Source: Sulfurimonas sp. HSL3-7
Lineage (GTDB): Bacteria > Campylobacterota > Campylobacteria > Campylobacterales > Sulfurimonadaceae
Length of the DNA stretch: 64,000 nucleotides
Reading direction: 5' to 3'
Assembly (NCBI RefSeq): GCF_039645985.1
Contig: NZ_CP147919.1
Location: 1,736,001 to 1,800,000 of the forward strand
The position numbers and the translations under genes were made by a program. The notes beneath the pieces are model-generated. The model was not told the origin of the DNA. It did no database searches and worked only from the letters and a program-made list of their open reading frames with translations. Below, piece after piece: positions 1 through 64,000 of this stretch. Each line of letters starts with the position of its first letter. The first letter of the stretch is position 1.

Positions 1-1
1 G

Positions 2-301
2 CTGATGAACTGGGATTACGAGGGCAAGTTCTACGGTAACAACATCCTCGCCGATGACTTCATAGAGCAGGCCTTTGTGGGCAACTACCAGAAACTCGGT
101 TTCTACCGTGACAACCGTCTCACCGTCCTCTCGCCCGATGAGAGTGTCAAATCGCTTGAAGTCGAAGAGCTCAAACTCAAGGGGGTCAAATACAAAGAGC
201 TCGAAGAGAATGAAGCCGATATCAACGACACCATCACCTACTACCAGAGTGCCAGCTACCTCTACAAAAAGAAGCTGACCCGCTACAAAGAAGCGCAGTA
301 G
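2..301 (+). CDS. LTA synthase-like sulfatase, C-terminal fragment (truncated by window edge)
   Basis: The reading frame is open from the window edge, so only the last ~99 residues of a longer protein are visible. The end of the sequence, with a segment reading YQKLGFYRDNRLTVLSP followed by an acidic stretch and a closing ITYYQSASYLYKK, resembles the tails of alkaline-phosphatase-superfamily sulfatases of the LtaS/phosphoglycerol transferase type. In those enzymes a membrane-anchored periplasmic domain transfers phosphoglycerol or phosphoethanolamine to envelope glycans. The catalytic Thr and metal ligands would lie upstream of the window, so function cannot be tested here. The gene is followed 28 bp later by the radical SAM gene on the same strand. 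The family call rests on tail similarity from memory and is moderate. Confidence 0.5.
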   Translation: MMNWDYEGKFYGNNILADDFIEQAFVGNYQKLGFYRDNRLTVLSPDESVKSLEVEELKLKGVKYKELEENEADINDTITYYQSASYLYKKKLTRYKEAQ

Positions 302-329
302 TGCCCTTCTCCACCACGGGAGACCCCAG

Positions 330-1835
330 ATGAAAAAGATCCTTCTCACCACACTTAACTCCCGCTATAGCCATACCGCGATAGCCCTGCGCTATCTCTA
401 TGCCAATATGCAGGAGCTCCAAAGTGACACCCTAATCGAAGAGTTCACCATCAACGAGAACGTCCAGAGCATCGCCGAGCGCATCCTGGCCCATCAGCCC
501 GAGATCATCGGCATCTCCGTCTATATCTGGAACGCCACCGAAGTGCACCAGCTCATCGAGATACTCAAAAAGATCGCACCGCAGAGCCGCATCGTCCTGG
601 GCGGACCGGAGGCGGCCCACATCCCCCACCGTGTCGACTTCTCCAAAGCCGACTACATCGTCCAAGGCGAAGGGGATGTCGCCTTCTACCGACTCTGCCG
701 TCAGATCTTTGACGGCACCGCCCCGCAAGAGCGGATCATTTCTCCTGTCATGGCCAACCTCAAAGAGATTGCCCTCCCCTACGACTACTACACCGACAGC
801 GACGTCGCCAACCGCTACATCTATGTCGAGGCCTCGAGGGGCTGCCCTTTTCTCTGCGAGTTCTGCCTCTCGGCTATCGACGAAAAGGTGCGTAACTTCG
901 ATATCGATGTGCTCTTGACAGAGTTCGAGAAGCTCTGGCAGCGCGGGGCACGCAACTTCAAATTCATCGACCGCACCTTCAACCTCAATATGAAGTTCGC
1001 CAACGCCATTCTGGACTTTTTCCTGGCCAAGGAGCCACCCTACTTCGTCCACTTCGAGGTGATACCCGACCATTTCCCCGACTCGCTCAAAGCGCGCATC
1101 GCACAGTTCCCTGCCGGGGCACTGCAGCTTGAGGTGGGAATCCAGACCCTCGATCCAAAAATCGCCGAGAACATCAACCGCCCGCTCCGGCTCGAGAAGA
1201 TCAAAGAGAACCTCTCTTTTCTCGAGAACGAGACCAAGGCCCATATGCATGTCGACCTGATCGTCGGCCTTCCGGGAGAGACGCTCGAGGGATTCGGACG
1301 CAACCTCAACGAGCTCTCTTCAATCACCTCCTGCGAGATTCAGATCGGCATACTGAAACACCTCTCTGGTACCACCATGTCTCGCCATGACAGGGAGTTC
1401 GGTATGATCTACTCCGACGTACCGCCCTACGACATTTTGCAAAACGACCTGATCAGCTTTGCCGAGATCCAGCAGATGAAGCGGTTTGCCCGTTTTTGGG
1501 ACCTGGTCTACAACAGCGGCAATTTCACCAATACCGTCGACCTTCTTTTTAAAGGAACAGGTGTTTATGAAGGTTTTCGTGACTTTTCCACCTGGCTTTT
1601 CGGTGAAACCCAATCTACCTGGAAAATCTCGCTTGATCGCCTGACCCAACACATCTTCGACTTCCTGACAAAAATAAAAGGGCTCGATAAGACCGACGTC
1701 ATCACGACCATGTTGCTCGACATCACCAAAAACAAGGGGCGAAAAGTGCCGCTCTTTATGCGCAATGTACAAAACAGCACCATGCCGAAAAAGCAGCCCA
1801 AAGCGAATAAACGGCAGATTCGACTTTTGGATTAA
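330..1835 (+). CDS. B12-binding domain radical SAM protein (DUF4080 type)
   Basis: This 501-residue cytosolic protein starts with a cobalamin-binding Rossmann-like domain (about residues 1-135, containing GISVYIWNA and VLGGPEA). It is followed by a radical SAM core whose 4Fe-4S cluster ligands are C172, C176 and C179 (CxxxCxxC within RGCPFLCEFC). The C-terminal ~170 residues fit the DUF4080 extension seen in this subfamily. Such enzymes reductively cleave S-adenosylmethionine and many are methyltransferases or thioether-forming enzymes, but the substrate of the DUF4080 group is not known to me. The ATG is preceded by GGGAGA. It may be co-transcribed with the sulfatase fragment upstream. Family assignment is strong; function is unassigned. 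Confidence 0.9.
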   Translation: MKKILLTTLNSRYSHTAIALRYLYANMQELQSDTLIEEFTINENVQSIAERILAHQPEIIGISVYIWNATEVHQLIEILKKIAPQSRIVLGGPEAAHIPHRVDFSKADYIVQGEGDVAFYRLCRQIFDGTAPQERIISPVMANLKEIALPYDYYTDSDVANRYIYVEASRGCPFLCEFCLSAIDEKVRNFDIDVLLTEFEKLWQRGARNFKFIDRTFNLNMKFANAILDFFLAKEPPYFVHFEVIPDHFPDSLKARIAQFPAGALQLEVGIQTLDPKIAENINRPLRLEKIKENLSFLENETKAHMHVDLIVGLPGETLEGFGRNLNELSSITSCEIQIGILKHLSGTTMSRHDREFGMIYSDVPPYDILQNDLISFAEIQQMKRFARFWDLVYNSGNFTNTVDLLFKGTGVYEGFRDFSTWLFGETQSTWKISLDRLTQHIFDFLTKIKGLDKTDVITTMLLDITKNKGRKVPLFMRNVQNSTMPKKQPKANKRQIRLLD

Positions 1836-1924
1836 AGTCCGATCCTTCAACATGATCACCTCTTTTTCTAAACCTTAAACTTTTTAAGCAGGTTGCTGAA
1901 TTTTTAATATGTGTACAGCCGCTG

Positions 1925-1933
1925 TGCTAGAAT
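1925..1933 (+). promoter_or_regulatory. Extended -10 promoter, probably giving a leaderless mRNA
   Basis: TGCTAGAAT is an extended -10 element. It ends 7 nt before the ATG at 1941 and no Shine-Dalgarno sequence lies between them, so transcription should begin at or within 1 nt of the start codon. Confidence 0.45.
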
Positions 1934-1940
1934 ATAGATT

Positions 1941-2156
1941 ATGAAAAAAATTCTAGAGTGGATAGAGCAGAAAAAGCTGCAGCACGGCAACATCGTCGTC
2001 CTTCTAAGTGCACTTGTACTTTTTACATTTCTTGCATTGCTGTTGGGATTGGTCTATGCCCTGTTTATAGGACTTATCTATATCGACCCCTATCTCGTCC
2101 TAGTCCTGACCTTTTTCCTGCTTATCCTGATCGTCTATAAAAACCGGACCCCCTGA
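1941..2156 (+). CDS. Small two-helix membrane protein, unknown
   Basis: This 71-residue protein has a short basic N-terminus (MKKILEWIEQKK), then two hydrophobic segments at about residues 18-42 and 44-65 separated by a short IDPYL turn, and ends in a basic tail. That layout suggests a small inner-membrane hairpin protein with both ends cytoplasmic. I do not recognise a family. It stands alone between the radical SAM gene and the metE region and has its own promoter-like sequence. The absence of a ribosome binding site is explained if the mRNA is leaderless. Codon use resembles neighbouring genes, which supports real coding. Confidence 0.6.
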   Translation: MKKILEWIEQKKLQHGNIVVLLSALVLFTFLALLLGLVYALFIGLIYIDPYLVLVLTFFLLILIVYKNRTP

Positions 2157-2208
2157 ACGTATTGTTTGCTATATCAGTCGGAAAATGCTGCTACTGAAGG
2201 GGTTCTTG

Positions 2209-2217
2209 TGTTATAAT
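2209..2217 (+). promoter_or_regulatory. Extended -10 promoter upstream of metE region
   Basis: TG followed by T and TATAAT forms a consensus extended -10 element (TGTTATAAT). Predicted transcription start is near 2224, so this promoter could drive the small ORF at 2244 and possibly metE downstream. Confidence 0.55.
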
Positions 2218-2243
2218 CACGCCAAAATATGAAAGGTGTCGGC

Positions 2244-2582
2244 ATGCGTCCAAAAGGCTTTGGGAAACGTTACTTTACGCTCAGTTCCATCCTCGCACAC
2301 GCCGTGGCCCCGACACTGCACTCGCAGATCACCCGAGCAAGCGCCCACCAGGCGATGCTGTTTGACGATAACGTCTCTATCGAAGAAGATCCGCCTGATG
2401 AGGAGCTCTCCGCCCTCTCTTGTCTTTTCAACGACAAACCCTGCCATTGCAACTGTTACTTTAACCGTCTCACACGCCGTATACTCCTTTTTGTAAAACT
2501 TCTATCTACCCAAGCCTGTCACTGCCTTTTTTACAGCCACCGTCGAACCGGAACCCATCCTCCCCTGTCCTTCTCTTTCTAG
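2244..2582 (+). CDS. Hypothetical small protein upstream of metE
   Basis: This open frame encodes about 112 residues. The ATG at 2244 is preferred over the in-frame ATG at 2229 because AAAGG lies 8 nt before it. The first two thirds look coding, with a basic start (MRPKGFGKRYF), a hydrophobic stretch and an acidic patch (EEDPPDEEL). The last third carries clustered cysteines and histidines (CHCNC, then CHC) and then becomes Ser/Pro/His-rich and less convincing. I recognise no family. It lies 81 bp before metE on the same strand behind a clear -10 box, so it may be a real co-transcribed gene or only an open leader. Coding status is uncertain. Confidence 0.4.
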   Translation: MRPKGFGKRYFTLSSILAHAVAPTLHSQITRASAHQAMLFDDNVSIEEDPPDEELSALSCLFNDKPCHCNCYFNRLTRRILLFVKLLSTQACHCLFYSHRRTGTHPPLSFSF

Positions 2583-2663
2583 TAATACCCCATTTTTATT
2601 TGTCTTCGGACCGACAATAGCATTGAATGTTCAATGTTTTCATAATGTATAAAGGATATACCC

Positions 2664-4937
2664 ATGCCAAAAAACAGCGTACTAGGATTTCCGAGAATCG
2701 GAGAAAAACGTGAACTCAAGTTTGCACTTGAGAACTATTGGAGTCAAAAATGTGACTTCTCGGACGTCGAAAAAATTGCCAAAGAGCTGAAACAGCGTCA
2801 CTGGAACTATCAAAAAGAGGCGGGAATAGAGCTGATCAGCTGTAACGACTTCTCCTACTATGACCTGATGTTGGATACGACCGTTATGCTCGGAGCGATC
2901 CCCTCCCGTTTTCGTGATATCAGTGATCCGACCGATCTCTATTTTGCCATGGCACGCGGCGACAAAGAGCACACGGCAATGCAGATGACCAAATGGTTCA
3001 ACACCAACTACCACTATATCGTTCCCGAGCTCAACAGTCAGATGCCCTTTACCCTCAATACCGAAAAAGTAGTGGGCGAATTACACGAAGCCCGTGAAGC
3101 ATGTATTTCGCCGAAGGTCAACCTTATCGGACCGCTTACCTACCTCGCGCTGGCCAAAGACGACAACGGTACCGATACGCTGGAGCATTTTGACAACCTG
3201 CTGGTGCTCTATGCAGAGCTGCTGAGCACTCTTGCCCAGAACGGTGCCGAGTATGTTCAGATCGACGAACCGATCTTTGCTACCGATGTCGACGCTGAAA
3301 TGCTTTCACTGCTGAAGATCGCCTATGAAAAACTGGCCAAGGTATCAGACAAAATAAAACTGATCGTAACCACCTATTTTAACCACTCCGTCGAAGCGAC
3401 CAATGTCCTTGTACACACCCCTGTTTACGGGATCGGACTTGACCTTCTTTACGGTAAGAAAAGCCTTGAGTCGCTTGACACTATTGCACTTAGCGGCAAG
3501 CAGCTGTTCGCCGGCGTTATCGACGGCCGCAACGTCTGGCGCAACGACATCGAAAAGACGAAACAGCTGTTGGAAACGATAGCAACGCATATCGACAGGG
3601 AGAAGATTACTATCGCAACTTCCTGTTCCCTTCTTCACACTCCGTACACGCTCAGGTATGAAGAGAAGCTGGAGAATGAAGTCAAATCCTGGCTCGCTTT
3701 CGCGCTCGAAAAACTGGACGAGATCAACCTTCTGACCAAGCTCTTCTTTAACGGCAGGCTCACAGCGGAAGAAGAGGCGGCGTTGGAAGAGAACAGACGT
3801 GCCAATATCAGCCGACAGCACTCCAAAACCATTCATGACGAGAAAGTTCAAAAGCGCATTGCGGGCGCTGTTGCCGTTGAACGCGCCACCCCTTATGAAC
3901 AGCGTATCAAGATTCAGCGCGAAGAGCTCGGCTACGCCGATCTTGCAACGACCACCATCGGTTCTTTCCCGCAGACGACAGAACTCCGTCAAGCACGTCG
4001 GGAGTTCAAAAACGGGGCCATTGACCGGTCTTCCTACGAGTCCGTGATGAAACAGTACATTGATGAATGTGTCGCATTCCAGGAGTCCGTCGGACTGGAC
4101 GTCCTGGTCCACGGCGAGCCGGAACGCAATGATATGGTCGAGTATTTCGGCGAAATGCTCGAAGGTTTTGCCTTCTCCCAAAACGGCTGGGTGCAGAGCT
4201 ACGGCAGCCGCTGTGTCAAACCGCCCCTGATCTTCGGTGATGTCAGCCGTCCGAAAGCGATGACGCTCTATTGGTCGCAATATGCGCAATCCAAGACACA
4301 CAAACATATGAAAGGGATGTTGACGGGTCCGGTGACGATCCTTAACTGGTCCTTTGTACGCGATGACAAACCGCGCTCCGAAGTGGCAAAACAGATCGCG
4401 GTTGCTATCAGTGACGAGGTCGACGATCTACAAAACGGCGGTATCAAGATCATCCAGATCGATGAAGCCGCCTTCAAAGAGGGGTATCCGCTGCGCAAAG
4501 AGCAGATAAGTGCCTACGAAAAGTGGGCACTTGAGAGCTTTAAGATTTCCGTCGCATCGGCCGATGCCGCCACGCAGATCCATACCCACATGTGTTACAG
4601 CAATTTTAACGACATTATGCCGACGATCGAAGCGATGGGGGCCGATGTCATCACCATCGAAACAGCGCGCAGCGGCAACCGTCTGCTACGCATCTTCAAA
4701 GAGACCGGCTACAGGCAGGAGGTGGGTCCCGGTATCTACGACATCCACTCGCCGCGTATCCCGACAGTCGACGAGATGGTCGGACAGATCAAAGCCCTGC
4801 AGGAGGTGTTACCGCAGCAACAGCTCTGGATCAATCCGGACTGCGGCCTTAAGACACGGAAATGGGAGGAGGTCAGACCGAGCCTTAAAAACATGGTCGA
4901 AGCCGTCCACATTGTTCGTAAAGAGACCGCTTCGTAA
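2664..4937 (+). CDS. metE: Cobalamin-independent methionine synthase
   Basis: MetE transfers the methyl group from 5-methyltetrahydropteroyl-triglutamate to homocysteine, the last step of methionine synthesis, without B12. The 757-residue length is normal for the family. Both halves of the duplicated barrel are present: the N-terminal part has the folate-binding RIGEKRELKFALE motif, and the C-terminal part carries the zinc ligands H642, C644 (HTHMC) and C727 (NPDCGLKTR), each one residue offset from the E. coli positions. The ATG follows AAAGGATAT. A hairpin with a U-rich tail follows the stop. No SAM or cobalamin riboswitch is recognisable in the 81 bp upstream, so regulation, if any, is not visible. 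Confidence 0.97.
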   Translation: MPKNSVLGFPRIGEKRELKFALENYWSQKCDFSDVEKIAKELKQRHWNYQKEAGIELISCNDFSYYDLMLDTTVMLGAIPSRFRDISDPTDLYFAMARGDKEHTAMQMTKWFNTNYHYIVPELNSQMPFTLNTEKVVGELHEAREACISPKVNLIGPLTYLALAKDDNGTDTLEHFDNLLVLYAELLSTLAQNGAEYVQIDEPIFATDVDAEMLSLLKIAYEKLAKVSDKIKLIVTTYFNHSVEATNVLVHTPVYGIGLDLLYGKKSLESLDTIALSGKQLFAGVIDGRNVWRNDIEKTKQLLETIATHIDREKITIATSCSLLHTPYTLRYEEKLENEVKSWLAFALEKLDEINLLTKLFFNGRLTAEEEAALEENRRANISRQHSKTIHDEKVQKRIAGAVAVERATPYEQRIKIQREELGYADLATTTIGSFPQTTELRQARREFKNGAIDRSSYESVMKQYIDECVAFQESVGLDVLVHGEPERNDMVEYFGEMLEGFAFSQNGWVQSYGSRCVKPPLIFGDVSRPKAMTLYWSQYAQSKTHKHMKGMLTGPVTILNWSFVRDDKPRSEVAKQIAVAISDEVDDLQNGGIKIIQIDEAAFKEGYPLRKEQISAYEKWALESFKISVASADAATQIHTHMCYSNFNDIMPTIEAMGADVITIETARSGNRLLRIFKETGYRQEVGPGIYDIHSPRIPTVDEMVGQIKALQEVLPQQQLWINPDCGLKTRKWEEVRPSLKNMVEAVHIVRKETAS

Positions 4938-4952
4938 AGCAGCCCGCAAAGC

Positions 4953-4982
4953 AACAGCTTGAAAGAGCTGTTCTTTCTCTTT
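4953..4982 (+). terminator. Rho-independent terminator of metE
   Basis: AACAGCT and AGCTGTT form a 7-bp stem with a 6-nt loop (4953-4972), followed by the U-rich CTTTCTCTTT. Confidence 0.65.
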
Positions 4983-5008
4983 GGATATACTTCACCTAAA
5001 AAGGGACC

Positions 5009-5443
5009 ATGATGGGCATCAAACATTTTGCCGTACTCTTGCTCTTTGGCTATCTCCTCTCCGGCTGCAGTCTGTTCAAACCGCATTTCAGTGACGAACA
5101 GATGCACAGCTATCTCTTTAACAAATTTGACAGCAACGAAGACGGCATTATTACGCGTAATGAATACAGGGCCTTTATCGACGAACGGTTTGACAAGATG
5201 AACCCCGACGGTGGGGAGACGATTACGAAAGAGGAGCTCTACAAGACGCGCTTTTACATGTTTTTGCCGGATCTGGCGCAAGCCGTCTTCAGAGACAGCG
5301 ACAGTGATGCCGACGGGCTGATCACCCGTGAAGAGATGGTCACTGCCGAGAAGGTGCGTTTCAGACAAATGGATTCAAACCAAGACGGCAGCCTTGCCTT
5401 TTCAGAGTTCGTCGTAAACGACCGCTCCGCGTTTAAGGAATAG
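5009..5443 (+). CDS. EF-hand calcium-binding lipoprotein
   Basis: This 144-residue protein begins with a hydrophobic signal ending in the lipobox LSGC, so it is probably an envelope lipoprotein. The mature part holds EF-hand loops: DSNEDGIITRNE and DSDADGLITREE look complete, DSNQDGSLAFSE is a third, and a degenerate one lies in the NPDGGETITKEE region. Calcium binding is inferred from these loops. AAGGGACC precedes the ATG; a second ATG follows directly. It has its own position between metE and a convergent lipoprotein gene. Small EF-hand lipoproteins are widespread in marine bacteria, but no specific role is known to me. Confidence 0.8.
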   Translation: MMGIKHFAVLLLFGYLLSGCSLFKPHFSDEQMHSYLFNKFDSNEDGIITRNEYRAFIDERFDKMNPDGGETITKEELYKTRFYMFLPDLAQAVFRDSDSDADGLITREEMVTAEKVRFRQMDSNQDGSLAFSEFVVNDRSAFKE

Positions 5444-5502
5444 ATTGGCCGTTATCTCTGCAACAAGTTGGCACGCTTTCCGGCAGACGGATCAAATAGG
5501 TT

Positions 5503-5757
5503 CTATTTAAGGCCGCTTGCGGTTGTGTATGTCACTTGATCGGAGATGAACTTTGCCTTGACTTCCGCCTTGCCGCTTTTCCATTCGCAGCTGGTGACGC
5601 CGAAGATCTCATCGCAGCCTTCGGGTTTTCCTATCAGTGCAACAACTTCATCGTATGACATGCCGACTTTGATTTTATCGTAATTTTCTTTGGTCACTTT
5701 ACTGCAGCCGCTCAGTAAAAATAGCGCAGCAGCCATAACAAGATAACTTTTTTTCAT
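5503..5757 (-). CDS. Small SmpA/OmlA-like (DUF3862-type) lipoprotein
   Basis: This 84-residue protein has a lipoprotein signal (lipobox LSGC) followed by a single small domain containing KIKVGMSYDEVVALIGKP, the hallmark of the BamE/SmpA-like and DUF3862 folds. Two cysteines in the domain (GCDEIFGVTSC) are spaced to allow a disulfide. It is too short to be BamE with confidence. It stands alone, convergent with the EF-hand lipoprotein. The role is unknown; an outer-membrane or periplasmic surface location is inferred. Confidence 0.75.
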   Translation of the reverse strand: MKKSYLVMAAALFLLSGCSKVTKENYDKIKVGMSYDEVVALIGKPEGCDEIFGVTSCEWKSGKAEVKAKFISDQVTYTTASGLK

Positions 5758-6009
5758 ACTTAATCCTTGATTGTTTATATATTAGACAGCAAAGCAGCTT
5801 CGCTAAAACGGAAGTTTGCAATACACGCTTTATGCAGGCAACCTGGCGATTTTTTTGCAAAAGAGCCATAGCTTTTTGCCCCGGATTCGTAACGGTTTTG
5901 GTTTATCGACAAAATAATACTCTATATAATTTTTTTTGATTGGCCCTTACAGACGTATCATCAGCTGAAATGTCCGGTTCATGGAGATGCAGGCCGTTCG
6001 CAAAAAGAC

Positions 6010-6579
6010 CTATGCGATTGTATCGCAATAGGTCGAGAGGGTCCCTTCCCTGACAGCATTGTATTTCTCTTCACCCATCAGTTTTTTTACGATGGCCAGG
6101 CCGAAACATATCGCTGTTCCCGGCCCGCGCGAGGTCATCACGTTGGCATCTTCGACCACCTGATATCTGTCTCCTTGATATCCCTCTTTTCGGATCTCAT
6201 TCTCGACCGACGGATAACAGGTGTAGTTCCCTTTCAGAACCCCCGCCGCATTCAAAGCAAAAGGTGCAGCACACATCGCACCGATCTGTTTGCCTTTTGC
6301 ATCCATTGCTTTTAGAAGGTTCTGCACATTCGCATCTTCTGCCAAACGGTTCGTGCCACCCCAACCGCCGGGCAGTACGACCATATCGATATCATCAGCG
6401 CCTATACCCGCTACCGATCCTTCCGCTTTGAGCGTAATCCCGTTGGCCCCGGTAACATCCATGTTCTCATCCAAAGCGCACACCAACACCTTGATACCGC
6501 CGCGGCGCATAATGTCGATCAGCGAGACCGCTTCGATCTCCTCAAATCCCTCCGCTAACGGGACTAATACTTTCGGCAT
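6010..6579 (-). CDS. DJ-1/PfpI family protein (YajL-like)
   Basis: This 189-residue protein spans the whole DJ-1/PfpI domain. The N-terminal EGFEEIE supplies the acidic residue that tunes the active-site cysteine, and the nucleophile elbow is AMCAAPFAL. The C-terminal part has the usual MTSRGPGTA. Family members have been reported as glyoxalases, protein or nucleotide deglycases and oxidative stress chaperones; the exact activity here cannot be read from sequence. GAAGGA lies upstream of the ATG. The promoter region carries a 5-copy heptamer repeat at and above the -35 position, which could affect expression. Confidence 0.92.
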   Translation of the reverse strand: MPKVLVPLAEGFEEIEAVSLIDIMRRGGIKVLVCALDENMDVTGANGITLKAEGSVAGIGADDIDMVVLPGGWGGTNRLAEDANVQNLLKAMDAKGKQIGAMCAAPFALNAAGVLKGNYTCYPSVENEIRKEGYQGDRYQVVEDANVMTSRGPGTAICFGLAIVKKLMGEEKYNAVREGTLSTYCDTIA

Positions 6580-6606
6580 AGTTTTTCCTTCAAATCATTT
6601 TTTATT

Positions 6607-6612
6607 ATTGTA
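6607..6612 (-). promoter_or_regulatory. -10 box of the DJ-1 gene
   Basis: On the minus strand the hexamer is TACAAT, 28 nt before the start codon. At 17-bp spacing its -35 position falls inside the first unit of the heptamer repeat. Confidence 0.45.
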
Positions 6613-6629
6613 ACACAGAGGATTTTGCT

Positions 6630-6664
6630 GAATGGTGAATGGTGAATGGTGAATGGTGAATGGT
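6630..6664. repeat. Heptanucleotide tandem repeat, (GAATGGT)x5
   Basis: Five perfect head-to-tail copies of GAATGGT occupy 35 bp between the DJ-1 and efp genes. The array begins at the -35 position of the putative DJ-1 promoter and extends upstream. Copy number could change by strand slippage. Confidence 0.95.
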
Positions 6665-6669
6665 GGCGA

Positions 6670-6822
6670 AGCTCATCTTCACACAACCTGAACTTTGAAA
6701 AAGTTTCAGATTTGGTGCAGATTGTGCCGAAGTGAATCCGAAGGCGTACATCGGTACGTCGAGAGGTGAACTTCGGTGCAAGGTGCGCCGATACCCGAGG
6801 GGGCAGACCCAGCTGGAACTTT
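6670..6822. other. Non-coding 153-bp stretch with internal repeats
   Basis: No gene is credible here. The stretch has AACTTT/AAAGTT self-complementarity near 6700, CCGAAGT and ACTTCGG inverted arms about 35 bp apart, and two related copies of a GGTGCA(N5-6)TGCCGA-like unit near 6715 and 6776. It may be a dispersed intergenic repeat or a structured 3' region of efp; I cannot tell which. Confidence 0.35.
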
Positions 6823-7389
6823 TTACTTTACTTTTTCGAGGTACTCGCCATCAACCGTGTTGACGCGGATAAGATCGCCCTCAAGAACATGGTAAGGAAC
6901 CTGAACGACTGCACCTGTCTCCAGTGTCGCAGGTTTTTTGGAACCGCTTGAAGTATCGCCTTTGAAGTTCGGCGGCGTATCGGTGATAACCAGCTCCATC
7001 ACGGCCGGTGCTTCGACAGAGATCGCTTTGCCGTTGTAGTTGATAATATCGACATTGGTACCGTCTTTGAGCCACTTCATCGCATCTTCGCACTGCTCAT
7101 AGGTAAGACCGAGCTGATCGTAAGTTTCATTGTCCATGAACTGCAGCATCTCACCATCATCATAAAGATATTGCATCGTTTTGTATTCAAGATTCGGAAC
7201 TTCGAACTTGTCACCTGCGTGAATCGTCTTTTCAACCACTTTACCGTTTATGAAACTTTTGACTTTACAACGTACAAAAGCAGCACCTTTACCCGGTTTG
7301 ACATGTTGAAATTCAACGACCTTGTACGGTACGCCTGAAATTTCTAAACGGACACCTTTTTTGATATCTCCCATACCGATTGTTGCCAT
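6823..7389 (-). CDS. efp: Elongation factor P
   Basis: EF-P binds between the ribosomal P and E sites and relieves stalling at polyproline stretches. The 188 residues cover the KOW-like domain I and the two OB domains. The modifiable lysine is present at K34 within KPGKGAAF, the same position as in E. coli; the modifying enzymes are not in this window. The C-terminal [17 protein letters not shown] is typical. It is monocistronic, preceded by an AT-rich promoter region. Confidence 0.97.
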
Positions 7390-7540
7390 AGTAAGAGCCT
7401 TTACTAAATAAATTTTTTGAAATTTTACCTTATTTACACCCTATTTACAACCACCCTGTATTTCAAGCGGAGGAAAAGCACTTTTTGACGATACTGTTTT
7501 TCATTTTAACATATTTCAATCGCCACTGTGATATTATTTT

Positions 7541-7572
7541 TATGCTTAGCATATATAATTTCGTGATATAAT
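7541..7572 (+). promoter_or_regulatory. Operator-like palindrome and tandem -10 boxes of the efflux operon
   Basis: TATGCT-T-AGCATA (7541-7553) is a perfect inverted repeat with a 1-nt centre. It abuts a TATAAT at 7554-7559 and lies about 32 nt upstream of the start predicted from a second, extended -10 (TGATATAAT, 7564-7572). That placement suits a repressor or activator site. No regulator gene is adjacent. Confidence 0.5.
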
Positions 7573-7612
7573 ATATATAATTTTATACGATCAATTTTAT
7601 TAAGGAGAAAAT

Positions 7613-8974
7613 ATGAGGATGATAAGCAGCTTGCTTGCAATAACTCTGTCCCTCTACGGGGCTGCCTTGCCTGGTGAGCATGATCTCACTTTAGATGAGG
7701 CGATAGAGATCTTAAAAGAGGACAATCTTGATATCAAGGCAGCGCAGTATGAGCTGCAGAGCACTCAGGCAAAAACGGCGCAGGCCAGTGCTATGAACTG
7801 GGGTACGCTTGACCTTATCCTCAACGCCTCCAACTCCGATGATGCCGGCAATGTCTTCGGTTTCAAACTGACATCGCGTCAGGCAACCTTCGGAGATTTC
7901 GGGTTTGCTGACTTTGACATGACTAATCCGGACATTTTAACCGTCAAACCTGAAGACCTCAATAACCCCGGCAGTACCAACTTCTATCAGACAAAACTCG
8001 AGTACACCCTGCCGATCTATGCCGGCGGCAAGATCAGCGGCTACACCGACATCAGCCGTTTTATGGAGAAGATGCAGGGACTCGAAAAAGACAAAACCGT
8101 CAATGACAAGATCTACGAAACACGAAAAGCCTTCTATGATATGGGGCTTCTTGAACAGGCGATCAAAAATCTCACCACCATCAATGAAAACATTGCAAGG
8201 CTTGAGAATACCACCCACTATATGATCAAAGAGGGATATGCAAAACGCATCGATCTGCTTGAAGTCCAGGCAAAACGTTCTAACGTCGAACGCAAACTCC
8301 ATGAGATGAAAGCGAACGAAGATCTGCTCTATCACTATCTGAGCTTTCTGCTCAACCGTGAGGTCAAGCAGATCAAGGTGCCTGAATCCGAGGTCAAAGC
8401 AAGTGCTTTTTCCACAGAAGAGATTCTTAATCGTAATGTCGACATCAAGAAAGCGGAGACCGGTCTTCAGATCCGCCGCAGAATGGTCGATGTCTCCCAC
8501 TCAGGTTATCTTCCTATGGTCGGTCTGAAAGCGGATGTCCAGTCTTCGGCTATCGACCTGGATAATTATGATATGATCGATAACGGTTCATACACGGCAG
8601 GCGTTCAGCTCAAATGGAACCTCTTCAGCGGCGGATCGGACGCCAACAAAGTCCAGGAAGCCAAGGTCAACGCACTGAAAACGAAAACGCAGGTCGAACT
8701 GGCTAAAAAAGGGATCGCCCTGCAGGTGGACAAGATCCGGACCGAGATAGAATCGCTTGATTATGAGATCGAAAGCCTGAGTAAAGAGCTCGAGCTTTCG
8801 ACCGAGATCTATAAAAGCTATGAAGAGCGTTACCGTGAACAGCTCGCTTCGATGAACGATCTGATCATCAAGCAGTCAGAACAGATCGAGAAGGTCCTGA
8901 CCCTGCTTGAAGTCAAGAACAAACGTAATGAGCGTGTATTCGCCCTGGAAAAATTAGCAAACGGAGAGCAATAA
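7613..8974 (+). CDS. TolC family outer-membrane channel protein
   Basis: This 453-residue protein has a signal peptide and two repeats of the outer-membrane-efflux (OEP) type with long coiled-coil helices; LDEAIEILKEDNLDIKAA at the N-terminus and WNLFSGG in the second half are typical. It should form the outer-membrane duct of a tripartite pump. AAGGAG stands before the ATG. The stop overlaps the start of the adaptor gene (TAATG), and adaptor and RND permease genes follow, so the three components are made together. Substrate is unknown. Confidence 0.92.
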   Translation: MRMISSLLAITLSLYGAALPGEHDLTLDEAIEILKEDNLDIKAAQYELQSTQAKTAQASAMNWGTLDLILNASNSDDAGNVFGFKLTSRQATFGDFGFADFDMTNPDILTVKPEDLNNPGSTNFYQTKLEYTLPIYAGGKISGYTDISRFMEKMQGLEKDKTVNDKIYETRKAFYDMGLLEQAIKNLTTINENIARLENTTHYMIKEGYAKRIDLLEVQAKRSNVERKLHEMKANEDLLYHYLSFLLNREVKQIKVPESEVKASAFSTEEILNRNVDIKKAETGLQIRRRMVDVSHSGYLPMVGLKADVQSSAIDLDNYDMIDNGSYTAGVQLKWNLFSGGSDANKVQEAKVNALKTKTQVELAKKGIALQVDKIRTEIESLDYEIESLSKELELSTEIYKSYEERYREQLASMNDLIIKQSEQIEKVLTLLEVKNKRNERVFALEKLANGEQ

Positions 8975-9765
8975 TGAAAAAACTAGCACTACTACTCGCA
9001 CTGGCCGGTTCACTTCTGGCAGAGGGGTTGACCCTTTCAGGTACGGTTATCTCGGATAACGAAAAAATGATCACAAGCCGTTTTATGGGATTTGTCACTA
9101 CTGTCAAGGCGAACGAAGGTGATTACGTCAAAAAGGGGACCCTTCTCTACTCCATCGACTCCAAAGAGATCGATGCCTCCATCGCCCGTGTTCAACTCGG
9201 CATCTCGCAAGCACAGCTGGCGCTGCAGATGAACCAGAACCAGCTTAACAACGTACGTCTTAACCTTGCACGCCACAAACGTCTTTTGGAAAAGAACATG
9301 GTCTCCAAATATGAGGTCGAAAACCTTGAACTTGCCGCAAAAAACATGGAAGACATGGTCGCCATCAGCAAAAAACAGGTCGAACAGGCCAACGCACAGC
9401 TCAAAGAGGTTAAAAACCAGTACAAATATCTTCATATTAAAGCACCGAACAACGGCGTAATCATTGCCAAGAACATCAAGGTCGGCGAAATGGCGATGCC
9501 GGGGATGCCTGCCTATGTCCTCTCCGATCTCGATTCGCTTAAGATCACAGCCGATATTGCAGAAAGCGATCTAAAACGTATAAAAGTCGGGACAGCCGTC
9601 GATGTCACAATCCCTTCCGTCGGCGTTACGTCTACCGGTAAGATCTCTGCGATCATCCCAAGCTCAAATCCGATGACCCACTCTTTCCGTATCAAGATCG
9701 CTTTTGAGAACAAAACAAAAGAGACGGTCTACCCGGGTATGTATGCCACTATCGTTGTCAAATAA
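8974..9765 (+). CDS. RND efflux periplasmic adaptor (HlyD/AcrA family)
   Basis: This 263-residue secreted protein has a signal peptide (MKKLALLLALAGSLLA), a split biotinyl-lipoyl domain (ANEGDYVKKGTLLYSID and KAPNNGVIIAKNIKVGE), an intervening coiled-coil hairpin (about residues 65-145) and a beta-barrel domain. It is shorter than AcrA (~400 residues) because little follows the barrel. It links the inner-membrane RND pump to the TolC-like channel encoded upstream. Translation is coupled to the preceding gene, and 9 bp separate it from the permease. Confidence 0.9.
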   Translation: MKKLALLLALAGSLLAEGLTLSGTVISDNEKMITSRFMGFVTTVKANEGDYVKKGTLLYSIDSKEIDASIARVQLGISQAQLALQMNQNQLNNVRLNLARHKRLLEKNMVSKYEVENLELAAKNMEDMVAISKKQVEQANAQLKEVKNQYKYLHIKAPNNGVIIAKNIKVGEMAMPGMPAYVLSDLDSLKITADIAESDLKRIKVGTAVDVTIPSVGVTSTGKISAIIPSSNPMTHSFRIKIAFENKTKETVYPGMYATIVVK

Positions 9766-9774
9766 GGAGAGTAG

Positions 9775-11364
9775 ATGAAACATAAAGCCTATGTGCCAAA
9801 GGACAGTGCCGGGAAACTGGCCCGTGCCTTTATCCGTAATCCCTTAACCTCGGTTCTTGGTGTTTTTCTATTGATAATGGGCTACCTCTCCTTGGAGATC
9901 ATGCCGCGAGAAGAGAACCCGCAGATGGTCGTGAGCGGTTCGACCGTTATTGTCGCTATGCCGGGTGCCACCGCCAAAGAGGTCGAAGAGGTCATTGTCA
10001 AACCGCTTGAGCGTAAGCTCAAAGAGGTCAAAGGGGTCGAGCACATCTACGGTTCGGCCATGGACAATGTCGGCGTCGTCAATGTCGCCTTCTTTATCGG
10101 GGAAGAGAAAGAGAACTCCAACCTCAAGGTCTACGACAAGATCATGCAGAACAAGGACCTCTTTCCGAAAACGGCCCTTGAACCGACCATCAAACCGCTT
10201 GACATCGATGTCGATATTCCCATCGTAAGTGTCGCTTTCTTTGCCAAAGACAAGACGATAGCCGCCACAAACCTCTTCGATTATGCCAAAGAGATGCAGC
10301 ATCATATCAACGGCCTTGACAATGTTGCCGTTACGGCACTCAAAGGGGGCCACCAGCACCAATACAACATCCTGGTCGACCTTCATAAGCTTTCAGGCTA
10401 CAACCTCTCTATGGGGCAGATCACACAGGCAGTGCAGTCCGTCGCCTACAATGTGCCCGATGTAAAGAACCGTACCAAGGAGAACGAGATCATCATGGTC
10501 GGTGTCAAAAATGCTATTGAGGACAAAGAGGATATCGCAAATATCATCGTTGCCCAGTACATGGGGGCTGCGATCTACCTGAAAGATATCGCAACGGTGG
10601 AAGACTCGTTTGACAAGCAGAACTTTAAATCTGCACTGGTAAGTGTCAAAGACGACAAGGGCAAATTCTCGCCGCTCCAGGAGCAGGTAACACTGACCAT
10701 CTCAAAACTTCAAGGGACCAATGCCGTAATCATCGCTGACGAAGTGAAAAAAGAGCTTAGCCGCTACAAAGAAGAGATGGCGAAACACGGCATCAGTTAC
10801 GTCATCACCCGTAATGACGGCGAACGTGCGAATGAAGCCGTTAATGAACTTGTATTTCACCTGATACTCTCTATAGTGATCATAGCGCTTCTTTTGATCT
10901 TTGTCCTGGGTTGGAGAGAGTCATTGATCGTCACCTTTACCGTTCCGGCCATTTTGGCGATCACCCTCTTCGTCGCCTATCTGACCGGACAGACTATTAA
11001 CCGTATCACCCTTTTTGCCTTCCTGCTGAGTCTGGGTCTTCTGGTCGATGCAGCCATTATCGTTATCGAAAACATCCACCGCCATTACCATGACACCGAT
11101 GCCGCCAAGCGCGATGCCGATGAACTGATGGTCGAGGCGACCGATGAAATCGGACCACCGACCAATATTGCGACGCTTGCCATTATCCTGACCATGGTAC
11201 CGATGGCCTTTGTCGGCGGGATGATGGGACAATTTATGAAACCGATCCCGGCAAATGTACCGGTTGCCCTGATCGCATCACTCTTTGTCGCCTACATCTT
11301 CACACCCTATCTGGCAGTCCGTCTGCTTAAAAAACCGGAACATCATGATGGAGGAGAAAAATAA
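9775..11364 (+). CDS. RND efflux permease, N-terminal half
   Basis: This 529-residue protein matches the first half of an RND permease: TM1 near residues 22-42, a porter region, then TM2-TM6 (about residues 355-515). The TM4 proton-relay region reads GLLVDAAIIVIEN. D425 corresponds to AcrB D407, while the second Asp of AcrB (D408) is Ala, as in some other RND classes. The protein ends soon after TM6 with a short charged tail, where the cytoplasmic linker of a full-length pump would begin. The next gene supplies TM7-TM12 and overlaps it by one base (TAATG), so the two halves are translationally coupled and probably assemble as one pump. Confidence 0.9.
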   Translation: MKHKAYVPKDSAGKLARAFIRNPLTSVLGVFLLIMGYLSLEIMPREENPQMVVSGSTVIVAMPGATAKEVEEVIVKPLERKLKEVKGVEHIYGSAMDNVGVVNVAFFIGEEKENSNLKVYDKIMQNKDLFPKTALEPTIKPLDIDVDIPIVSVAFFAKDKTIAATNLFDYAKEMQHHINGLDNVAVTALKGGHQHQYNILVDLHKLSGYNLSMGQITQAVQSVAYNVPDVKNRTKENEIIMVGVKNAIEDKEDIANIIVAQYMGAAIYLKDIATVEDSFDKQNFKSALVSVKDDKGKFSPLQEQVTLTISKLQGTNAVIIADEVKKELSRYKEEMAKHGISYVITRNDGERANEAVNELVFHLILSIVIIALLLIFVLGWRESLIVTFTVPAILAITLFVAYLTGQTINRITLFAFLLSLGLLVDAAIIVIENIHRHYHDTDAAKRDADELMVEATDEIGPPTNIATLAIILTMVPMAFVGGMMGQFMKPIPANVPVALIASLFVAYIFTPYLAVRLLKKPEHHDGGEK

Positions 11365-13085
11365 TGTTTAAAAAATTTGAAGAACTCATCCATGCTGGGC
11401 TTCAGAGCAAACGCAAGAAAATGATGATCCTGCTTGGGACACTGTTCGCTTTTATTCTATCGGTTGCCATGCTGCCGACCGAGATCGTTCTGGCAAAAAT
11501 GCTGCCGGGCAAGAACAATGACACCTTTACCGTCTATATCGACCTCCCTGAAGGCAGTTCTATCCAGCAGACACAGAAAGTGAGCGAATGCGTGGTCGGG
11601 TTCATCCATAAAGAGCGCGAAGTCCTCGATACCGAAGTCTTTTTAGGCATGGGGGCACCGCTTGATTTTGCAGGTCTGATCAAAGGATCGCACTTCAAAT
11701 CCTCTGAGAACCTTGCCGAAGTAGTTGTTAACCTTACTAAAAAACACCACAGAGACGAACCCTCCTACATGATGGTGCAGCGTATGCGACCAGCCATCCA
11801 GAAAAGTTGTGAGACAATCGTGCCCAAGACAAACATCAAATTCGTAGAACCGCCCGCAGGACCGCCGACAATGGCTGCCGTCGTTGCCGAGATCTACGGG
11901 CAGGACAGTGACGGTATCCGCCATCTGGCAAAACGTGTAGAGAAGGTCTTTAAAAATACCGAAGGGCTGGTCGACATCGACATCATGCAAGATGCCATCT
12001 ACGACAAGTTCGAGATCAAGGTCGACAGCATCAAGATCGCCAAATCGGGGCTTACCATCAAACAGGTCAATGACATTATCTATCTTGCCTTTGAGGGAAT
12101 GGATATTGCCGTTAAAAACAGTGCCGAGTACAATGACCAGGTACCTATCTTTCTGACACTGAGCGATGAGACCAAAAAGTTTACGAACAAGGACAGATAT
12201 TCGGTAGAAAGCAAACTATCAAGCCTTCGTCTGATGAACCAAAACGGTATGATGGTACCGATCACCGAAGTCGTCAATATCGAATCGGTGAAGTCCAATC
12301 CGATGATCATGAGCAAGAACCTGCACCAGATGACCAATGTTCTGGCAGAGACCGATATGGTCTCCCAGGTCTACCCGCTTATCGATGCAAGAGCGCAGAT
12401 CATGGAGACGTTCGAAGACGAGTACGATGTCACAACGACCGGGCTTTTCAACCTCCAGCTGCAGGAGAAAAAGACAAGCAATATCTACACGCTTCTCTGG
12501 GACGGCGAGATGGAGGTCACACTCGACACCTTTGTCGACCTCGGCGGCGCCTTTATCGCGGCACTGGTCCTGATCTTTTTGCTGATGGTGATCTACTACA
12601 AGAGCTTTGTCCTCAGCGGGATCGTTCTGCTTGGAAGTTTTCTCTCGATCATCGGTGTCATTGCCGGACACTGGATCATGGATCTCTTTACGACAGACAC
12701 CTTCTTCCTGACAGCCACCTCGCTGATCGGCTTTATCGCCCTTATCGGGATCAGTTCGCGGAACTCACTGCTGCTCATCGACTTTACCAAGTCGTTGATG
12801 CATGAGAAGGGAATGCCTAAAACCGATGCGATCGCCTATGCTTCGGCAACACGTGCCAAACCGATCTTTCTGACGGCGGCGGCTATCATCCTTGCTTCGA
12901 CGCTATTGGCTTCGGATGCGGTCTTTGGCGGCCTGGGTGTCGCCCTTATCTTCGGTACCGTTGCCGCCGTCATCGCATCACTGATGATCGTGCCTGTCTT
13001 GCTCCACAATGCCGATCTGGATAAACATTTTGGCTTTAAAGCACGGAAAGCGGTCTCGATCGAAAATCCGGATCATTTTGTCTAA
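11364..13085 (+). CDS. RND efflux permease, C-terminal half
   Basis: This 573-residue protein begins with the short amphipathic segment and TM7 (about residues 19-40). It continues with the second porter region and ends with TM8-TM12. The TM10 motif reads GISSRNSLLLIDF, so R466 occupies the place of AcrB K940. With the preceding half the complex would total about 1,100 residues, close to normal RND length. The break falls at the natural boundary between the two structural repeats, and each half has its own start and stop, which argues against a sequencing frameshift. A hairpin after the stop ends the operon. Confidence 0.9.
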   Translation: MFKKFEELIHAGLQSKRKKMMILLGTLFAFILSVAMLPTEIVLAKMLPGKNNDTFTVYIDLPEGSSIQQTQKVSECVVGFIHKEREVLDTEVFLGMGAPLDFAGLIKGSHFKSSENLAEVVVNLTKKHHRDEPSYMMVQRMRPAIQKSCETIVPKTNIKFVEPPAGPPTMAAVVAEIYGQDSDGIRHLAKRVEKVFKNTEGLVDIDIMQDAIYDKFEIKVDSIKIAKSGLTIKQVNDIIYLAFEGMDIAVKNSAEYNDQVPIFLTLSDETKKFTNKDRYSVESKLSSLRLMNQNGMMVPITEVVNIESVKSNPMIMSKNLHQMTNVLAETDMVSQVYPLIDARAQIMETFEDEYDVTTTGLFNLQLQEKKTSNIYTLLWDGEMEVTLDTFVDLGGAFIAALVLIFLLMVIYYKSFVLSGIVLLGSFLSIIGVIAGHWIMDLFTTDTFFLTATSLIGFIALIGISSRNSLLLIDFTKSLMHEKGMPKTDAIAYASATRAKPIFLTAAAIILASTLLASDAVFGGLGVALIFGTVAAVIASLMIVPVLLHNADLDKHFGFKARKAVSIENPDHFV

Positions 13086-13093
13086 AAAGGCAC

Positions 13094-13119
13094 ATAGATG
13101 ATGTTAAGGCATCATCTAT
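13094..13119. terminator. Bidirectional terminator between efflux operon and HD-GYP gene
   Basis: ATAGATGATG and CATCATCTAT form a perfect 10-bp stem with a 6-nt loop between two convergent genes. On the minus strand it is followed by GTGCCTTTTT; on the plus strand the U-run is weaker (AACTTTT). Confidence 0.65.
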
Positions 13120-13143
13120 AACTTTTACACCTTCAACCAACCT

Positions 13144-15516
13144 CTAATTCAAATACAACTCTATGTCAACTTCATCGATCTGTTCTTTTTTTAAGTGCTC
13201 GTTGGCATAACGTCTATAAACACCAGAACGTAAAAAGAGTTCGAACAGTTCGGCATCGATATGTTGATCATCGCGCATAGAGCGCATGATCTTAAGTGCC
13301 TGAGAGAGGGTTTTTCCTTTTTTATAGGGACGGTCTGAAGCCGTCAAGGCTTCAAAGATGTCGGCAATCGCCATGATTCTTGCCGGTATGGAGAGGTCAT
13401 CGGCATTCAAAGCACGAGGGTAACCTGTGCCTATCAAGGTCTCATGATGCGTTCCCGCATACTCCGGTATGCGTTTCATATCATCCGTGTAAGGCAACTG
13501 TTCGAGCATCCTGATCGACATGATCACATGCTCCTGTATCTTGAAACGTTCCTCTTCACTCAAGGTCCCTTTTTCGATACAGAGATTATAGATCTCACCG
13601 TAATTGTAGAGATGGGTCGGAACATCAAGTTTAAAGCCGGCTTTTTCATATCCCTCTTCATCAAAATCGACACGTTTTACAATATGCTCAGAACGGTCAC
13701 CAAGCAGGTTTTCACGAACAGGAAGAGTGGCCGTATCCTCTTCACTGTAACGCATCAGTTCCGTGTCAGATAGGCCAAGCCTGTCATCAAACCGGCGCAG
13801 CCACGTTCGCTTTCCTATCGTCTGTATGCGATCTTTTCGCGCCTCGCTCATAAACTCGCCGCCGATGTTCGTCTCTGCCACAAAACGGAAATCGTCCGTC
13901 AGGGCCTGATGCTCTTCATCTCTCCATCTCTCCAGCTCTTCTTGATTGTCACCTTTTATGATGCCTTCAAGGTAGGCAATCTCTATATCGCGCCATATCA
14001 CTTCAAAACGGGTGCGTATTTCATGTATCCGGTTATAGATGGTCTCAAGCTTTGTCGCCTTGTCAACAACATACTCCGGTGTTGTTATCTTGCCGCAGTC
14101 ATGCAGCCAGGCACCTCTTTCAAACTCTTCCATCTCATCTTTCGTCGTAAAACTAAATGCTTTTAGCGTTCCGGTGTCAGCTTTGCCGGCCTCTTTAACC
14201 AGCATCGTTGCCAGAATCGGCACCCGTTTACAGTGTCCTCCGGTATAAGGCGACTTGGCATCGATCGCATCGGCGATCAGCCTGATAAATGAGTCCATCA
14301 GCTCTTTCTGCGCTTCCTGATAGGCATTGATACTTTTCGACATCGTTACTAAAGAGTCAGAAAGCTGACTCAGCTCTATGATGTTGGTCTTCACCGTGAT
14401 GACTTCGTCAAAATGACGATGCATGATCTTTTCATTTTCAACCATTAACGCCTTGATAGGCCGAACGATTTGTGACGTCACCAAGATGACAAAGGGTATA
14501 CTAAGTACGAACAAGAGCAACGCAGCCAGTAAAGAGTACGCTATATTGTCCAGATATGGTTTTAACATCTCATCTGTGTCGACACTGATACCAAGGTAGG
14601 TATTAGAGCCATTTTCACGGCTCATCGTCGTCACCATCGCAAAACGTTTCTCATCACCCTCTTCCATGGCAAAAACCTTATCCTTTTCACTTTGAAGGAA
14701 AATCTCACTGACACGTTTTCCTTGTCCACTCACCAGCTCTTTAGATGTAGCGATTTCAATACCTTCTTGGTCAAACATCACGATCTCGCTTGACTCTGCA
14801 AACTTGAGATTTTTAAGAAGCATATGGAGTTTAGGCAGCGTAAAATCCAATGCAAGGACAATACCTGTATCTTCAACCCTCATTGAATAGGTAATACCTT
14901 TTTGCTGGAGGTTGCTAAAGGTGTAGGGATCACTTCTAACTGCTTTATCTGTTACGATCGCCTGCTGGAACCAGGGTCTGCTCGTCGCCATGAAATTTGA
15001 AGGCTCTGAACGTCGCAATATAAGCGAAAGCGATGTATCCAGATAGCTGAAGGTCCTGGTTCTCTTCTCTCCGATTCCCTTGATACCAATAACCATCCAC
15101 CGAGTTTCCTTAGGTGCTTCATAGTGTGTGAACAGCTGTGATGAGCTCTGCATATTGATCACTTCAAAAAAGTCACCGTTACTGTCGCCCTTATAGATGG
15201 CGTATATGTTGTTGTTACGTTTCAAGGTGTAGATAAAGCGTGTAATGATCTCCATAGGGAGCATTTCAGTCACCGGCTTCCTGAGCGCAGGATAGTTCTG
15301 CATTTGATAGAGCATTTCTTTGGCCAGTAGGTCACTGCCAAACATATCGGCAGTAATCTTTTCCGCTGTCTGATAAAATGCGTTCTCGGTAGCTGAAAAA
15401 GCCATCTGCTTACTGAAATAATATTGCATTCCCGAGAACAAAAGTGAAACCGAGGTAACGATAAGAAGTATATAGGTGAGAATGTTAGTACGTATAGTAA
15501 CCTTAGGCAGTTTCAT
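13144..15516 (-). CDS. Membrane sensor with HD-GYP phosphodiesterase domain
   Basis: This 790-residue protein has TM1 (about residues 10-30), a large periplasmic Cache/PDC-type sensor region (about 31-340), TM2 (about 345-367), a HAMP-like linker and a cytoplasmic HD domain. HD is H472-D473 (LHDCGKITTPE). The HHE motif is H690-H691-E692, then GTGYP with Ile695 where most HD-GYP proteins have Asp. ADIFEALTASDRPYK supplies the final metal-binding Asp. About 200 residues lie between HD and HHE, a long insertion known in one proteobacterial subfamily. The likely role is ligand-controlled cyclic-di-GMP hydrolysis. It is monocistronic and convergent with the efflux operon. Confidence 0.88.
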   Translation of the reverse strand: MKLPKVTIRTNILTYILLIVTSVSLLFSGMQYYFSKQMAFSATENAFYQTAEKITADMFGSDLLAKEMLYQMQNYPALRKPVTEMLPMEIITRFIYTLKRNNNIYAIYKGDSNGDFFEVINMQSSSQLFTHYEAPKETRWMVIGIKGIGEKRTRTFSYLDTSLSLILRRSEPSNFMATSRPWFQQAIVTDKAVRSDPYTFSNLQQKGITYSMRVEDTGIVLALDFTLPKLHMLLKNLKFAESSEIVMFDQEGIEIATSKELVSGQGKRVSEIFLQSEKDKVFAMEEGDEKRFAMVTTMSRENGSNTYLGISVDTDEMLKPYLDNIAYSLLAALLLFVLSIPFVILVTSQIVRPIKALMVENEKIMHRHFDEVITVKTNIIELSQLSDSLVTMSKSINAYQEAQKELMDSFIRLIADAIDAKSPYTGGHCKRVPILATMLVKEAGKADTGTLKAFSFTTKDEMEEFERGAWLHDCGKITTPEYVVDKATKLETIYNRIHEIRTRFEVIWRDIEIAYLEGIIKGDNQEELERWRDEEHQALTDDFRFVAETNIGGEFMSEARKDRIQTIGKRTWLRRFDDRLGLSDTELMRYSEEDTATLPVRENLLGDRSEHIVKRVDFDEEGYEKAGFKLDVPTHLYNYGEIYNLCIEKGTLSEEERFKIQEHVIMSIRMLEQLPYTDDMKRIPEYAGTHHETLIGTGYPRALNADDLSIPARIMAIADIFEALTASDRPYKKGKTLSQALKIMRSMRDDQHIDAELFELFLRSGVYRRYANEHLKKEQIDEVDIELYLN

Positions 15517-15596
15517 GAACTATCCTTGAGTAAGTGTAATCCATTGTAACACAATATAATTTAGCTGTTTACAAAATCATGATTGAGAAAAAAGCG

Positions 15597-15689
15597 TTAC
15601 AGACGTACCGTTTTGACGCTGGGGCAAGCCTTTGAGAGCTTATCCTTAGCGACATCTGTGACATCAGAATCGAACAAAATAATCATCAT
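15597..15689 (-). pseudogene. Decayed copy of the serA 3' end (ACT domain tail)
   Basis: Minus-strand translation gives a 30-codon open frame ending in TAA. It contains ILFDSDVTD, a CPSVK segment and a terminal VRL. Intact serA (stop at 16984) ends with ILVDSDVSD, CISVK and a terminal ARL. The two tails align over about 30 residues with one 2-residue gap, and the DNA is visibly similar. An in-frame TAA lies two codons upstream of the ATG, so nothing longer is encoded. This looks like a remnant of an old serA duplication, now separated from serA by the lpxR-like gene. A tiny functional ORF is possible but less likely. Confidence 0.7.
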
Positions 15690-15835
15690 TGTTTATATGC
15701 AAAGATTAATCGTATATAATCTGCAATGGATGATATAATGCAATGCTCTTCTCGTCAGTGGAAGACGGTTACTGCTTTAGTGTAATAGTTTGAAATTATT
15801 TCAATTGTTTAAAAATAGAGTCAAAGTTTTGTCTT
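15690..15835 (+). promoter_or_regulatory. AT-rich promoter region of the lpxR-like gene
   Basis: TATAAT occurs at 15715-15720 and an extended -10, TGATATAAT, at 15731-15739, leaving an untranslated leader of about 90 nt before the ATG at 15836. With the serA remnant this accounts for the gene-poor stretch 15517-15835; nothing else is recognisable in it. Confidence 0.4.
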
Positions 15836-16819
15836 ATGATACAACGATTTTTTTTGCTTTTATTCTCTCTCTTTTTGTATCCTCTTATAGCGGAAGAGCG
15901 GCAGGTGTTAGAGCTTGAACGTTTCAATTTTGTGTTCGAAAATGACACCTTTGTCAGAACAGATCGCTGGTATACGGCAGGTATTGATCTCTCGACTTTG
16001 TTTAAACTCAACAATGACCCTTTTTACCTGCCCTTTGCCGACCGCGGCACAAGTGTCTCTTATTTTGCTCTGGCGATCACCCTGGAGATGTACTCTCCGG
16101 AGGAGTTTAACAATCCTGAACCGCAATACGACGACCGTCCTTATGCCGGCTGGGCATATGCCTCTTTTGCCTTACATCAAAGCAGTGCCGAACGTCTGGA
16201 TTCGCTCGAACTTCAACTCGGCCTGGTGGGGCCTTCTGCCAAGGCAGAAGAGATTCAACGTTTTACTCACGATTACATATTGGGGGATGCTGTCGATGGG
16301 TGGCAGAATCAGCTTCATGACGAATTCGGGATTAACCTTGCCTATCACCATCATGAACGGTACCTTGTCGATACAAAACAGTATGAAGCCGTCTTGATTC
16401 CGCGGATAGGCGGTGTTCTCGGTACTGTTCGGACAGAATTCGATCTTGGTCTGCTTTATAGAATAGGGATCCATGTCCCCCGGGACTTTGGACAAAACTT
16501 CGTCATGATGCCGGGTCTTGATTCTGGCATACCGGCCTTAGATAAAAATAAGGAAAAATACAGAGCCGCTTTCAGCTATTACCTACAACTCCAGAGTGAT
16601 TTACGTTTTATAGGAAAAGACCTCTTTTTGGAGGGCAACACCAATAAGAGTTCTCTTTCCGTAGAACCTTATCCTCTGGTTGGAAGGGTTGGCGGGGGTG
16701 TTGGCGGCTCTTATGAGAACTATACTCTTTCACTTGTATATACAGCTGAAAGTCGAAGTTTTACACAACAGCCACACCTGCACGGCTATGCTTCACTGCT
16801 TTTTAGCTACCTCTATTAA
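15836..16819 (+). CDS. LpxR-family lipid A 3'-O-deacylase (DUF2219), outer membrane
   Basis: This 327-residue protein has a signal peptide (residues 1-19) and a repetitive amphipathic pattern ending in an aromatic residue (terminal SYLY), as expected for a 12-strand outer-membrane barrel. LpxR-like residues are N36-D37 (FENDTF), T47 in DRWYTAGIDLS, the DRPYAGW segment, and THDYILGD followed by GWQNQLHDEFG. The His matches the catalytic His of Salmonella LpxR, while the position of Glu128 appears to be Asp. LpxR removes the 3'-acyloxyacyl chain of lipid A; H. pylori has a homologue. No Shine-Dalgarno is obvious. It sits between serA and a serA remnant on the opposite strand. Confidence 0.85.
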   Translation: MIQRFFLLLFSLFLYPLIAEERQVLELERFNFVFENDTFVRTDRWYTAGIDLSTLFKLNNDPFYLPFADRGTSVSYFALAITLEMYSPEEFNNPEPQYDDRPYAGWAYASFALHQSSAERLDSLELQLGLVGPSAKAEEIQRFTHDYILGDAVDGWQNQLHDEFGINLAYHHHERYLVDTKQYEAVLIPRIGGVLGTVRTEFDLGLLYRIGIHVPRDFGQNFVMMPGLDSGIPALDKNKEKYRAAFSYYLQLQSDLRFIGKDLFLEGNTNKSSLSVEPYPLVGRVGGGVGGSYENYTLSLVYTAESRSFTQQPHLHGYASLLFSYLY

Positions 16820-16945
16820 AAATAGTCTTGAACGTTCTTAAATTTCCCTCGCTGTTATACATAATGCCGGTATATCAAAGTGGTGTTGAACAAGTTGGTG
16901 TTGTTATCAAAAGATGAATTGGAATTGAATGGAGAATAAAGAGAT

Positions 16946-16976
16946 AAAAAGGGTACCCTGTATGATCACAGGGTAC
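16946..16976 (-). terminator. Rho-independent terminator of serA
   Basis: GTACCCTGT and ACAGGGTAC form a perfect 9-bp stem with a 6-nt loop (16953-16976). On the minus strand it is followed by CCTTTTTA, directly after the serA stop. Confidence 0.85.
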
Positions 16977-16983
16977 GCAGAGA

Positions 16984-18570
16984 TTATAAACGAGCGGCTT
17001 TGACGCTGATACACGCCTCAAGCGCAGCCAGTTCATTAAGCGTTGCGTCGCTGACGTCAGAATCAACCAAAATAACGGCAAGTGCTTCAGACTTGTTGTT
17101 ACGGCCCAGACGGAAATCGGAGATGTTGACATTATTATTGGCAAGGATCGTACCGACCTTACCGATTACACCAGGAACATCCGTGTTTTTAAAGATGATC
17201 ATGTTGCCTTTTGGCGCGACATCAACCTCAAAACCGTCAAAATCAACAATGCGCTGAACACCACCTTCGAAGATCGTTGCAGAGATGCTGACCGCACGTT
17301 TTTCTGTTGTCAGTTTGACTGTAATAAGGTTTTTATATGGTGTTTTGACATCTGTCTTTTCGACTTCAATTTTAATACCGCGCTGCTCAGCGATAAACTC
17401 GGCATTAACGTAATTGACCGTATCACCTGTCGTTTCAGCCATCGCACCGACTGTTGCAAATGTAGCCAATGAATCAAGGTACTCTGTGATCTCACCGTCA
17501 CCGCTCACTTTTACAGAGACGATCGGTGCTTTGTTGATCTGTGAAGCCAGGAAACCGATCTTCTGTCCCATTTCAAGGAATGGCTTGACAAACGATGGGA
17601 TCTTGCTTTCATCAATCGGAAGGTTCATGGCGTGCGGGTAAGCAATCCCTTTTGCCGCTTCGATCGCCTGTTGTGCTGCCTGAGTACCGATGTTGTACTG
17701 TGATTCAAACGTATTGGCGCCAAGGTGAGGTGAAACAACGATATTATCTAGATCCAGAAGCGGGTGGTCTGTTGCAGGCTCTTTGATAAACACGTCGATA
17801 CCGGCAAAACGGACCTTTCCTGATTTAAGACCGTCGTAAAGTGCCTCTTCGTTATAAAGGCCACCGCGGGCACAGTTGACCAATACAACACCGTCTTTCA
17901 TCTTAGCGATCTCTTCTTTGTCGATCATATTCAGTGTTTCTTGGTTCTTAGGCGTATGGATAGTAATGATATCGCAGGCCAGAATATCATCAAAATTTTC
18001 AGTGTATTCCATCCCAAGGTCAGTGACTTTGGACGCATTGATATACGGGTCGTATGCGATAATATCCATTTCAAAAGCTTTTGCACGTATAGCAACACGA
18101 CTACCAATATTACCAAAACCGATTACACCCAGTTTTTTACCCTTCAACTCATGTCCATACCACTTCTCACGTTTCCAGATGCGCTGGTTTTTAAGATGGT
18201 CATGTGAGTAAGGGAACATACGCATACATGAAAGCATATGTGTCATTGTGAGTTCGACAGCCGCAATGGTGTTGGCTGTCGGTACATTCATAACAATGAT
18301 CCCCTCTTTAGAGCACCCTTCAATATCTACATTGTCGACACCGACACCTGCACGGACGATCGCTTTAAGGTTTTTCGCTGCCGCAATGAATTTTTCATCT
18401 ACATCAGTTGAGCTGCGGGTAATAGCCACATCGGCAGTTTTAATGACATCTAAAAGTTCAGTTTTATCAATATCTGCTGCAAAAACATAATCAACTTGAT
18501 CATCATTTTTAAGCATTTCAAGACCGGCTTCGTGAATGTGATCACATACAACAATCTGATATTTTTCCAT
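16984..18570 (-). CDS. serA: D-3-phosphoglycerate dehydrogenase
   Basis: SerA oxidises 3-phosphoglycerate to 3-phosphohydroxypyruvate with NAD+, the committed step of serine synthesis. The 528 residues are the long form: catalytic and nucleotide-binding domains (GVIGFGNIGSR; active-site region VNCARGG and SPHLGA), an intervening ASB domain and a C-terminal ACT domain (about residues 455-528) that probably senses serine. It has its own upstream gap after the rpsA terminator and its own terminator. Location next to rpsA is conserved in C. jejuni from memory. A fragment resembling its 3' end lies 1.3 kb downstream. Confidence 0.96.
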   Translation of the reverse strand: MEKYQIVVCDHIHEAGLEMLKNDDQVDYVFAADIDKTELLDVIKTADVAITRSSTDVDEKFIAAAKNLKAIVRAGVGVDNVDIEGCSKEGIIVMNVPTANTIAAVELTMTHMLSCMRMFPYSHDHLKNQRIWKREKWYGHELKGKKLGVIGFGNIGSRVAIRAKAFEMDIIAYDPYINASKVTDLGMEYTENFDDILACDIITIHTPKNQETLNMIDKEEIAKMKDGVVLVNCARGGLYNEEALYDGLKSGKVRFAGIDVFIKEPATDHPLLDLDNIVVSPHLGANTFESQYNIGTQAAQQAIEAAKGIAYPHAMNLPIDESKIPSFVKPFLEMGQKIGFLASQINKAPIVSVKVSGDGEITEYLDSLATFATVGAMAETTGDTVNYVNAEFIAEQRGIKIEVEKTDVKTPYKNLITVKLTTEKRAVSISATIFEGGVQRIVDFDGFEVDVAPKGNMIIFKNTDVPGVIGKVGTILANNNVNISDFRLGRNNKSEALAVILVDSDVSDATLNELAALEACISVKAARL

Positions 18571-18651
18571 AACTTTACATCCTATACTAAAAAAATTGAG
18601 TGAATTTTGACATCAATCTATTAGAAATATACTCAAGTCAAAATTGGAGAT

Positions 18652-18690
18652 TAAAAATGCAAGAGTAGCTAAAAAGCCGACTCTTTGCAT
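18652..18690 (-). terminator. Rho-independent terminator of rpsA
   Basis: Minus-strand ATGCAAAGAGT pairs with ACTCTTGCAT (one bulge) and is followed by TTTTTAA. It lies between the rpsA stop and serA, so serA probably uses its own promoter. Confidence 0.75.
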
Positions 18691-18710
18691 TAGGTTTACA
18701 AGGGAATTAC

Positions 18711-20366
18711 TTATTTAAGTTGATCTTTAAGAAGATCACCAAGCGTGTTGCCGCTGTCTTCTTTGTTTAGATCTTCAATGATCTTCTGATCTTTCAAACG
18801 AGAAAGTTGTTTTACTGAAAGACGGATACGGTCACGTTGTGTATCTATTACAGCGATAACAGCTTCGATCTCCTGTCCGATTTCCAGTTCTTCTTTGACC
18901 AATGGATCAAGATCTTCGTCACGGATAAGTGCATCGACACCGTCTTCAAGTGAAACAAAGACACCAAAGTCTTTAATATCACGGATCTTACCTTTGACGA
19001 TCTCATTACGGCTGTGTTTAGCAGCGAATGCATCGATAGGGCTCTCTTGAAGACATTTGTGGTTAAGCGAGATCTTCTGATCATCACGGTTGATACGAGC
19101 GATCTTGACTTCAACTTCGTCACCTTTTTTGAACAGATCTTTAGCTTTAACACCTTTTTCCCAAGAGACATCCTGGTTGTGAAGAAGGCCTTCAACACCG
19201 TCGATCTTCACAAAAGCACCGAAGTCAGTCAATGATGTGACGACACCTGTGACCACGTCACCCTCTTTACGTTTCTTAACAAACTCATCAAACGGTTTCG
19301 GAAGAAGACGTTTGAGTGATACACGTAGTTTATGCGTATCTGAATTGATCTCGATAACTTCTACATCGATCTCCTGACCGACAGTCAGGTAGTCGGCAGG
19401 GTTTTTGATGTTTTTATCCCATGTGATCTCTGAAATATGCAAGAAACCTTCGATGTCGTTACCAAGGTCAACAAATACCCCGTACGACTCGATGTTGCTT
19501 ACCGTTACAGTAATTGTATCGCCTTCGTCCAGCTCAGACTCTACCTCTTGCCATGGATCTTCCTGAACAGCTTTGATAGAAAGAGAAAGGTGACGTTTAT
19601 CTTTATCGTAAGAGATCGCTTTAACGTTTACAACATCACCCTCTTTATAAAGTTTCGACGGATTAACCGGCCCTTTATAAGAGATCTCATTATAGTGAAC
19701 AAGACCATCTACACCGCCGACATCTACGAACATACCGTAAGAAGTGATCTTCTTGATCACACCTTCAACGACAGTGCCCTCAGCCATCAGTTTGTCAATG
19801 ATCTCTTTTTTCTTTTTACGCTCTTCATTAAAGAGTTTACGGCGAGAAACTACAATTGATGTGTCTTCCGGATCGAGCTTGACGATCTGCGCTTTGACCT
19901 TGCGGCCCATGACATCATCAGTGTCTCTGAACGCGGCAAGTGAACGCGGCATGAAAAACTTGATATCATCCGCTTCAATGACATAACCACCGCGATTTTT
20001 GTTTGTTATCACACCTTCGATTACGATATTTTCATAATCGTCTTTATGTGCATTGATAAACTCAAGTGTTTTCGCCTGTTCAAGCACTTTTTTGTGAGAG
20101 ATCTTTGGGCGTTCATTGTAGTAACCAGTCACCATTACAGTGATCTTGTCACCTACTTTATATGCCAATGCACCGTTTTCGTCACGGATCTCATCTAGAG
20201 AAAGGATACCCTCTAGTTTTTCACCAACACCGACAAGCACACGCTCATCTTCTTCTTGCAATTCAACAATTTCGCCTTCAACAATGCGGTTTGTGGACTC
20301 TTGCGCCTTTTCAGACGCTTCGAACATTGCCGCGAAATTTTCTTCTTCTAAAAGCTCTTCAGCCAT
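18711..20366 (-). CDS. rpsA: 30S ribosomal protein S1
   Basis: S1 binds mRNA on the small subunit and helps initiation on structured leaders. The 551-residue protein contains six S1/OB motifs in series, of which motifs 3-6 are the most regular (KKITSYGMFVDVGGVDGLVH, NIESYGVFVDLGNDIEGFLH, SLTDFGAFVKIDGVEGLLH, DIKDFGVFVSLEDGVDALI). Length is normal for proteobacterial S1. It follows ispH with a 177-bp gap and is closed by a terminator. The context is the conserved ispH-rpsA pair. Confidence 0.96.
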   Translation of the reverse strand: MAEELLEEENFAAMFEASEKAQESTNRIVEGEIVELQEEDERVLVGVGEKLEGILSLDEIRDENGALAYKVGDKITVMVTGYYNERPKISHKKVLEQAKTLEFINAHKDDYENIVIEGVITNKNRGGYVIEADDIKFFMPRSLAAFRDTDDVMGRKVKAQIVKLDPEDTSIVVSRRKLFNEERKKKKEIIDKLMAEGTVVEGVIKKITSYGMFVDVGGVDGLVHYNEISYKGPVNPSKLYKEGDVVNVKAISYDKDKRHLSLSIKAVQEDPWQEVESELDEGDTITVTVSNIESYGVFVDLGNDIEGFLHISEITWDKNIKNPADYLTVGQEIDVEVIEINSDTHKLRVSLKRLLPKPFDEFVKKRKEGDVVTGVVTSLTDFGAFVKIDGVEGLLHNQDVSWEKGVKAKDLFKKGDEVEVKIARINRDDQKISLNHKCLQESPIDAFAAKHSRNEIVKGKIRDIKDFGVFVSLEDGVDALIRDEDLDPLVKEELEIGQEIEAVIAVIDTQRDRIRLSVKQLSRLKDQKIIEDLNKEDSGNTLGDLLKDQLK

Positions 20367-20543
20367 ACAACTTCCCTTGTAACGTAATAAAATCGCGTAA
20401 TTATAGCAAAGTTTTACTTAATCTATAAACAGTAATTATAAGGAAAAAAAGAGTGCGGCGCGGTTGCAGAAAAGAGAGAAAATTGTTCGAGATTCCGATG
20501 CAAAAGAGAAAAACGGTACACCCGGGAAAGAGTCTCCGGTCCT

Positions 20544-21374
20544 CTACTTCGTCATTGTCTCAATTGCCTCGATTACCTGTTGAATGATCCAGTCCGGAGT
20601 TGAAGCTCCGGCGCTGATACCGCAGAGTTTTTTTCCCTCAAACCATGAAGCCACCAGATCATCAGCCCCTTCAATATGGTAGGAATCTATACCTGCGTTG
20701 AGCGCAATACTTTGAAGCTGCTTCGTATTTGAGGAGTTTTTACCGCCAATGACGATCATTATATCGGCTTCTTTGGCAAGTTTTCTAACCGCGTCCTGGT
20801 TTTCAAAAGTCGCGTTGCAGATGGTGTTGAAGACACGTACCTCTTTATGGCGGGGTATCAAATAGTTACAGATCTCGAGATAATCTTCCGCCTTACGTGT
20901 CGTTTGGGCCACGACAGCGATCTTCTCTTTCAGATGCAGCTTTTTCAGCTCCTCTACAGAGGTGACGACATGCGCACCATATGTAGCGTAGCTTTTAACC
21001 CCTTTGATCTCAGGGTGTTCCTCGTCACCGAAGATAACAATGTCATACCCTGCTCCGCTCATCTCTTCACAGATCTGCTGCGGCTTGGTTACATAGGGGC
21101 AGGTTGCATCAATGACTTCGACATTGCGCGTATAAAGCTGAGCGAGTTCGTCTTTTGGAATGCCGTGGGTCCGGATAACAGCCTTGTCACCCGATTTGAA
21201 ATCTGCCAGATCTTCACTCAAAGCAACATTGAAATCACGCTTGAGACGCGCGATCTCTTTAGAATTATGGATAAGAGGTCCATAGGTTGCTGAATTGGTA
21301 TTCTCCTCAGCGATCTTGATCGCACGTTTAACACCGAAGCAGAAACCGTAATTTTCGGCAAGTTTTATCTTCAT
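20544..21374 (-). CDS. ispH: 4-hydroxy-3-methylbut-2-enyl diphosphate reductase
   Basis: IspH (LytB) catalyses the last step of the MEP isoprenoid pathway, making IPP and DMAPP. The 276-residue protein has the three cysteines that ligate its iron-sulfur cluster, C12 (YGFCFGV), C92 (DATCPYV) and C186 (TICNAT), and the [17 protein letters not shown] segment. Its ATG overlaps the aroA stop by 4 bp, so it is translationally coupled to aroA. Products feed the polyprenyl synthase encoded at 37-38 kb. Confidence 0.97.
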
Positions 21375-22651
21375 AGTTCAATATCCGTTATTTGAGAGAG
21401 CAAGGTGAAGAAGTTTGGGAAAGAGGTGTTTATACACTCAATGTCAGTTACTTCCATGCCGCAGCGAAGACCCGCAATGATAAAACTCATCGCAATACGG
21501 TGATCACCAAAACTGTCGATCTCAGCCGTTTTAAGCTCGCCGCCTGTGACAGCATAACCGTCTTCGTACTCCTCAACTTCAATACCGCAGGCTCTGAGGT
21601 TATTCACCACCGTCGATATACGGTCGCTCTCTTTGACACGCAACTCTTCAGCATTGGCGACTTCACTTCTGCCCTGCGCACATGCCATTGCGATAGCGAG
21701 TGCCGGAAGCTCATCGATAAGCCAAGAGATATTATCATCGATCCTGACCGCTTTAAGCGGTGCATGTTTGACCGTAATATTGCCTATAGGTTCATAAACA
21801 TCTTCTGTCAGATCATAACTAATTTCCGCACCCATGCGTTCTAAAGCTTTAAAGGCTTCAATGCGGGTCGGATTGAAGGTCACCCCTTCCAAAACAGCTT
21901 CTGCGCCTGGTGTTATCGCCGTCGCTACGGCAAAGAAAAAAGCCGAAGACGGGTCAGCCGGTACTCGAATCTTCAACGGTGAGAGCAGCGCTTTCATCGG
22001 TTCTATCGTTGTGGTCAGACCATCCACACTGATCGCTGCCCCCATTCCTTTTAACATACGTTCGGTATGGTCACGACTGAGTTCAGGCTCTTTATAGCTA
22101 CAGGTTCCGTCCGCACTGAGTGCGGCCAGGATCATTGCCGATTTAACCTGCGCCGAGGCGATCTTGCTCTCATAATCAAACGCTTTCAGCGAAGCACCGC
22201 GAATACTGAGCGGTGCAAGATCGCCGTTCCGGCGTCCGTCAAGTTTGGCCCCGATGCTTTTCAACGGTTCTGTCACACGCTTCATCGGACGACGCCTGAG
22301 ATATTCATCACCTGTCAGGACAAAATGGCCCTCGGCCGAAGCCAACAGACCGCAGAACAGGCGCATACCTGTGCCTGAGTTGCCACAGTCAAGGATATCT
22401 TCACTCTCCTGAATGCCCTCCGAAGAGATACGGATGATCGTACCGTCATCAAGCACTTTTGCACCGAGTTTTTCAACGATACGAAGCGAATTCATGGTGT
22501 CTTCAGCGCGCAGGAAGTTCTCGATCACACTTTCACCCTTCGCAAGCATGGAGAACATGGCACAACGGTGAGAGATAGACTTATCGGCAGCTATAGCGTC
22601 GGTTTGAAACGTAAAAGCCGTTTTTCGGGGAGAGACCTTTATCGAGCTCAT
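21371..22651 (-). CDS. aroA: 3-phosphoshikimate 1-carboxyvinyltransferase (EPSP synthase)
   Basis: AroA condenses shikimate-3-phosphate with phosphoenolpyruvate in the chorismate pathway. The 426 residues show the two-domain EPSP fold, with DKSISHR near the N-terminus, NSGTGMRL (phosphate/PEP region) and RVKESDRI plus DHRIAMS near the C-terminus. It overlaps pheT and ispH by 4 bp at each end, forming a tight pheS-pheT-aroA-ispH operon that couples aromatic amino acid synthesis with phenylalanyl-tRNA charging. Confidence 0.97.
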
Positions 22652-24981
22652 CTCAGTGTCAACCCCAGTTCGGATTCAAGTGCGCTGAGGACGCTGCTCA
22701 TTGATGATGTGATATCTTCTTCCTCAAGCGTCTTCTCTTCTGACTGAAGCACAAAACGCAGGCTCAAGCTGACATTATCACCCAGTTGTTCATCACTGTA
22801 ACGATCGACCGGGTAGAAACGGATGATCTCCGCACTTTTGTTCGCGTCGATCACTTTTTCGATCTCTTCGTAGCGCATCGATGCCGGCATAACCACACTC
22901 AAGTCTCTAAACGAAGCCTGGTATTTTGAATAGCTTTTCGCCTCTTGAATACCGTAATATAAAGAATCAAAATCGACTTCACAAAGATAGGTATCATCAA
23001 GGTCATACTCTTCGGCAACCGAAGGGTGCAGTTTAAAAAGCTCACCGATCACCCGGTCATTCTGAATAATTGCTGCCGACTGGTACGGGTGGGCAAAGGT
23101 GTGATCCGGTCTGTTCTCACGAAGCGTGAAATCACCGACGACATCGGCGATCTTCTGAACGAATGAGGCGAAGTCTACCGTCGCAGCTTTTCCGCTGTTG
23201 GAAAGCTTGTCACGCTCTGAACTGCCTGAGACCAGAAAAGCCATTTTAACACTCTCTTGACGTTCGGCACTGAAGACCGAACCGGATTCAAAGAGTTTAA
23301 CCGACTTCTGTCCTACCTTCACGTTATGCGACGCTGCCTGAACAAGGCCCGGCATCATCGTTGAACGCAGCGTGTCCAGTGTTCCGGCGATCGGATTAAG
23401 CAGTTCTTTGGCTTTGTCAACCGTAGCAAAACCATATTTCTCCAGTATGGCACGTTCCGTAAAGACAAAATGCACAGTCTCGTAAAAACCGCTTTGGGCC
23501 GCACGGTGACGGTATACCTTGCGCTTGATGTAAGCGGCATAGTCATCGCCGAAACGGTTATCTTCTGCAAAGGAGAACGGCTTGGATTCAATATTGTCAA
23601 TACCGACCAGACGGACGATCTCTTCGACAACATCCTGTTTATTGACGATATCGTGACGGTAACGCGGTACCTCTACAACAAAGTTGTCACCCTTTGATTT
23701 ATCCAGTTCAAACCCCAGTCCCTTAAGCATTTTGGTAATGGTCACTTTGTTAATATCCATACCGATGATGGCATTGATCTCATCGACACTGATACCGATA
23801 ACCTTTTCAGTGAACTTGCTGCTGACATCGATACTGCCGCCATAGATCGACGACTCTGAATACGATTCAAAAAGGTTCAGTACAAACCCCAGACCGATAT
23901 CGAGTTCCGGCTCAGATCCGCGTGAAGTACGATAAAAATGCGGTCCATTCTCAATTTTATGTTCCGCCATTTGGCGCGAGACGATATCAGGCGGAATATA
24001 ACTTGCTTCAATGAACACAATCCCCTCATCATAGCTGACGCGGGATGCATCTTCCTGATAGACACCGACGACAGATGCTTTTTCTCTATTGTATATAGAT
24101 ACAAAGCCTTTCTCGTCGCGTTTAAGCGTGCAGATCGCCTTACCCTTCTCTTCATCATTGAAAAAACCGTAATGGTAAGCACGAAGGACGACGCCGGTAC
24201 TGTAGGTTGCGTACCACAACAGTCCTTCGATAGCGCTCTCTTTTGTCTCTTCGATCTGCGCCAAACGCAGGCGCATTGTCAGCGGCAGTTCCAGACCTTT
24301 CAAGTCAAGCGCCCGGTAAGTGAGATCGACATCCAGTGTATCTTCCTGCATTAACTGAAGCAGACGGCCTATACCCAGACGTGCCTGGTCGTTGTCTTCA
24401 CTCTTGATCTTTTTTAACGGACGATCGTAAGCCGCACATAGGTCACGTGCAACACCGCGGATACTCAGACAATCGCCGCGGTTGGCTGTCAGTTCGATCT
24501 CGATCAGGTCATCATTAAAATAAGGATTCGTTCGCACCTCATCGCCAAGCTTAACATCGCCGACACTCTCATCGATCACCATGATCCCCTCTTCGAGTTT
24601 CGGCAGGCCAAGTTCTGTTGATGAACAGATCATCCCTTCCGAATCGACGCCCCGAAGCTGTACCGGTTTGATCTTAAGACCGCCCGGCATTTCAGCACCG
24701 AGTGTCGCTACCGCGACGGTTATCCCCTCACGTACATTGGCAGCACCGCAGACGATCTGGCGAACGCTGCCGCCGATATCCACTTTACAGACATTGAGTT
24801 TATCAGCATCGGGATGCTTTTCGCATTCCAAAACCTTACCGAAAACGATCTTTTCCGGGATATCGAACGATTCGACCCTGTCGACTTCAAGGCCGATACT
24901 GTTGAAGGTCTTAGCCAACTCTTCTGTTGAAATATCATCGAGTTTGATCCACTCGTTTAACCAGCTGCGTGTAACGATCAT
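22648..24981 (-). CDS. pheT: Phenylalanine--tRNA ligase beta subunit
   Basis: PheT is the large subunit of the alpha2-beta2 PheRS, carrying editing and tRNA-anticodon domains. The 777-residue protein includes the N-terminal tRNA-binding (EMAP-like) domain (about residues 40-150, [11 protein letters not shown]), B3/B4 editing and B5 domains in the middle, and a C-terminal FDX-ACB domain (about 685-777, [10 protein letters not shown]). Length is typical. Stops and starts overlap neighbouring genes by 4 bp on both sides. Confidence 0.97.
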
Positions 24982-25970
24982 TGAAACTGCTCCAAAAGTC
25001 TGACATCGCCTTCGAACAGTGAACGAAGGTCTCCGATGTGTTGAATTAACATGGCGAAACGCTCGACGCCCAGGCCGAATGCGTACCCGCTGACATCTTT
25101 GTACCCGACGGCCTCAAACACGTTGGGATCAACGATTCCACATCCGAGAACTTCCAGCCACCCTGTCTTGGAGCAGACCCGGCATCCTTCGCCTTTACAG
25201 AAGATACAACTGATATCCACTTCGGCGGACGGCTCCGTAAACGGGAAGAAACTCGGACGGAAACGGACGTCAACATCACCGAACATATATTTCAGGAAGT
25301 CTTCCAGGATGAACTTGAGGTTGGCAAAAGAGACCTTGCCTTCTTCATCGACGACAAGCCCTTCTACCTGATGGAACATCGGTGTGTGTGTCAAGTCATA
25401 ATCACGTCGGAAGACAGCACCCGGTGCGATCATACGGATCGGAGGCTTTGAGTGTAGCATCGTACGGATCTGTACTGGAGAGGTATGGGTACGCAGTAAC
25501 ATCTCGTCTTTAAAATAAAAAGTGTCCTGCATGTCACGGGCCGGATGATACTTTGGCAGATTCAATGCTTCAAAGTTGTGAAAATCATCTTCGACTATAG
25601 GGCCCGTATTGACCGTGAAGTTCATCGAGACAAAGTAATCGACGATGCGGTCCATCGTCTGCATGACCGGATGCAATGCACCGCGTTCAGCTGTCGGCGA
25701 AAAAAGAGAGACATCGATCTTTTCTGCTTTCATTGCCGCTTCAAGAGCCTCCGTCGCCAAAACAATCTTGCGTTGATTGAAAAGCTCTGTCATCTTGCCT
25801 TTATGAATATTCAATTCTTTGGCGATCTGCGCTTTCTCTTCGTTTGGTGCACTTTTCATCTTGGCGAACTCTGCCGCCAGAACACCTTTTTTACCAAAAA
25901 CAGCGATACGTATCTCTTCAAGTTTTTCAACCGAATCCGCTGCTTCTATTTTGTCATACCACTGCTTCAA
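24978..25970 (-). CDS. pheS: Phenylalanine--tRNA ligase alpha subunit
   Basis: PheS is the catalytic class II subunit that activates phenylalanine. The 330 residues comprise an N-terminal coiled coil and a catalytic core with motif 2 ([12 protein letters not shown]) and motif 3 ([12 protein letters not shown]-like, read as [10 protein letters not shown]). The start is a TTG at 25970, chosen because GGAG lies 7 nt upstream and no in-frame ATG fits the family N-terminus. It heads the pheS-pheT-aroA-ispH operon. Confidence 0.96.
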
Positions 25971-26136
25971 ATGGAGTCTCCATTGGGGCTGCTGCCCATT
26001 TTATATTAACGCGTATTTTATCCAAAGAGTTTTAACTTTATCTTCAATTTCAGCTATCGCCCGGCATTAGGAGCTTTCAAGAGCATTTACAAACTCTGTG
26101 ATACAATGACAAAAATCATCATCCAGAGGTAAAAAA

Positions 26137-26493
26137 ATGTGTCTGTTTTGTAAAATCGTCAATAAAGAGATCCCTGCAAATATTGAGAAAGAGAGCGAAG
26201 ATTTTCTTGCATTTCATGATATCAACCCAAAAGCGCCTGTCCATCTTTTAGTGATTCCAAAGCAGCATTTCGACAGCTTCAATGACGTGCCGCCGGAAGT
26301 GATGGCAGCGATGACGACTTTTATTCAAGAACTTGTAGATCACGTCGATATTAAAGCGTCAGGCTACCGTTTGATAAGTAATATCGGTGAAAACGGCGGC
26401 CAGGAGGTCAAGCATCTTCATTGGCATGTTCTAGGTGGAACAAAACTCAGATTCGGCCATTTTACAGACGCAGATCCGAAAGATTTCCTCTAA
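26137..26493 (+). CDS. HIT family nucleotide-binding protein (HinT-like)
   Basis: The 118-residue protein has the CLFCKIVNKEIPA start of bacterial HinT and the histidine triad HLHWHVLGG. HinT proteins hydrolyse adenosine phosphoramidates, including lysyl-AMP. AGAGGT precedes the ATG and a TGATACAAT -10-like box lies upstream. It is divergent from pheS; the same HIT-pheS divergence occurs in C. jejuni from memory. Confidence 0.95.
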   Translation: MCLFCKIVNKEIPANIEKESEDFLAFHDINPKAPVHLLVIPKQHFDSFNDVPPEVMAAMTTFIQELVDHVDIKASGYRLISNIGENGGQEVKHLHWHVLGGTKLRFGHFTDADPKDFL

Positions 26494-26519
26494 AAAATTC
26501 AGCCGTCAACAAGACGGCT
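26492..26519 (-). terminator. Terminator of the 128-residue membrane protein gene
   Basis: AGCCGTC and GACGGCT form a 7-bp stem with a 5-nt loop (26501-26519). On the minus strand GAATTTTTT follows. The stem overlaps the gene's stop codon. Confidence 0.7.
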
Positions 26520-26904
26520 AGAACCAGCTATCCTCTCCTCGGCACTCTTTATCAAACCCGTCCAACACCTCGATAAAATCTCTATCATTTTCTTTATCCA
26601 GCTCATTATATGTCTCAACATCGTATTCTTTAAATATCTTATCGTCCAGACAGCGGCAGTAAGTCTGGTTGTACTCGTGAACGCATTTTGTCAACAACGA
26701 CTGCTTATCACGCTCTTGCCAACTGTAATATTTGTTGTAAAAAGGCACCAAAGCCCAAAAGAAAAAGAGAACAGCAAAAACAATATTAAAGAGGTATTCA
26801 CGTTTTCGTGTTTGAAAATAGCGCTTCGTATCATAAACAATAAAAAGCAAAAAGAGTATCTCCAAAGTGATGGTAAACCAATCACTCTCATAAAACGCAA
26901 ACAT
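26518..26904 (-). CDS. Hypothetical membrane protein with Cys-containing C-terminal domain
   Basis: This 128-residue protein has two hydrophobic segments (about residues 8-25 and 37-55) with a basic loop between them (KRYFQTRKREY), and a C-terminal domain of ~70 residues. That domain is acidic and holds three cysteines (KCVHEYNQTYCRCLDD) and one more near the end (KECRGED). The basic loop predicts that both ends of the protein lie in the periplasm, where the cysteines could pair. I recognise no family. It is convergent with the HIT gene. Confidence 0.65.
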   Translation of the reverse strand: MFAFYESDWFTITLEILFLLFIVYDTKRYFQTRKREYLFNIVFAVLFFFWALVPFYNKYYSWQERDKQSLLTKCVHEYNQTYCRCLDDKIFKEYDVETYNELDKENDRDFIEVLDGFDKECRGEDSWF

Positions 26905-27016
26905 TAACGTCCTTAATCTGTTCCACGCGTTCTATCAATGGAAAAAATATGATTTATAGCTATCTATGCAAGATGATTTAAAAACAATAAAAATAACGGA
27001 ATTATTAGAAGAGTGT

Positions 27017-27457
27017 TCAATAATCTTTGATCATCACCGAGTTATCCACAATCATGTTCTGCATATTGTGGGAATATGCGTATTCCAAGATATCGAAAAG
27101 CCGATGGACCATTTGCGTACTTGTGTCATAGTCATTGGAAAACACGATGCTTGTATAGACCCGTTTGCCATAAAAGTTGTTTTCAAAAATGGTAAGCAAG
27201 TTAGATGCGGCTTTTATGCCACTCCCTGCCGTCGTACCGTCAAATACTTCACAATAAAGATTTTCTTCTAATTTAATAAAAATATCTGTTTGACGGCTAT
27301 GTTCGTCTAAAGCACTTAAATCCACATCAGGATCAAACAGACCAATTGCCAACGAAAAATGTTGATGGTAACGTTTACGTTTGTAAAAATAATCATCAAT
27401 TCTCTTAACAATAATCGTCTGATATTTATTTCGATTCTCTTTAAGCATATTTATCAT
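27017..27457 (-). CDS. Hypothetical protein, possibly a degenerate GGDEF-like domain
   Basis: This 146-residue protein is predicted to be soluble. The order of elements (FSLAIGLFDPDV, then DIFIKLEENLYCEVFDGT, then VYTSIVFSNDYDTSTQMVHRLFDILEYAY) recalls the alternating pattern of GGDEF or related nucleotide-cyclase folds, but no GGDEF signature or metal-binding Asp pair is visible. That resemblance is weak inference. The ATG is 6 nt after a consensus extended -10 and has no Shine-Dalgarno, so the mRNA may be leaderless. Confidence 0.6.
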   Translation of the reverse strand: MINMLKENRNKYQTIIVKRIDDYFYKRKRYHQHFSLAIGLFDPDVDLSALDEHSRQTDIFIKLEENLYCEVFDGTTAGSGIKAASNLLTIFENNFYGKRVYTSIVFSNDYDTSTQMVHRLFDILEYAYSHNMQNMIVDNSVMIKDY

Positions 27458-27463
27458 GCATCT

Positions 27464-27472
27464 ATTATATCA
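27464..27472 (-). promoter_or_regulatory. Extended -10 promoter, likely leaderless start
   Basis: The minus strand reads TGATATAAT followed by exactly 6 nt and the ATG at 27457. Transcription should start at the A of the start codon. Confidence 0.55.
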
Positions 27473-27583
27473 CATTATTTTTTGTAATTAATCTGAAATA
27501 AATAGATAAAAAGAGAAAGGTCCATACTCTAAGATGTCAACTGTTTTTAATGCGCGAGCAACCCGGCCGGGTCGAGATACAAC

Positions 27584-28054
27584 CTAAGACGGGCAGCAGG
27601 CATCCAGTTCGCCAAGGTCGACGTTTGTGCCTTGACCGCTGATCATCTCAACGTTCTCACGGATGGTCTTACCGTTATGGATGATCGTATACGAGATCTT
27701 CGTTGTGTCACGAATGGTGTTGATCGTCGAACAGTAGGTCTCAACACTGGCCATCACCCAGCGGGCCGCCTGCTCATCATCATCTGCATCCGAGTTAAAA
27801 GTATATGTCAGGTGCAGCGAGTTGAACTTCTTGGGGTGATCGTCATTACGGACCACTTCACCGTCAACAACAAGATCCGTCACTGTTTTCCCCTGGTTCT
27901 GCGGCAGCATATAGACGTCGGTCGCACTGCAGGTGATGATACCGCTTAGAAAATACTCTACCGGGCTGATCGTCGGACAGTCGATGATAAAACTGCTTTT
28001 TGCTGTCGTCGCTTCAAACTTCATTGCCTCTTTATGGGCTACGGTCACTTTCAT
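27584..28054 (-). CDS. OsmC family protein
   Basis: The 156 residues contain the two redox-active cysteines of OsmC/Ohr-type peroxidases at C42 (GIITCSATD) and C108 ([10 protein letters not shown]). Such proteins reduce organic hydroperoxides. An additional CC pair near the C-terminus (DACCPS) is unusual and its role is unknown. The start codon overlaps the argH stop by 4 bp, so it is translationally coupled to arginine synthesis gene argH, with no obvious functional link. Confidence 0.88.
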
Positions 28055-29439
28055 ATGTTCAATCCTTTGATATATTCTTTGAAAAATTCAACCTGTTCTT
28101 TTGTACGGACTGTTGCCGTAGCACCCTGCGACTGGCGCGCGTTCATCGAGTTTCTCAACACCAGGTACGGCATGACGTCCTCGTTGATGCGCCCGTCGAT
28201 CTTTTTAAGTTCTTCGAAACTCATCTCGCTGATGTCGATGCCCAGCGCTTCTGAACGGGCGACGGCCTTTCCGGAGATAAAGTGCGTCTCTCTGAACGGA
28301 ACACCGCACTTCTCGACAAGGTAATCAGCCAGATCCGTTGCGGTCAAATGACCTTTTTGACAGGCTTTTTCCATATTCTCTGTTTTAACGGTCATTGTCT
28401 TCAGTGCTTCACGAAGAATCTCCAGTGAGATCTCTGCGGTATCGATGCTGTCAAAGACACCCTCCTTATCCTCCTGGGTATCTTTATTGTAGGCGAGAGG
28501 AAGCCCTTTCATCACCGTCAGCAGTGCGATCAGATTGCCGTTGACACGTCCCGTTTTTCCGCGAAGCAGTTCAGGGACATCCGGGTTTTTCTTTTGCGGC
28601 ATGATGGAAGATCCTGTTGAGTAGGCATCTGAAAGTTCGACAAAACCGAACTCATAGCTCGACCACATAATGATCTCTTCGCTCAAACGCGAGATATGCA
28701 TCATCATCGTAGAGATATTGAAAAGGATCTCCAAAGCAAAATCGCGGTCACTTACCGTATCCAGGCAGTTCACACTGACACTGTCAAAGCCCAATGTTTC
28801 AGCCGTCATTTCACGGTTGATGTTGTGCGGCGTACCGGCGAGTGCGGCACACCCAAGAGGCGAGATGTTATTACGGCGGCGGCTATCTTCAAAACGCTCA
28901 ATGTCACGCTTAAACATCGAAGCATACGCCAGCATGTGAAAACCGAAGTTGATCGGCTGTGCATGCTGCAGGTGCGTCATACCCGGAAGCAGTGTCGAGG
29001 TATGTTCTTCGGCAATCGCAACGATCACTTCCAACAGTGACTTTAGAAGCTGTGCGATTTCACGGTCTTTGCGCAGAACATAACGGCGGAAGTCAACAGC
29101 GACCTGATCATTACGTGAGCGCGCGGTATGCAGTTTACCGCCTACGTCACCGATGATAGACGTTAGACGTTTTTCAATCGCCATGTGCAGATCTTCATCT
29201 GAGATTTTCCATTCAAACTCTCCTGATTCGATCTCTTGCAGGACCTGTGCCATACCCTCTTGAATCGCTTTTAGTTCATCACTGTTCAAGATCCCTTGCG
29301 CCTGTAACATCGCTGCATGCGCAAGAGAACCCTCTATATCCTCTTTATACAGTCTTCGATCGTACATGATCGATGCATTAAAATCATCTAAAAGTGAAGA
29401 CGAGGCTTCACTAAAACGGCCTGACCACATTTTATCCAT
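28051..29439 (-). CDS. argH: Argininosuccinate lyase
   Basis: ArgH cleaves argininosuccinate to arginine and fumarate, the last step of arginine synthesis. The 462-residue protein carries the fumarase/aspartase superfamily signature [12 protein letters not shown] and the N-terminal MWSGRFS. The ATG at 29439 is chosen over an upstream in-frame ATG at 29466 because GGAG stands 6 nt before it and family members begin at this point. It forms a two-gene operon with osmC. Confidence 0.97.
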
Positions 29440-29650
29440 AACGGCTCCATTCGCACCACATGCCATTTTATCAATGCTGTGGAAATTAATTTTGACATTT
29501 TACCTTAATTTTACAGAGGATAGAACCGTTGCCCTGCAGAGCGTTGAAGTTTGCAGAAGAAACAGTTCCTATGCCGGGAAAAATGGATTTGAGATGTAAA
29601 TCGTTTGTTAGGGAGAAGTCGGCACACGAATGCGCCTTTGTGCAAATAGA

Positions 29651-29986
29651 TCAGTTACAAGCAGGAACGTTTCCGCTGTCCTTAGCGTACTCGACCATAA
29701 AGTCCTTGAGATGCCGGGCGCTTTTTGTATACTTTTTGCTTTCAAAATATTTCCAAGATGCTTTTGCTTTGTTGTTCTCAAGATGAAGTTTTGCCAACCC
29801 TTCACCTTTATTCTTTAATAGTTTATTCCAGGTCGTTTTCTTTTTTGCTCCGGCAACTTCCAGTCCGCCTCCGTGACATTTACGACATTTTTTGACGTAA
29901 ACTTTTTGTCCTTTATAAACAGCGGCATCAGCAGAACCCAGCCCCAATACAGTTAACGCAAGTACAGACATTACAATCTTTTTCAT
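29651..29986 (-). CDS. Small periplasmic monohaem cytochrome c
   Basis: The 111-residue protein has a signal peptide (cleavage after about residue 22) and one haem c attachment motif, C34-R-K-C37-H38. The mature part is very lysine-rich (calculated by eye as strongly basic) and ends with VPACN. It looks like a soluble electron carrier of class I type, although the distal Met ligand is not obvious. It is monocistronic. Confidence 0.8.
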   Translation of the reverse strand: MKKIVMSVLALTVLGLGSADAAVYKGQKVYVKKCRKCHGGGLEVAGAKKKTTWNKLLKNKGEGLAKLHLENNKAKASWKYFESKKYTKSARHLKDFMVEYAKDSGNVPACN

Positions 29987-30114
29987 ATACGAGCAACCTC
30001 ATTTTAAATATTGATTCTATATTACATTATAAAAAATAATATTAGCCTTAACAGCGTTCTTAAATACCAAGAGTTGGCGAAGGAGATTGGATAAGTTACG
30101 GATTATATATAAGA

Positions 30115-30154
30115 AAAAATAAACATTAAACAACATGAACATTGTTTAATGTTT
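30115..30154 (-). terminator. Terminator of the hemC / menaquinone decarboxylase transcript
   Basis: AAACATTAAACAA and TTGTTTAATGTTT form a perfect 13-bp stem with an 8-nt loop (30121-30154). The minus strand continues ATTTTTTCTT. Confidence 0.85.
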
Positions 30155-30162
30155 GAATGCAT

Positions 30163-31977
30163 TTAGAGTTGATAATAGGTTTCCAGTTTTGGATCTAGAT
30201 CCCACAACCCTTTTGATTTAAGAGAGGCGACGACATCAGAGGTGCAGGTAACGTCATCAGGCCAGCGGCGTTTAAAACCGTCTATTTTATTTTTATTGGT
30301 GCCGTCAATATACACGGACTGCCCTGCGATCCGGATATCGCGCTGTGCGTCCAGGTTGTTGACGATACGCCAGGTCAACATATAAGGATTGTCTATATTG
30401 TTATTTTCAACATCCACAAAAACGATGATACGAAGATGTTCATTAAGGTCGTCAAGAAGTTCAAAACACTCATTCACCCGTCTGCTTTTATTGATCGTAA
30501 TCACGGTGATCGGGTTGGGTGTCATCAACATATATTGGCGAAGATCTTCGGCTTCAGGAATACGCTCTTTGACTAATACCAACAGTTTTTCATCGTCGAG
30601 CAGTGCCGGCGTTGTCGGTTCAAACTTTTGTGTTGCATCAATACCGAGTTTCCCACCCACCAGGGCTTCCGGGCTTGAATGGTCTAGTGCATCCGTAATA
30701 CCTTCGGTAATAAAGAGCATTTTAGGCGAAAAACGGTCAAGTACATATTTAGCCATTGCAAAATAATTACTAAGCTCAGGACCTCTTTCATCTACAAAAA
30801 GAGCATGTTTGACAAAACTCATCTGACCCGCGCCCCAGAAGACATGCATGAACTGCTTTGCATGCCCTTTATACAGCGGCTGCATCTTTGCCAGAATAAG
30901 ATTGTGGAAGACTCCGTTTTCCGGCATATGATAATCGATCAGATCCGGGGCATTGGTTTTTATCAGCGGTAAGAAGATACGCTCTGTCGCCCACCCCATA
31001 TATTTGTCTTCAAGCGGCGGTTTCCCGACGACTGTCGCTAAATAAGTAGGCTCTTTTTTGCGGGTAATAGCACTGACTTCCATAACAGGATAAGGCTCTT
31101 CAAGCGTGTAATACCCTGTATGATCGCCAAAAGGGCCTTCGATCTTCAGATTTTGCGGATCGACCCACCCCTCTATCACATAATCGACATCGTGCGGAAT
31201 GTAAAGCGGCGTCGTGACCGACTTGACCACCTCAGCCTTCTCTTTTTTGACAAAGCCGTAAAGCAGCAGTTCGTTCACGCCGTATGGCAGCGGAGCCGTT
31301 GCGCACCAGGTATATAGCGGGTCACCGCCGATACCGATACTCACCGGCATCTTTTTGCCCGCACGCTGGTACTGATCAAAGAAATGGGAGGCATCTTTAT
31401 GGATCTGCCAATGCATACCAAGATGATTTTTATCATAGACCTGAAGGCGGTACATCCCCAGGTTCACCATCTCGCCGTCAAGACTTTGCGTATAGACCTG
31501 CCCCATCGTGATGAAAGGCCCCCCGTCCTGTTCCCATGTTGTCAGTACCGGTAGATCATAAAGGTTCACATCTTCGCCGAGCATCTTGATTGCCTGACAC
31601 TCCCCCTCTTTTTTCAACCGTTTCGGAAAAACATTCTTCAGCTGCAGCAGATCACCCAGCATCGCGATCTTGTTGCCGAGACTTTCGGGCGGTTTCATAT
31701 GGAGCAGTTTGGTGATCTCATCCGCTACCGACTCTATACTGCGTCCAAACAGCAGTTCGGTCCGTTTGTATGAACCGAAAAGGTTCATCAGAACCGGTAC
31801 ATCAAACGTTCTGCTGTTTTTCCTGTCAACGGGGCTGGTAAAAAGAAGCGCCTTGCCGCCATCCTTTTTTTTCACCTCCATATAGGCCAGATGCGGGATC
31901 TCCAGGTAGATATCGAGTTCTTCTTCAATGATAGTCAGCTCATTGTGTTTTGTAAGCAGATCAATAGTTTTTTTCAT
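30163..31977 (-). CDS. UbiD-family menaquinone biosynthesis decarboxylase
   Basis: The 604-residue cytosolic protein spans the whole UbiD fold and uses prenylated FMN in characterised relatives. The length and features such as GIGGDPLYTWCATAPLPYG and EGPFGDHTGYYT fit the long subgroup tied to the futalosine menaquinone route used by Campylobacterota, where it removes the carboxyl group from a late naphthoate intermediate. It is 79 bp downstream of hemC on the same strand, completing a cluster for haem and quinone cofactors. The partner UbiX-type flavin prenyltransferase is not in the window. Confidence 0.88.
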   Translation of the reverse strand: MKKTIDLLTKHNELTIIEEELDIYLEIPHLAYMEVKKKDGGKALLFTSPVDRKNSRTFDVPVLMNLFGSYKRTELLFGRSIESVADEITKLLHMKPPESLGNKIAMLGDLLQLKNVFPKRLKKEGECQAIKMLGEDVNLYDLPVLTTWEQDGGPFITMGQVYTQSLDGEMVNLGMYRLQVYDKNHLGMHWQIHKDASHFFDQYQRAGKKMPVSIGIGGDPLYTWCATAPLPYGVNELLLYGFVKKEKAEVVKSVTTPLYIPHDVDYVIEGWVDPQNLKIEGPFGDHTGYYTLEEPYPVMEVSAITRKKEPTYLATVVGKPPLEDKYMGWATERIFLPLIKTNAPDLIDYHMPENGVFHNLILAKMQPLYKGHAKQFMHVFWGAGQMSFVKHALFVDERGPELSNYFAMAKYVLDRFSPKMLFITEGITDALDHSSPEALVGGKLGIDATQKFEPTTPALLDDEKLLVLVKERIPEAEDLRQYMLMTPNPITVITINKSRRVNECFELLDDLNEHLRIIVFVDVENNNIDNPYMLTWRIVNNLDAQRDIRIAGQSVYIDGTNKNKIDGFKRRWPDDVTCTSDVVASLKSKGLWDLDPKLETYYQL

Positions 31978-32056
31978 GTGAGTTCTTTATATGGAGTCGA
32001 TCTATCGCCAACCGTTTTTAAAGTGGGGCTGACACCACTATACGGATCAAGCGGCC

Positions 32057-33010
32057 TTAAAGGGTACTTTTGATGCTATTGGCCTGCTCTTCAGCACGCG
32101 CAAGAAGCTCTTTGGCGCCTTTGTCGATCAAACGCTGTGCCATCTCGCGTCCGGCATTGGCATGTTCCTCTTTTCGCACGATCTTGGTCTCGCCCAAAAC
32201 TTCGTGACCGTTAGGCAGGCCCAACAGCGAACGGACGATCACATCGCCGTTGTCCTGAACAAAAGCATTAACGCCGATAGGCACCTGACATCCGCCTTCA
32301 AGCATATCGACAAAATCACGCTCTATCGTCGTTTCGATTCGGCTGTACTCATCTTCGAGCTGCTCGGCGATCTTGATCACTTCAGGATCATCCACGCACT
32401 GAATACCCAGAGCACCCTGCCCCATCGCCGGGATCATCTCCATCAGCGAGATCGGGTAAATATGCTCGACCGCATCCAGCAGTCCCAAACGGCTTATGCC
32501 GGCTGCTGCCAGGATGATGGCATCAAACTGCCCCTCTTTAAGCTTACGGATACGGGTATCAACATTACCGCGAAGGTCCTTGATGATAAGATCGGGGCGA
32601 ATACGTGCCAAATGCATACGACGGCGCAGTGACGAGGTCCCTACTGTTGCCCCCTTTGGAAGCTCATCGATCTCCGTATATTTTTCGGAAAGCATCGCAT
32701 CGCGTACATCTTCACGTTCGGTGATCGCCGCAAGCACCAATCCCGCCGGCATTACCGTCGGTACATCTTTGAGTGAATGCACTGCGATCTGCGCTTCACC
32801 GCGAAGCATCGCCTCTTCGATCTCTTTTAGAAAAAGTCCTTTACCGCCGATCTTGGCCAATGGGGTATCGATGATCTTGTCACCTGAGGTGATGACAATT
32901 TTAAGTTCAACCGCCAACCCCGGGTTCTTCTCTTCTAAAACAGCTTTGATATGCTCGGATTGCCAAAGAGCGAGTTTTGAACCGCGTGTTGCTATCGTTA
33001 TTTTTTTCAT
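32057..33010 (-). CDS. hemC: Hydroxymethylbilane synthase (porphobilinogen deaminase)
   Basis: HemC polymerises four porphobilinogens into hydroxymethylbilane for haem synthesis. The 317 residues include the N-terminal ATRGSKLALWQ, the SLRRRMHLARIRPDL arginine-rich active site and C241 in EGGCQVPIG, which carries the dipyrromethane cofactor (C242 in E. coli). The ATG overlaps the stop of the Dsb-like gene by 4 bp. HemA, an earlier step of the same pathway, lies three genes upstream. Confidence 0.97.
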   Translation of the reverse strand: MKKITIATRGSKLALWQSEHIKAVLEEKNPGLAVELKIVITSGDKIIDTPLAKIGGKGLFLKEIEEAMLRGEAQIAVHSLKDVPTVMPAGLVLAAITEREDVRDAMLSEKYTEIDELPKGATVGTSSLRRRMHLARIRPDLIIKDLRGNVDTRIRKLKEGQFDAIILAAAGISRLGLLDAVEHIYPISLMEMIPAMGQGALGIQCVDDPEVIKIAEQLEDEYSRIETTIERDFVDMLEGGCQVPIGVNAFVQDNGDVIVRSLLGLPNGHEVLGETKIVRKEEHANAGREMAQRLIDKGAKELLARAEEQANSIKSTL

Positions 33011-33846
33011 TTGACCTTCACTTCTTTATATCTGGTTTTGCTTGCATCTTTTTCACCGTCAAAGAAAAGTGTCGGTGTTCCCTGAACCATGACTTTCATA
33101 GCGATCTCTTTATCATGGTTGAACTGTTTTTCTACCGACGCTGCGTGGATCTCTGCCGGCGTGATCGAGGTGCCCAGGCTTTTGTTAAAAGCGGCCAGAA
33201 TCTTTTTCTCATCGGTTTCGCGCGCATTGACCTCGACTTTGTAAAGGTCCAGAAGTCTGCTTTTCATCCCCTTGTGTTCAATCGCTATCGCCGCTTTTGT
33301 CAAGGTGATCGCTGCAGGATGAAGCGAAGGAAGCGGAAAGTGGTAATAATAGACGGCAAAATCATCCGGGAATTTTTTCATGTATTCGATAGCCTCAGGC
33401 ACAAACTTTCTGCAAAACGGGCAAAGCGGATCGGAAAATATCGCCACTTTATGTTTAGCACCAGCATTACCGAAAACAAGGTTTTCTTTCGTGTAATATT
33501 CCGTCTTGAACTTCGGTGCCACCGAACTGCTCAAACTGCGACCGCTCTTGATATTGTTAAAATCTTTGGTTATGAAATCACCATGAACAAAATAGATCAT
33601 CTGCTGTTCGATATCACGTTCTTGATCGCCCTGTTTGACACGTGCTTTCAAGTTTACGATAAGGCTGTCCCAGCCTTTGAGCCCTTTCGATGGCGTTCTT
33701 TCCACAACCTTTATCTCAAGATTTGAAATGTTTTTATTGCCGCCGATCTGCTTTTTTAAAAAACCGGTCACTTCGGCATTTGTCGCGCCAAAAAGTGAAA
33801 GGCTACTTAGTAGTATCGTTGCTGATAATTTCGACATCAATGACAT
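33007..33846 (-). CDS. Periplasmic thioredoxin-fold protein (DsbA/DsbC-like)
   Basis: The protein has a signal peptide and a DsbA/DsbC-type thioredoxin fold with the active site CPFC (IFSDPLCPFCRKFVPEA) and a cis-Pro region (GTPTLFFDGEK). An N-terminal ~120-residue domain resembles the dimerisation region of DsbC/DsbG-like proteins. The start at 33846 (279 residues) is chosen because AAAAGG lies 6 nt upstream and it gives a normal signal peptide; longer in-frame starts would run deep into fxsA. It still overlaps fxsA by 44 bp. It may serve cytochrome c or other envelope disulfide chemistry. Confidence 0.85.
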   Translation of the reverse strand: MSLMSKLSATILLSSLSLFGATNAEVTGFLKKQIGGNKNISNLEIKVVERTPSKGLKGWDSLIVNLKARVKQGDQERDIEQQMIYFVHGDFITKDFNNIKSGRSLSSSVAPKFKTEYYTKENLVFGNAGAKHKVAIFSDPLCPFCRKFVPEAIEYMKKFPDDFAVYYYHFPLPSLHPAAITLTKAAIAIEHKGMKSRLLDLYKVEVNARETDEKKILAAFNKSLGTSITPAEIHAASVEKQFNHDKEIAMKVMVQGTPTLFFDGEKDASKTRYKEVKVK

Positions 33847-34249
33847 TGTCATCCTTTTCTTCATGTATTTGTGTGTGTGTATATGTTCTGTTTCCAGAAT
33901 CTTGATTCTCAAAAGGTGATTTTGCCGTAAAACGGTTAACCAACATCTTGGTAAAAACGGAAAATTGTAGCAAGATACCGATGATATCGGTTAAGAACCC
34001 GGGTAAGATCAATAAGATCGCACCGAGAACGGCAAAGATATTCAAACGTTGAAACTCTTGTACATCGATCTTTTGCATCGAGACGGCATGCATGTTCTCA
34101 ACCAGTGTGGCTCTGAAGTTGACCAATAGGACCATACCGATCAAAGCGCTCAGAAGTATCTCCAGAAAAGTATAGAACCCGCCGATCTCAGAAGCCAGGT
34201 TGACCGAGATCATCACCTCCAAAAAGAGATAGACGAAAAAGTAGATCAT
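33803..34249 (-). CDS. fxsA: FxsA family membrane protein
   Basis: The 148-residue protein has FxsA-type hydrophobic segments (about residues 2-20, 25-45 and 71-100) around GILLQF and LVNRF, followed by a polar tail. E. coli FxsA suppresses F exclusion of phage T7 when overexpressed; its normal role is unclear. It overlaps proS by 4 bp and the Dsb-like gene by 44 bp. A (GT)5 run lies in the overlap region. Confidence 0.85.
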
Positions 34250-35949
34250 TTCAGACGATCCATGATCGCGTCAAAAACAGACGCTGCAGTGACTTCGCTC
34301 TTTTCCAGCGTTGCCCGCTCGACAATCTGGACATTACCGTTTTCGAGTTCTTTACCGACGATGACCGTGTAGGGGAAACCGATCAGTTCCGCGTCTTTCA
34401 TCTTAAACCCGAAACGCTCTTTACGATCATCCAGAATCACCTCCACACCGGCAGTCTTGAGCTTTACGTAAAGCTCTTCACCGAAGTCAAGCTGCGCTTC
34501 GTCTTTGATGTTGGAGACCATTACATTGACAAGGTATGGGGCTGTCTCCCTCGTCCAGATACACCCCTTTTCATCATGATGCTGTTCGACCGTTGCGGCG
34601 ATAAGGCGGCTCACACCCATACCGTATGTTCCCATGACGAAAGGTTCAGACTGACCTTTTTCGTTAAGGAACTCTGCCTTGAGCGGCTTGGAGTAGGTCG
34701 TACCCAGTTTAAAGATATGGCCGACCTCGATCCCTTTTCTGTAGTGGAGCTTGCCGTTGCAGTTTGGACAACCGTCGCCTTCTCTCGCTGAATAGAGATC
34801 CTTGAACAGCGCGTCTTTAAGCACACTCATATCGACGCCGACATAGTGGTAATCTTTCTCGTTGGCGCCGCAGATAAGCTGCTTGGCGTCTTTAAGGCCT
34901 GTGTCAAATACACACGGAACTTTGTCCATATCCAGCGGTCCCATGAAACCCGGAACCAGCCCAAGGGCGGTAAGCTCCTCTTCGCTTACGTCGGCGATAT
35001 CGAGTGCTTCGGCAGCGTTCACCGCCTTGACCTCCTGGAGTTCGTCGTCGCCGCGCAGGAAAAAGAGCACCACCTGATCGCCGTCTTCATAGATCAGCCG
35101 TTTCGCCACGCACTTCATCGTGTAGTAAGGGTCAACCTTGAAAAATGCTGCCAGCGCTTCGATGCTTGTGACACCGGGCGTCTGGAATTTGTTGAAATCC
35201 GCTTCCGGCGCTGCAGGAATATCCTGACGATCCGAACGTTTCGCCGCTTCGACATTGGCACCGTATTCGCAGCTGTCGCATATAGCGATCGTGTCTTCAC
35301 CGCTGTCGGCGATCACCATCAGCTCTTTGGAACCCGAACCGCCGATCGCACCGCTGTCGGCTTCGACGACGCGGAACTCGAGCCCCAGACGTTCCAATAT
35401 ACGTTTGTATGCTGCTTCCATCGCATCGAATTCGCGATCAAGGTCCTCTTCATTTGCATGAAAACTGTAACCGTCTTTCATCACGAACTCGCGGCCGCGC
35501 ATCAACCCGAAACGCGGACGCGCCTCATCACGGAACTTGGTCTTGATCTGGTAGAGGTTCAGCGGAAGCTGCTTGTAGCTCGTAACACGGTTGCGCACAA
35601 GATTGACCATCATCTCTTCGTGTGTCGGCCCCAGAACAAATAAGTTCTCTTTACGGTCGCGGAAACGGAGAAGTTCTTTCCCGAACTTCTCAATACGGCC
35701 GCTCTCGGCCCAAAGATCGGCCGGTGTAACGAAACTGAGATCGACCTCTTGCGCACCTGAAGCTGTCATCTCCTCATTGATCACATTCTCGATGTTTTTA
35801 AGAACACGTTTGCCCAGCGGCAGATAGTTATACAGACCTGCGGCGACCTGTGAGGTAAAACCGGCGCGTGCCAAAAAGATATGGCTGGCAAGTTGCGCAT
35901 CGGACGGTGCTTCTTTTGTTGTTGGAATAAAAGCTTGAGAAAAACGCAT
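34246..35949 (-). CDS. proS: Proline--tRNA ligase
   Basis: This 567-residue class II enzyme is the bacterial-type ProRS, with the catalytic core ([30 protein letters not shown]), an inserted editing domain (about residues 225-390) that removes mis-charged alanine, and a C-terminal anticodon-binding domain (about 470-567). A CxxC pair (DGCPNCNGK) lies between the editing and C-terminal parts. It sits 20 bp after hemA and overlaps fxsA by 4 bp. Confidence 0.97.
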
Positions 35950-35969
35950 GGAGTTCCTTGTAAAAATAG

Positions 35970-37223
35970 TTAATTTTTTTCTTGTTTGTCTAGACCGAGA
36001 ATATGCGAAAGAGCATCCATCAACGACTCGGATTGCGCCTCTTCCGTCACCTCGCGAAGCCGCTGGATCTTGCCGTGAAGAAAACGTTTCAGCGCCTGTT
36101 CGGCCATCTTCTGAGCCTGAGTGGCATACTCTTGCGGCAGATACCCGTTCGCAATGGCACGTTCGCTCTCTACCTGTGCCGCTTTCATTGCCCGGACATA
36201 GAGCTCTTTGATCATCGGCTCAATGCTCTGGCGCTGCTGCCACTCATAATAACTTTTTGTATACCGGCGGATAATGCCGAATGAGGCTTTTGCCTCATCT
36301 TCTCGCAGAACGAGGTTCTCATCCACGATGCTTTTGAGGTCATCCACGGCATAAAGCGTGATGGATTCGGATTCGAACTCTTCGATATCACGCGGGACCG
36401 CCATATCGATCCAGAAACGGTCACGGATCGAAAAGTTGATGTCTCTCTTTTTTATGATCGGTTCAGTCGCACCGGTTGCCGAGATAAGCAGGTCGAACTC
36501 ATCTATCACCGCGTGCAACTCGTCAAAGTCGATCACCTGCGCATCAAACTCCTCGGCGATCTCTTCCGCCTTGGCTCTTGTACGGTTCATGATCGTGATG
36601 GAGACATTCTCTTTGCTCAGATAGCGCGCACTCAAAACCGACATCTCCCCGGCACCGATGATGAGCGCGCGCTTGCCGCTCAGATCGCCGGCATCACGCT
36701 TTAACTGCTGCATCGCGACACTGGCGATAGAGACGGGTTTGGAGGAGATGTCCGTGACGTTGCGTACTTCCGCCGCACATTTGAAGGCGTGCTGAATAAC
36801 ACCCGCGATCCTGGAGTTGCAGTAGTGATGTGCACGTGCAAAATTGTAGGCATCTTTGATCTGCCCCGCGATCTGTGTCTCACCGACCACCATCGAATCA
36901 AGCGAACTCACCACTGACAGGACATGGTGGATCGCAGAGCGGTCCTCATGAATATCTGCCCGCACTTCCAGCTCATCGGCATCAATGCCCGAACGTTTAT
37001 GCATGTGGAGCAAAATGGTCATCGTAGCCGCTTCAATGTCGTTACAGCTGCAGAACACTTCAATACGGTTACACGTCGACGTTACCATCGCCTCACTGAT
37101 ACTCGCATCGGAACAGAGCCTGCTAAGGCAGAGGTCTTTCTGCTCGTCATTTGCGAATGCCAGCTTCTCACGAATCGCCAAAGTGGTATTTTTGTGGGTA
37201 AAACTGACCACCAGGAAGTGCAT
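35970..37223 (-). CDS. hemA: Glutamyl-tRNA reductase
   Basis: HemA reduces glutamyl-tRNA(Glu) to glutamate-1-semialdehyde with NADPH, opening C5-pathway haem synthesis. The 417 residues include nucleophile C51 in TSTCNRIE, the [10 protein letters not shown] segment, the Rossmann motif IGAGEMS and the C-terminal dimerisation helix. The start overlaps the stop of the polyprenyl synthase gene by 1 bp (TAATG). From memory the order matches H. pylori HP0238-HP0240. Confidence 0.97.
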
Positions 37224-38113
37224 TAAAAACTTCTTTTCATCATGGATTCGATAATGCCGACAAGGCGTTCATCGCCGGAAACGGCCTCAATGGCTTTGTT
37301 CGAGAGTTCCTGCGCCAAAGCATAAGAGCGTTCAATACATTTGTGCTCCTGCATCTTCGCTTTGATCCAGGCCGATTCTTCAGGCGAAAGTTTCTGTTTA
37401 TGCGAAGCAACCAGGCGTTCTCTCTCTGCACCCTCAAGCGCGTCATAAAGGTAGATATACGGCAAGGTACATTTGCCCTCTTCGTAGTCGTGCAGTGCAG
37501 GCTTGCCCAGTGTAGCCTCATCCGAAACAATATCCAGGATGTCGTCAATAATCTGAAACGAGATACCGAGGTTTTTGCCATAGAGCGCGTAGGCTTCTGC
37601 ATCTTTACCCGTCAACTGAGCCGCCGCTTTAGCCGAAGCCTCGATCAGTGCAGCTGTCTTAAGATAGAGCATCTGCATATAACGTTCGGCATCCGCATTG
37701 AACGCCTCCGACATACGCACGTCCATCAGCTCACCGACGGAAAGTGCCGTAACCGCGGCAGAAACCGTCCTGGCAACGGCTTCGTCAAAAGAGACCAGGC
37801 TACTGTAGGCCTTGGAGTAGAGAGCATCCCCGAGCATAATCGCCGTTTTCGAATCTTCCGTCGCATTGACAGAAGCGACGCCGCGGCGAAGGGTTGCATC
37901 ATCGATCACATCATCATGCAGAAGGCTGGCAGCATGGATCAGCTCAACGATCGCACCCAGCTTCGGTGCTTCTTTATCTTCGGCGGCAATTTCCAGGATC
38001 AACTTTGCACGAAGACGCTTCCCCCCTTTGAGTGTCCCAAAAAGGCGTGTAATCTCATCATAGCCAATCTCGTCAACAAGGGTCAAGATCTCTTTTTCTA
38101 CTGTCTCAATCAC
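37223..38113 (-). CDS. ispB: Polyprenyl diphosphate synthase (likely menaquinone side chain)
   Basis: This 296-residue trans-prenyltransferase has the first Asp-rich motif in LLHDDVIDDATLRRG and the second in QIIDDILDIV. It elongates farnesyl diphosphate with IPP to a long-chain product that probably becomes the menaquinone tail; chain length cannot be read reliably. The start is a GTG at 38113. It heads the ispB-hemA-proS-fxsA-dsb-hemC run and complements the menaquinone decarboxylase at the far end. Confidence 0.88.
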   Translation of the reverse strand: MIETVEKEILTLVDEIGYDEITRLFGTLKGGKRLRAKLILEIAAEDKEAPKLGAIVELIHAASLLHDDVIDDATLRRGVASVNATEDSKTAIMLGDALYSKAYSSLVSFDEAVARTVSAAVTALSVGELMDVRMSEAFNADAERYMQMLYLKTAALIEASAKAAAQLTGKDAEAYALYGKNLGISFQIIDDILDIVSDEATLGKPALHDYEEGKCTLPYIYLYDALEGAERERLVASHKQKLSPEESAWIKAKMQEHKCIERSYALAQELSNKAIEAVSGDERLVGIIESMMKRSF

Positions 38114-38173
38114 GTTTGTATTTATCCTAACTTAGATTATGGGCTCTTCTCTCTAGCGCTGAAGCTAACTAGG

Positions 38174-38188
38174 GGTTTTAGAGGTGCC
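38174..38188. repeat. Left arm of 15-bp inverted repeat flanking DUF2018 gene
   Basis: GGTTTTAGAGGTGCC here is the exact reverse complement of 38624-38638. The pair encloses the DUF2018 gene and its terminator. Confidence 0.8.
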
Positions 38189-38227
38189 CTTATGTAGGTG
38201 TCTTGTAAAAGCACGTTTGCTGCTCTT

Positions 38228-38265
38228 AAAAGAAAACTGCACCGCTGAGGGGGTATTTGCCCCTC
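38228..38265 (-). terminator. Probable terminator of the DUF2018 gene
   Basis: GAGGGG and CCCCTC form a 6-bp stem (38247-38265) just after the stop. On the minus strand a U-rich TTTTCTTTT follows after about 10 nt, which is farther than ideal. Confidence 0.45.
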
Positions 38266-38269
38266 TGAA

Positions 38270-38569
38270 CTATTCGTTTTTGGAAAGTACGTTGCCTGTG
38301 TACTCGATAAAAAGACTCTTCGCTTTTTCTTCCACTTCAGAAGTGCGGGTATAGTCATTTGTCGCCAGTTCACGTTCCCAGTCTCCGCCAACTTTTTCAT
38401 CCAGCATCATCTCAAGAGCCGCAACTCTTTCAACAATATTGCAGAGTTCGTCTTTAACAAGATTTTGGTTGGCATTGAAGACAATATCCAGAAATTTCGA
38501 TTTAGGTGAACCTAAAAAGATATCATCATCATCTTCAAACAGTGCTGCATATTTATCATTATCGTTCAT
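38270..38569 (-). CDS. DUF2018 family protein (HP0242-like)
   Basis: This 99-residue acidic helical protein (DKYAALFEDDDDIFLGSPKS at the start, then long helices) matches DUF2018. The H. pylori member HP0242 is known for a knotted homodimer; its function is unknown. From memory HP0242 also lies near the ispB-hemA-proS-hemC genes, so context agrees. It is separated from ispB by 156 bp containing a hairpin and a repeat, so it is likely its own transcript. Confidence 0.85.
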   Translation of the reverse strand: MNDNDKYAALFEDDDDIFLGSPKSKFLDIVFNANQNLVKDELCNIVERVAALEMMLDEKVGGDWERELATNDYTRTSEVEEKAKSLFIEYTGNVLSKNE

Positions 38570-38623
38570 ACTGTCATCTGTCCCGTATATAAAAATTTGG
38601 TGATTATACCACTGAGATGCTTA

Positions 38624-38638
38624 TGGCACCTCTAAAAC
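38624..38638. repeat. Right arm of 15-bp inverted repeat flanking DUF2018 gene
   Basis: GGCACCTCTAAAACC pairs perfectly with 38174-38188, 435 bp away, in the short gap between the DUF2018 gene and the RND gene. Confidence 0.8.
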
Positions 38639-38660
38639 CTGCATATTCACCCACGACACT

Positions 38661-41600
38661 TTATCTCCCGGGGCTTTTGATCCGATAAACCACGGCGTAC
38701 AGTATGGGGACGTAAATAAGATTTAAGACTGTCGCCCAGGTAATACCGAAACCAAGTGCCACAGCCATCGGCTGCAGGATCTGCGCCTGACCCGAAGCAA
38801 AAAAGATCAGTGTTACCAGTCCCAGTACCGTCGTGATCGAGGTCAAGAGGATCGGACGCAGACGTGTTTTCGCCATAACGACCAGTTCCTCAAGGTCTCT
38901 GGCTTTTTGGATAAAACTGACCATGATCAGCCCGTCATTGACCACGACCCCGGCGAGACCGACAATACCGATCAAGGAGGTCATCGAGATATTGAGGCCC
39001 ATAATGAGGTGTCCCACGTAAACCCCCAGCACGACCAGGGGGATCGTACTCAAAACAATCAGAGAACGTTTTAGAGAGTCGAAAAGCCACACCAGTGTGA
39101 TAAAGATCAAAAAGGTCGCCACAACCGCGGCTTGGCCCATCTCTCGCTGCGTCTTCGCATTCTCCTGTTCTTCCCCCTTGACCTCAACATGAAAGCCCTC
39201 CCGGCGGAGTTCTTCGAGTGCCGGTTGCAGCTCTTTCATCGCTTCGGAGGAGGTGATCTCTCCCTTCTTAAGCGAAGCAAAAACGGAACGGATACGCTTG
39301 CCGTCCTCTTTAATGATGCTGACATACCCCTGCGTAATGATAAAGTCGCACACTTCCCGCAGGGCCACATAGTTCTGTGTGCCCGGAACCTGGACCTGCA
39401 TGTCGTCAAGCGATGCCAGGTTCTCATTTGCACCGCTCTCGATACGCACCCGTACGAGACCGTTTTCATTAAACATCTTGCCGTATTCGCCTTTGAGATA
39501 ATAGGCCCGAAGCTCCTGCGTAATAAGCTGCTCGTTAAAACCTAACTCCTGCCCGTAACTGTTAACACGCAACTTGAGTTCCTTTTCACCCAAATCCGCA
39601 TCGTCGGCAATATTGAGCAGCCCTTTGATCTGCTGCATCGCCCCTTCAAGCTTTTTAACGCCCTCAAGAAGGTCATCATCACTCTTGCCGCTCAATGCAA
39701 TCTCGACATCGTGTGCGACGACGCCCGTACCCTGGATATCGACATTGAGTTCCTCATAGACCGGATCATCACCGATTTTTGCTTCTTTATAGGGCACCAA
39801 CCACTCAGAAATCTCATTTTTGATCTCAACCGCCGGTTTTTCACGGACAAGCAGATCGGCATCATACTCGATAGAGAGGTAGGGGTTGATGTATTTGTTA
39901 AAAATATTATCGGGAGCACGTTCATGCAGTTCAATAAAGATATGAAAGAGGTTTTCTCCCAGCTCCGCCTTGTTTTTGGCATCTATCCGCAGTCCGATCA
40001 CGGATGTTACGGAGATATAGTCATTGTCGTCGAGCCGCTTGAGAAGTTCTTTTTCAAGTCGTGCGACCAACGCTTCGGTATCTTCCAGATCGTTATTGAT
40101 ATTGACCTTACCGGAGACATAGACCTGCGTAACGTCAAATTCCGGAAAGAGCTGAAATTTGGAGCTTTTGACCATATAGACTGTTGCAACCAGGATACTT
40201 GTGACGATCACAATAAGCGACAACAGCTTTTTGCTGAGGAGTCGGGTCAGCACTCTGTTGTAAAGGGTGTAAAGCGCTTCCCAGATGCCGTGGGTCATAT
40301 GCCCCTCTTTACGCAGACGCAAAAAGTCATACGAATGCAGCGGCAAAAAGAAAAAAGCTTCGAAAAGCGAACTGATCAGCAGGACCGATATCATGATCGG
40401 CAAGATCTTGATAAATGCCCCCATCTCGCCGCTGATCAAGAGCATCGGCAAAAAGGCAAAGATCGTTGTCAAAGTGGCCGTCAATACGGCCGGGAACATC
40501 TCAACCGCACCCACGATGGCGGCTTCACGGCGTTCCATCCCCTCTTCCAGGTGACGGTAGATGTTCTCGGCAACGACGATGGCCTCGTCTACCAGCATCC
40601 CCAGCGCTATCAGAGCCCCCAGCAGGGAGAGCATATTCAGACTGTAGCCAAAGGCCTCCGTCGCGATAAGGCCGATCATAAACGAGAGCGGTATCCCCAT
40701 TGCCACGACCAGGGCGATACCACGATTGACAAAAATCAACATGGCCAAAAAAACCAGCATCAGCCCGAACAGGATATTCGAGAAGACCGTGTTCAGACGG
40801 TTCTTGATCCAGACGGAGGTGTCGGTATAGATATTAAAGCTGAGATGCGGGTACTTTTTCTCGTATTGATCCAATACGACACCTATCTCTTTGGCCAGCG
40901 AAATCGCATTGCCCAGTTTGGACTTGGTGATGTTGACCGAGATGTTTCGCACGCCGTTGTAATGGGAGAGCTCACTCTCATCACTCAGCTCAAAAGAGAT
41001 ATCGGCTATATCGCCCAATCGAACATGTTGCCTGCCGATATTGATGATAGCGTCTTCCAGTACAGCACGCTCTTTTTCACCGTTGTAGGTCGAGATGTAG
41101 AGATGCTTTCCCCGCTCTTTGATAGTACCGATAGGAAAGATGGAGCTGAGATTCTGCAATGCCGAAACAACACTGTTGAGCTCCAATCCGAAAGCTCGGA
41201 TCTTATCTTCATTGAGGCGCAAGAGCAGCTCCTCATCGGCATCACCGCGGATGGAGATCTCGCTAAGCTCCTTGAACTGCGAGAGCGAACTTTTTAGTTC
41301 TTCCGCACGCGCCAGGAGCTCTTTCGTCGGTACTTCTCCCGCAATAGCCACTAAAACAAGCGGTATCGTCTCGATATGGATCTTGGCAATAGGTTCGTTC
41401 ATATCTGCCGGCAGATCGCGCTTGGTCTGGGCAATAATATCTTTGACATCCTGAAGCACTTGGATGTTGTCCGAACCGGGTTTGATGTCCGCCATAATAG
41501 AGAACGAACCGTTTTTGATCGCCGTCTTGACCACATCGAGTTCATTGATGTTTTTAAGATCATCTTCGATGGTGTTGACCACCATCTTGTCGAGCACATT

Positions 41601-41774
41601 GGCGCTCGTGCCGACATAGCCGCCGTTGATAGAGATCTTGTCCATCTGTATCGGCGGAAAGATCTCTTTGGGAATGTTGATATAGGCAAAAATGGAGAGC
41701 AGCACGATAAAGAGCAGCATAATATGGTTCAACAGTGCCTTGTCGATAGCAAACTCGATGATACGGCGGATCAT
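38661..41774 (-). CDS. RND efflux permease (full length)
   Basis: This single 1,037-residue protein has the complete duplicated RND topology, with 12 TM segments and two large periplasmic porter regions. TM4 reads GMLVDEAIVVAEN, so an Asp-Glu pair occupies the AcrB Asp-Asp positions. TM10 reads GIVGLAGVVVNDGLIMVSF, with Asn-Asp near the AcrB Lys940 site. No adaptor or TolC gene is adjacent, so partners must be elsewhere or it works alone. It starts 10 bp after ftsL, apparently in the rsmH-ftsL transcript, and the start has GAGG just upstream. Confidence 0.92.
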   Translation of the reverse strand: MIRRIIEFAIDKALLNHIMLLFIVLLSIFAYINIPKEIFPPIQMDKISINGGYVGTSANVLDKMVVNTIEDDLKNINELDVVKTAIKNGSFSIMADIKPGSDNIQVLQDVKDIIAQTKRDLPADMNEPIAKIHIETIPLVLVAIAGEVPTKELLARAEELKSSLSQFKELSEISIRGDADEELLLRLNEDKIRAFGLELNSVVSALQNLSSIFPIGTIKERGKHLYISTYNGEKERAVLEDAIINIGRQHVRLGDIADISFELSDESELSHYNGVRNISVNITKSKLGNAISLAKEIGVVLDQYEKKYPHLSFNIYTDTSVWIKNRLNTVFSNILFGLMLVFLAMLIFVNRGIALVVAMGIPLSFMIGLIATEAFGYSLNMLSLLGALIALGMLVDEAIVVAENIYRHLEEGMERREAAIVGAVEMFPAVLTATLTTIFAFLPMLLISGEMGAFIKILPIMISVLLISSLFEAFFFLPLHSYDFLRLRKEGHMTHGIWEALYTLYNRVLTRLLSKKLLSLIVIVTSILVATVYMVKSSKFQLFPEFDVTQVYVSGKVNINNDLEDTEALVARLEKELLKRLDDNDYISVTSVIGLRIDAKNKAELGENLFHIFIELHERAPDNIFNKYINPYLSIEYDADLLVREKPAVEIKNEISEWLVPYKEAKIGDDPVYEELNVDIQGTGVVAHDVEIALSGKSDDDLLEGVKKLEGAMQQIKGLLNIADDADLGEKELKLRVNSYGQELGFNEQLITQELRAYYLKGEYGKMFNENGLVRVRIESGANENLASLDDMQVQVPGTQNYVALREVCDFIITQGYVSIIKEDGKRIRSVFASLKKGEITSSEAMKELQPALEELRREGFHVEVKGEEQENAKTQREMGQAAVVATFLIFITLVWLFDSLKRSLIVLSTIPLVVLGVYVGHLIMGLNISMTSLIGIVGLAGVVVNDGLIMVSFIQKARDLEELVVMAKTRLRPILLTSITTVLGLVTLIFFASGQAQILQPMAVALGFGITWATVLNLIYVPILYAVVYRIKSPGR

Positions 41775-41783
41775 CCTCTTTCC

Positions 41784-42068
41784 TTATTCATCAAACATGG
41801 TGTCAAGAACCTGATTTTTAAAACGGATCGATTCGACCTTCGTCTTGAGAATGCGGTTCTCCTCTTTTAAGACATTGTATTCCCCTGTCAATACCGCGAT
41901 ATCGCGACTTTTGTAGTAGATCTGCGACTGCAGGTATATTTTCGGAAAAAGCAGCAGCCAGGCAATGGCGAAGATAAGCAGGGTCATAAGCAGAAAACGC
42001 CACCCCATCTTGTTTTCCTGGCATTGATGTTCTTTGACCTCATTGAGTATAAGATCTTTTTCGTTCAT
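41784..42068 (-). CDS. FtsL-like cell division protein
   Basis: This 94-residue bitopic protein has a cytoplasmic N-terminus, one TM segment (about residues 23-42) and a periplasmic coiled coil (EYNVLKEENRILKTKVESI). The size, topology and position directly after rsmH are those of FtsL, a divisome scaffold that works with FtsB/FtsQ. Sequence identity in FtsL is always low, so context carries much of the call. The ATG at 42068 overlaps the rsmH stop (TGATG). Confidence 0.75.
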   Translation of the reverse strand: MNEKDLILNEVKEHQCQENKMGWRFLLMTLLIFAIAWLLLFPKIYLQSQIYYKSRDIAVLTGEYNVLKEENRILKTKVESIRFKNQVLDTMFDE

Positions 42069-42991
42069 CACGCCCCCGTCTCAAAAATACGCAGTTTGGC
42101 ACTGCGGCTTCTTGCATTTTCTTTGAGTTCATCCGCCTGTGCGGTGAGCGGTTTTCTGGTAACGATCCGGCCTTTTGCATGGTTATTGCCGCAGGTGCAG
42201 CGCATCGCTTCGGGCGGGCAGATGCACGATTTGCTCCATTTCGAAAAACGCTGTTTGACCATGCGGTCTTCCAGAGAGTGGAAGGAGATGATGCCAATCC
42301 GGGCATGCGGAAGATCCGCCTCTTCTATCGCATCCAAAAGGCGCGACAGCTCACCCAGTTCATCGTTGACCTCTATACGTATCGCCTGCATCACAAGGGT
42401 GGCAGGATGGATCTTCTTCCCGCGCGGTCCGTAGGGCTTCACCACATCGCTGAGTTCTTTCGCCGAGTAAAACGGCCGGTGTTTGATAATCGCCGAGGCG
42501 ATCTGAGCCGCATTGCGGATCTCGCCGTAATCGCGCAAAATACGTTCAAGCTCCTTTTGCGAATAGCCGTTGACCACTTCAGCGGCACTCAAAGCCGCCC
42601 CGCTGTCCATCCGCATATCGAGCGTCTCGCTCTCATACGAGAAACCGCGCTCTTTCTGGTCAAGCTGAAGGGAAGAGACACCGATGTCCGCCAGTATCCC
42701 TCTGATGTTTTCGCTCCCCTCTTCGGCTATGATCGTTTTGATCACATCGGAGAAGCGCCCTTTTTTTATCTTGGCCCGATCGCCGAACGGGGCAAGCCGT
42801 TTGCTTGAGAAATCGATTGCTGTCTGATCCTGGTCGATCCCGATCAGCGTAATCTTCTCATTGGCTTCCAAAAGCATTGAACTGTGTCCGCCGTACCCCA
42901 TCGTACAGTCGACAATGACACCCTCTTCTATACCGGCAAAGGCATCGACTACTTCACGATAAAGTACGGGGATATGAGGGATTTCAGACAA
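42068..42991 (-). CDS. rsmH: 16S rRNA (cytosine(1402)-N4)-methyltransferase
   Basis: RsmH (MraW) methylates N4 of C1402 in 16S rRNA. The 307 residues include the SAM-binding DCTMGYGGHS, the GILADIGVSSLQLD segment and the C-terminal SFHSLEDRMVKQRF. Translation apparently starts with TTG at 42991, since AAGG lies 7 nt upstream and no nearby ATG is in frame. It heads the rsmH-ftsL-RND run; the usual mra/fts/mur cluster is not continued here. Confidence 0.96.
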   Translation of the reverse strand: MSEIPHIPVLYREVVDAFAGIEEGVIVDCTMGYGGHSSMLLEANEKITLIGIDQDQTAIDFSSKRLAPFGDRAKIKKGRFSDVIKTIIAEEGSENIRGILADIGVSSLQLDQKERGFSYESETLDMRMDSGAALSAAEVVNGYSQKELERILRDYGEIRNAAQIASAIIKHRPFYSAKELSDVVKPYGPRGKKIHPATLVMQAIRIEVNDELGELSRLLDAIEEADLPHARIGIISFHSLEDRMVKQRFSKWSKSCICPPEAMRCTCGNNHAKGRIVTRKPLTAQADELKENARSRSAKLRIFETGA

Positions 42992-43078
42992 AGTGCAACC
43001 TTCTTTATTATTGGGGTTATTTTACTCTACGGGGGCTTAATTTCTTGGCAAACAGGCTAATGTCATAGCCAGCGTTAT

Positions 43079-43960
43079 TTACGAAAACCGTTCCATAACA
43101 AAATCTTTAAAATGCTTCATCAACGCCGATTCGATCCTGTCGTGACGTTTGATCAGGATAAAATCACGCTGGAATGTCATGTTTTTGACCCTGACCTCAA
43201 AAAGTTTTTCCTCTTCCAATTCATGGAGCACGCAGATCCTCGGCAATACGGAAAGGTAAGCATCGTCACTCAAAAGAAAATTCTTGATCGCCTCGATACT
43301 GCCGAACTCCATAAAGACATTCAGTTCCTGGTCCAGGGGGGCGATGGTGTTCAGAAAGACGGAGCGCGTGCCCGAACCCTCTTCGCGCAAGATCCATTTC
43401 TTATTGACAAGCTGGTCCATAAACAGAACGCCCTTTTTCTGAAAACCGCTGTCGCGGCTTACCACCACCAGCTCGTCTTGCATCAGGACATTACACTCGA
43501 TAGTACTGTCAAGACACGCCCCTTCAATAAACCCGAAATCGCACTCACCGCTTTTTACCTGCCTGATAACATCGGAGGTATTGGCGCTTTTCAATTTGAG
43601 ATGCAGCCCCTCATACGCGCTCAGATAATCATTTAAAAGATGCGGCATCAGGTAGTCGGCAATGGTCACACTCGCGGTAATCCGCAGTTCGCCCATGAGC
43701 TGGGAGGCGTTAAAATTGGCATAGATCTCTTTAAGCCCTTCAATGTGGGGCGTACATGTTTTTAGAAGAAGATGCCCTCTGTCATTTAAGATCAGTTTTT
43801 TGCCGATGCGGTCAAAAAGCAGTTCGCCCAGCTCTTTTTCCAGTTCGCGTATCGACATCGAAACGGCGGACTGGCTCATCTCATACTCTTTGGCCGTCTC
43901 GACAACCCGCTGTGTCCTGGCCAGGGAGATAAAAAGTTCAAGCTGTTTGAATGAGTACAT
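43079..43960 (-). CDS. LysR-type transcriptional regulator
   Basis: The 293-residue protein has an N-terminal winged helix (residues 1-60, VVETAKEYEMSQSAVSMSIRELEKEL) and a periplasmic-binding-protein-like effector domain. It is divergent from sorA across a 163-bp AT-rich region, so it probably controls sorAB and itself. Regulators of this type in sulfur assimilation (CysB/CysL) sense sulfur metabolites, but the ligand here is unknown. Confidence 0.9.
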   Translation of the reverse strand: MYSFKQLELFISLARTQRVVETAKEYEMSQSAVSMSIRELEKELGELLFDRIGKKLILNDRGHLLLKTCTPHIEGLKEIYANFNASQLMGELRITASVTIADYLMPHLLNDYLSAYEGLHLKLKSANTSDVIRQVKSGECDFGFIEGACLDSTIECNVLMQDELVVVSRDSGFQKKGVLFMDQLVNKKWILREEGSGTRSVFLNTIAPLDQELNVFMEFGSIEAIKNFLLSDDAYLSVLPRICVLHELEEEKLFEVRVKNMTFQRDFILIKRHDRIESALMKHFKDFVMERFS

Positions 43961-43968
43961 CGTAGACC

Positions 43969-44030
43969 TTTATTCATTATTTTTGCTAATAAAATAAATC
44001 AATGTTAAATTATTTTGTTTATTATATCAC
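43969..44030. promoter_or_regulatory. Candidate LysR-binding region between regulator and sorA
   Basis: TTTATT (43969-43974) and AATAAA (43988-43993) are inverted arms 13 bp apart, and further AATAAA/TTTATT copies follow within the next 30 bp. LysR proteins bind such dyads near divergent promoters. The AT-rich composition makes chance occurrence possible. Confidence 0.35.
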
Positions 44031-44123
44031 TAATTTTTTATTTCAGAATCCCCATTCAACTATGATAAAATACACCTATATATAGGGTACAGCGTATTCG
44101 CATATACATTTGAAAGGTTCCTC

Positions 44124-45329
44124 ATGAAACGAAGAGATTTTTTTAAAACCTCTCTAGCCGGCGCTGCAGCAGCGATGGCCACCACACTCGAAGCGGGCGT
44201 CACCCGTCAACCGATTGACAACCGCAAAGTCTCGGAGATCGCTTTTCCCGAAAAGCGTCCGATGATCACCTACTCGGACCGTCCGCCGCTTCTGGAGTCG
44301 CCGCGCAGCACCTTTGCGCAGGCGATCACACCCAACGATGAGTTCTTTGTTCGATGGCACATGCCGGAGATCCCGACCCATATCGATCCGAGTACCTTCA
44401 CTATCAAAGTCGACGGTCTGGTGGAACGCGAGCTCAACATCACGCTTGACTTCCTGAAAGACCCGGCAAACTTCGAGCAGGTGACCGTCACCTCTGTACT
44501 TCAGTGCGGCGGCAACAGCCGTTCGGCCTTCCAACCGACGGCAGGCGGTATCCAGTGGGGCCACGGTGCGATGGGCTGTGCCAAATGGAAAGGGGTCCGT
44601 CTTCGCGACCTGCTTGACCAGGCCGGTCTTAAAAAAGATGCCGAGTGGATCGGTTTCAACGGCCGTGACAATGCCGCCTACTACGAAACGCCGAACTTTG
44701 TCCGCGAGCTTCACCTTGACGAACTTGACGACCATGTCATCCTCGCCTATGAGATGAACGACGAGGACCTTCCCTACCTCAACGGTTTCCCGCTGCGCCT
44801 GGTGATCCCGGGCTACTATTCGGACAGCTGGGTCAAGATGCTCAGCAACATCACCGTGACCAACAAGTACAAAAAACTCTTCTTCATGGATGTCGCCTAC
44901 CGCGTGCCGGACAACGACTGCGAATGCGAGACGCCTGAAAAAAGAGCCAAAAACACCAAGCCGATCACCAAGATGAACGTCAAATCGATCATCGGCTACC
45001 CGGTAAACAACGAGGTGATCCAGATGAAATCACATGTCGTCGTCCGCGGTGTCGCCTTCGACGACGGCCACGGCATCCGAGACGTACTGATCTCAGTTGA
45101 CGGCGGCAAGAGCTGGAAACCGGCCATACTGGACAAAGGTGCGGCAGGACGCTACGCCTTCAGAGCCTTCAGCTTTGCATTTAAACCGATGAAATACGGC
45201 AAGATGACGATCATGGCCAAGGCGATCAACAAGATCGGGCAATCTCAGCCGTTAGCGCAGGAGATCAAATGGAATCACGGCGGCTACAAGTTCAACGGTA
45301 TTGACGTCGTAACGGTTCAAGTGGTATAA
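44124..45329 (+). CDS. sorA: Sulfite:cytochrome c oxidoreductase, molybdopterin subunit
   Basis: This 401-residue protein has a twin-arginine signal (MKRRDFFK) and the sulfite oxidase fold: a molybdopterin domain with Mo ligand C128 (VLQCGGNSR) and a C-terminal dimerisation domain (ISVDGGKSWKPA). It should oxidise sulfite to sulfate in the periplasm and pass electrons to the cytochrome encoded next. C. jejuni has the equivalent pair Cj0005c/Cj0004c, from memory. SoxC is the main alternative, but the small single-haem partner fits SorAB better. AAAGG precedes the ATG. Confidence 0.88.
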   Translation: MKRRDFFKTSLAGAAAAMATTLEAGVTRQPIDNRKVSEIAFPEKRPMITYSDRPPLLESPRSTFAQAITPNDEFFVRWHMPEIPTHIDPSTFTIKVDGLVERELNITLDFLKDPANFEQVTVTSVLQCGGNSRSAFQPTAGGIQWGHGAMGCAKWKGVRLRDLLDQAGLKKDAEWIGFNGRDNAAYYETPNFVRELHLDELDDHVILAYEMNDEDLPYLNGFPLRLVIPGYYSDSWVKMLSNITVTNKYKKLFFMDVAYRVPDNDCECETPEKRAKNTKPITKMNVKSIIGYPVNNEVIQMKSHVVVRGVAFDDGHGIRDVLISVDGGKSWKPAILDKGAAGRYAFRAFSFAFKPMKYGKMTIMAKAINKIGQSQPLAQEIKWNHGGYKFNGIDVVTVQVV

Positions 45330-45339
45330 GGAGAGAAGC

Positions 45340-45645
45340 ATGAAAAAGATTTTATTACTGGCTACATTGACACTTGCACCGCTGTTTGCCCAGGTCGAAG
45401 GCGATATCGAGGTCCCCTACATCCCGTTCGAAGTAAAGATGGGTAAAGGTTTTGACGCGGTCAACGCCAACTGTCTGACCTGCCACTCTTTCGGATACGT
45501 CACCAACCAGGGGCCGCAATCCAAAAGTTTCTGGCGCAAAAAAGTGCAAAAGATGATCGTTCACTTTAAGGCCCCGATCACAAAAGAAGATGCCGATACG
45601 GTCACCGAATACCTTTTTGAAGAGTACGGTAACGGCGAACAATAA
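45340..45645 (+). CDS. sorB: Sulfite:cytochrome c oxidoreductase, monohaem cytochrome subunit
   Basis: The 101-residue secreted protein has a signal peptide (residues 1-17) and one haem c site, C45-L-T-C48-H49. It begins 10 bp after sorA with AGGAGA before the ATG. As partner of SorA it would accept electrons from the molybdenum centre and deliver them to the respiratory chain. Confidence 0.85.
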   Translation: MKKILLLATLTLAPLFAQVEGDIEVPYIPFEVKMGKGFDAVNANCLTCHSFGYVTNQGPQSKSFWRKKVQKMIVHFKAPITKEDADTVTEYLFEEYGNGEQ

Positions 45646-45655
45646 GCTTGACACA

Positions 45656-45679
45656 CTGTTCCCGTAACTATGGGAACAG
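45656..45679 (+). terminator. Probable terminator of sorAB
   Basis: CTGTTCCC and GGGAACAG form a perfect 8-bp stem with an 8-nt loop just after sorB. Only a short U-run (ACTTT) follows. Confidence 0.5.
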
Positions 45680-45721
45680 ACTTTCTGCCTGATCAAAATC
45701 CTATAATTTTTATAGCAAACC

Positions 45722-45730
45722 TGCTACAAT
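45722..45730 (+). promoter_or_regulatory. Extended -10 promoter, likely leaderless start
   Basis: TGCTACAAT ends 6 nt before the ATG at 45737 with no Shine-Dalgarno. A second TATAAT at 45702-45707 could give a longer leader instead. Confidence 0.45.
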
Positions 45731-45736
45731 CACCTT

Positions 45737-46330
45737 ATGAACAAGCTACGATTAAAACAACAACTTGCCTCTTTTGCCCTCTCGATGTTCCGAAAAGATT
45801 TTTACGGGATCTATCATGGTGCTATTTCTGCCAAAACAGAGAACAACCGTTTTGTTATCAACACCCGAGAAAGTATCTTCGATGCCATTACGAATGAGCA
45901 GCTTATCGAGCTCTATTTTGCAAAAGACTATCGTTGGAACAACGCCAGTGTCGATGCAGGCATTCATAAAGGGATCTATGATCATATCACGGATGCCAAA
46001 TTCATCACATTTACCATGCCGCCTTTTACAACCGCCTTTTCTCTTGAACGCAACCTGATCATCCCAAAAGACTATTTCGGCTACAAAGAGCTAGGGCAGA
46101 TCGCCATCTATGATCCCAAAAACTTTGATGACTGGTACGAGCGCGCTATTACGGAGATACCCAAATATTTTCTGACAGAACGCACCAATATCATGATCAT
46201 ACGCGGCTACGGTGTCTATGCATACAACCGCGATCTTCATGCAATGGCAAAACAGCTGGCTATTTTAGAAAAGAGTTGCCGCTTATTGATGTTGGACAAA
46301 GAAGATAGTGCAATGGGGCTTGATTATTAA
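45737..46330 (+). CDS. Class II aldolase/adducin-domain-like protein
   Basis: The 197-residue cytosolic protein resembles the class II aldolase/adducin head fold. The strongest stretch is the C-terminal TNIMIIRGYGVYAYNRDLHAMAKQLAILEKSCRLL, here noted only in part: IRGYGVYAYNRDL matches the usual NHG(V/L) region followed by helices with a conserved Glu. The typical zinc His triad is not complete in what I can see, so catalysis is uncertain. Homologues in Campylobacterota are annotated at this length. It has its own promoter. Confidence 0.65.
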   Translation: MNKLRLKQQLASFALSMFRKDFYGIYHGAISAKTENNRFVINTRESIFDAITNEQLIELYFAKDYRWNNASVDAGIHKGIYDHITDAKFITFTMPPFTTAFSLERNLIIPKDYFGYKELGQIAIYDPKNFDDWYERAITEIPKYFLTERTNIMIIRGYGVYAYNRDLHAMAKQLAILEKSCRLLMLDKEDSAMGLDY

Positions 46331-46382
46331 AAGAGACGCGTTGAGTTTTTAAGCCAGAAGTGCCGTAAATATTCAGCTGCGT

Positions 46383-46799
46383 CTAATAGCAGGCTTCTAC
46401 CTGGTAGGACCACTTCATCTCTTTCGCATTTTCGAGAAGACGGCTCTTTGCAAGCGTCTTGGCCGCTACACCGTCGATACTGTAAAACCATCCCATCTTA
46501 CCGCGTTCGCTTTTGATCTTGTCAATCGATCGGACAAATACGAAAGCACCGACCTTATGTGTTTTCACCTCGGCAACCTGCTGCAAAAGCTGTAGGGCGC
46601 TCATCCCCTCAACATATGAGGTTTTGACGCTTCTTGCGGGACGAAGCCCGCCGTAATCGATCTCGACCGTGATACTTTTTTGGGTTTCAAGGTGCGACGG
46701 TTTCGCTGTTTTATCAGGCGATGCGCAGAGCGCCGAAGGCAGAAGAACGAACAGTACCGAGGTGATCAATGCCCGGAGTAACGCGGTTGAAATACCCAT
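46383..46799 (-). CDS. Secreted DUF4430-domain protein
   Basis: The 138-residue protein has a signal peptide (residues 1-25) followed by a single DUF4430 domain, recognised by the VEGMSALQLLQQVAE stretch and KMGWFYSIDGVAA. This fold resembles the C-terminal domain of transcobalamin, but ligand binding is not established. AAGGAG precedes the ATG. It lies between convergent and same-strand genes without clear functional links. Confidence 0.75.
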   Translation of the reverse strand: MGISTALLRALITSVLFVLLPSALCASPDKTAKPSHLETQKSITVEIDYGGLRPARSVKTSYVEGMSALQLLQQVAEVKTHKVGAFVFVRSIDKIKSERGKMGWFYSIDGVAAKTLAKSRLLENAKEMKWSYQVEACY

Positions 46800-46891
46800 G
46801 ATCCACTCCTTCTCATCGACGGTGTCTATAATAAAGTGTTTTGATGGTTGCCGCTGTCTGTCAAGAGAGCGGCACGCTCTGGAGTAAAATG

Positions 46892-47602
46892 CTACTCTAT
46901 GTTGGTATAGACAGCCTGAACGTCTTCGTCGTCTTCAAGCTTGTCGATGATCTTCTGTACCTCTTCCATCTGCTCTTCGTTCAGGGAGATAGGCGTGTTG
47001 GCAATACGCTCGAGGGTCGCTTTTTTAAGCTCGATCCCCAGTTCGTCGAATTTCTGGCTCATGTTCCCGAAGTCCGTATAGTCGGCATGAACAATACACT
47101 CGCCCTCTTCCTCTTCGATCTCTTCAAGGCCGGCGTCGATGAGCTCAAGTTCCAGCTCTTCAACATCCATTCCTTCCGGAAGATCAAACTCGAAGATCGA
47201 TTTGCGCGAGAACATAAAGTCGAGTGAACCGTTGTTCAGCATCTCGCCGCCGTTTTTGTTGATGTGGTTCTTGACGTTGGCAACCGTACGGGTGTTGTTG
47301 TCCGTCAGACACTCGACGAAGATCAGTGAACCGTGCGGTCCTTTGCCCTCAAAGGTCACCTCAAGCATATCCTTGGCATCTTTGCCGATGGCACGTTTGA
47401 TCGCCGCTTCGATGTTGTCCTTGGGCATGTTCTCCGCTTTGGCGTTCAAGATCGCCGTACGGAGTTTCGGGTTCATGTCGGGATCGCCGCCGCCCTCTTT
47501 TGCCGCTTTTTCAATCGATTTTGCCAATTTTGGGAAAACACGGGACATGTTCCCCCAACGCTTCATCTTGGCTGCTTTACGGTATTCAAAGGCTCTACCC
47601 AT
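46892..47602 (-). CDS. YebC/PmpR family protein
   Basis: The 236 residues match the family from [20 protein letters not shown] onward, including DPDMNPKLR and [13 protein letters not shown]. YebC-type proteins have been described as transcriptional regulators and, more recently, as ribosome-associated factors that relieve stalling at proline-rich stretches. If the latter holds here it complements EF-P encoded at 7 kb; this is inference. It appears monocistronic. Confidence 0.95.
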
Positions 47603-47676
47603 GACAAACTCCTGCTAATAAATAATAATTGGCGCGATTATATTCAATCTTCTCTTTATTTTCTGTTTAGCCGGGT

Positions 47677-47871
47677 CTAATAGATCTCTTTGACCCGTCC
47701 GACTTCGCCGCTCATCAGACGGACTTTGATGCCGTGGGGGTGGCTGGCGGACTTGGTCAGGATATCACGGACGATGCCGTCGGTCAGGCGCCCAGTCTCC
47801 TGGTCCTGCTTGAGGACGATGGCAACGCTCATGCCGCTTCGGATGTTCCTGCGCTCTTTTCCGTCCATCAT
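47677..47871 (-). CDS. YwbE family protein
   Basis: This 64-residue protein matches the small YwbE family (RRNIRSGMSVAIVLKQDQETGRLTDGIVRDIL). It is predicted to be a compact beta-rich domain; function is unknown. The start codon overlaps the stop of the next gene upstream by 4 bp, so the two are coupled. Confidence 0.85.
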   Translation of the reverse strand: MMDGKERRNIRSGMSVAIVLKQDQETGRLTDGIVRDILTKSASHPHGIKVRLMSGEVGRVKEIY

Positions 47872-48368
47872 GACGCTTTCGGGGTGTAGCTGAGCACTTT
47901 TTTGACCGTATCGACCGAACAGAAAAAGAGCGCATCAAAAACAGGGTTGATGCGTGTCGTCTTTTTATCAACGATATCGAACGGATGCACTTTGAAGCCG
48001 TCACCGTCTTTGAGGTTTTTAGGCAGGACCTCGAACGTTATAGGCTGAAGCGTACGCAGAAGGTTCATCACCTTTTTATAGTTCTTATCATCTTCACCGG
48101 GAAGCAGGTTCCCGTTCTCGTTCTCAGTCACACGCACACTTGTAAGCAGCGTGAACTTGTCTTTGAAGATCACTTTGTTCCACTTTACAATACCGCGCGA
48201 GAAACGGAACTCCATATGTTTCGCCAGCAGCGGATGCGGTTTGGTCTTGCGGATAGCTTCGAGAAGCTGAAGAAAAAAGTTGGTGCCGCCGAAAGCGTCG
48301 GCACATTTGGTCAGTTGTCTGTGATAGGCGGCTTTTGCCGCATCGTCCATGTTGTTGAAGTCGCACAT
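47868..48368 (-). CDS. Hypothetical cytosolic protein upstream of ywbE
   Basis: This 166-residue protein has no signal or TM segment and no motif that I recognise. It contains GGTNFFLQLLEAIRKTKPH and a mixed alpha/beta pattern. The ATG at 48368 is chosen over a GTG two codons upstream because AAGGA lies 7 nt before it. It overlaps ywbE by 4 bp, so the pair is probably functionally linked. Confidence 0.7.
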   Translation of the reverse strand: MCDFNNMDDAAKAAYHRQLTKCADAFGGTNFFLQLLEAIRKTKPHPLLAKHMEFRFSRGIVKWNKVIFKDKFTLLTSVRVTENENGNLLPGEDDKNYKKVMNLLRTLQPITFEVLPKNLKDGDGFKVHPFDIVDKKTTRINPVFDALFFCSVDTVKKVLSYTPKAS

Positions 48369-48449
48369 AGGCACTTCCTTTTTGTAAATATAGACGTAAT
48401 TATAGTAGAAAAGAAAAATATCTGCATTTTTGCCCCGACCTCAGGCGGT

Positions 48450-49313
48450 TCACCCTTTCTGTCCCTGATAGCGCATGATAAAGATAAAGAGGCTCAGAGC
48501 GACGATCATAAGCGCCACCCCGGAAATAAGGTAAAAAGCGTAGATCATCTTGGAGTAGTCGCTCAGTGCGATCTTGAAGACCACCATCAAAGATTCTATG
48601 GAGAGCGCGATGATGATAGATGTCAAAAAGCGTGCCAGCAGGCGGTTTTCAAGATTGTTGCTGCGGCTGAGGCTCTTGTAGAAGACCTCATGTTCCAGGA
48701 TTGTCTTGGAGAGGTCGAAGATCGCCAGCCCCAGCGTCAGCGCGATGATGGAGCGGAAAAGACCGGCGAGCGTCTCTTTGTCCTGTTCGACGACCAGGGC
48801 CCACGCGATATAGATCGCATAGACGACCAGGGCGACCGAAAACCCTGCCAGTAAAAACCCGAAAAGGGCGTAAAAATAGCGCGTGTATTGGCCAAAGAGT
48901 TCATGCCCTTCAATAAGGGAAAGCTCTTTGAGCAGCTCGTAAAGCTCGAAGTCGTAGACAAGATACTCCGACTTCAGACGCACGACGATCGTAATATAGA
49001 GCGTTCCGCTCATTGAGTTGACATAGGCGTTGGAGATATAGATATTGTCTTCTCTGAACTGGACACGTCCGAGCAGATAGGATTTGTCCAAGCCCAAAGC
49101 GCTGCTGTCGGAGCCGTCTTCCGTATACATCGGCGTCGACTGTTTGTTGTTCGCATTGATTTTGTAGGTGGCTTTCAGTGCAGGAAACATGGCAAAGATG
49201 GACTTCTCTTTCATCATGTCGTACTGGTCAAGATCAATATTGGCTATCATCGACGTCAACGAATTCTCGATAAAAACACGTTGTTTTTTATAGATGGCGA
49301 CCGTCTCTTTCAT
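48450..49313 (-). CDS. PDC sensor-like membrane protein
   Basis: The 287-residue protein begins with an ~140-residue soluble region whose pattern (TSMIANIDLDQYD, ALKATYKIN, LLGRVQFREDNIYISNAYVNSMSG, TLYITIVVRL) resembles PDC/Cache sensors, though no N-terminal TM or signal is evident. Four hydrophobic segments follow (about residues 148-172, 188-205, 226-245 and 255-280). No kinase, cyclase or methyl-accepting output domain is attached. The ATG at 49313 has GAGG 5 nt upstream. Function unknown. Confidence 0.65.
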   Translation of the reverse strand: MKETVAIYKKQRVFIENSLTSMIANIDLDQYDMMKEKSIFAMFPALKATYKINANNKQSTPMYTEDGSDSSALGLDKSYLLGRVQFREDNIYISNAYVNSMSGTLYITIVVRLKSEYLVYDFELYELLKELSLIEGHELFGQYTRYFYALFGFLLAGFSVALVVYAIYIAWALVVEQDKETLAGLFRSIIALTLGLAIFDLSKTILEHEVFYKSLSRSNNLENRLLARFLTSIIIALSIESLMVVFKIALSDYSKMIYAFYLISGVALMIVALSLFIFIMRYQGQKG

Positions 49314-49609
49314 CACTACCTCGATTCAAACATCAGCACATGTTTCAAACAAGGAAGTTTTCTACTATAGCACCGGAGAACCCAAACAAAGTTGCAAAAA
49401 AAAGATTAGTTCCAAATCATAATCTGTAGAAGAAAAGGCGAGAACCACCGGTATTCGACTTTGAGCTTAAAAACACTCTTGTTAAGATCCATGATTATCG
49501 CTACAGTCAAAGCATTGTAATGTATTAAAATCGGTTCTTTGCCTGTTTTTTTAACAGATTAAGTCCGCCTACTTCTCTCGACAGAGACCTAAACGCTATC
49601 GAGTCATAG
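49314..49609. other. Gene-free 296-bp interval before the FIST kinase
   Basis: I see no convincing ORF or RNA gene. The DNA is AT-rich with A and T runs. Apart from promoter elements at its right end I find nothing to annotate. Confidence 0.5.
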
Positions 49610-49615
49610 TATAAT
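49610..49615 (+). promoter_or_regulatory. -10 box of FIST kinase gene, likely leaderless start
   Basis: TATAAT is followed by exactly 6 nt and the ATG at 49622. No Shine-Dalgarno is present. Confidence 0.5.
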
Positions 49616-49621
49616 TACACG

Positions 49622-51571
49622 ATGAAAAGTGAAACATATACCGACCCTGACCTTATCTCTACTGATTTTTGCAAAGCACGGGAAGTCCTGGTTCAAGTTT
49701 TTACCTCTCTTAACACTGCCAAAGAGATCAACGATCTTATAGATCGGATCAAAGCACGTGTTCCCCATGCCAAGATACTCGGGGCGACCGCCGGAGCCAA
49801 GATCCAGGCAGGACGGCTTAGCTACCAGCAGACCCTGCTGACGGTCAGCACCTTCTGCTGTTCCGAGGTACATACCGGGATCGTCTTCTCCAACAAAAAT
49901 CTTTTTGAAGACGCCTTCGATCTGACACGCAGACTCCGAAACAGCTCCGTAATGCCGCCCAAAGCGGCCATCGTCTTTTCCGAAGGGCTCCGTATTGACG
50001 GGGAGGTCCTGCTTCGGGGGATCTCGGAGGTAGAACCGAATCTGCTCATAGCCGGCGGAATGGCATCGGACGACCACCGTTTCAAAGAGACCTTTGTCTT
50101 CACCGAAGAGGGGTGCACCAACAGCGGCTTTGCAATCGCACTGCTGTTCGGGGAGGCCCTGAAAGTCTATAACAGTTTCAACTTCAACTGGGTCGGTCTG
50201 GGTCGAACGTTCAAGGTCACGAAGTCCAGGGGCAACCGTGTCTGGGAACTCGACCATACGCCGATCATCGAGATCTACAAACGCTACCTCGGCGACCAGA
50301 TCGCCCAGATGCTCCCCGATATCGGCCTGGAATTTCCGATGATCATCACCGATAAGGCGATGCCGGTCGCCCGCGCCGTTATGGTGAAACATGATGACGG
50401 CTCGCTCAGCTTCGCAGGCTCCATCGAAGAAGGAACAATGCTCCAATTCGGTTTCGGCGACAGTGAGGGGATTATGGCCGGTGCCAATGTGGATGAAGAG
50501 TATTTTATCGACAAACCGGTCGAATCCCTCTTTGCCTACAGCTGCATCGCCCGCCTTTCACTGGTGGGAGATGACATCGAGCAGGAGACGCTCCAGCTTC
50601 AGCGCTTCGCCATGACAAACGGTTTTTACACCTACGGGGAGTTCTACCATGCACCGTGCGAAAAGTGCAACCTCTTTTTAAACCAGACGATGACCGTCCT
50701 GGGGCTGAGCGAAGGAGAAATACCCCCTCTTCGGATCAATCCGTTAGAGCACAAACATCATGCCCGCACCTCCCTGCACTCGAGTGCGATGAGCCATTTC
50801 GTTCAGCAGATCACCGCGGACATGGAGAAAGCGATCGAGGCCGAAAAGCAGAGCAAAGAGATCATGCTGCACCAGTCGCGCCAGGCGACTATCGGCGAGA
50901 CGATCGAGATCATCGCCCACCAGTGGCGCCAGCCGCTCAATATCATCGCCCTTGCGCTTCAGGACATCTACATCAAAGGGGAGCTCTCACTGCTCACACC
51001 GGAGCTTCTGGAAGCACAGTATGAGAAAGCGAATTCGGCACTGCAGTATCTCTCCCAGACGATCGATGATTTCCGCGATTTCATGCGTCCAGAAAATGGG
51101 CTCAATACATTTGCTCTTGAAAGCGTGCTCAATGAGACCTCCGTTCTTGTTACAGGCCTGCTGAAAAAGCATCATATAACCCTTGACAATCAAGCCCGAC
51201 CGAACCTGATAATACACAACCGGAAAAATGCGCTCCTGCAGATTCTGCTGATTCTGGTTTACAATGCGATCGACGCGATCTCTGAACATCGCAGCAGTGA
51301 CGGGCGCATCAGCATCTCGGCCATACACCAGAATGACGAGATCGTGCTGGAGATCAGTGATAACGGCGGAGGTATTCCCCAGAAGAACCTGACCAATGTC
51401 TTTGAGCCCTACTTCACAACAAAAGGGAAAAAACACGGTACGGGAATGGGGCTCTATATCGCTTCGAGCCTCGCCAAACATTATCTTCAGGGAGACCTTT
51501 CTGTCCTCAACAGAGAAGAAGGCGCCTGCTTTACCCTTCGCATCGCCACATCCCTGGACCTTGACCGATAG
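49622..51571 (+). CDS. FIST-domain sensor histidine kinase
   Basis: The 649-residue protein is soluble. It has FIST-N (about residues 25-215) and FIST-C (about 225-370) sensory domains, a short coiled linker, then a histidine kinase. The phosphoacceptor is H433 in IIAHQWRQPLN, a box typical of Campylobacterota kinases. The ATPase domain has the N box (VYNAIDAI), G1 (ISDNGGGIP) and G2 (KKHGTGMGLY). FIST domains are proposed to bind small molecules such as amino acids. No response regulator gene is adjacent, so its partner is unknown. It is convergent with the CBS-antiporter-ATPase transcript. Confidence 0.92.
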   Translation: MKSETYTDPDLISTDFCKAREVLVQVFTSLNTAKEINDLIDRIKARVPHAKILGATAGAKIQAGRLSYQQTLLTVSTFCCSEVHTGIVFSNKNLFEDAFDLTRRLRNSSVMPPKAAIVFSEGLRIDGEVLLRGISEVEPNLLIAGGMASDDHRFKETFVFTEEGCTNSGFAIALLFGEALKVYNSFNFNWVGLGRTFKVTKSRGNRVWELDHTPIIEIYKRYLGDQIAQMLPDIGLEFPMIITDKAMPVARAVMVKHDDGSLSFAGSIEEGTMLQFGFGDSEGIMAGANVDEEYFIDKPVESLFAYSCIARLSLVGDDIEQETLQLQRFAMTNGFYTYGEFYHAPCEKCNLFLNQTMTVLGLSEGEIPPLRINPLEHKHHARTSLHSSAMSHFVQQITADMEKAIEAEKQSKEIMLHQSRQATIGETIEIIAHQWRQPLNIIALALQDIYIKGELSLLTPELLEAQYEKANSALQYLSQTIDDFRDFMRPENGLNTFALESVLNETSVLVTGLLKKHHITLDNQARPNLIIHNRKNALLQILLILVYNAIDAISEHRSSDGRISISAIHQNDEIVLEISDNGGGIPQKNLTNVFEPYFTTKGKKHGTGMGLYIASSLAKHYLQGDLSVLNREEGACFTLRIATSLDLDR

Positions 51572-51587
51572 CCCATTCTCTTAGGTG

Positions 51588-52070
51588 TTACGGCAGAATA
51601 TTCAGCCGGTCCCTTCCGGTCTTGTGCATATAGTACTCGATCATATCGACAATCGTAATGTCGCCGAGTATCTCGCCCTCTTCCGACAGAACCGGAATCT
51701 CGTCCGCCTTGTATTTGATCATACGCTGCAGGACGATTTCATAATCTTCATCTAACAAAGCGGCACACTTCTCCTTTTTGATGAAATCTTTTGCGTATTC
51801 GGAGGTGACGATCCTGATGAGCGCCCGTGAATCAAATCTCGGTTCATGGTAGTGGAACAGGACATGCTGCGAGATGTCGTTGACATCGATGACGCCCAAA
51901 AATCTATTGTCGGCGTCAACAGCATAGAGGACCCGGGAGTGTCTTGAACACTCGAACGCATCGATCAGTTCATCAAGCCTGGCCGTTTCCATGACAGTCG
52001 GCAGGGTGCGCTCTTTGATCCTCGCCAGCACATCCCTGATGCAGTTCGTTTTACTGTGCTCTCCATTCAT
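51588..52070 (-). CDS. Tandem CBS-domain protein
   Basis: The 160 residues consist of two CBS motifs (about residues 15-75 and 95-155), including LGVIDVNDI and DEIPVLSEEGEILGDITIVDMIEYY. CBS pairs bind adenine nucleotides and often regulate channels or transporters. It starts just after the CPA2 antiporter gene (3 bp gap) with AAAGGA before the ATG, so a regulatory link to that transporter or to energy status is a reasonable inference. Confidence 0.9.
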   Translation of the reverse strand: MNGEHSKTNCIRDVLARIKERTLPTVMETARLDELIDAFECSRHSRVLYAVDADNRFLGVIDVNDISQHVLFHYHEPRFDSRALIRIVTSEYAKDFIKKEKCAALLDEDYEIVLQRMIKYKADEIPVLSEEGEILGDITIVDMIEYYMHKTGRDRLNILP

Positions 52071-52073
52071 CTG

Positions 52074-53327
52074 CTATCCTTTCTTTTGACTTGTTTCTAT
52101 CTCGCCGGCTTTCTTCAGTGCAAATTTCGTCGCGACAGGCCCTACAAGTTCAAAAAGTACGGAGGTCGCCGTTATCGTGATCAAGATAGCCGTTCCGATA
52201 GCCGCTGCATCGGCGATCTGATACTCTTCGGCCAGTTTGGCAAGTTCGTTTTTGGCCATAAAGCCCAGACCGATCGCCAGCCCCGCCTGCGACAGGATTC
52301 CGAAACCGAGATAATTCCTGATCTTTTTCTCCATGCCTCCAATCGCACTGCCGAGGTAGGCCCCTCCGACCAGACCGAAAGAGCGTCCAGCGATGTAGAC
52401 TGTTCCCAAAAGGCCGATCGACGGGAGCAGCCAGATCTCCACATGCAGGCCTGCCACCAGGAAAAAAAGGACGAAGATCAGCGGCAGAACCGTGTCGATC
52501 GCAAGCCGGACCTTCTGTATCATGTAGGGGTGGCTGAGATTGGTCAGGATGATGCCGGCCATCATGTTGGTCAGTATCAGAGAGCCGTGAAACTGCAGGG
52601 AGAGGCCGCTCAAAAGCAGAACCGTTGCGAAGACCAGAATGAACATCTTTCCGTTTTCACCGAGTTTCTCCGCCAGACGGATAAAGAACCATCCCGCCAC
52701 GGCGCCGGCTGCGATGCTCAGGGCTATTTCGGCCAACGGTTCCCATACCTCAAATGTGATGAGGGCACCCTCTCCCGCGACACGCGAGACCAGCACCGCT
52801 TTCGCAAAAGTGAGGGCAAAGCCGAAAATGATGACCCCCAGGGCATCATCGAAACCGACCACGGCGTAGAGGGCTTTGGTCATCGGCCCCTTGGCTTTGT
52901 ACTCCTTGATCACGGCAACAGTGCCTGCCGGGGCGCTTGCCGGGGCGATGGAAGCAAACAGAATGGAAAGGACCAGATCCTGCGAAAAGAGGTATACCGA
53001 GAGGAATACCAGCAGAAATGCACCGAACGATTCGGCCAGGATGACGGAAACGATGCCGAAACCGAGCCGCTTCAACGAAGCGAAATCCAGTTCCGTTCCG
53101 ATGGAAAACGCGACGATCCCCAGGCCGATGTCGATGATGAACGAAAGGCCCTCGAGCGTTTTGTGGTCAAGCAGGTTCAGCATCGAGGGTCCCAGAACGA
53201 TGCCGGTGACCAGATAGCCGATGATCATCGGCAGTCGGAAGAAGCGTGCCCCCTGGCCGATATAGAATGCGAGAAGGACCGAACAGCCCAGAAAGAGTAT
53301 CGGATTGATATCGGAAAGAAAACTCAT
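52074..53327 (-). CDS. CPA2-family monovalent cation/proton antiporter
   Basis: The 417-residue polytopic protein (about 12 TM segments) resembles Kef/NapA-type antiporters. It has GYLVTGIVLGP near the N-terminus, AFSIGTELDF, ASIAPASAPAGT, and a paired-Asp site in VVGFDDALGVI that in electrogenic members binds the transported cation. A C-terminal NAD-binding (TrkA-N) domain is absent. It lies 50 bp downstream of atpG on the same strand and 3 bp before the CBS gene. Exchange of Na+ or K+ for H+ would complement a cation-linked ATPase, which is inference. Confidence 0.88.
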   Translation of the reverse strand: MSFLSDINPILFLGCSVLLAFYIGQGARFFRLPMIIGYLVTGIVLGPSMLNLLDHKTLEGLSFIIDIGLGIVAFSIGTELDFASLKRLGFGIVSVILAESFGAFLLVFLSVYLFSQDLVLSILFASIAPASAPAGTVAVIKEYKAKGPMTKALYAVVGFDDALGVIIFGFALTFAKAVLVSRVAGEGALITFEVWEPLAEIALSIAAGAVAGWFFIRLAEKLGENGKMFILVFATVLLLSGLSLQFHGSLILTNMMAGIILTNLSHPYMIQKVRLAIDTVLPLIFVLFFLVAGLHVEIWLLPSIGLLGTVYIAGRSFGLVGGAYLGSAIGGMEKKIRNYLGFGILSQAGLAIGLGFMAKNELAKLAEEYQIADAAAIGTAILITITATSVLFELVGPVATKFALKKAGEIETSQKKG

Positions 53328-53376
53328 CTCCCCTCCATCCGGGCCGTGTTGTCACGGTATGATACTACTGACCGCA

Positions 53377-54237
53377 TTACAGCTGCGCCTCTTTTTTCAT
53401 CATCGAGCGGTAGGTGTTGACGATCTCCAGCAGCTCCTGCGTGATCTCTTGCTGGCGAAGGGCATTGAGTTCAAGCCGCATCAGCTGGTCACTCTCTTTG
53501 ATCGCGTTGGCGGCATGGATCATGCTGTTGAGCCGTTCCTGGTTTTCACTGGCAACTGATTCGAGAAATGCCCTGTAACAGGAGGTGTAAAGGTACTCTT
53601 TGATCATGACATTGAGTATCTCATGCCCCTCAAGATACAAGAGGGGCTCTTTTTTTATCGACTTTTTGTGGAACTTTGAAAAATCGGGCGGCAGGACCTT
53701 TTTGTTGACGACATCATAACCCCCCTCATCGTTATGTTTCGCATAGACCAGGTGCAAAATACCCAGATGCTCTTTCGTCACCAGTTCATTGAGGTAGGCG
53801 GAGAGTTCTATTGTATAGGTGTCGATGGCTTCGACATTAGAGGCCCCTTTGAGGTACCGGCTGCAGACGGTCTTGCGTGCTTTGGCCTCCTCGGCGCCCT
53901 TTTCGCCTATGATGACGGTCCTCTGCCCTTCTTTGGGAAGCGTGCTGAAAAAATCAAGGATCCTCTCATTGAAAAAACCGCAAAGCCCCTCTTCGGAGAG
54001 GAAGAGAACATAGATCGTCCTGCCGGGGAGGGTCTCGCCGATCTCCGACAGATTCGGAAAAAGCGTGACAATGTCCCCTACCGAGTCCTCAATGCTCCTT
54101 TGATAGGTACGCAGGTAGGGAAGCTTGTGTATTGCGCTCTGTACATTGAAGTTGGCAAATGCTTTCATCGATGAGACGATCTCTTCGATCTCTTTGATGC
54201 TTTTGAGTTTCTTTGTCAGAGACAGAGAGCTGCTCAT
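53377..54237 (-). CDS. atpG: N-ATPase gamma subunit
   Basis: The gamma subunit is the central rotor shaft. This 286-residue version keeps the N- and C-terminal coiled-coil helices (LKSIKEIEEIVSSMKAFA and LRQQEITQELLEIVNTYRSMM, the latter only partly quoted) around a Rossmann-like middle domain. Similarity to ordinary F1 gamma is limited, as expected for N-ATPases. The ATG at 54237 overlaps the atpA stop by 4 bp (ATGA) and is preferred over a GTG 9 nt upstream. It is the last ATPase gene of the minus-strand half. Confidence 0.88.
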   Translation of the reverse strand: MSSSLSLTKKLKSIKEIEEIVSSMKAFANFNVQSAIHKLPYLRTYQRSIEDSVGDIVTLFPNLSEIGETLPGRTIYVLFLSEEGLCGFFNERILDFFSTLPKEGQRTVIIGEKGAEEAKARKTVCSRYLKGASNVEAIDTYTIELSAYLNELVTKEHLGILHLVYAKHNDEGGYDVVNKKVLPPDFSKFHKKSIKKEPLLYLEGHEILNVMIKEYLYTSCYRAFLESVASENQERLNSMIHAANAIKESDQLMRLELNALRQQEITQELLEIVNTYRSMMKKEAQL

Positions 54238-55748
54238 CGGTGCCACACTTTTAAAAAGTCGTCCGCAGTGGCCCGCAGGCGTTCGATCAACGCCTCATCG
54301 ATCTCTTTTGTCACTTCGATCGCGTTCAGGATCTCCGGCGCCTCTTTTTTAATGTGACGTATGAATTTGTCTATAAAAATATCTATCTCCGTCAGAGGCA
54401 GCTGCTGAAGGTATCCCTCATTGCTCAAAAAGAAGATGACAACCTCTTCAGGCATCGCGATATGTTCGAAACGCTTCTGTTTCAGTGCGACCCGCAGTGC
54501 CCGTCCTCTGTCGATCAGTTTCTGCGTCTGCGGCTCCACCTTGGCACCGAACTTGGTAAAGACCTCCACTTCGAGAAACTGGGAGTAGTCGAGTTTGAGT
54601 TTTGCGGCCATCTTTTTCAGCGCCGGAGGCTGCGCCTTGCTCCCGATACGCGACACCGAGCGGCCGATGTCGATGGCGGGAAGAAACCCTTTGTTGAACA
54701 GCTCTCTCTCCAGGTAGATCTGGCCGTCCGTTATCGATATGAGATTGGTGGGGATATAGTCCGATAGCCTTCCCGCCTGCGTTTCGATGATCGGAAGCGC
54801 GGTGATGGAGCCCCCTTTGAACTTGTCGTCCCTTTTCCCTGCCCGCTCCAGAAGGCGCGAATGGATAAAAAAGATGTCCCCGGGATAGGCTTCGCGTCCG
54901 GGCGGTATTTCGAGAAGCAGCGAGATGCTTCTGTAGGCATCGGCATGTTTGGTGAGATCATCATAGACGATCAGCACATCTTTGCCCTGGTCCCTGAAGT
55001 ATTCGGCGATGGCACATCCGGAATACGGGGCGATGAACTTCATGCCGGCAGATGCATCTGCCGATGCTGCGACCACCACCGTATGCGAAAGGGCACCGCC
55101 CTGTTTCAGATCGTTGATCACCCGGGCGATCTGCGTTTTCCGCTGTCCGACAGAGACATAGACACAGAGAACATCTTTCCCCTTCTGATTGATGATCGTA
55201 TCGACTGCCAGTGCGGTCTTTCCCAGTGAAGAGTCCGAAATAATTAGCTCCCGCTGCCCCTTTCCGATGGGGATCATTGCGTCTATGATCTTGATACCGG
55301 TATAGAGCGGTTCTTTGACAAAGTCTCTTTCCATCAGCGCTACGGCCTGCTGTTCGATCGGATAGTGCTCTTTTGTCGCTATCGGCTGTTGTTCGTCCAG
55401 CATACAGACAAGCGGATCGACCACTTTTCCCAGCAGTTCATACCCGACAGGTATCGAGACGCTCCGGTTGGTGTAGCGGACACGGTCTTTGACGTTGAGC
55501 CGCGTATACTCGCCCAGTACGATGGCCTGAACCGACTCCTGTTTGATGTTGAGTGCCAATGCGAAGAGGTTGTAGGGGAGTTCCAGTAGCTCGAAATAGC
55601 CGACATGGGGAAGCTCTTTAACCTCGATGATGCCGTCACTGATATTGGCGATATACCCCTCTTCCTGCGCACTGAAGAGCTGTCTCTCTTTCTCCGCCGC
55701 ATGATAGAGGGTTTTAAACGTCTCCTCGACAAATTTTTTTCTGTCCAT
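54234..55748 (-). CDS. atpA: N-ATPase alpha subunit
   Basis: The 504-residue protein is the non-catalytic nucleotide-binding subunit of F1. It has the beta-barrel, nucleotide-binding and C-terminal domains, with GKGQRELII just before the P-loop. The P-loop itself reads SDSSLGKT (residues 171-178) where most F1 alpha subunits have GDRQTGKT, so the first Gly is Ser while Gly-Lys-Thr are kept. ISITDGQIYLE and the Arg finger region SVSRIGSKAQ are present. It starts directly after atpF and is coupled to atpG. Confidence 0.94.
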   Translation of the reverse strand: MDRKKFVEETFKTLYHAAEKERQLFSAQEEGYIANISDGIIEVKELPHVGYFELLELPYNLFALALNIKQESVQAIVLGEYTRLNVKDRVRYTNRSVSIPVGYELLGKVVDPLVCMLDEQQPIATKEHYPIEQQAVALMERDFVKEPLYTGIKIIDAMIPIGKGQRELIISDSSLGKTALAVDTIINQKGKDVLCVYVSVGQRKTQIARVINDLKQGGALSHTVVVAASADASAGMKFIAPYSGCAIAEYFRDQGKDVLIVYDDLTKHADAYRSISLLLEIPPGREAYPGDIFFIHSRLLERAGKRDDKFKGGSITALPIIETQAGRLSDYIPTNLISITDGQIYLERELFNKGFLPAIDIGRSVSRIGSKAQPPALKKMAAKLKLDYSQFLEVEVFTKFGAKVEPQTQKLIDRGRALRVALKQKRFEHIAMPEEVVIFFLSNEGYLQQLPLTEIDIFIDKFIRHIKKEAPEILNAIEVTKEIDEALIERLRATADDFLKVWHR

Positions 55749-56498
55749 CTACAACTCGTTCTCCATCTTCTCTTTGAAACGCTCCAGCTCCCCTTTGACG
55801 GAGGCGTCGAAGACCTTGTTCTCAATGACAAGACGAATACCGCATATCAGTGAACTGTCCTGAATACTATACAGTACGACCGTACCGCACTGAAGAAGTT
55901 CTTCGATCGTCTCTTTGATCTTCTGCTTCATATTTTCCTGCGGGAGGAACGGCGTGTAGAGGGTCATCTCGCATGCATTGCCGGCGAGCTCTTCTTTGAG
56001 CAGCAAAATCTCGTCCGCATCGCTTTCAGAGAGGACCTGTAAAAACTGATCGGTACGTTTTTCATGCAGCAGCTCATCGCTGAGCTCCGACAGCAGTTTT
56101 TCACTGTAGTAGAGACTGAACTCCAGGCTTTTCTGCCTGATCTCTTTTTCGGATTTTTTCTCTGCCTCTTCTATGATCCGTTTCTCTTTTTCAAACGCCT
56201 TTTCAATTTCCCTGTTGGTCTCTTTCATCAGTAGATCGGTTTCGATCAGCGCTTTTTTACGCGCTTCGTCGAGCGCTTTTTCCTGCAGGCTCTGGATCTC
56301 TTTCATCTTTTCGCGATAGAGCGCTTCATCCTCCTCCACACGCTGTTCACCCTCTTCGAGTTTCCTGATGCGCTCTGCGATCATCTCTTCTCTTTTTTGG
56401 ATAATACGCTTCAGCGGGTTGAAAAAGAGTCGGTAGAGAATATAGAGGACAATGAAAAAGTTCACGACCTGGAAAAAGAAGGTCCACCAGTCAAACAT
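55749..56498 (-). CDS. atpF: N-ATPase b subunit (elongated, delta-replacing)
   Basis: The 249-residue protein has one N-terminal TM helix (about residues 5-25), a long charged coiled coil (to about residue 145) and an additional ~90-residue C-terminal domain resembling delta/OSCP in pattern. Ordinary b subunits are ~160 residues. N-ATPase operons lack atpH, and an elongated b is thought to take over its stator role; no atpH is present here. It is 7 bp downstream of atpE and adjoins atpA. Confidence 0.9.
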   Translation of the reverse strand: MFDWWTFFFQVVNFFIVLYILYRLFFNPLKRIIQKREEMIAERIRKLEEGEQRVEEDEALYREKMKEIQSLQEKALDEARKKALIETDLLMKETNREIEKAFEKEKRIIEEAEKKSEKEIRQKSLEFSLYYSEKLLSELSDELLHEKRTDQFLQVLSESDADEILLLKEELAGNACEMTLYTPFLPQENMKQKIKETIEELLQCGTVVLYSIQDSSLICGIRLVIENKVFDASVKGELERFKEKMENEL

Positions 56499-56505
56499 GG
56501 GATCT

Positions 56506-56764
56506 CTACTTGACTACGTAGCTGAGCAGCGGGTTGGCAAAGAGGATGATCAGCGCGATCACCAACGAATAGATCGCCACCGACTCGACCATGGCCATGC
56601 CGACAAAGAGCAGCCGCGTGATTTCGTTGGCCGACTCGGGCTGTCTTCCGATGGTCTCTATTGCTTTGGTCAGCGCATCTGCCTCACCTCTTGATGGTCC
56701 ATACCCGCCGATCGAGATGGTCAGACCGGCTGTGATGATTGAAACGGCGATAATGATCGTCATG

Positions 56765-56772
<8 letters not shown>
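56506..56772 (-). CDS. atpE: N-ATPase c subunit (rotor ring)
   Basis: This 88-residue hairpin protein has two TM helices joined by the polar RQPE loop. Helix 2 carries the ion-binding E63 with S64 and Y68 (MVESVAIY), positions that bind Na+ in Ilyobacter-type rings. Helix 1 carries a second carboxylate, E30 (GPSRGEADA), where Ilyobacter has Gln. The double-carboxylate pattern is known for N-ATPases. Ion choice (Na+ or H+) cannot be decided from sequence alone. The start overlaps atpB by 8 bp. Confidence 0.95.
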
Positions 56773-59285
<2,513 letters not shown>

Positions 59286-59299
<14 letters not shown>

Positions 59300-59579
59300 C
59301 AACGGAGAGAAGAAGAGCTTTGAGGAGCATATCGGCAAAAAAGCGTCGTGGATGCAGAAATGGCGCAAAAAAGGAATATTCTGGGAGACGGTCATCGTCG
59401 TCGGTGCGATAGGATGGATGGTGGCGCTGCCTATGGTCATCGGCGGTTATCTCGGCAACTATCTGGATAAACATACACAGGTGGGTGCCGGCGGTCTCTC
59501 CTGGACCGTTACCTTCATCATATTGGGTCTTTTTGTCGCCATCTACTCTGTCTGGAGAGTTTTTATCTATAAAAAATGA
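59286..59579 (+). CDS. atpQ: N-ATPase accessory membrane protein AtpQ (AtpI-like)
   Basis: The ~97-residue protein has two TM segments (about residues 33-55 and 67-92) with the glycine-rich IGGYLGNYLDKH between them, matching AtpI/AtpZ-type assembly factors. In N-ATPase operons this gene (atpQ or atpI) follows atpC. The frame opens with a GTG at 59286; a TTG at 59292 has a better-spaced GGAG and may be the true start. Its stop overlaps atpR (ATGA). Confidence 0.85.
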
Positions 59580-59830
59580 GAGAGCTACTTTTTTTTATAC
59601 TCGGAAATATCATTGCAATCTTCTATTTTTCGCACCTCTATTGGCAGTTGGGCAATCTTGCAGTGAAACGTACAATCTCATTTTATTTTACCTTTGCTAT
59701 ACGCTTTTCTGTTTTATCTCTTCTGCTGGGTGCTCTCTTTTTTGTCTATGGCGCTGTGGCTGTCTACTGCATATTAGGCATATTCACAGGCAGAGCGTTA
59801 ACACTCTATTGGGTCTCGAAGAGAGAGTGA
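59576..59830 (+). CDS. atpR: N-ATPase accessory membrane protein AtpR
   Basis: This 84-residue protein with three hydrophobic segments occupies the atpR position, unique to N-ATPase operons. Polar residues within its helices have led to proposals of a role in ion-ring assembly. It overlaps atpQ by 4 bp and ends the plus-strand half-operon, where in other genomes atpB would follow on the same strand. Confidence 0.85.
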   Translation: MRELLFFILGNIIAIFYFSHLYWQLGNLAVKRTISFYFTFAIRFSVLSLLLGALFFVYGAVAVYCILGIFTGRALTLYWVSKRE

Positions 59831-59890
59831 TTTGTCGAAAAAAAGCTTCCTTTTGCTCAAACGGCAATAGAGCTGTGCTATAGTAAAGGC

Positions 59891-60517
59891 ATGAACAGAA
59901 CTGCATTGCTGAGCGAATTTCTCCTGCTCTTTGTCACTCCGCCGTTGCTTGTTGTCTCGGGGCTGCTGCCTAAAGCGGCCGTCATGCCTCTGCTGTGGAT
60001 CGTCTCTCTCTACGCCTACCTCATCCTGCGCAGCAGCAAAATCAAAATACTGCCGCTCGACGTTGAGCGCATGGCGCTCTATGATGTTTTGAAACGGTTC
60101 CTTGTGATCGGCAGCGCCATAACGCTTTTCACCCTGCTCTACCAACCGGGTATCTTTCTCTCCCTGCTCAAAGCCGATCCGTGGCAGTGGCTGGCCGTCA
60201 TGCTGTTCTACCCTGTTTTCTCGGCCTTCGTCCAGGAGCTCCTGTTTCGTAGTTTCTTCTTCTACCGCTACAAAAAACGCTTCAAAAACCGTCCGCTGCT
60301 TCTCATTACATTTAACGCCCTGCTCTTTGCCTATGTCCACATCGTCTTTGAGAACTGGATCGCGGTTATCTTTACCTTCTTCGGAGGCCTTTTGTTCGCC
60401 CACACCTACCTCAAAAGCCGCTCGCTCCTGCTGACCGCCATCGAGCACTCGCTCTACGGCAATCTGCTCTACACGCTTGGAATGGGAGAGTATTTCTACC
60501 ACGGTGCGAATATCTAG
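59891..60517 (+). CDS. CPBP family intramembrane protease-like protein
   Basis: The 208-residue protein has about six to seven TM segments and CPBP (Rce1/Abi) motifs: motif 1 reads QELLFR (residues 115-120), so the usual first Glu is Gln while E116 and R120 are kept; motif 2 has H150 (FAYVH) and motif 3 H186 (EHSLYGN). Glutamic-type intramembrane proteolysis or a bacteriocin-immunity-like role is possible. AAAGG precedes the ATG. It follows atpR by 60 bp but a functional link is not evident. Confidence 0.85.
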   Translation: MNRTALLSEFLLLFVTPPLLVVSGLLPKAAVMPLLWIVSLYAYLILRSSKIKILPLDVERMALYDVLKRFLVIGSAITLFTLLYQPGIFLSLLKADPWQWLAVMLFYPVFSAFVQELLFRSFFFYRYKKRFKNRPLLLITFNALLFAYVHIVFENWIAVIFTFFGGLLFAHTYLKSRSLLLTAIEHSLYGNLLYTLGMGEYFYHGANI

Positions 60518-60640
60518 GAAAATCGGCCATCAACGCTGAGCGTTTGGGAGTTCAGCACATATCATTATGAATACGCAAGAACAAGTTATACTCTATGGCT
60601 GCAGAATAGTTGAAACGCTTTGCAAAGCCAGAGGCAGATA

Positions 60641-60832
60641 TCAATGACTCCGCACAAGTTCCGCAAAATCTATCTCTTCTCTTTTCTGTTCCTCTTTTTC
60701 AGGCATCTGACGGTGTTCCCCGCTGAAGATGTAATCGCTGCTTTTGAGGATACACCCTTTCATTCCCGGGACACACGGCTTTTCAACACGTTTGCAATAC
60801 CCTTTATAGTCATATTGGCAGGTCCAGCCCAT
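60641..60832 (-). CDS. Small Cys-rich protein, unknown
   Basis: The 63-residue protein starts MGWTCQYDYKGYCKRV and has four cysteines (C5, C13, C20 and C27) in a compact KPCVPGMKGC arrangement, suggesting a metal-binding knuckle. A Glu/Lys-rich helix forms the C-terminus. The ATG at 60832 has AAAAAGG 6 nt upstream; a TTG further upstream is less likely. TATAAT lies just before it. I recall similar small proteins in this phylum but no named family. Confidence 0.7.
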   Translation of the reverse strand: MGWTCQYDYKGYCKRVEKPCVPGMKGCILKSSDYIFSGEHRQMPEKEEQKREEIDFAELVRSH

Positions 60833-60906
60833 AGGAAACCTTTTTACATTTTTCAATAATTATAACACTAAAAATATAAGGCAGTTGTTGCGGATGAGCA
60901 GGCCTT

Positions 60907-61401
60907 TCATTCCGAAAACTGGCGAGGTGTCCACAAATCGATCAGCTCGCCGTCAACGGAGTCGCCCAGTTTTCGCCACCCTTTTATAGGCAGTTCAACC
61001 CGGGCCAGAGCTGCCGTCGGCAGTATTTGCTCTTCTCCGGTAAGACGTTCGAGCAGCGCTTCAAGGCCGGGGTTGTGGCCCACGACCATGACGCGGTCAT
61101 ACGCTTCATCAAGTTCCTTTAGAAGTTTGATATAGGCTTCCGGACCGGCGCCGTACAGCGCTTCACTGAAACGGATCTCCTGACTGTAACCGAACGCTTC
61201 TGTTACGCGCTCGAGCGTCTCGCGTGCACGTTTTGCACTGGAACAGATAATCAGCTGCGGCTTCAGCTTTTTTTTACGGATCAGCCGCCCCATCTTCGGG
61301 GCATCGTGTTGTCCGCGCTTGTTAAGCGGTCGCTCATGATCAGGGAGGCCAAGCTCTTTCCAGCTCGATTTTGCATGGCGCATTATCAGTAAGTTCTTCA
61401 C
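60907..61401 (-). CDS. SixA-like histidine phosphatase
   Basis: This 164-residue protein is a compact histidine-phosphatase-superfamily member, with the RHG-type motif in MRHAKSSW, the SSAKRARETLE segment and the second catalytic His in VVGHNPGLE. Relatives such as SixA dephosphorylate phosphohistidine on signalling or PTS proteins. Translation starts with GTG at 61401, supported by GAGGAG 6 nt upstream. Confidence 0.92.
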   Translation of the reverse strand: MKNLLIMRHAKSSWKELGLPDHERPLNKRGQHDAPKMGRLIRKKKLKPQLIICSSAKRARETLERVTEAFGYSQEIRFSEALYGAGPEAYIKLLKELDEAYDRVMVVGHNPGLEALLERLTGEEQILPTAALARVELPIKGWRKLGDSVDGELIDLWTPRQFSE

Positions 61402-61596
61402 CGTAAACTCCTCAAATATACTCTCTTCACAGCATTGCGATAAGTCGCTGAAACAGGGTGTTTTCTCTCCAAAGCAGTACTCAAAAGTATACCTTATTAA
61501 AACCGGTCTTCATCGAGCTTCAGCAAACGTTACTCAGTCATGAAATAACCATCAGCTGCATTTGACTTGCAAAGGTAGATCGCTATGGTGTGTATT

Positions 61597-61619
61597 TATT
61601 GATTATAAATTAATCAATA
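61597..61619. promoter_or_regulatory. Operator-like palindrome upstream of NifX-like gene
   Basis: TATTGATTA and TAATCAATA are perfect inverted arms with a 5-nt centre, 62 bp before the next ATG. The TTGAT/ATCAA half-sites are FNR-like but separated by 9 nt instead of 4. Confidence 0.45.
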
Positions 61620-61681
61620 AACTATATTTTTTATCTCAAAAACAGGTCAAAATCAGATAACAAAAGCATGAAGTATCCGTT

Positions 61682-62134
61682 ATGAAGATGAAAATTGCAG
61701 TTCCTTTAAACGCAGATAACAGCGTCTATCATTCCAATCCATGGACAGCACCCGCCTTTGCTGTCTACCAGGTCACAGATGAGAAAGAGAAGATCATCTT
61801 TGATTGCGTGGAACATAAAAAGAATCCATGGGCAGAAGAAGATGAAAGTGTTGTCTTTGATCCGATGATGCGTTCGGACAGATGCAACGATAGAGTGAAA
61901 AACGATCTCGATCATCTGGCCGATCATTACATCATTCTCGAAGCAATAAACGGATGCGACTATATCATCGCTGAGACCTGCTGTAGTAATGTAGAGAAGG
62001 TATTGGAAAAGGGCGGTATCAAGATCTACAAACTTCCACCGATCATCAAAGACCCCGACCTAGCGGTAAAAAATCTGCTTGTCAACTTGGGATTTGCGAT
62101 CCATCTTCACACTATCAAAAAAGCGGCCCGTTAA
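61682..62134 (+). CDS. NifX/NifB-C-terminal-like protein
   Basis: The 150-residue protein begins MKMKIAVPLNADNSV and has an alpha/beta layout with a central GCDYIIAETCCSNVEKVLEK, resembling the NifX/NafY/dinitrogenase FeMo-cofactor-binding fold. A CC pair (residues ~100-101) could bind a metal cluster. Stand-alone members of this family occur in organisms without nitrogenase, so a nif role should not be assumed. A palindrome upstream suggests regulated expression. Confidence 0.6.
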   Translation: MKMKIAVPLNADNSVYHSNPWTAPAFAVYQVTDEKEKIIFDCVEHKKNPWAEEDESVVFDPMMRSDRCNDRVKNDLDHLADHYIILEAINGCDYIIAETCCSNVEKVLEKGGIKIYKLPPIIKDPDLAVKNLLVNLGFAIHLHTIKKAAR

Positions 62135-62194
62135 ATTTTTGATATAGCATCGTATTTATGCTGCCTTGCTGTCAAGGCAGTCAAAAACGTCTCT

Positions 62195-62614
62195 TTACAC
62201 TATCGAAATATACTCTTTGATAGATTCCAGTTCCTTTTTACTCACGCTAGAACCTTTGATCTGATGCATCATGGCAACCACATCGGCATAGCTTCGCAGG
62301 TCGACACCTTTTTGAAACAGTGCCTGAGAGGCAATGTAGTCATAGATCGTTTTCTTCGGCAGACCCATCTTCGTTGCTATCATATGGCTCAGCAATGTCG
62401 CATCATACGCATCCGACACGCTCTCAGCGGCAATGGCTTCGGCGGCTTGGTGTTCTATCCCCCGCGAGACCAGAGAACGTACAATCTCATGTTTGAAAGA
62501 AGACGGCTGCTGTGAGCGTGTCTGTGATGGTTGCGGCAATGTCACCAACATATCGCCTAACGCCACATGAGAGGCGAAGACAAGAGTTCCTATCACTAGT
62601 ATACGAATACGCAT
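62195..62614 (-). CDS. Hypothetical secreted protein
   Basis: The 139-residue protein has a signal peptide (residues 1-20), a Ser/Gln/Pro-rich linker and a helical domain of ~95 residues (HEIVRSLVSRGIEHQAAEAIAAESV). No motif is recognised. AAGGGC precedes the ATG. It is convergent with the NifX-like gene. Confidence 0.7.
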   Translation of the reverse strand: MRIRILVIGTLVFASHVALGDMLVTLPQPSQTRSQQPSSFKHEIVRSLVSRGIEHQAAEAIAAESVSDAYDATLLSHMIATKMGLPKKTIYDYIASQALFQKGVDLRSYADVVAMMHQIKGSSVSKKELESIKEYISIV

Positions 62615-62722
62615 TGTTGCCCTTTTTGATCTTTAGTTGCACTATTGTCTAACAAGATAGTAAACAAAGATTAAAGGAGAAGAGAACATATAAGATTTAA
62701 CAATACATTATTTTCCCGACAA

Positions 62723-63448
62723 CTATTTTTTCATGATGAAGAGGTTGTTGCTTTTGTGGCAGTGGGCGAGAAAACGCTCTTTCAGCTCCCGGTCGAATGT
62801 CATTATGTAGACATCACTGTTTTGAAGGCGAAGACGTTTAAAATTCTGTAAGAGGAGATCATCAGCAACATTTTTTCCATGGTCGCATTTTGTAAAATTG
62901 AACGAGTCCAGTGTCTTTCCGTAATCATACAGGTTGGCCTCCCACTCCTTTTTTTTCAAATAGAGCGAATCGGGGTTGGCCGCAAGGTAGATATGTTCGT
63001 CGGGTATCTCGTTTGGCTCGATCAGATCATTGAAGATAGCTGTGATATTGGAGAAGTTCTCAATATCCCAGAAGAGATAGCTCTGGTCAGTCCTGCTTTT
63101 GGCCTGTTTGTTGATAAGCGAGACACGTTTGGCGATATTGAAATGCGTATGCGCCGTGTCATTGATCAGTTCGATGGCGTTTTTCAGCTGCCTGGCATCC
63201 GTCGTATCGAAACCGAGGATCTGCCCCAGTTCGATATAGAGTTCCAGGTTCAGCAGCTCCTCTCTGGCACCCCCTTTTTGATACGTTTTCAACCTTGCGA
63301 GCCTCTTCGCACCGAACAAAAGTGAGATATTGAGCGTTTCTCTCTTCTCGTAAGCCCGCTTGACCCTGAAAAAGAGCTGTTTCGCCTCTTTGGTGTCAGG
63401 CAGGGTGATGGAGCCTCTGAACGTACGCCCGATAAAGATCTTTTGCAT
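62723..63448 (-). CDS. NYN/PIN-like domain protein, putative nuclease
   Basis: This 241-residue protein has an N-terminal helical region and, from about residue 127, a NYN-like PIN domain: LFWDIENFSNI supplies the first Asp, NVADDLLL the central acidic pair and MTFDRELKERF the last Asp. That set is consistent with a metal-dependent RNase. The ATG at 63448 is preferred over a TTG 18 nt upstream because AAGG lies 6 nt before it. Substrate and partners are unknown. Confidence 0.65.
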   Translation of the reverse strand: MQKIFIGRTFRGSITLPDTKEAKQLFFRVKRAYEKRETLNISLLFGAKRLARLKTYQKGGAREELLNLELYIELGQILGFDTTDARQLKNAIELINDTAHTHFNIAKRVSLINKQAKSRTDQSYLFWDIENFSNITAIFNDLIEPNEIPDEHIYLAANPDSLYLKKKEWEANLYDYGKTLDSFNFTKCDHGKNVADDLLLQNFKRLRLQNSDVYIMTFDRELKERFLAHCHKSNNLFIMKK

Positions 63449-63569
63449 GGATCGCCTTAAAAACAAAAAATTATAAATCTGACGAGATATTATCGAAGAG
63501 AGATTATAGAAAAATATAGCAGTCGAGGTGCGGCTGTTTCACGGCTTATTTTTAAGAAGCGTGCCGGCG

Positions 63570-64000
63570 TTAATGGTGCTTTGTCAAAAAACGGTGCAGT
63601 TGGTTGGCAAATTCGTGGGCGTCTTTCTGACTGAAAGGTTTGGGCCCTTTGGTCACCTCGCCGCTCTCTCTGATCTTTTCCATCAGGTTGCGCATGGCGA
63701 GGTACTGCTTGATATTGTCGACGCTGTAGAGCTCCCCCCTGTGGTCGATGGCGTGGGCCTTTTTGGCGATGACGCGGTCGGCCAGCGGAATGTCGGCCGT
63801 AATGACCAGATCCCCTTCTCTGACCATCTCGACAATTCGGTGGTCCGCCTCATCCGCACCCTCCTCTACTATGATGTAGGTAATATGGTGGGAGTTACCC
63901 AAAGTTATGCGCTTGTTGGAGACGACATAGGTCGGCAAAGAGAGGCGTTCTATGCTGCGAAGCACGATCGGTTTGAGTAGGTTGGGAAAAGCATCGCCGT
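63570..64000 (-). CDS. YaiI/YqxD (UPF0178) family protein, truncated by window edge
   Basis: The frame continues past the right edge, giving at least 143 residues. The visible N-terminal part includes GDAFPNLLKPI, where family members usually have DADACP near the start, so only a few residues are missing. VEEGADEADHRIVEMVREGDLVITADIPLADR and the C-terminal KPFSQKDAHEFANQLHRFL match the family. Members are predicted PIN-like proteins of unknown function. Confidence 0.88.
   Translation of the reverse strand, partial: GDAFPNLLKPIVLRSIERLSLPTYVVSNKRITLGNSHHITYIIVEEGADEADHRIVEMVREGDLVITADIPLADRVIAKKAHAIDHRGELYSVDNIKQYLAMRNLMEKIRESGEVTKGPKPFSQKDAHEFANQLHRFLTKHH

Follow-up and report, generated by a model that had tools for sequence, protein, structure and literature searches.

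A second serA 3' end beyond an lpxR-family gene in Sulfurimonas sp. HSL3-7 and its possible origin as a displaced native end

What is a short frame resembling the end of serA doing on the far side of another gene, and how did that gene come to lie between the two? The question is raised by a locus of Sulfurimonas sp. HSL3-7, within a window of 64,000 nucleotides (the whole stretch of DNA that was analysed). The minus strand of this window carries an intact serA gene encoding a D-3-phosphoglycerate dehydrogenase of 528 aa (16984-18570), followed by a plus-strand gene, lpxR, of the outer-membrane lipid A 3'-O-deacylase family (PF09982; 15836-16819), and then by a minus-strand frame of 30 codons (15597-15689) that translates as MMIILFDSDVTDVAKDKLSKACPSVKTVRL followed by a stop. 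An earlier note had proposed that this frame is a remnant of the serA 3' end, that a duplication or an insertion set lpxR beside serA, and that one copy of serA subsequently decayed.

The homology on which this proposal was built is real. The frame aligns with the C-terminus of SerA (residues 497-528) with a BLOSUM62 score of 64, the maximum reached by 3000 shuffles being 50 (mean 25.8, sd 3.9). Comparison of the two tails at the nucleotide level gives a local score of 22, against 8.9±1.3 and a maximum of 17 in 2000 dinucleotide shuffles, with 55 of 87 nt identical in the aligned columns (63%). The best ungapped core matches at 21 of 24 nt (15659-15682 versus 17052-17075); within the window only these two sites carry it, and none would be expected there by chance. 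Although the stretch is short, a chance resemblance has practically no probability, being ruled out by the shuffles at both levels and by this core, and the position and the stop codon of the remnant also match the ancestral serA end. The homology, including the stop, is thus significant at both the nucleotide and the protein level, and the frame is a remnant of a serA 3' end. The homology begins around 15682-15684, i.e. within the frame, whose two or three opening codons (MMI, including the ATG) are not derived from serA. The remnant proper (15597-15684, minus strand) therefore corresponds to codons ~499-528 with the stop retained but two codons missing, deleted between K20 and A21. Because of this deletion, the spacing between the two copies falls from 1393 bp at the start of the tail to 1387 bp at its end. 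The segment between them is bordered by imperfect direct repeats that stem from the serA end (21/24 and 25/35 nt), and the remnant stretch is single-copy in the genome, which is a single contig of 2.87 Mb.

The frame does open with an ATG and close with a stop, but it is very improbable that it is a small gene retained by selection. Indeed, the homologous DNA of the congeners is the serA end itself, with no separate ORF, there is no Shine-Dalgarno-like sequence ahead of the ATG, in-frame stops lie immediately upstream of it, and the 30 residues match no Pfam family. The frame, as judged from these features, is not an independent conserved gene, in agreement with what the earlier note had held.

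The gene order in relatives indicates where serA formerly ended. Among the seven further genomes of the genus, the five with an intact junction (G001, G002, G004, G005 and G007) display an uninterrupted order rpsA-serA-HD-GYP on one strand, devoid of lpxR; in the two whose contigs reach far enough (G001 and G005), a gene encoding an RND transporter comes next. The window keeps this order and orientation, the remnant, the plus-strand lpxR and the live serA end intervening between serA and its ancestral downstream neighbour, a gene encoding a Cache/HD-GYP-type protein (HD_5; 13144-15516, minus strand). The stop codon of the remnant lies 80 bp ahead of the start of the HD-GYP gene, a distance comparable to that between serA and HD-GYP in the congeners. 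This 80-bp spacer (15517-15596, minus strand) corresponds to theirs, and a promoter-like sequence, TGTGTTACAAT, is conserved in it, as judged by eye. By its position beside HD-GYP, the remnant therefore occupies the ancestral place of the serA end. A terminator hairpin follows both the resident gene (16953-16976, minus strand; -15 kcal/mol, z -5.2) and the genes of the congeners; none is found behind the remnant (z -0.6).

The sensor half of the HD-GYP gene exists in two very different types, 50-57% identical between types and 70-76% within the type found in the window, while the HD domain is conserved. In another congener, G003, serA is parted from HD-GYP by a repeat, probably a mobile or repeated element, which occurs both downstream of serA (contig C63, L063, ~690-900) and at the end of contig C49 (L062).

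That one copy of serA decayed after a local tandem duplication, with lpxR between the copies, is suggested by the direct-repeat layout of remnant, lpxR and serA, and G212, another genome, has an apparent tandem duplication that takes in serA and genes downstream of it. The ancestry of the two tails argues against such a history. The remnant is identical to the tail of G003 at 64 of 87 nt, to that of G002 at 61, to that of G001 at 57 and to the resident tail at only 55. A tree built on the last 33 codons (99 columns) clusters it with six congeners (97/97), its best placement being beside G003. A sister relationship of remnant and resident tail is rejected by the AU test (p=0.0085, a value to be read as indicative, like the other p-values on the tails, the tests having been picked post hoc on short alignments). 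It costs 10.7 lnL units when branch lengths are calibrated on serA codons 1-480, a difference reached by none of 150 simulated duplications at each of two duplication ages. As the two tails are not sisters, they have different ancestries, and an origin of the remnant by duplication of the resident tail in this lineage is poorly compatible with the data; it would further require that the resident tail had been converted afterwards. The view of the remnant as a degenerated copy of the neighbouring serA is accordingly rejected as improbable. Of the two routes envisaged in the earlier note, insertion agrees with the absence of lpxR from the junction of the congeners while duplication does not hold, and the idea of a decayed copy gives way to a remnant that is closer to congener tails and sits at the ancestral position.

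It remains to be asked whether the native tail is the remnant or the resident one. Codons 1-480 of the resident serA group with the genus (100/99), and over codons 331-495 the gene is more similar to its congeners than to other genera, by +6 to +14% identity. In the last 33 codons this advantage drops to 0-1%, the corresponding value in the four other congeners tested being +13 to +19%, and it is in codons 496-528 that the contrast in site likelihoods is found (-21.5, for a total of -14.2). The resident 3' end (codons ~499-528; 16984-17075, minus strand) thus lacks the genus affinity of the remaining gene, and since this affinity is lost only in the last 33 codons, the odd tract starts approximately where the remnant starts, as would be predicted by an insertion at codon ~499.

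The opposite assignment, in which the resident end would be native and the remnant would have come from a relative resembling G002 or G003, perhaps together with neighbouring HD-GYP DNA, when a rearrangement set lpxR in place, is possible but rather unlikely. In its favour, HSL3-7 branches basally to its seven congeners according to species markers (rpoC+gyrB and rpsA), and calibrated placement shows that the resident tail fits such a basal native position well, whereas for the remnant this position is 2.5-3.2 lnL units poorer than its best one, beside G003. Furthermore, the HD-GYP and RND-transporter genes also look close to those of G002 and G003, and a close lpxR is shared with G003 alone. 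However, vertical descent is not rejected for either neighbour (HD-GYP tree, p=0.21; transporter tree, p=0.33), nor is a placement of the remnant at the base of the six congeners (p=0.37), and the lpxR of G003 is situated on the opposite side of HD-GYP. A useless 30-codon end would have to be imported at the exact ancestral position. As the resident tail is acceptable at the basal place, the tree alone does not decide which tail is native, and thirty codons cannot settle the matter; gene order tips the balance and makes the remnant the likelier native end.

With moderate confidence, the remnant is thus regarded as the native 3' end of serA, displaced by an insertion that carried lpxR and a substitute serA end, because the congeners lack lpxR at this place, the remnant lies at the ancestral position, the two tails differ in ancestry and the terminator hairpin has been lost behind the remnant. 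Features characteristic of an insert are seen: relatives with an uninterrupted site, flanking repeats and ends of differing ancestry. We infer the direction of this event as well as its exact boundaries and mechanism. Approximately 1.39 kb of DNA (about 15685-17075, boundaries approximate) would have entered serA at about codon 499. This segment would comprise the promoter region of lpxR, lpxR itself, a spacer, the serA terminator and the replacement serA 3' end, i.e. about 30 codons and a stop, lpxR being convergent to this substitute end. serA would have been made whole again from old codons 1 to ~498 and new codons ~499-528, and the former end, 30 codons and a stop, would have been pushed beyond lpxR while keeping its old place before HD-GYP. 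Being no longer translated, it may then have decayed, with the loss of two codons and of the terminator hairpin and an end to selection on its protein sequence.

The cargo gene encodes a predicted lipid A 3'-O-deacylase of the LpxR family. Its product matches the full length of the PF09982 profile (252 bits against a cut-off of 26; 7.4e-75) and matches the solved LpxR structure (PDB 3FID) by sequence (4.7e-6), although it is distant from that protein and is here the cargo of the proposed insertion. The base composition of the gene gives no sign of foreign origin, being like that of the remaining genome; this tells against the insertion, as do the shortness of the tails, the absence of a recombinase gene from the insert and that of a donor from the genomes searched. 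Among 228 genomes of the family, its only close relative is that of G003 (67% identity), and no other close candidate donor was found in the order or in GTDB r220 contigs. In G003 the gene lies beyond a decayed HD-GYP gene, and there is hence no clear sign that the two genomes share one insertion. Similarity between them is also seen over about 87 bp ahead of lpxR, which suggests that the promoter moved together with the gene. In G003 (L062, C49:8000-18943), the HD-GYP gene has lost roughly residues 101-589; what remains of it is separated from the RND-transporter gene by an lpxR orthologue, a small ORF and a glycogen-phosphorylase-like gene. Two further LpxR-like genes, both distant, are found elsewhere in the HSL3-7 genome (C1:2520839-2521810, 37%; C1:1880113-1880580, 33%).

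A donor with serA adjacent to lpxR, or with a nearly identical tail, was found neither among 228 family and 399 order genomes searched for lpxR nor among the 228 family genomes searched for the tail. The genus g14 was considered as the source and rejected, its best tail match being 82% over 87 nt and the grouping being without support (p=0.07). That insertions recur at the serA end was likewise rejected: of 44 serA loci, only that of G212 has another convincing second tail. The latter genome carries a direct repeat of 4.67 kb (L097, 2604-7276 and 9829-14501), whose copies, 99.96% identical and 7225 bp apart, hold the C-terminal two thirds of serA and a transporter gene; it is either a recent tandem duplication or an assembly artefact.

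Several mechanisms could have produced the displacement of the native end. If a small circle with lpxR and a serA end had integrated by a single crossover, it would have left precisely this layout, in the order native 5' part of serA, new end, terminator, lpxR and old end. Alternatively, an integrase-like insertion at the serA 3' end may have occurred, the integrase having since been lost; no integrase or recombinase gene is present in the insert, lpxR being the only gene between the repeats. Integration into the end of a housekeeping gene, which is thereby restored, has a precedent in the Tn5801-like islands integrated in the 3' end of guaA (PMC4844618). As in these islands, imperfect direct repeats derived from the 3' end of the gene border the insert, the target gene stays intact and relatives show an empty site. 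The window insert differs in being only ~1.39 kb long, with one cargo gene and no integrase, and its repeat is a diverged gene end of 30 codons instead of an 11-bp core. A literature search for serA as an attachment site returned nothing. Finally, homology-facilitated illegitimate recombination, in which one-sided homology to the target can bring in adjacent foreign DNA (PMC3240628), may have been at work. It does not, however, predict what is seen here, the far and the near junction lying at the same codon (with some blurring by age), and leaves this coincidence unexplained. It is doubtful that the serA 3' end is more generally a target for small cargo units bringing their own serA end, i.e. 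for a swapping of gene ends; if this were true, a gene for outer-membrane remodelling would have been delivered here without a recombinase of its own.

Globally, the locus is the scar of a gene acquisition and shows lpxR to be a lineage-specific arrival beside a core gene. The likelier direction of events is the reverse of that earlier proposed, the original end having been displaced and the new end having come with lpxR. This is ordinary genome evolution, with the direction of events corrected, and implies no new biological system. A remnant adjoining an intact gene is not necessarily a degenerated copy and may instead be the original; here, the last 30 codons of serA, a core metabolic gene, were probably replaced in the course of the acquisition.
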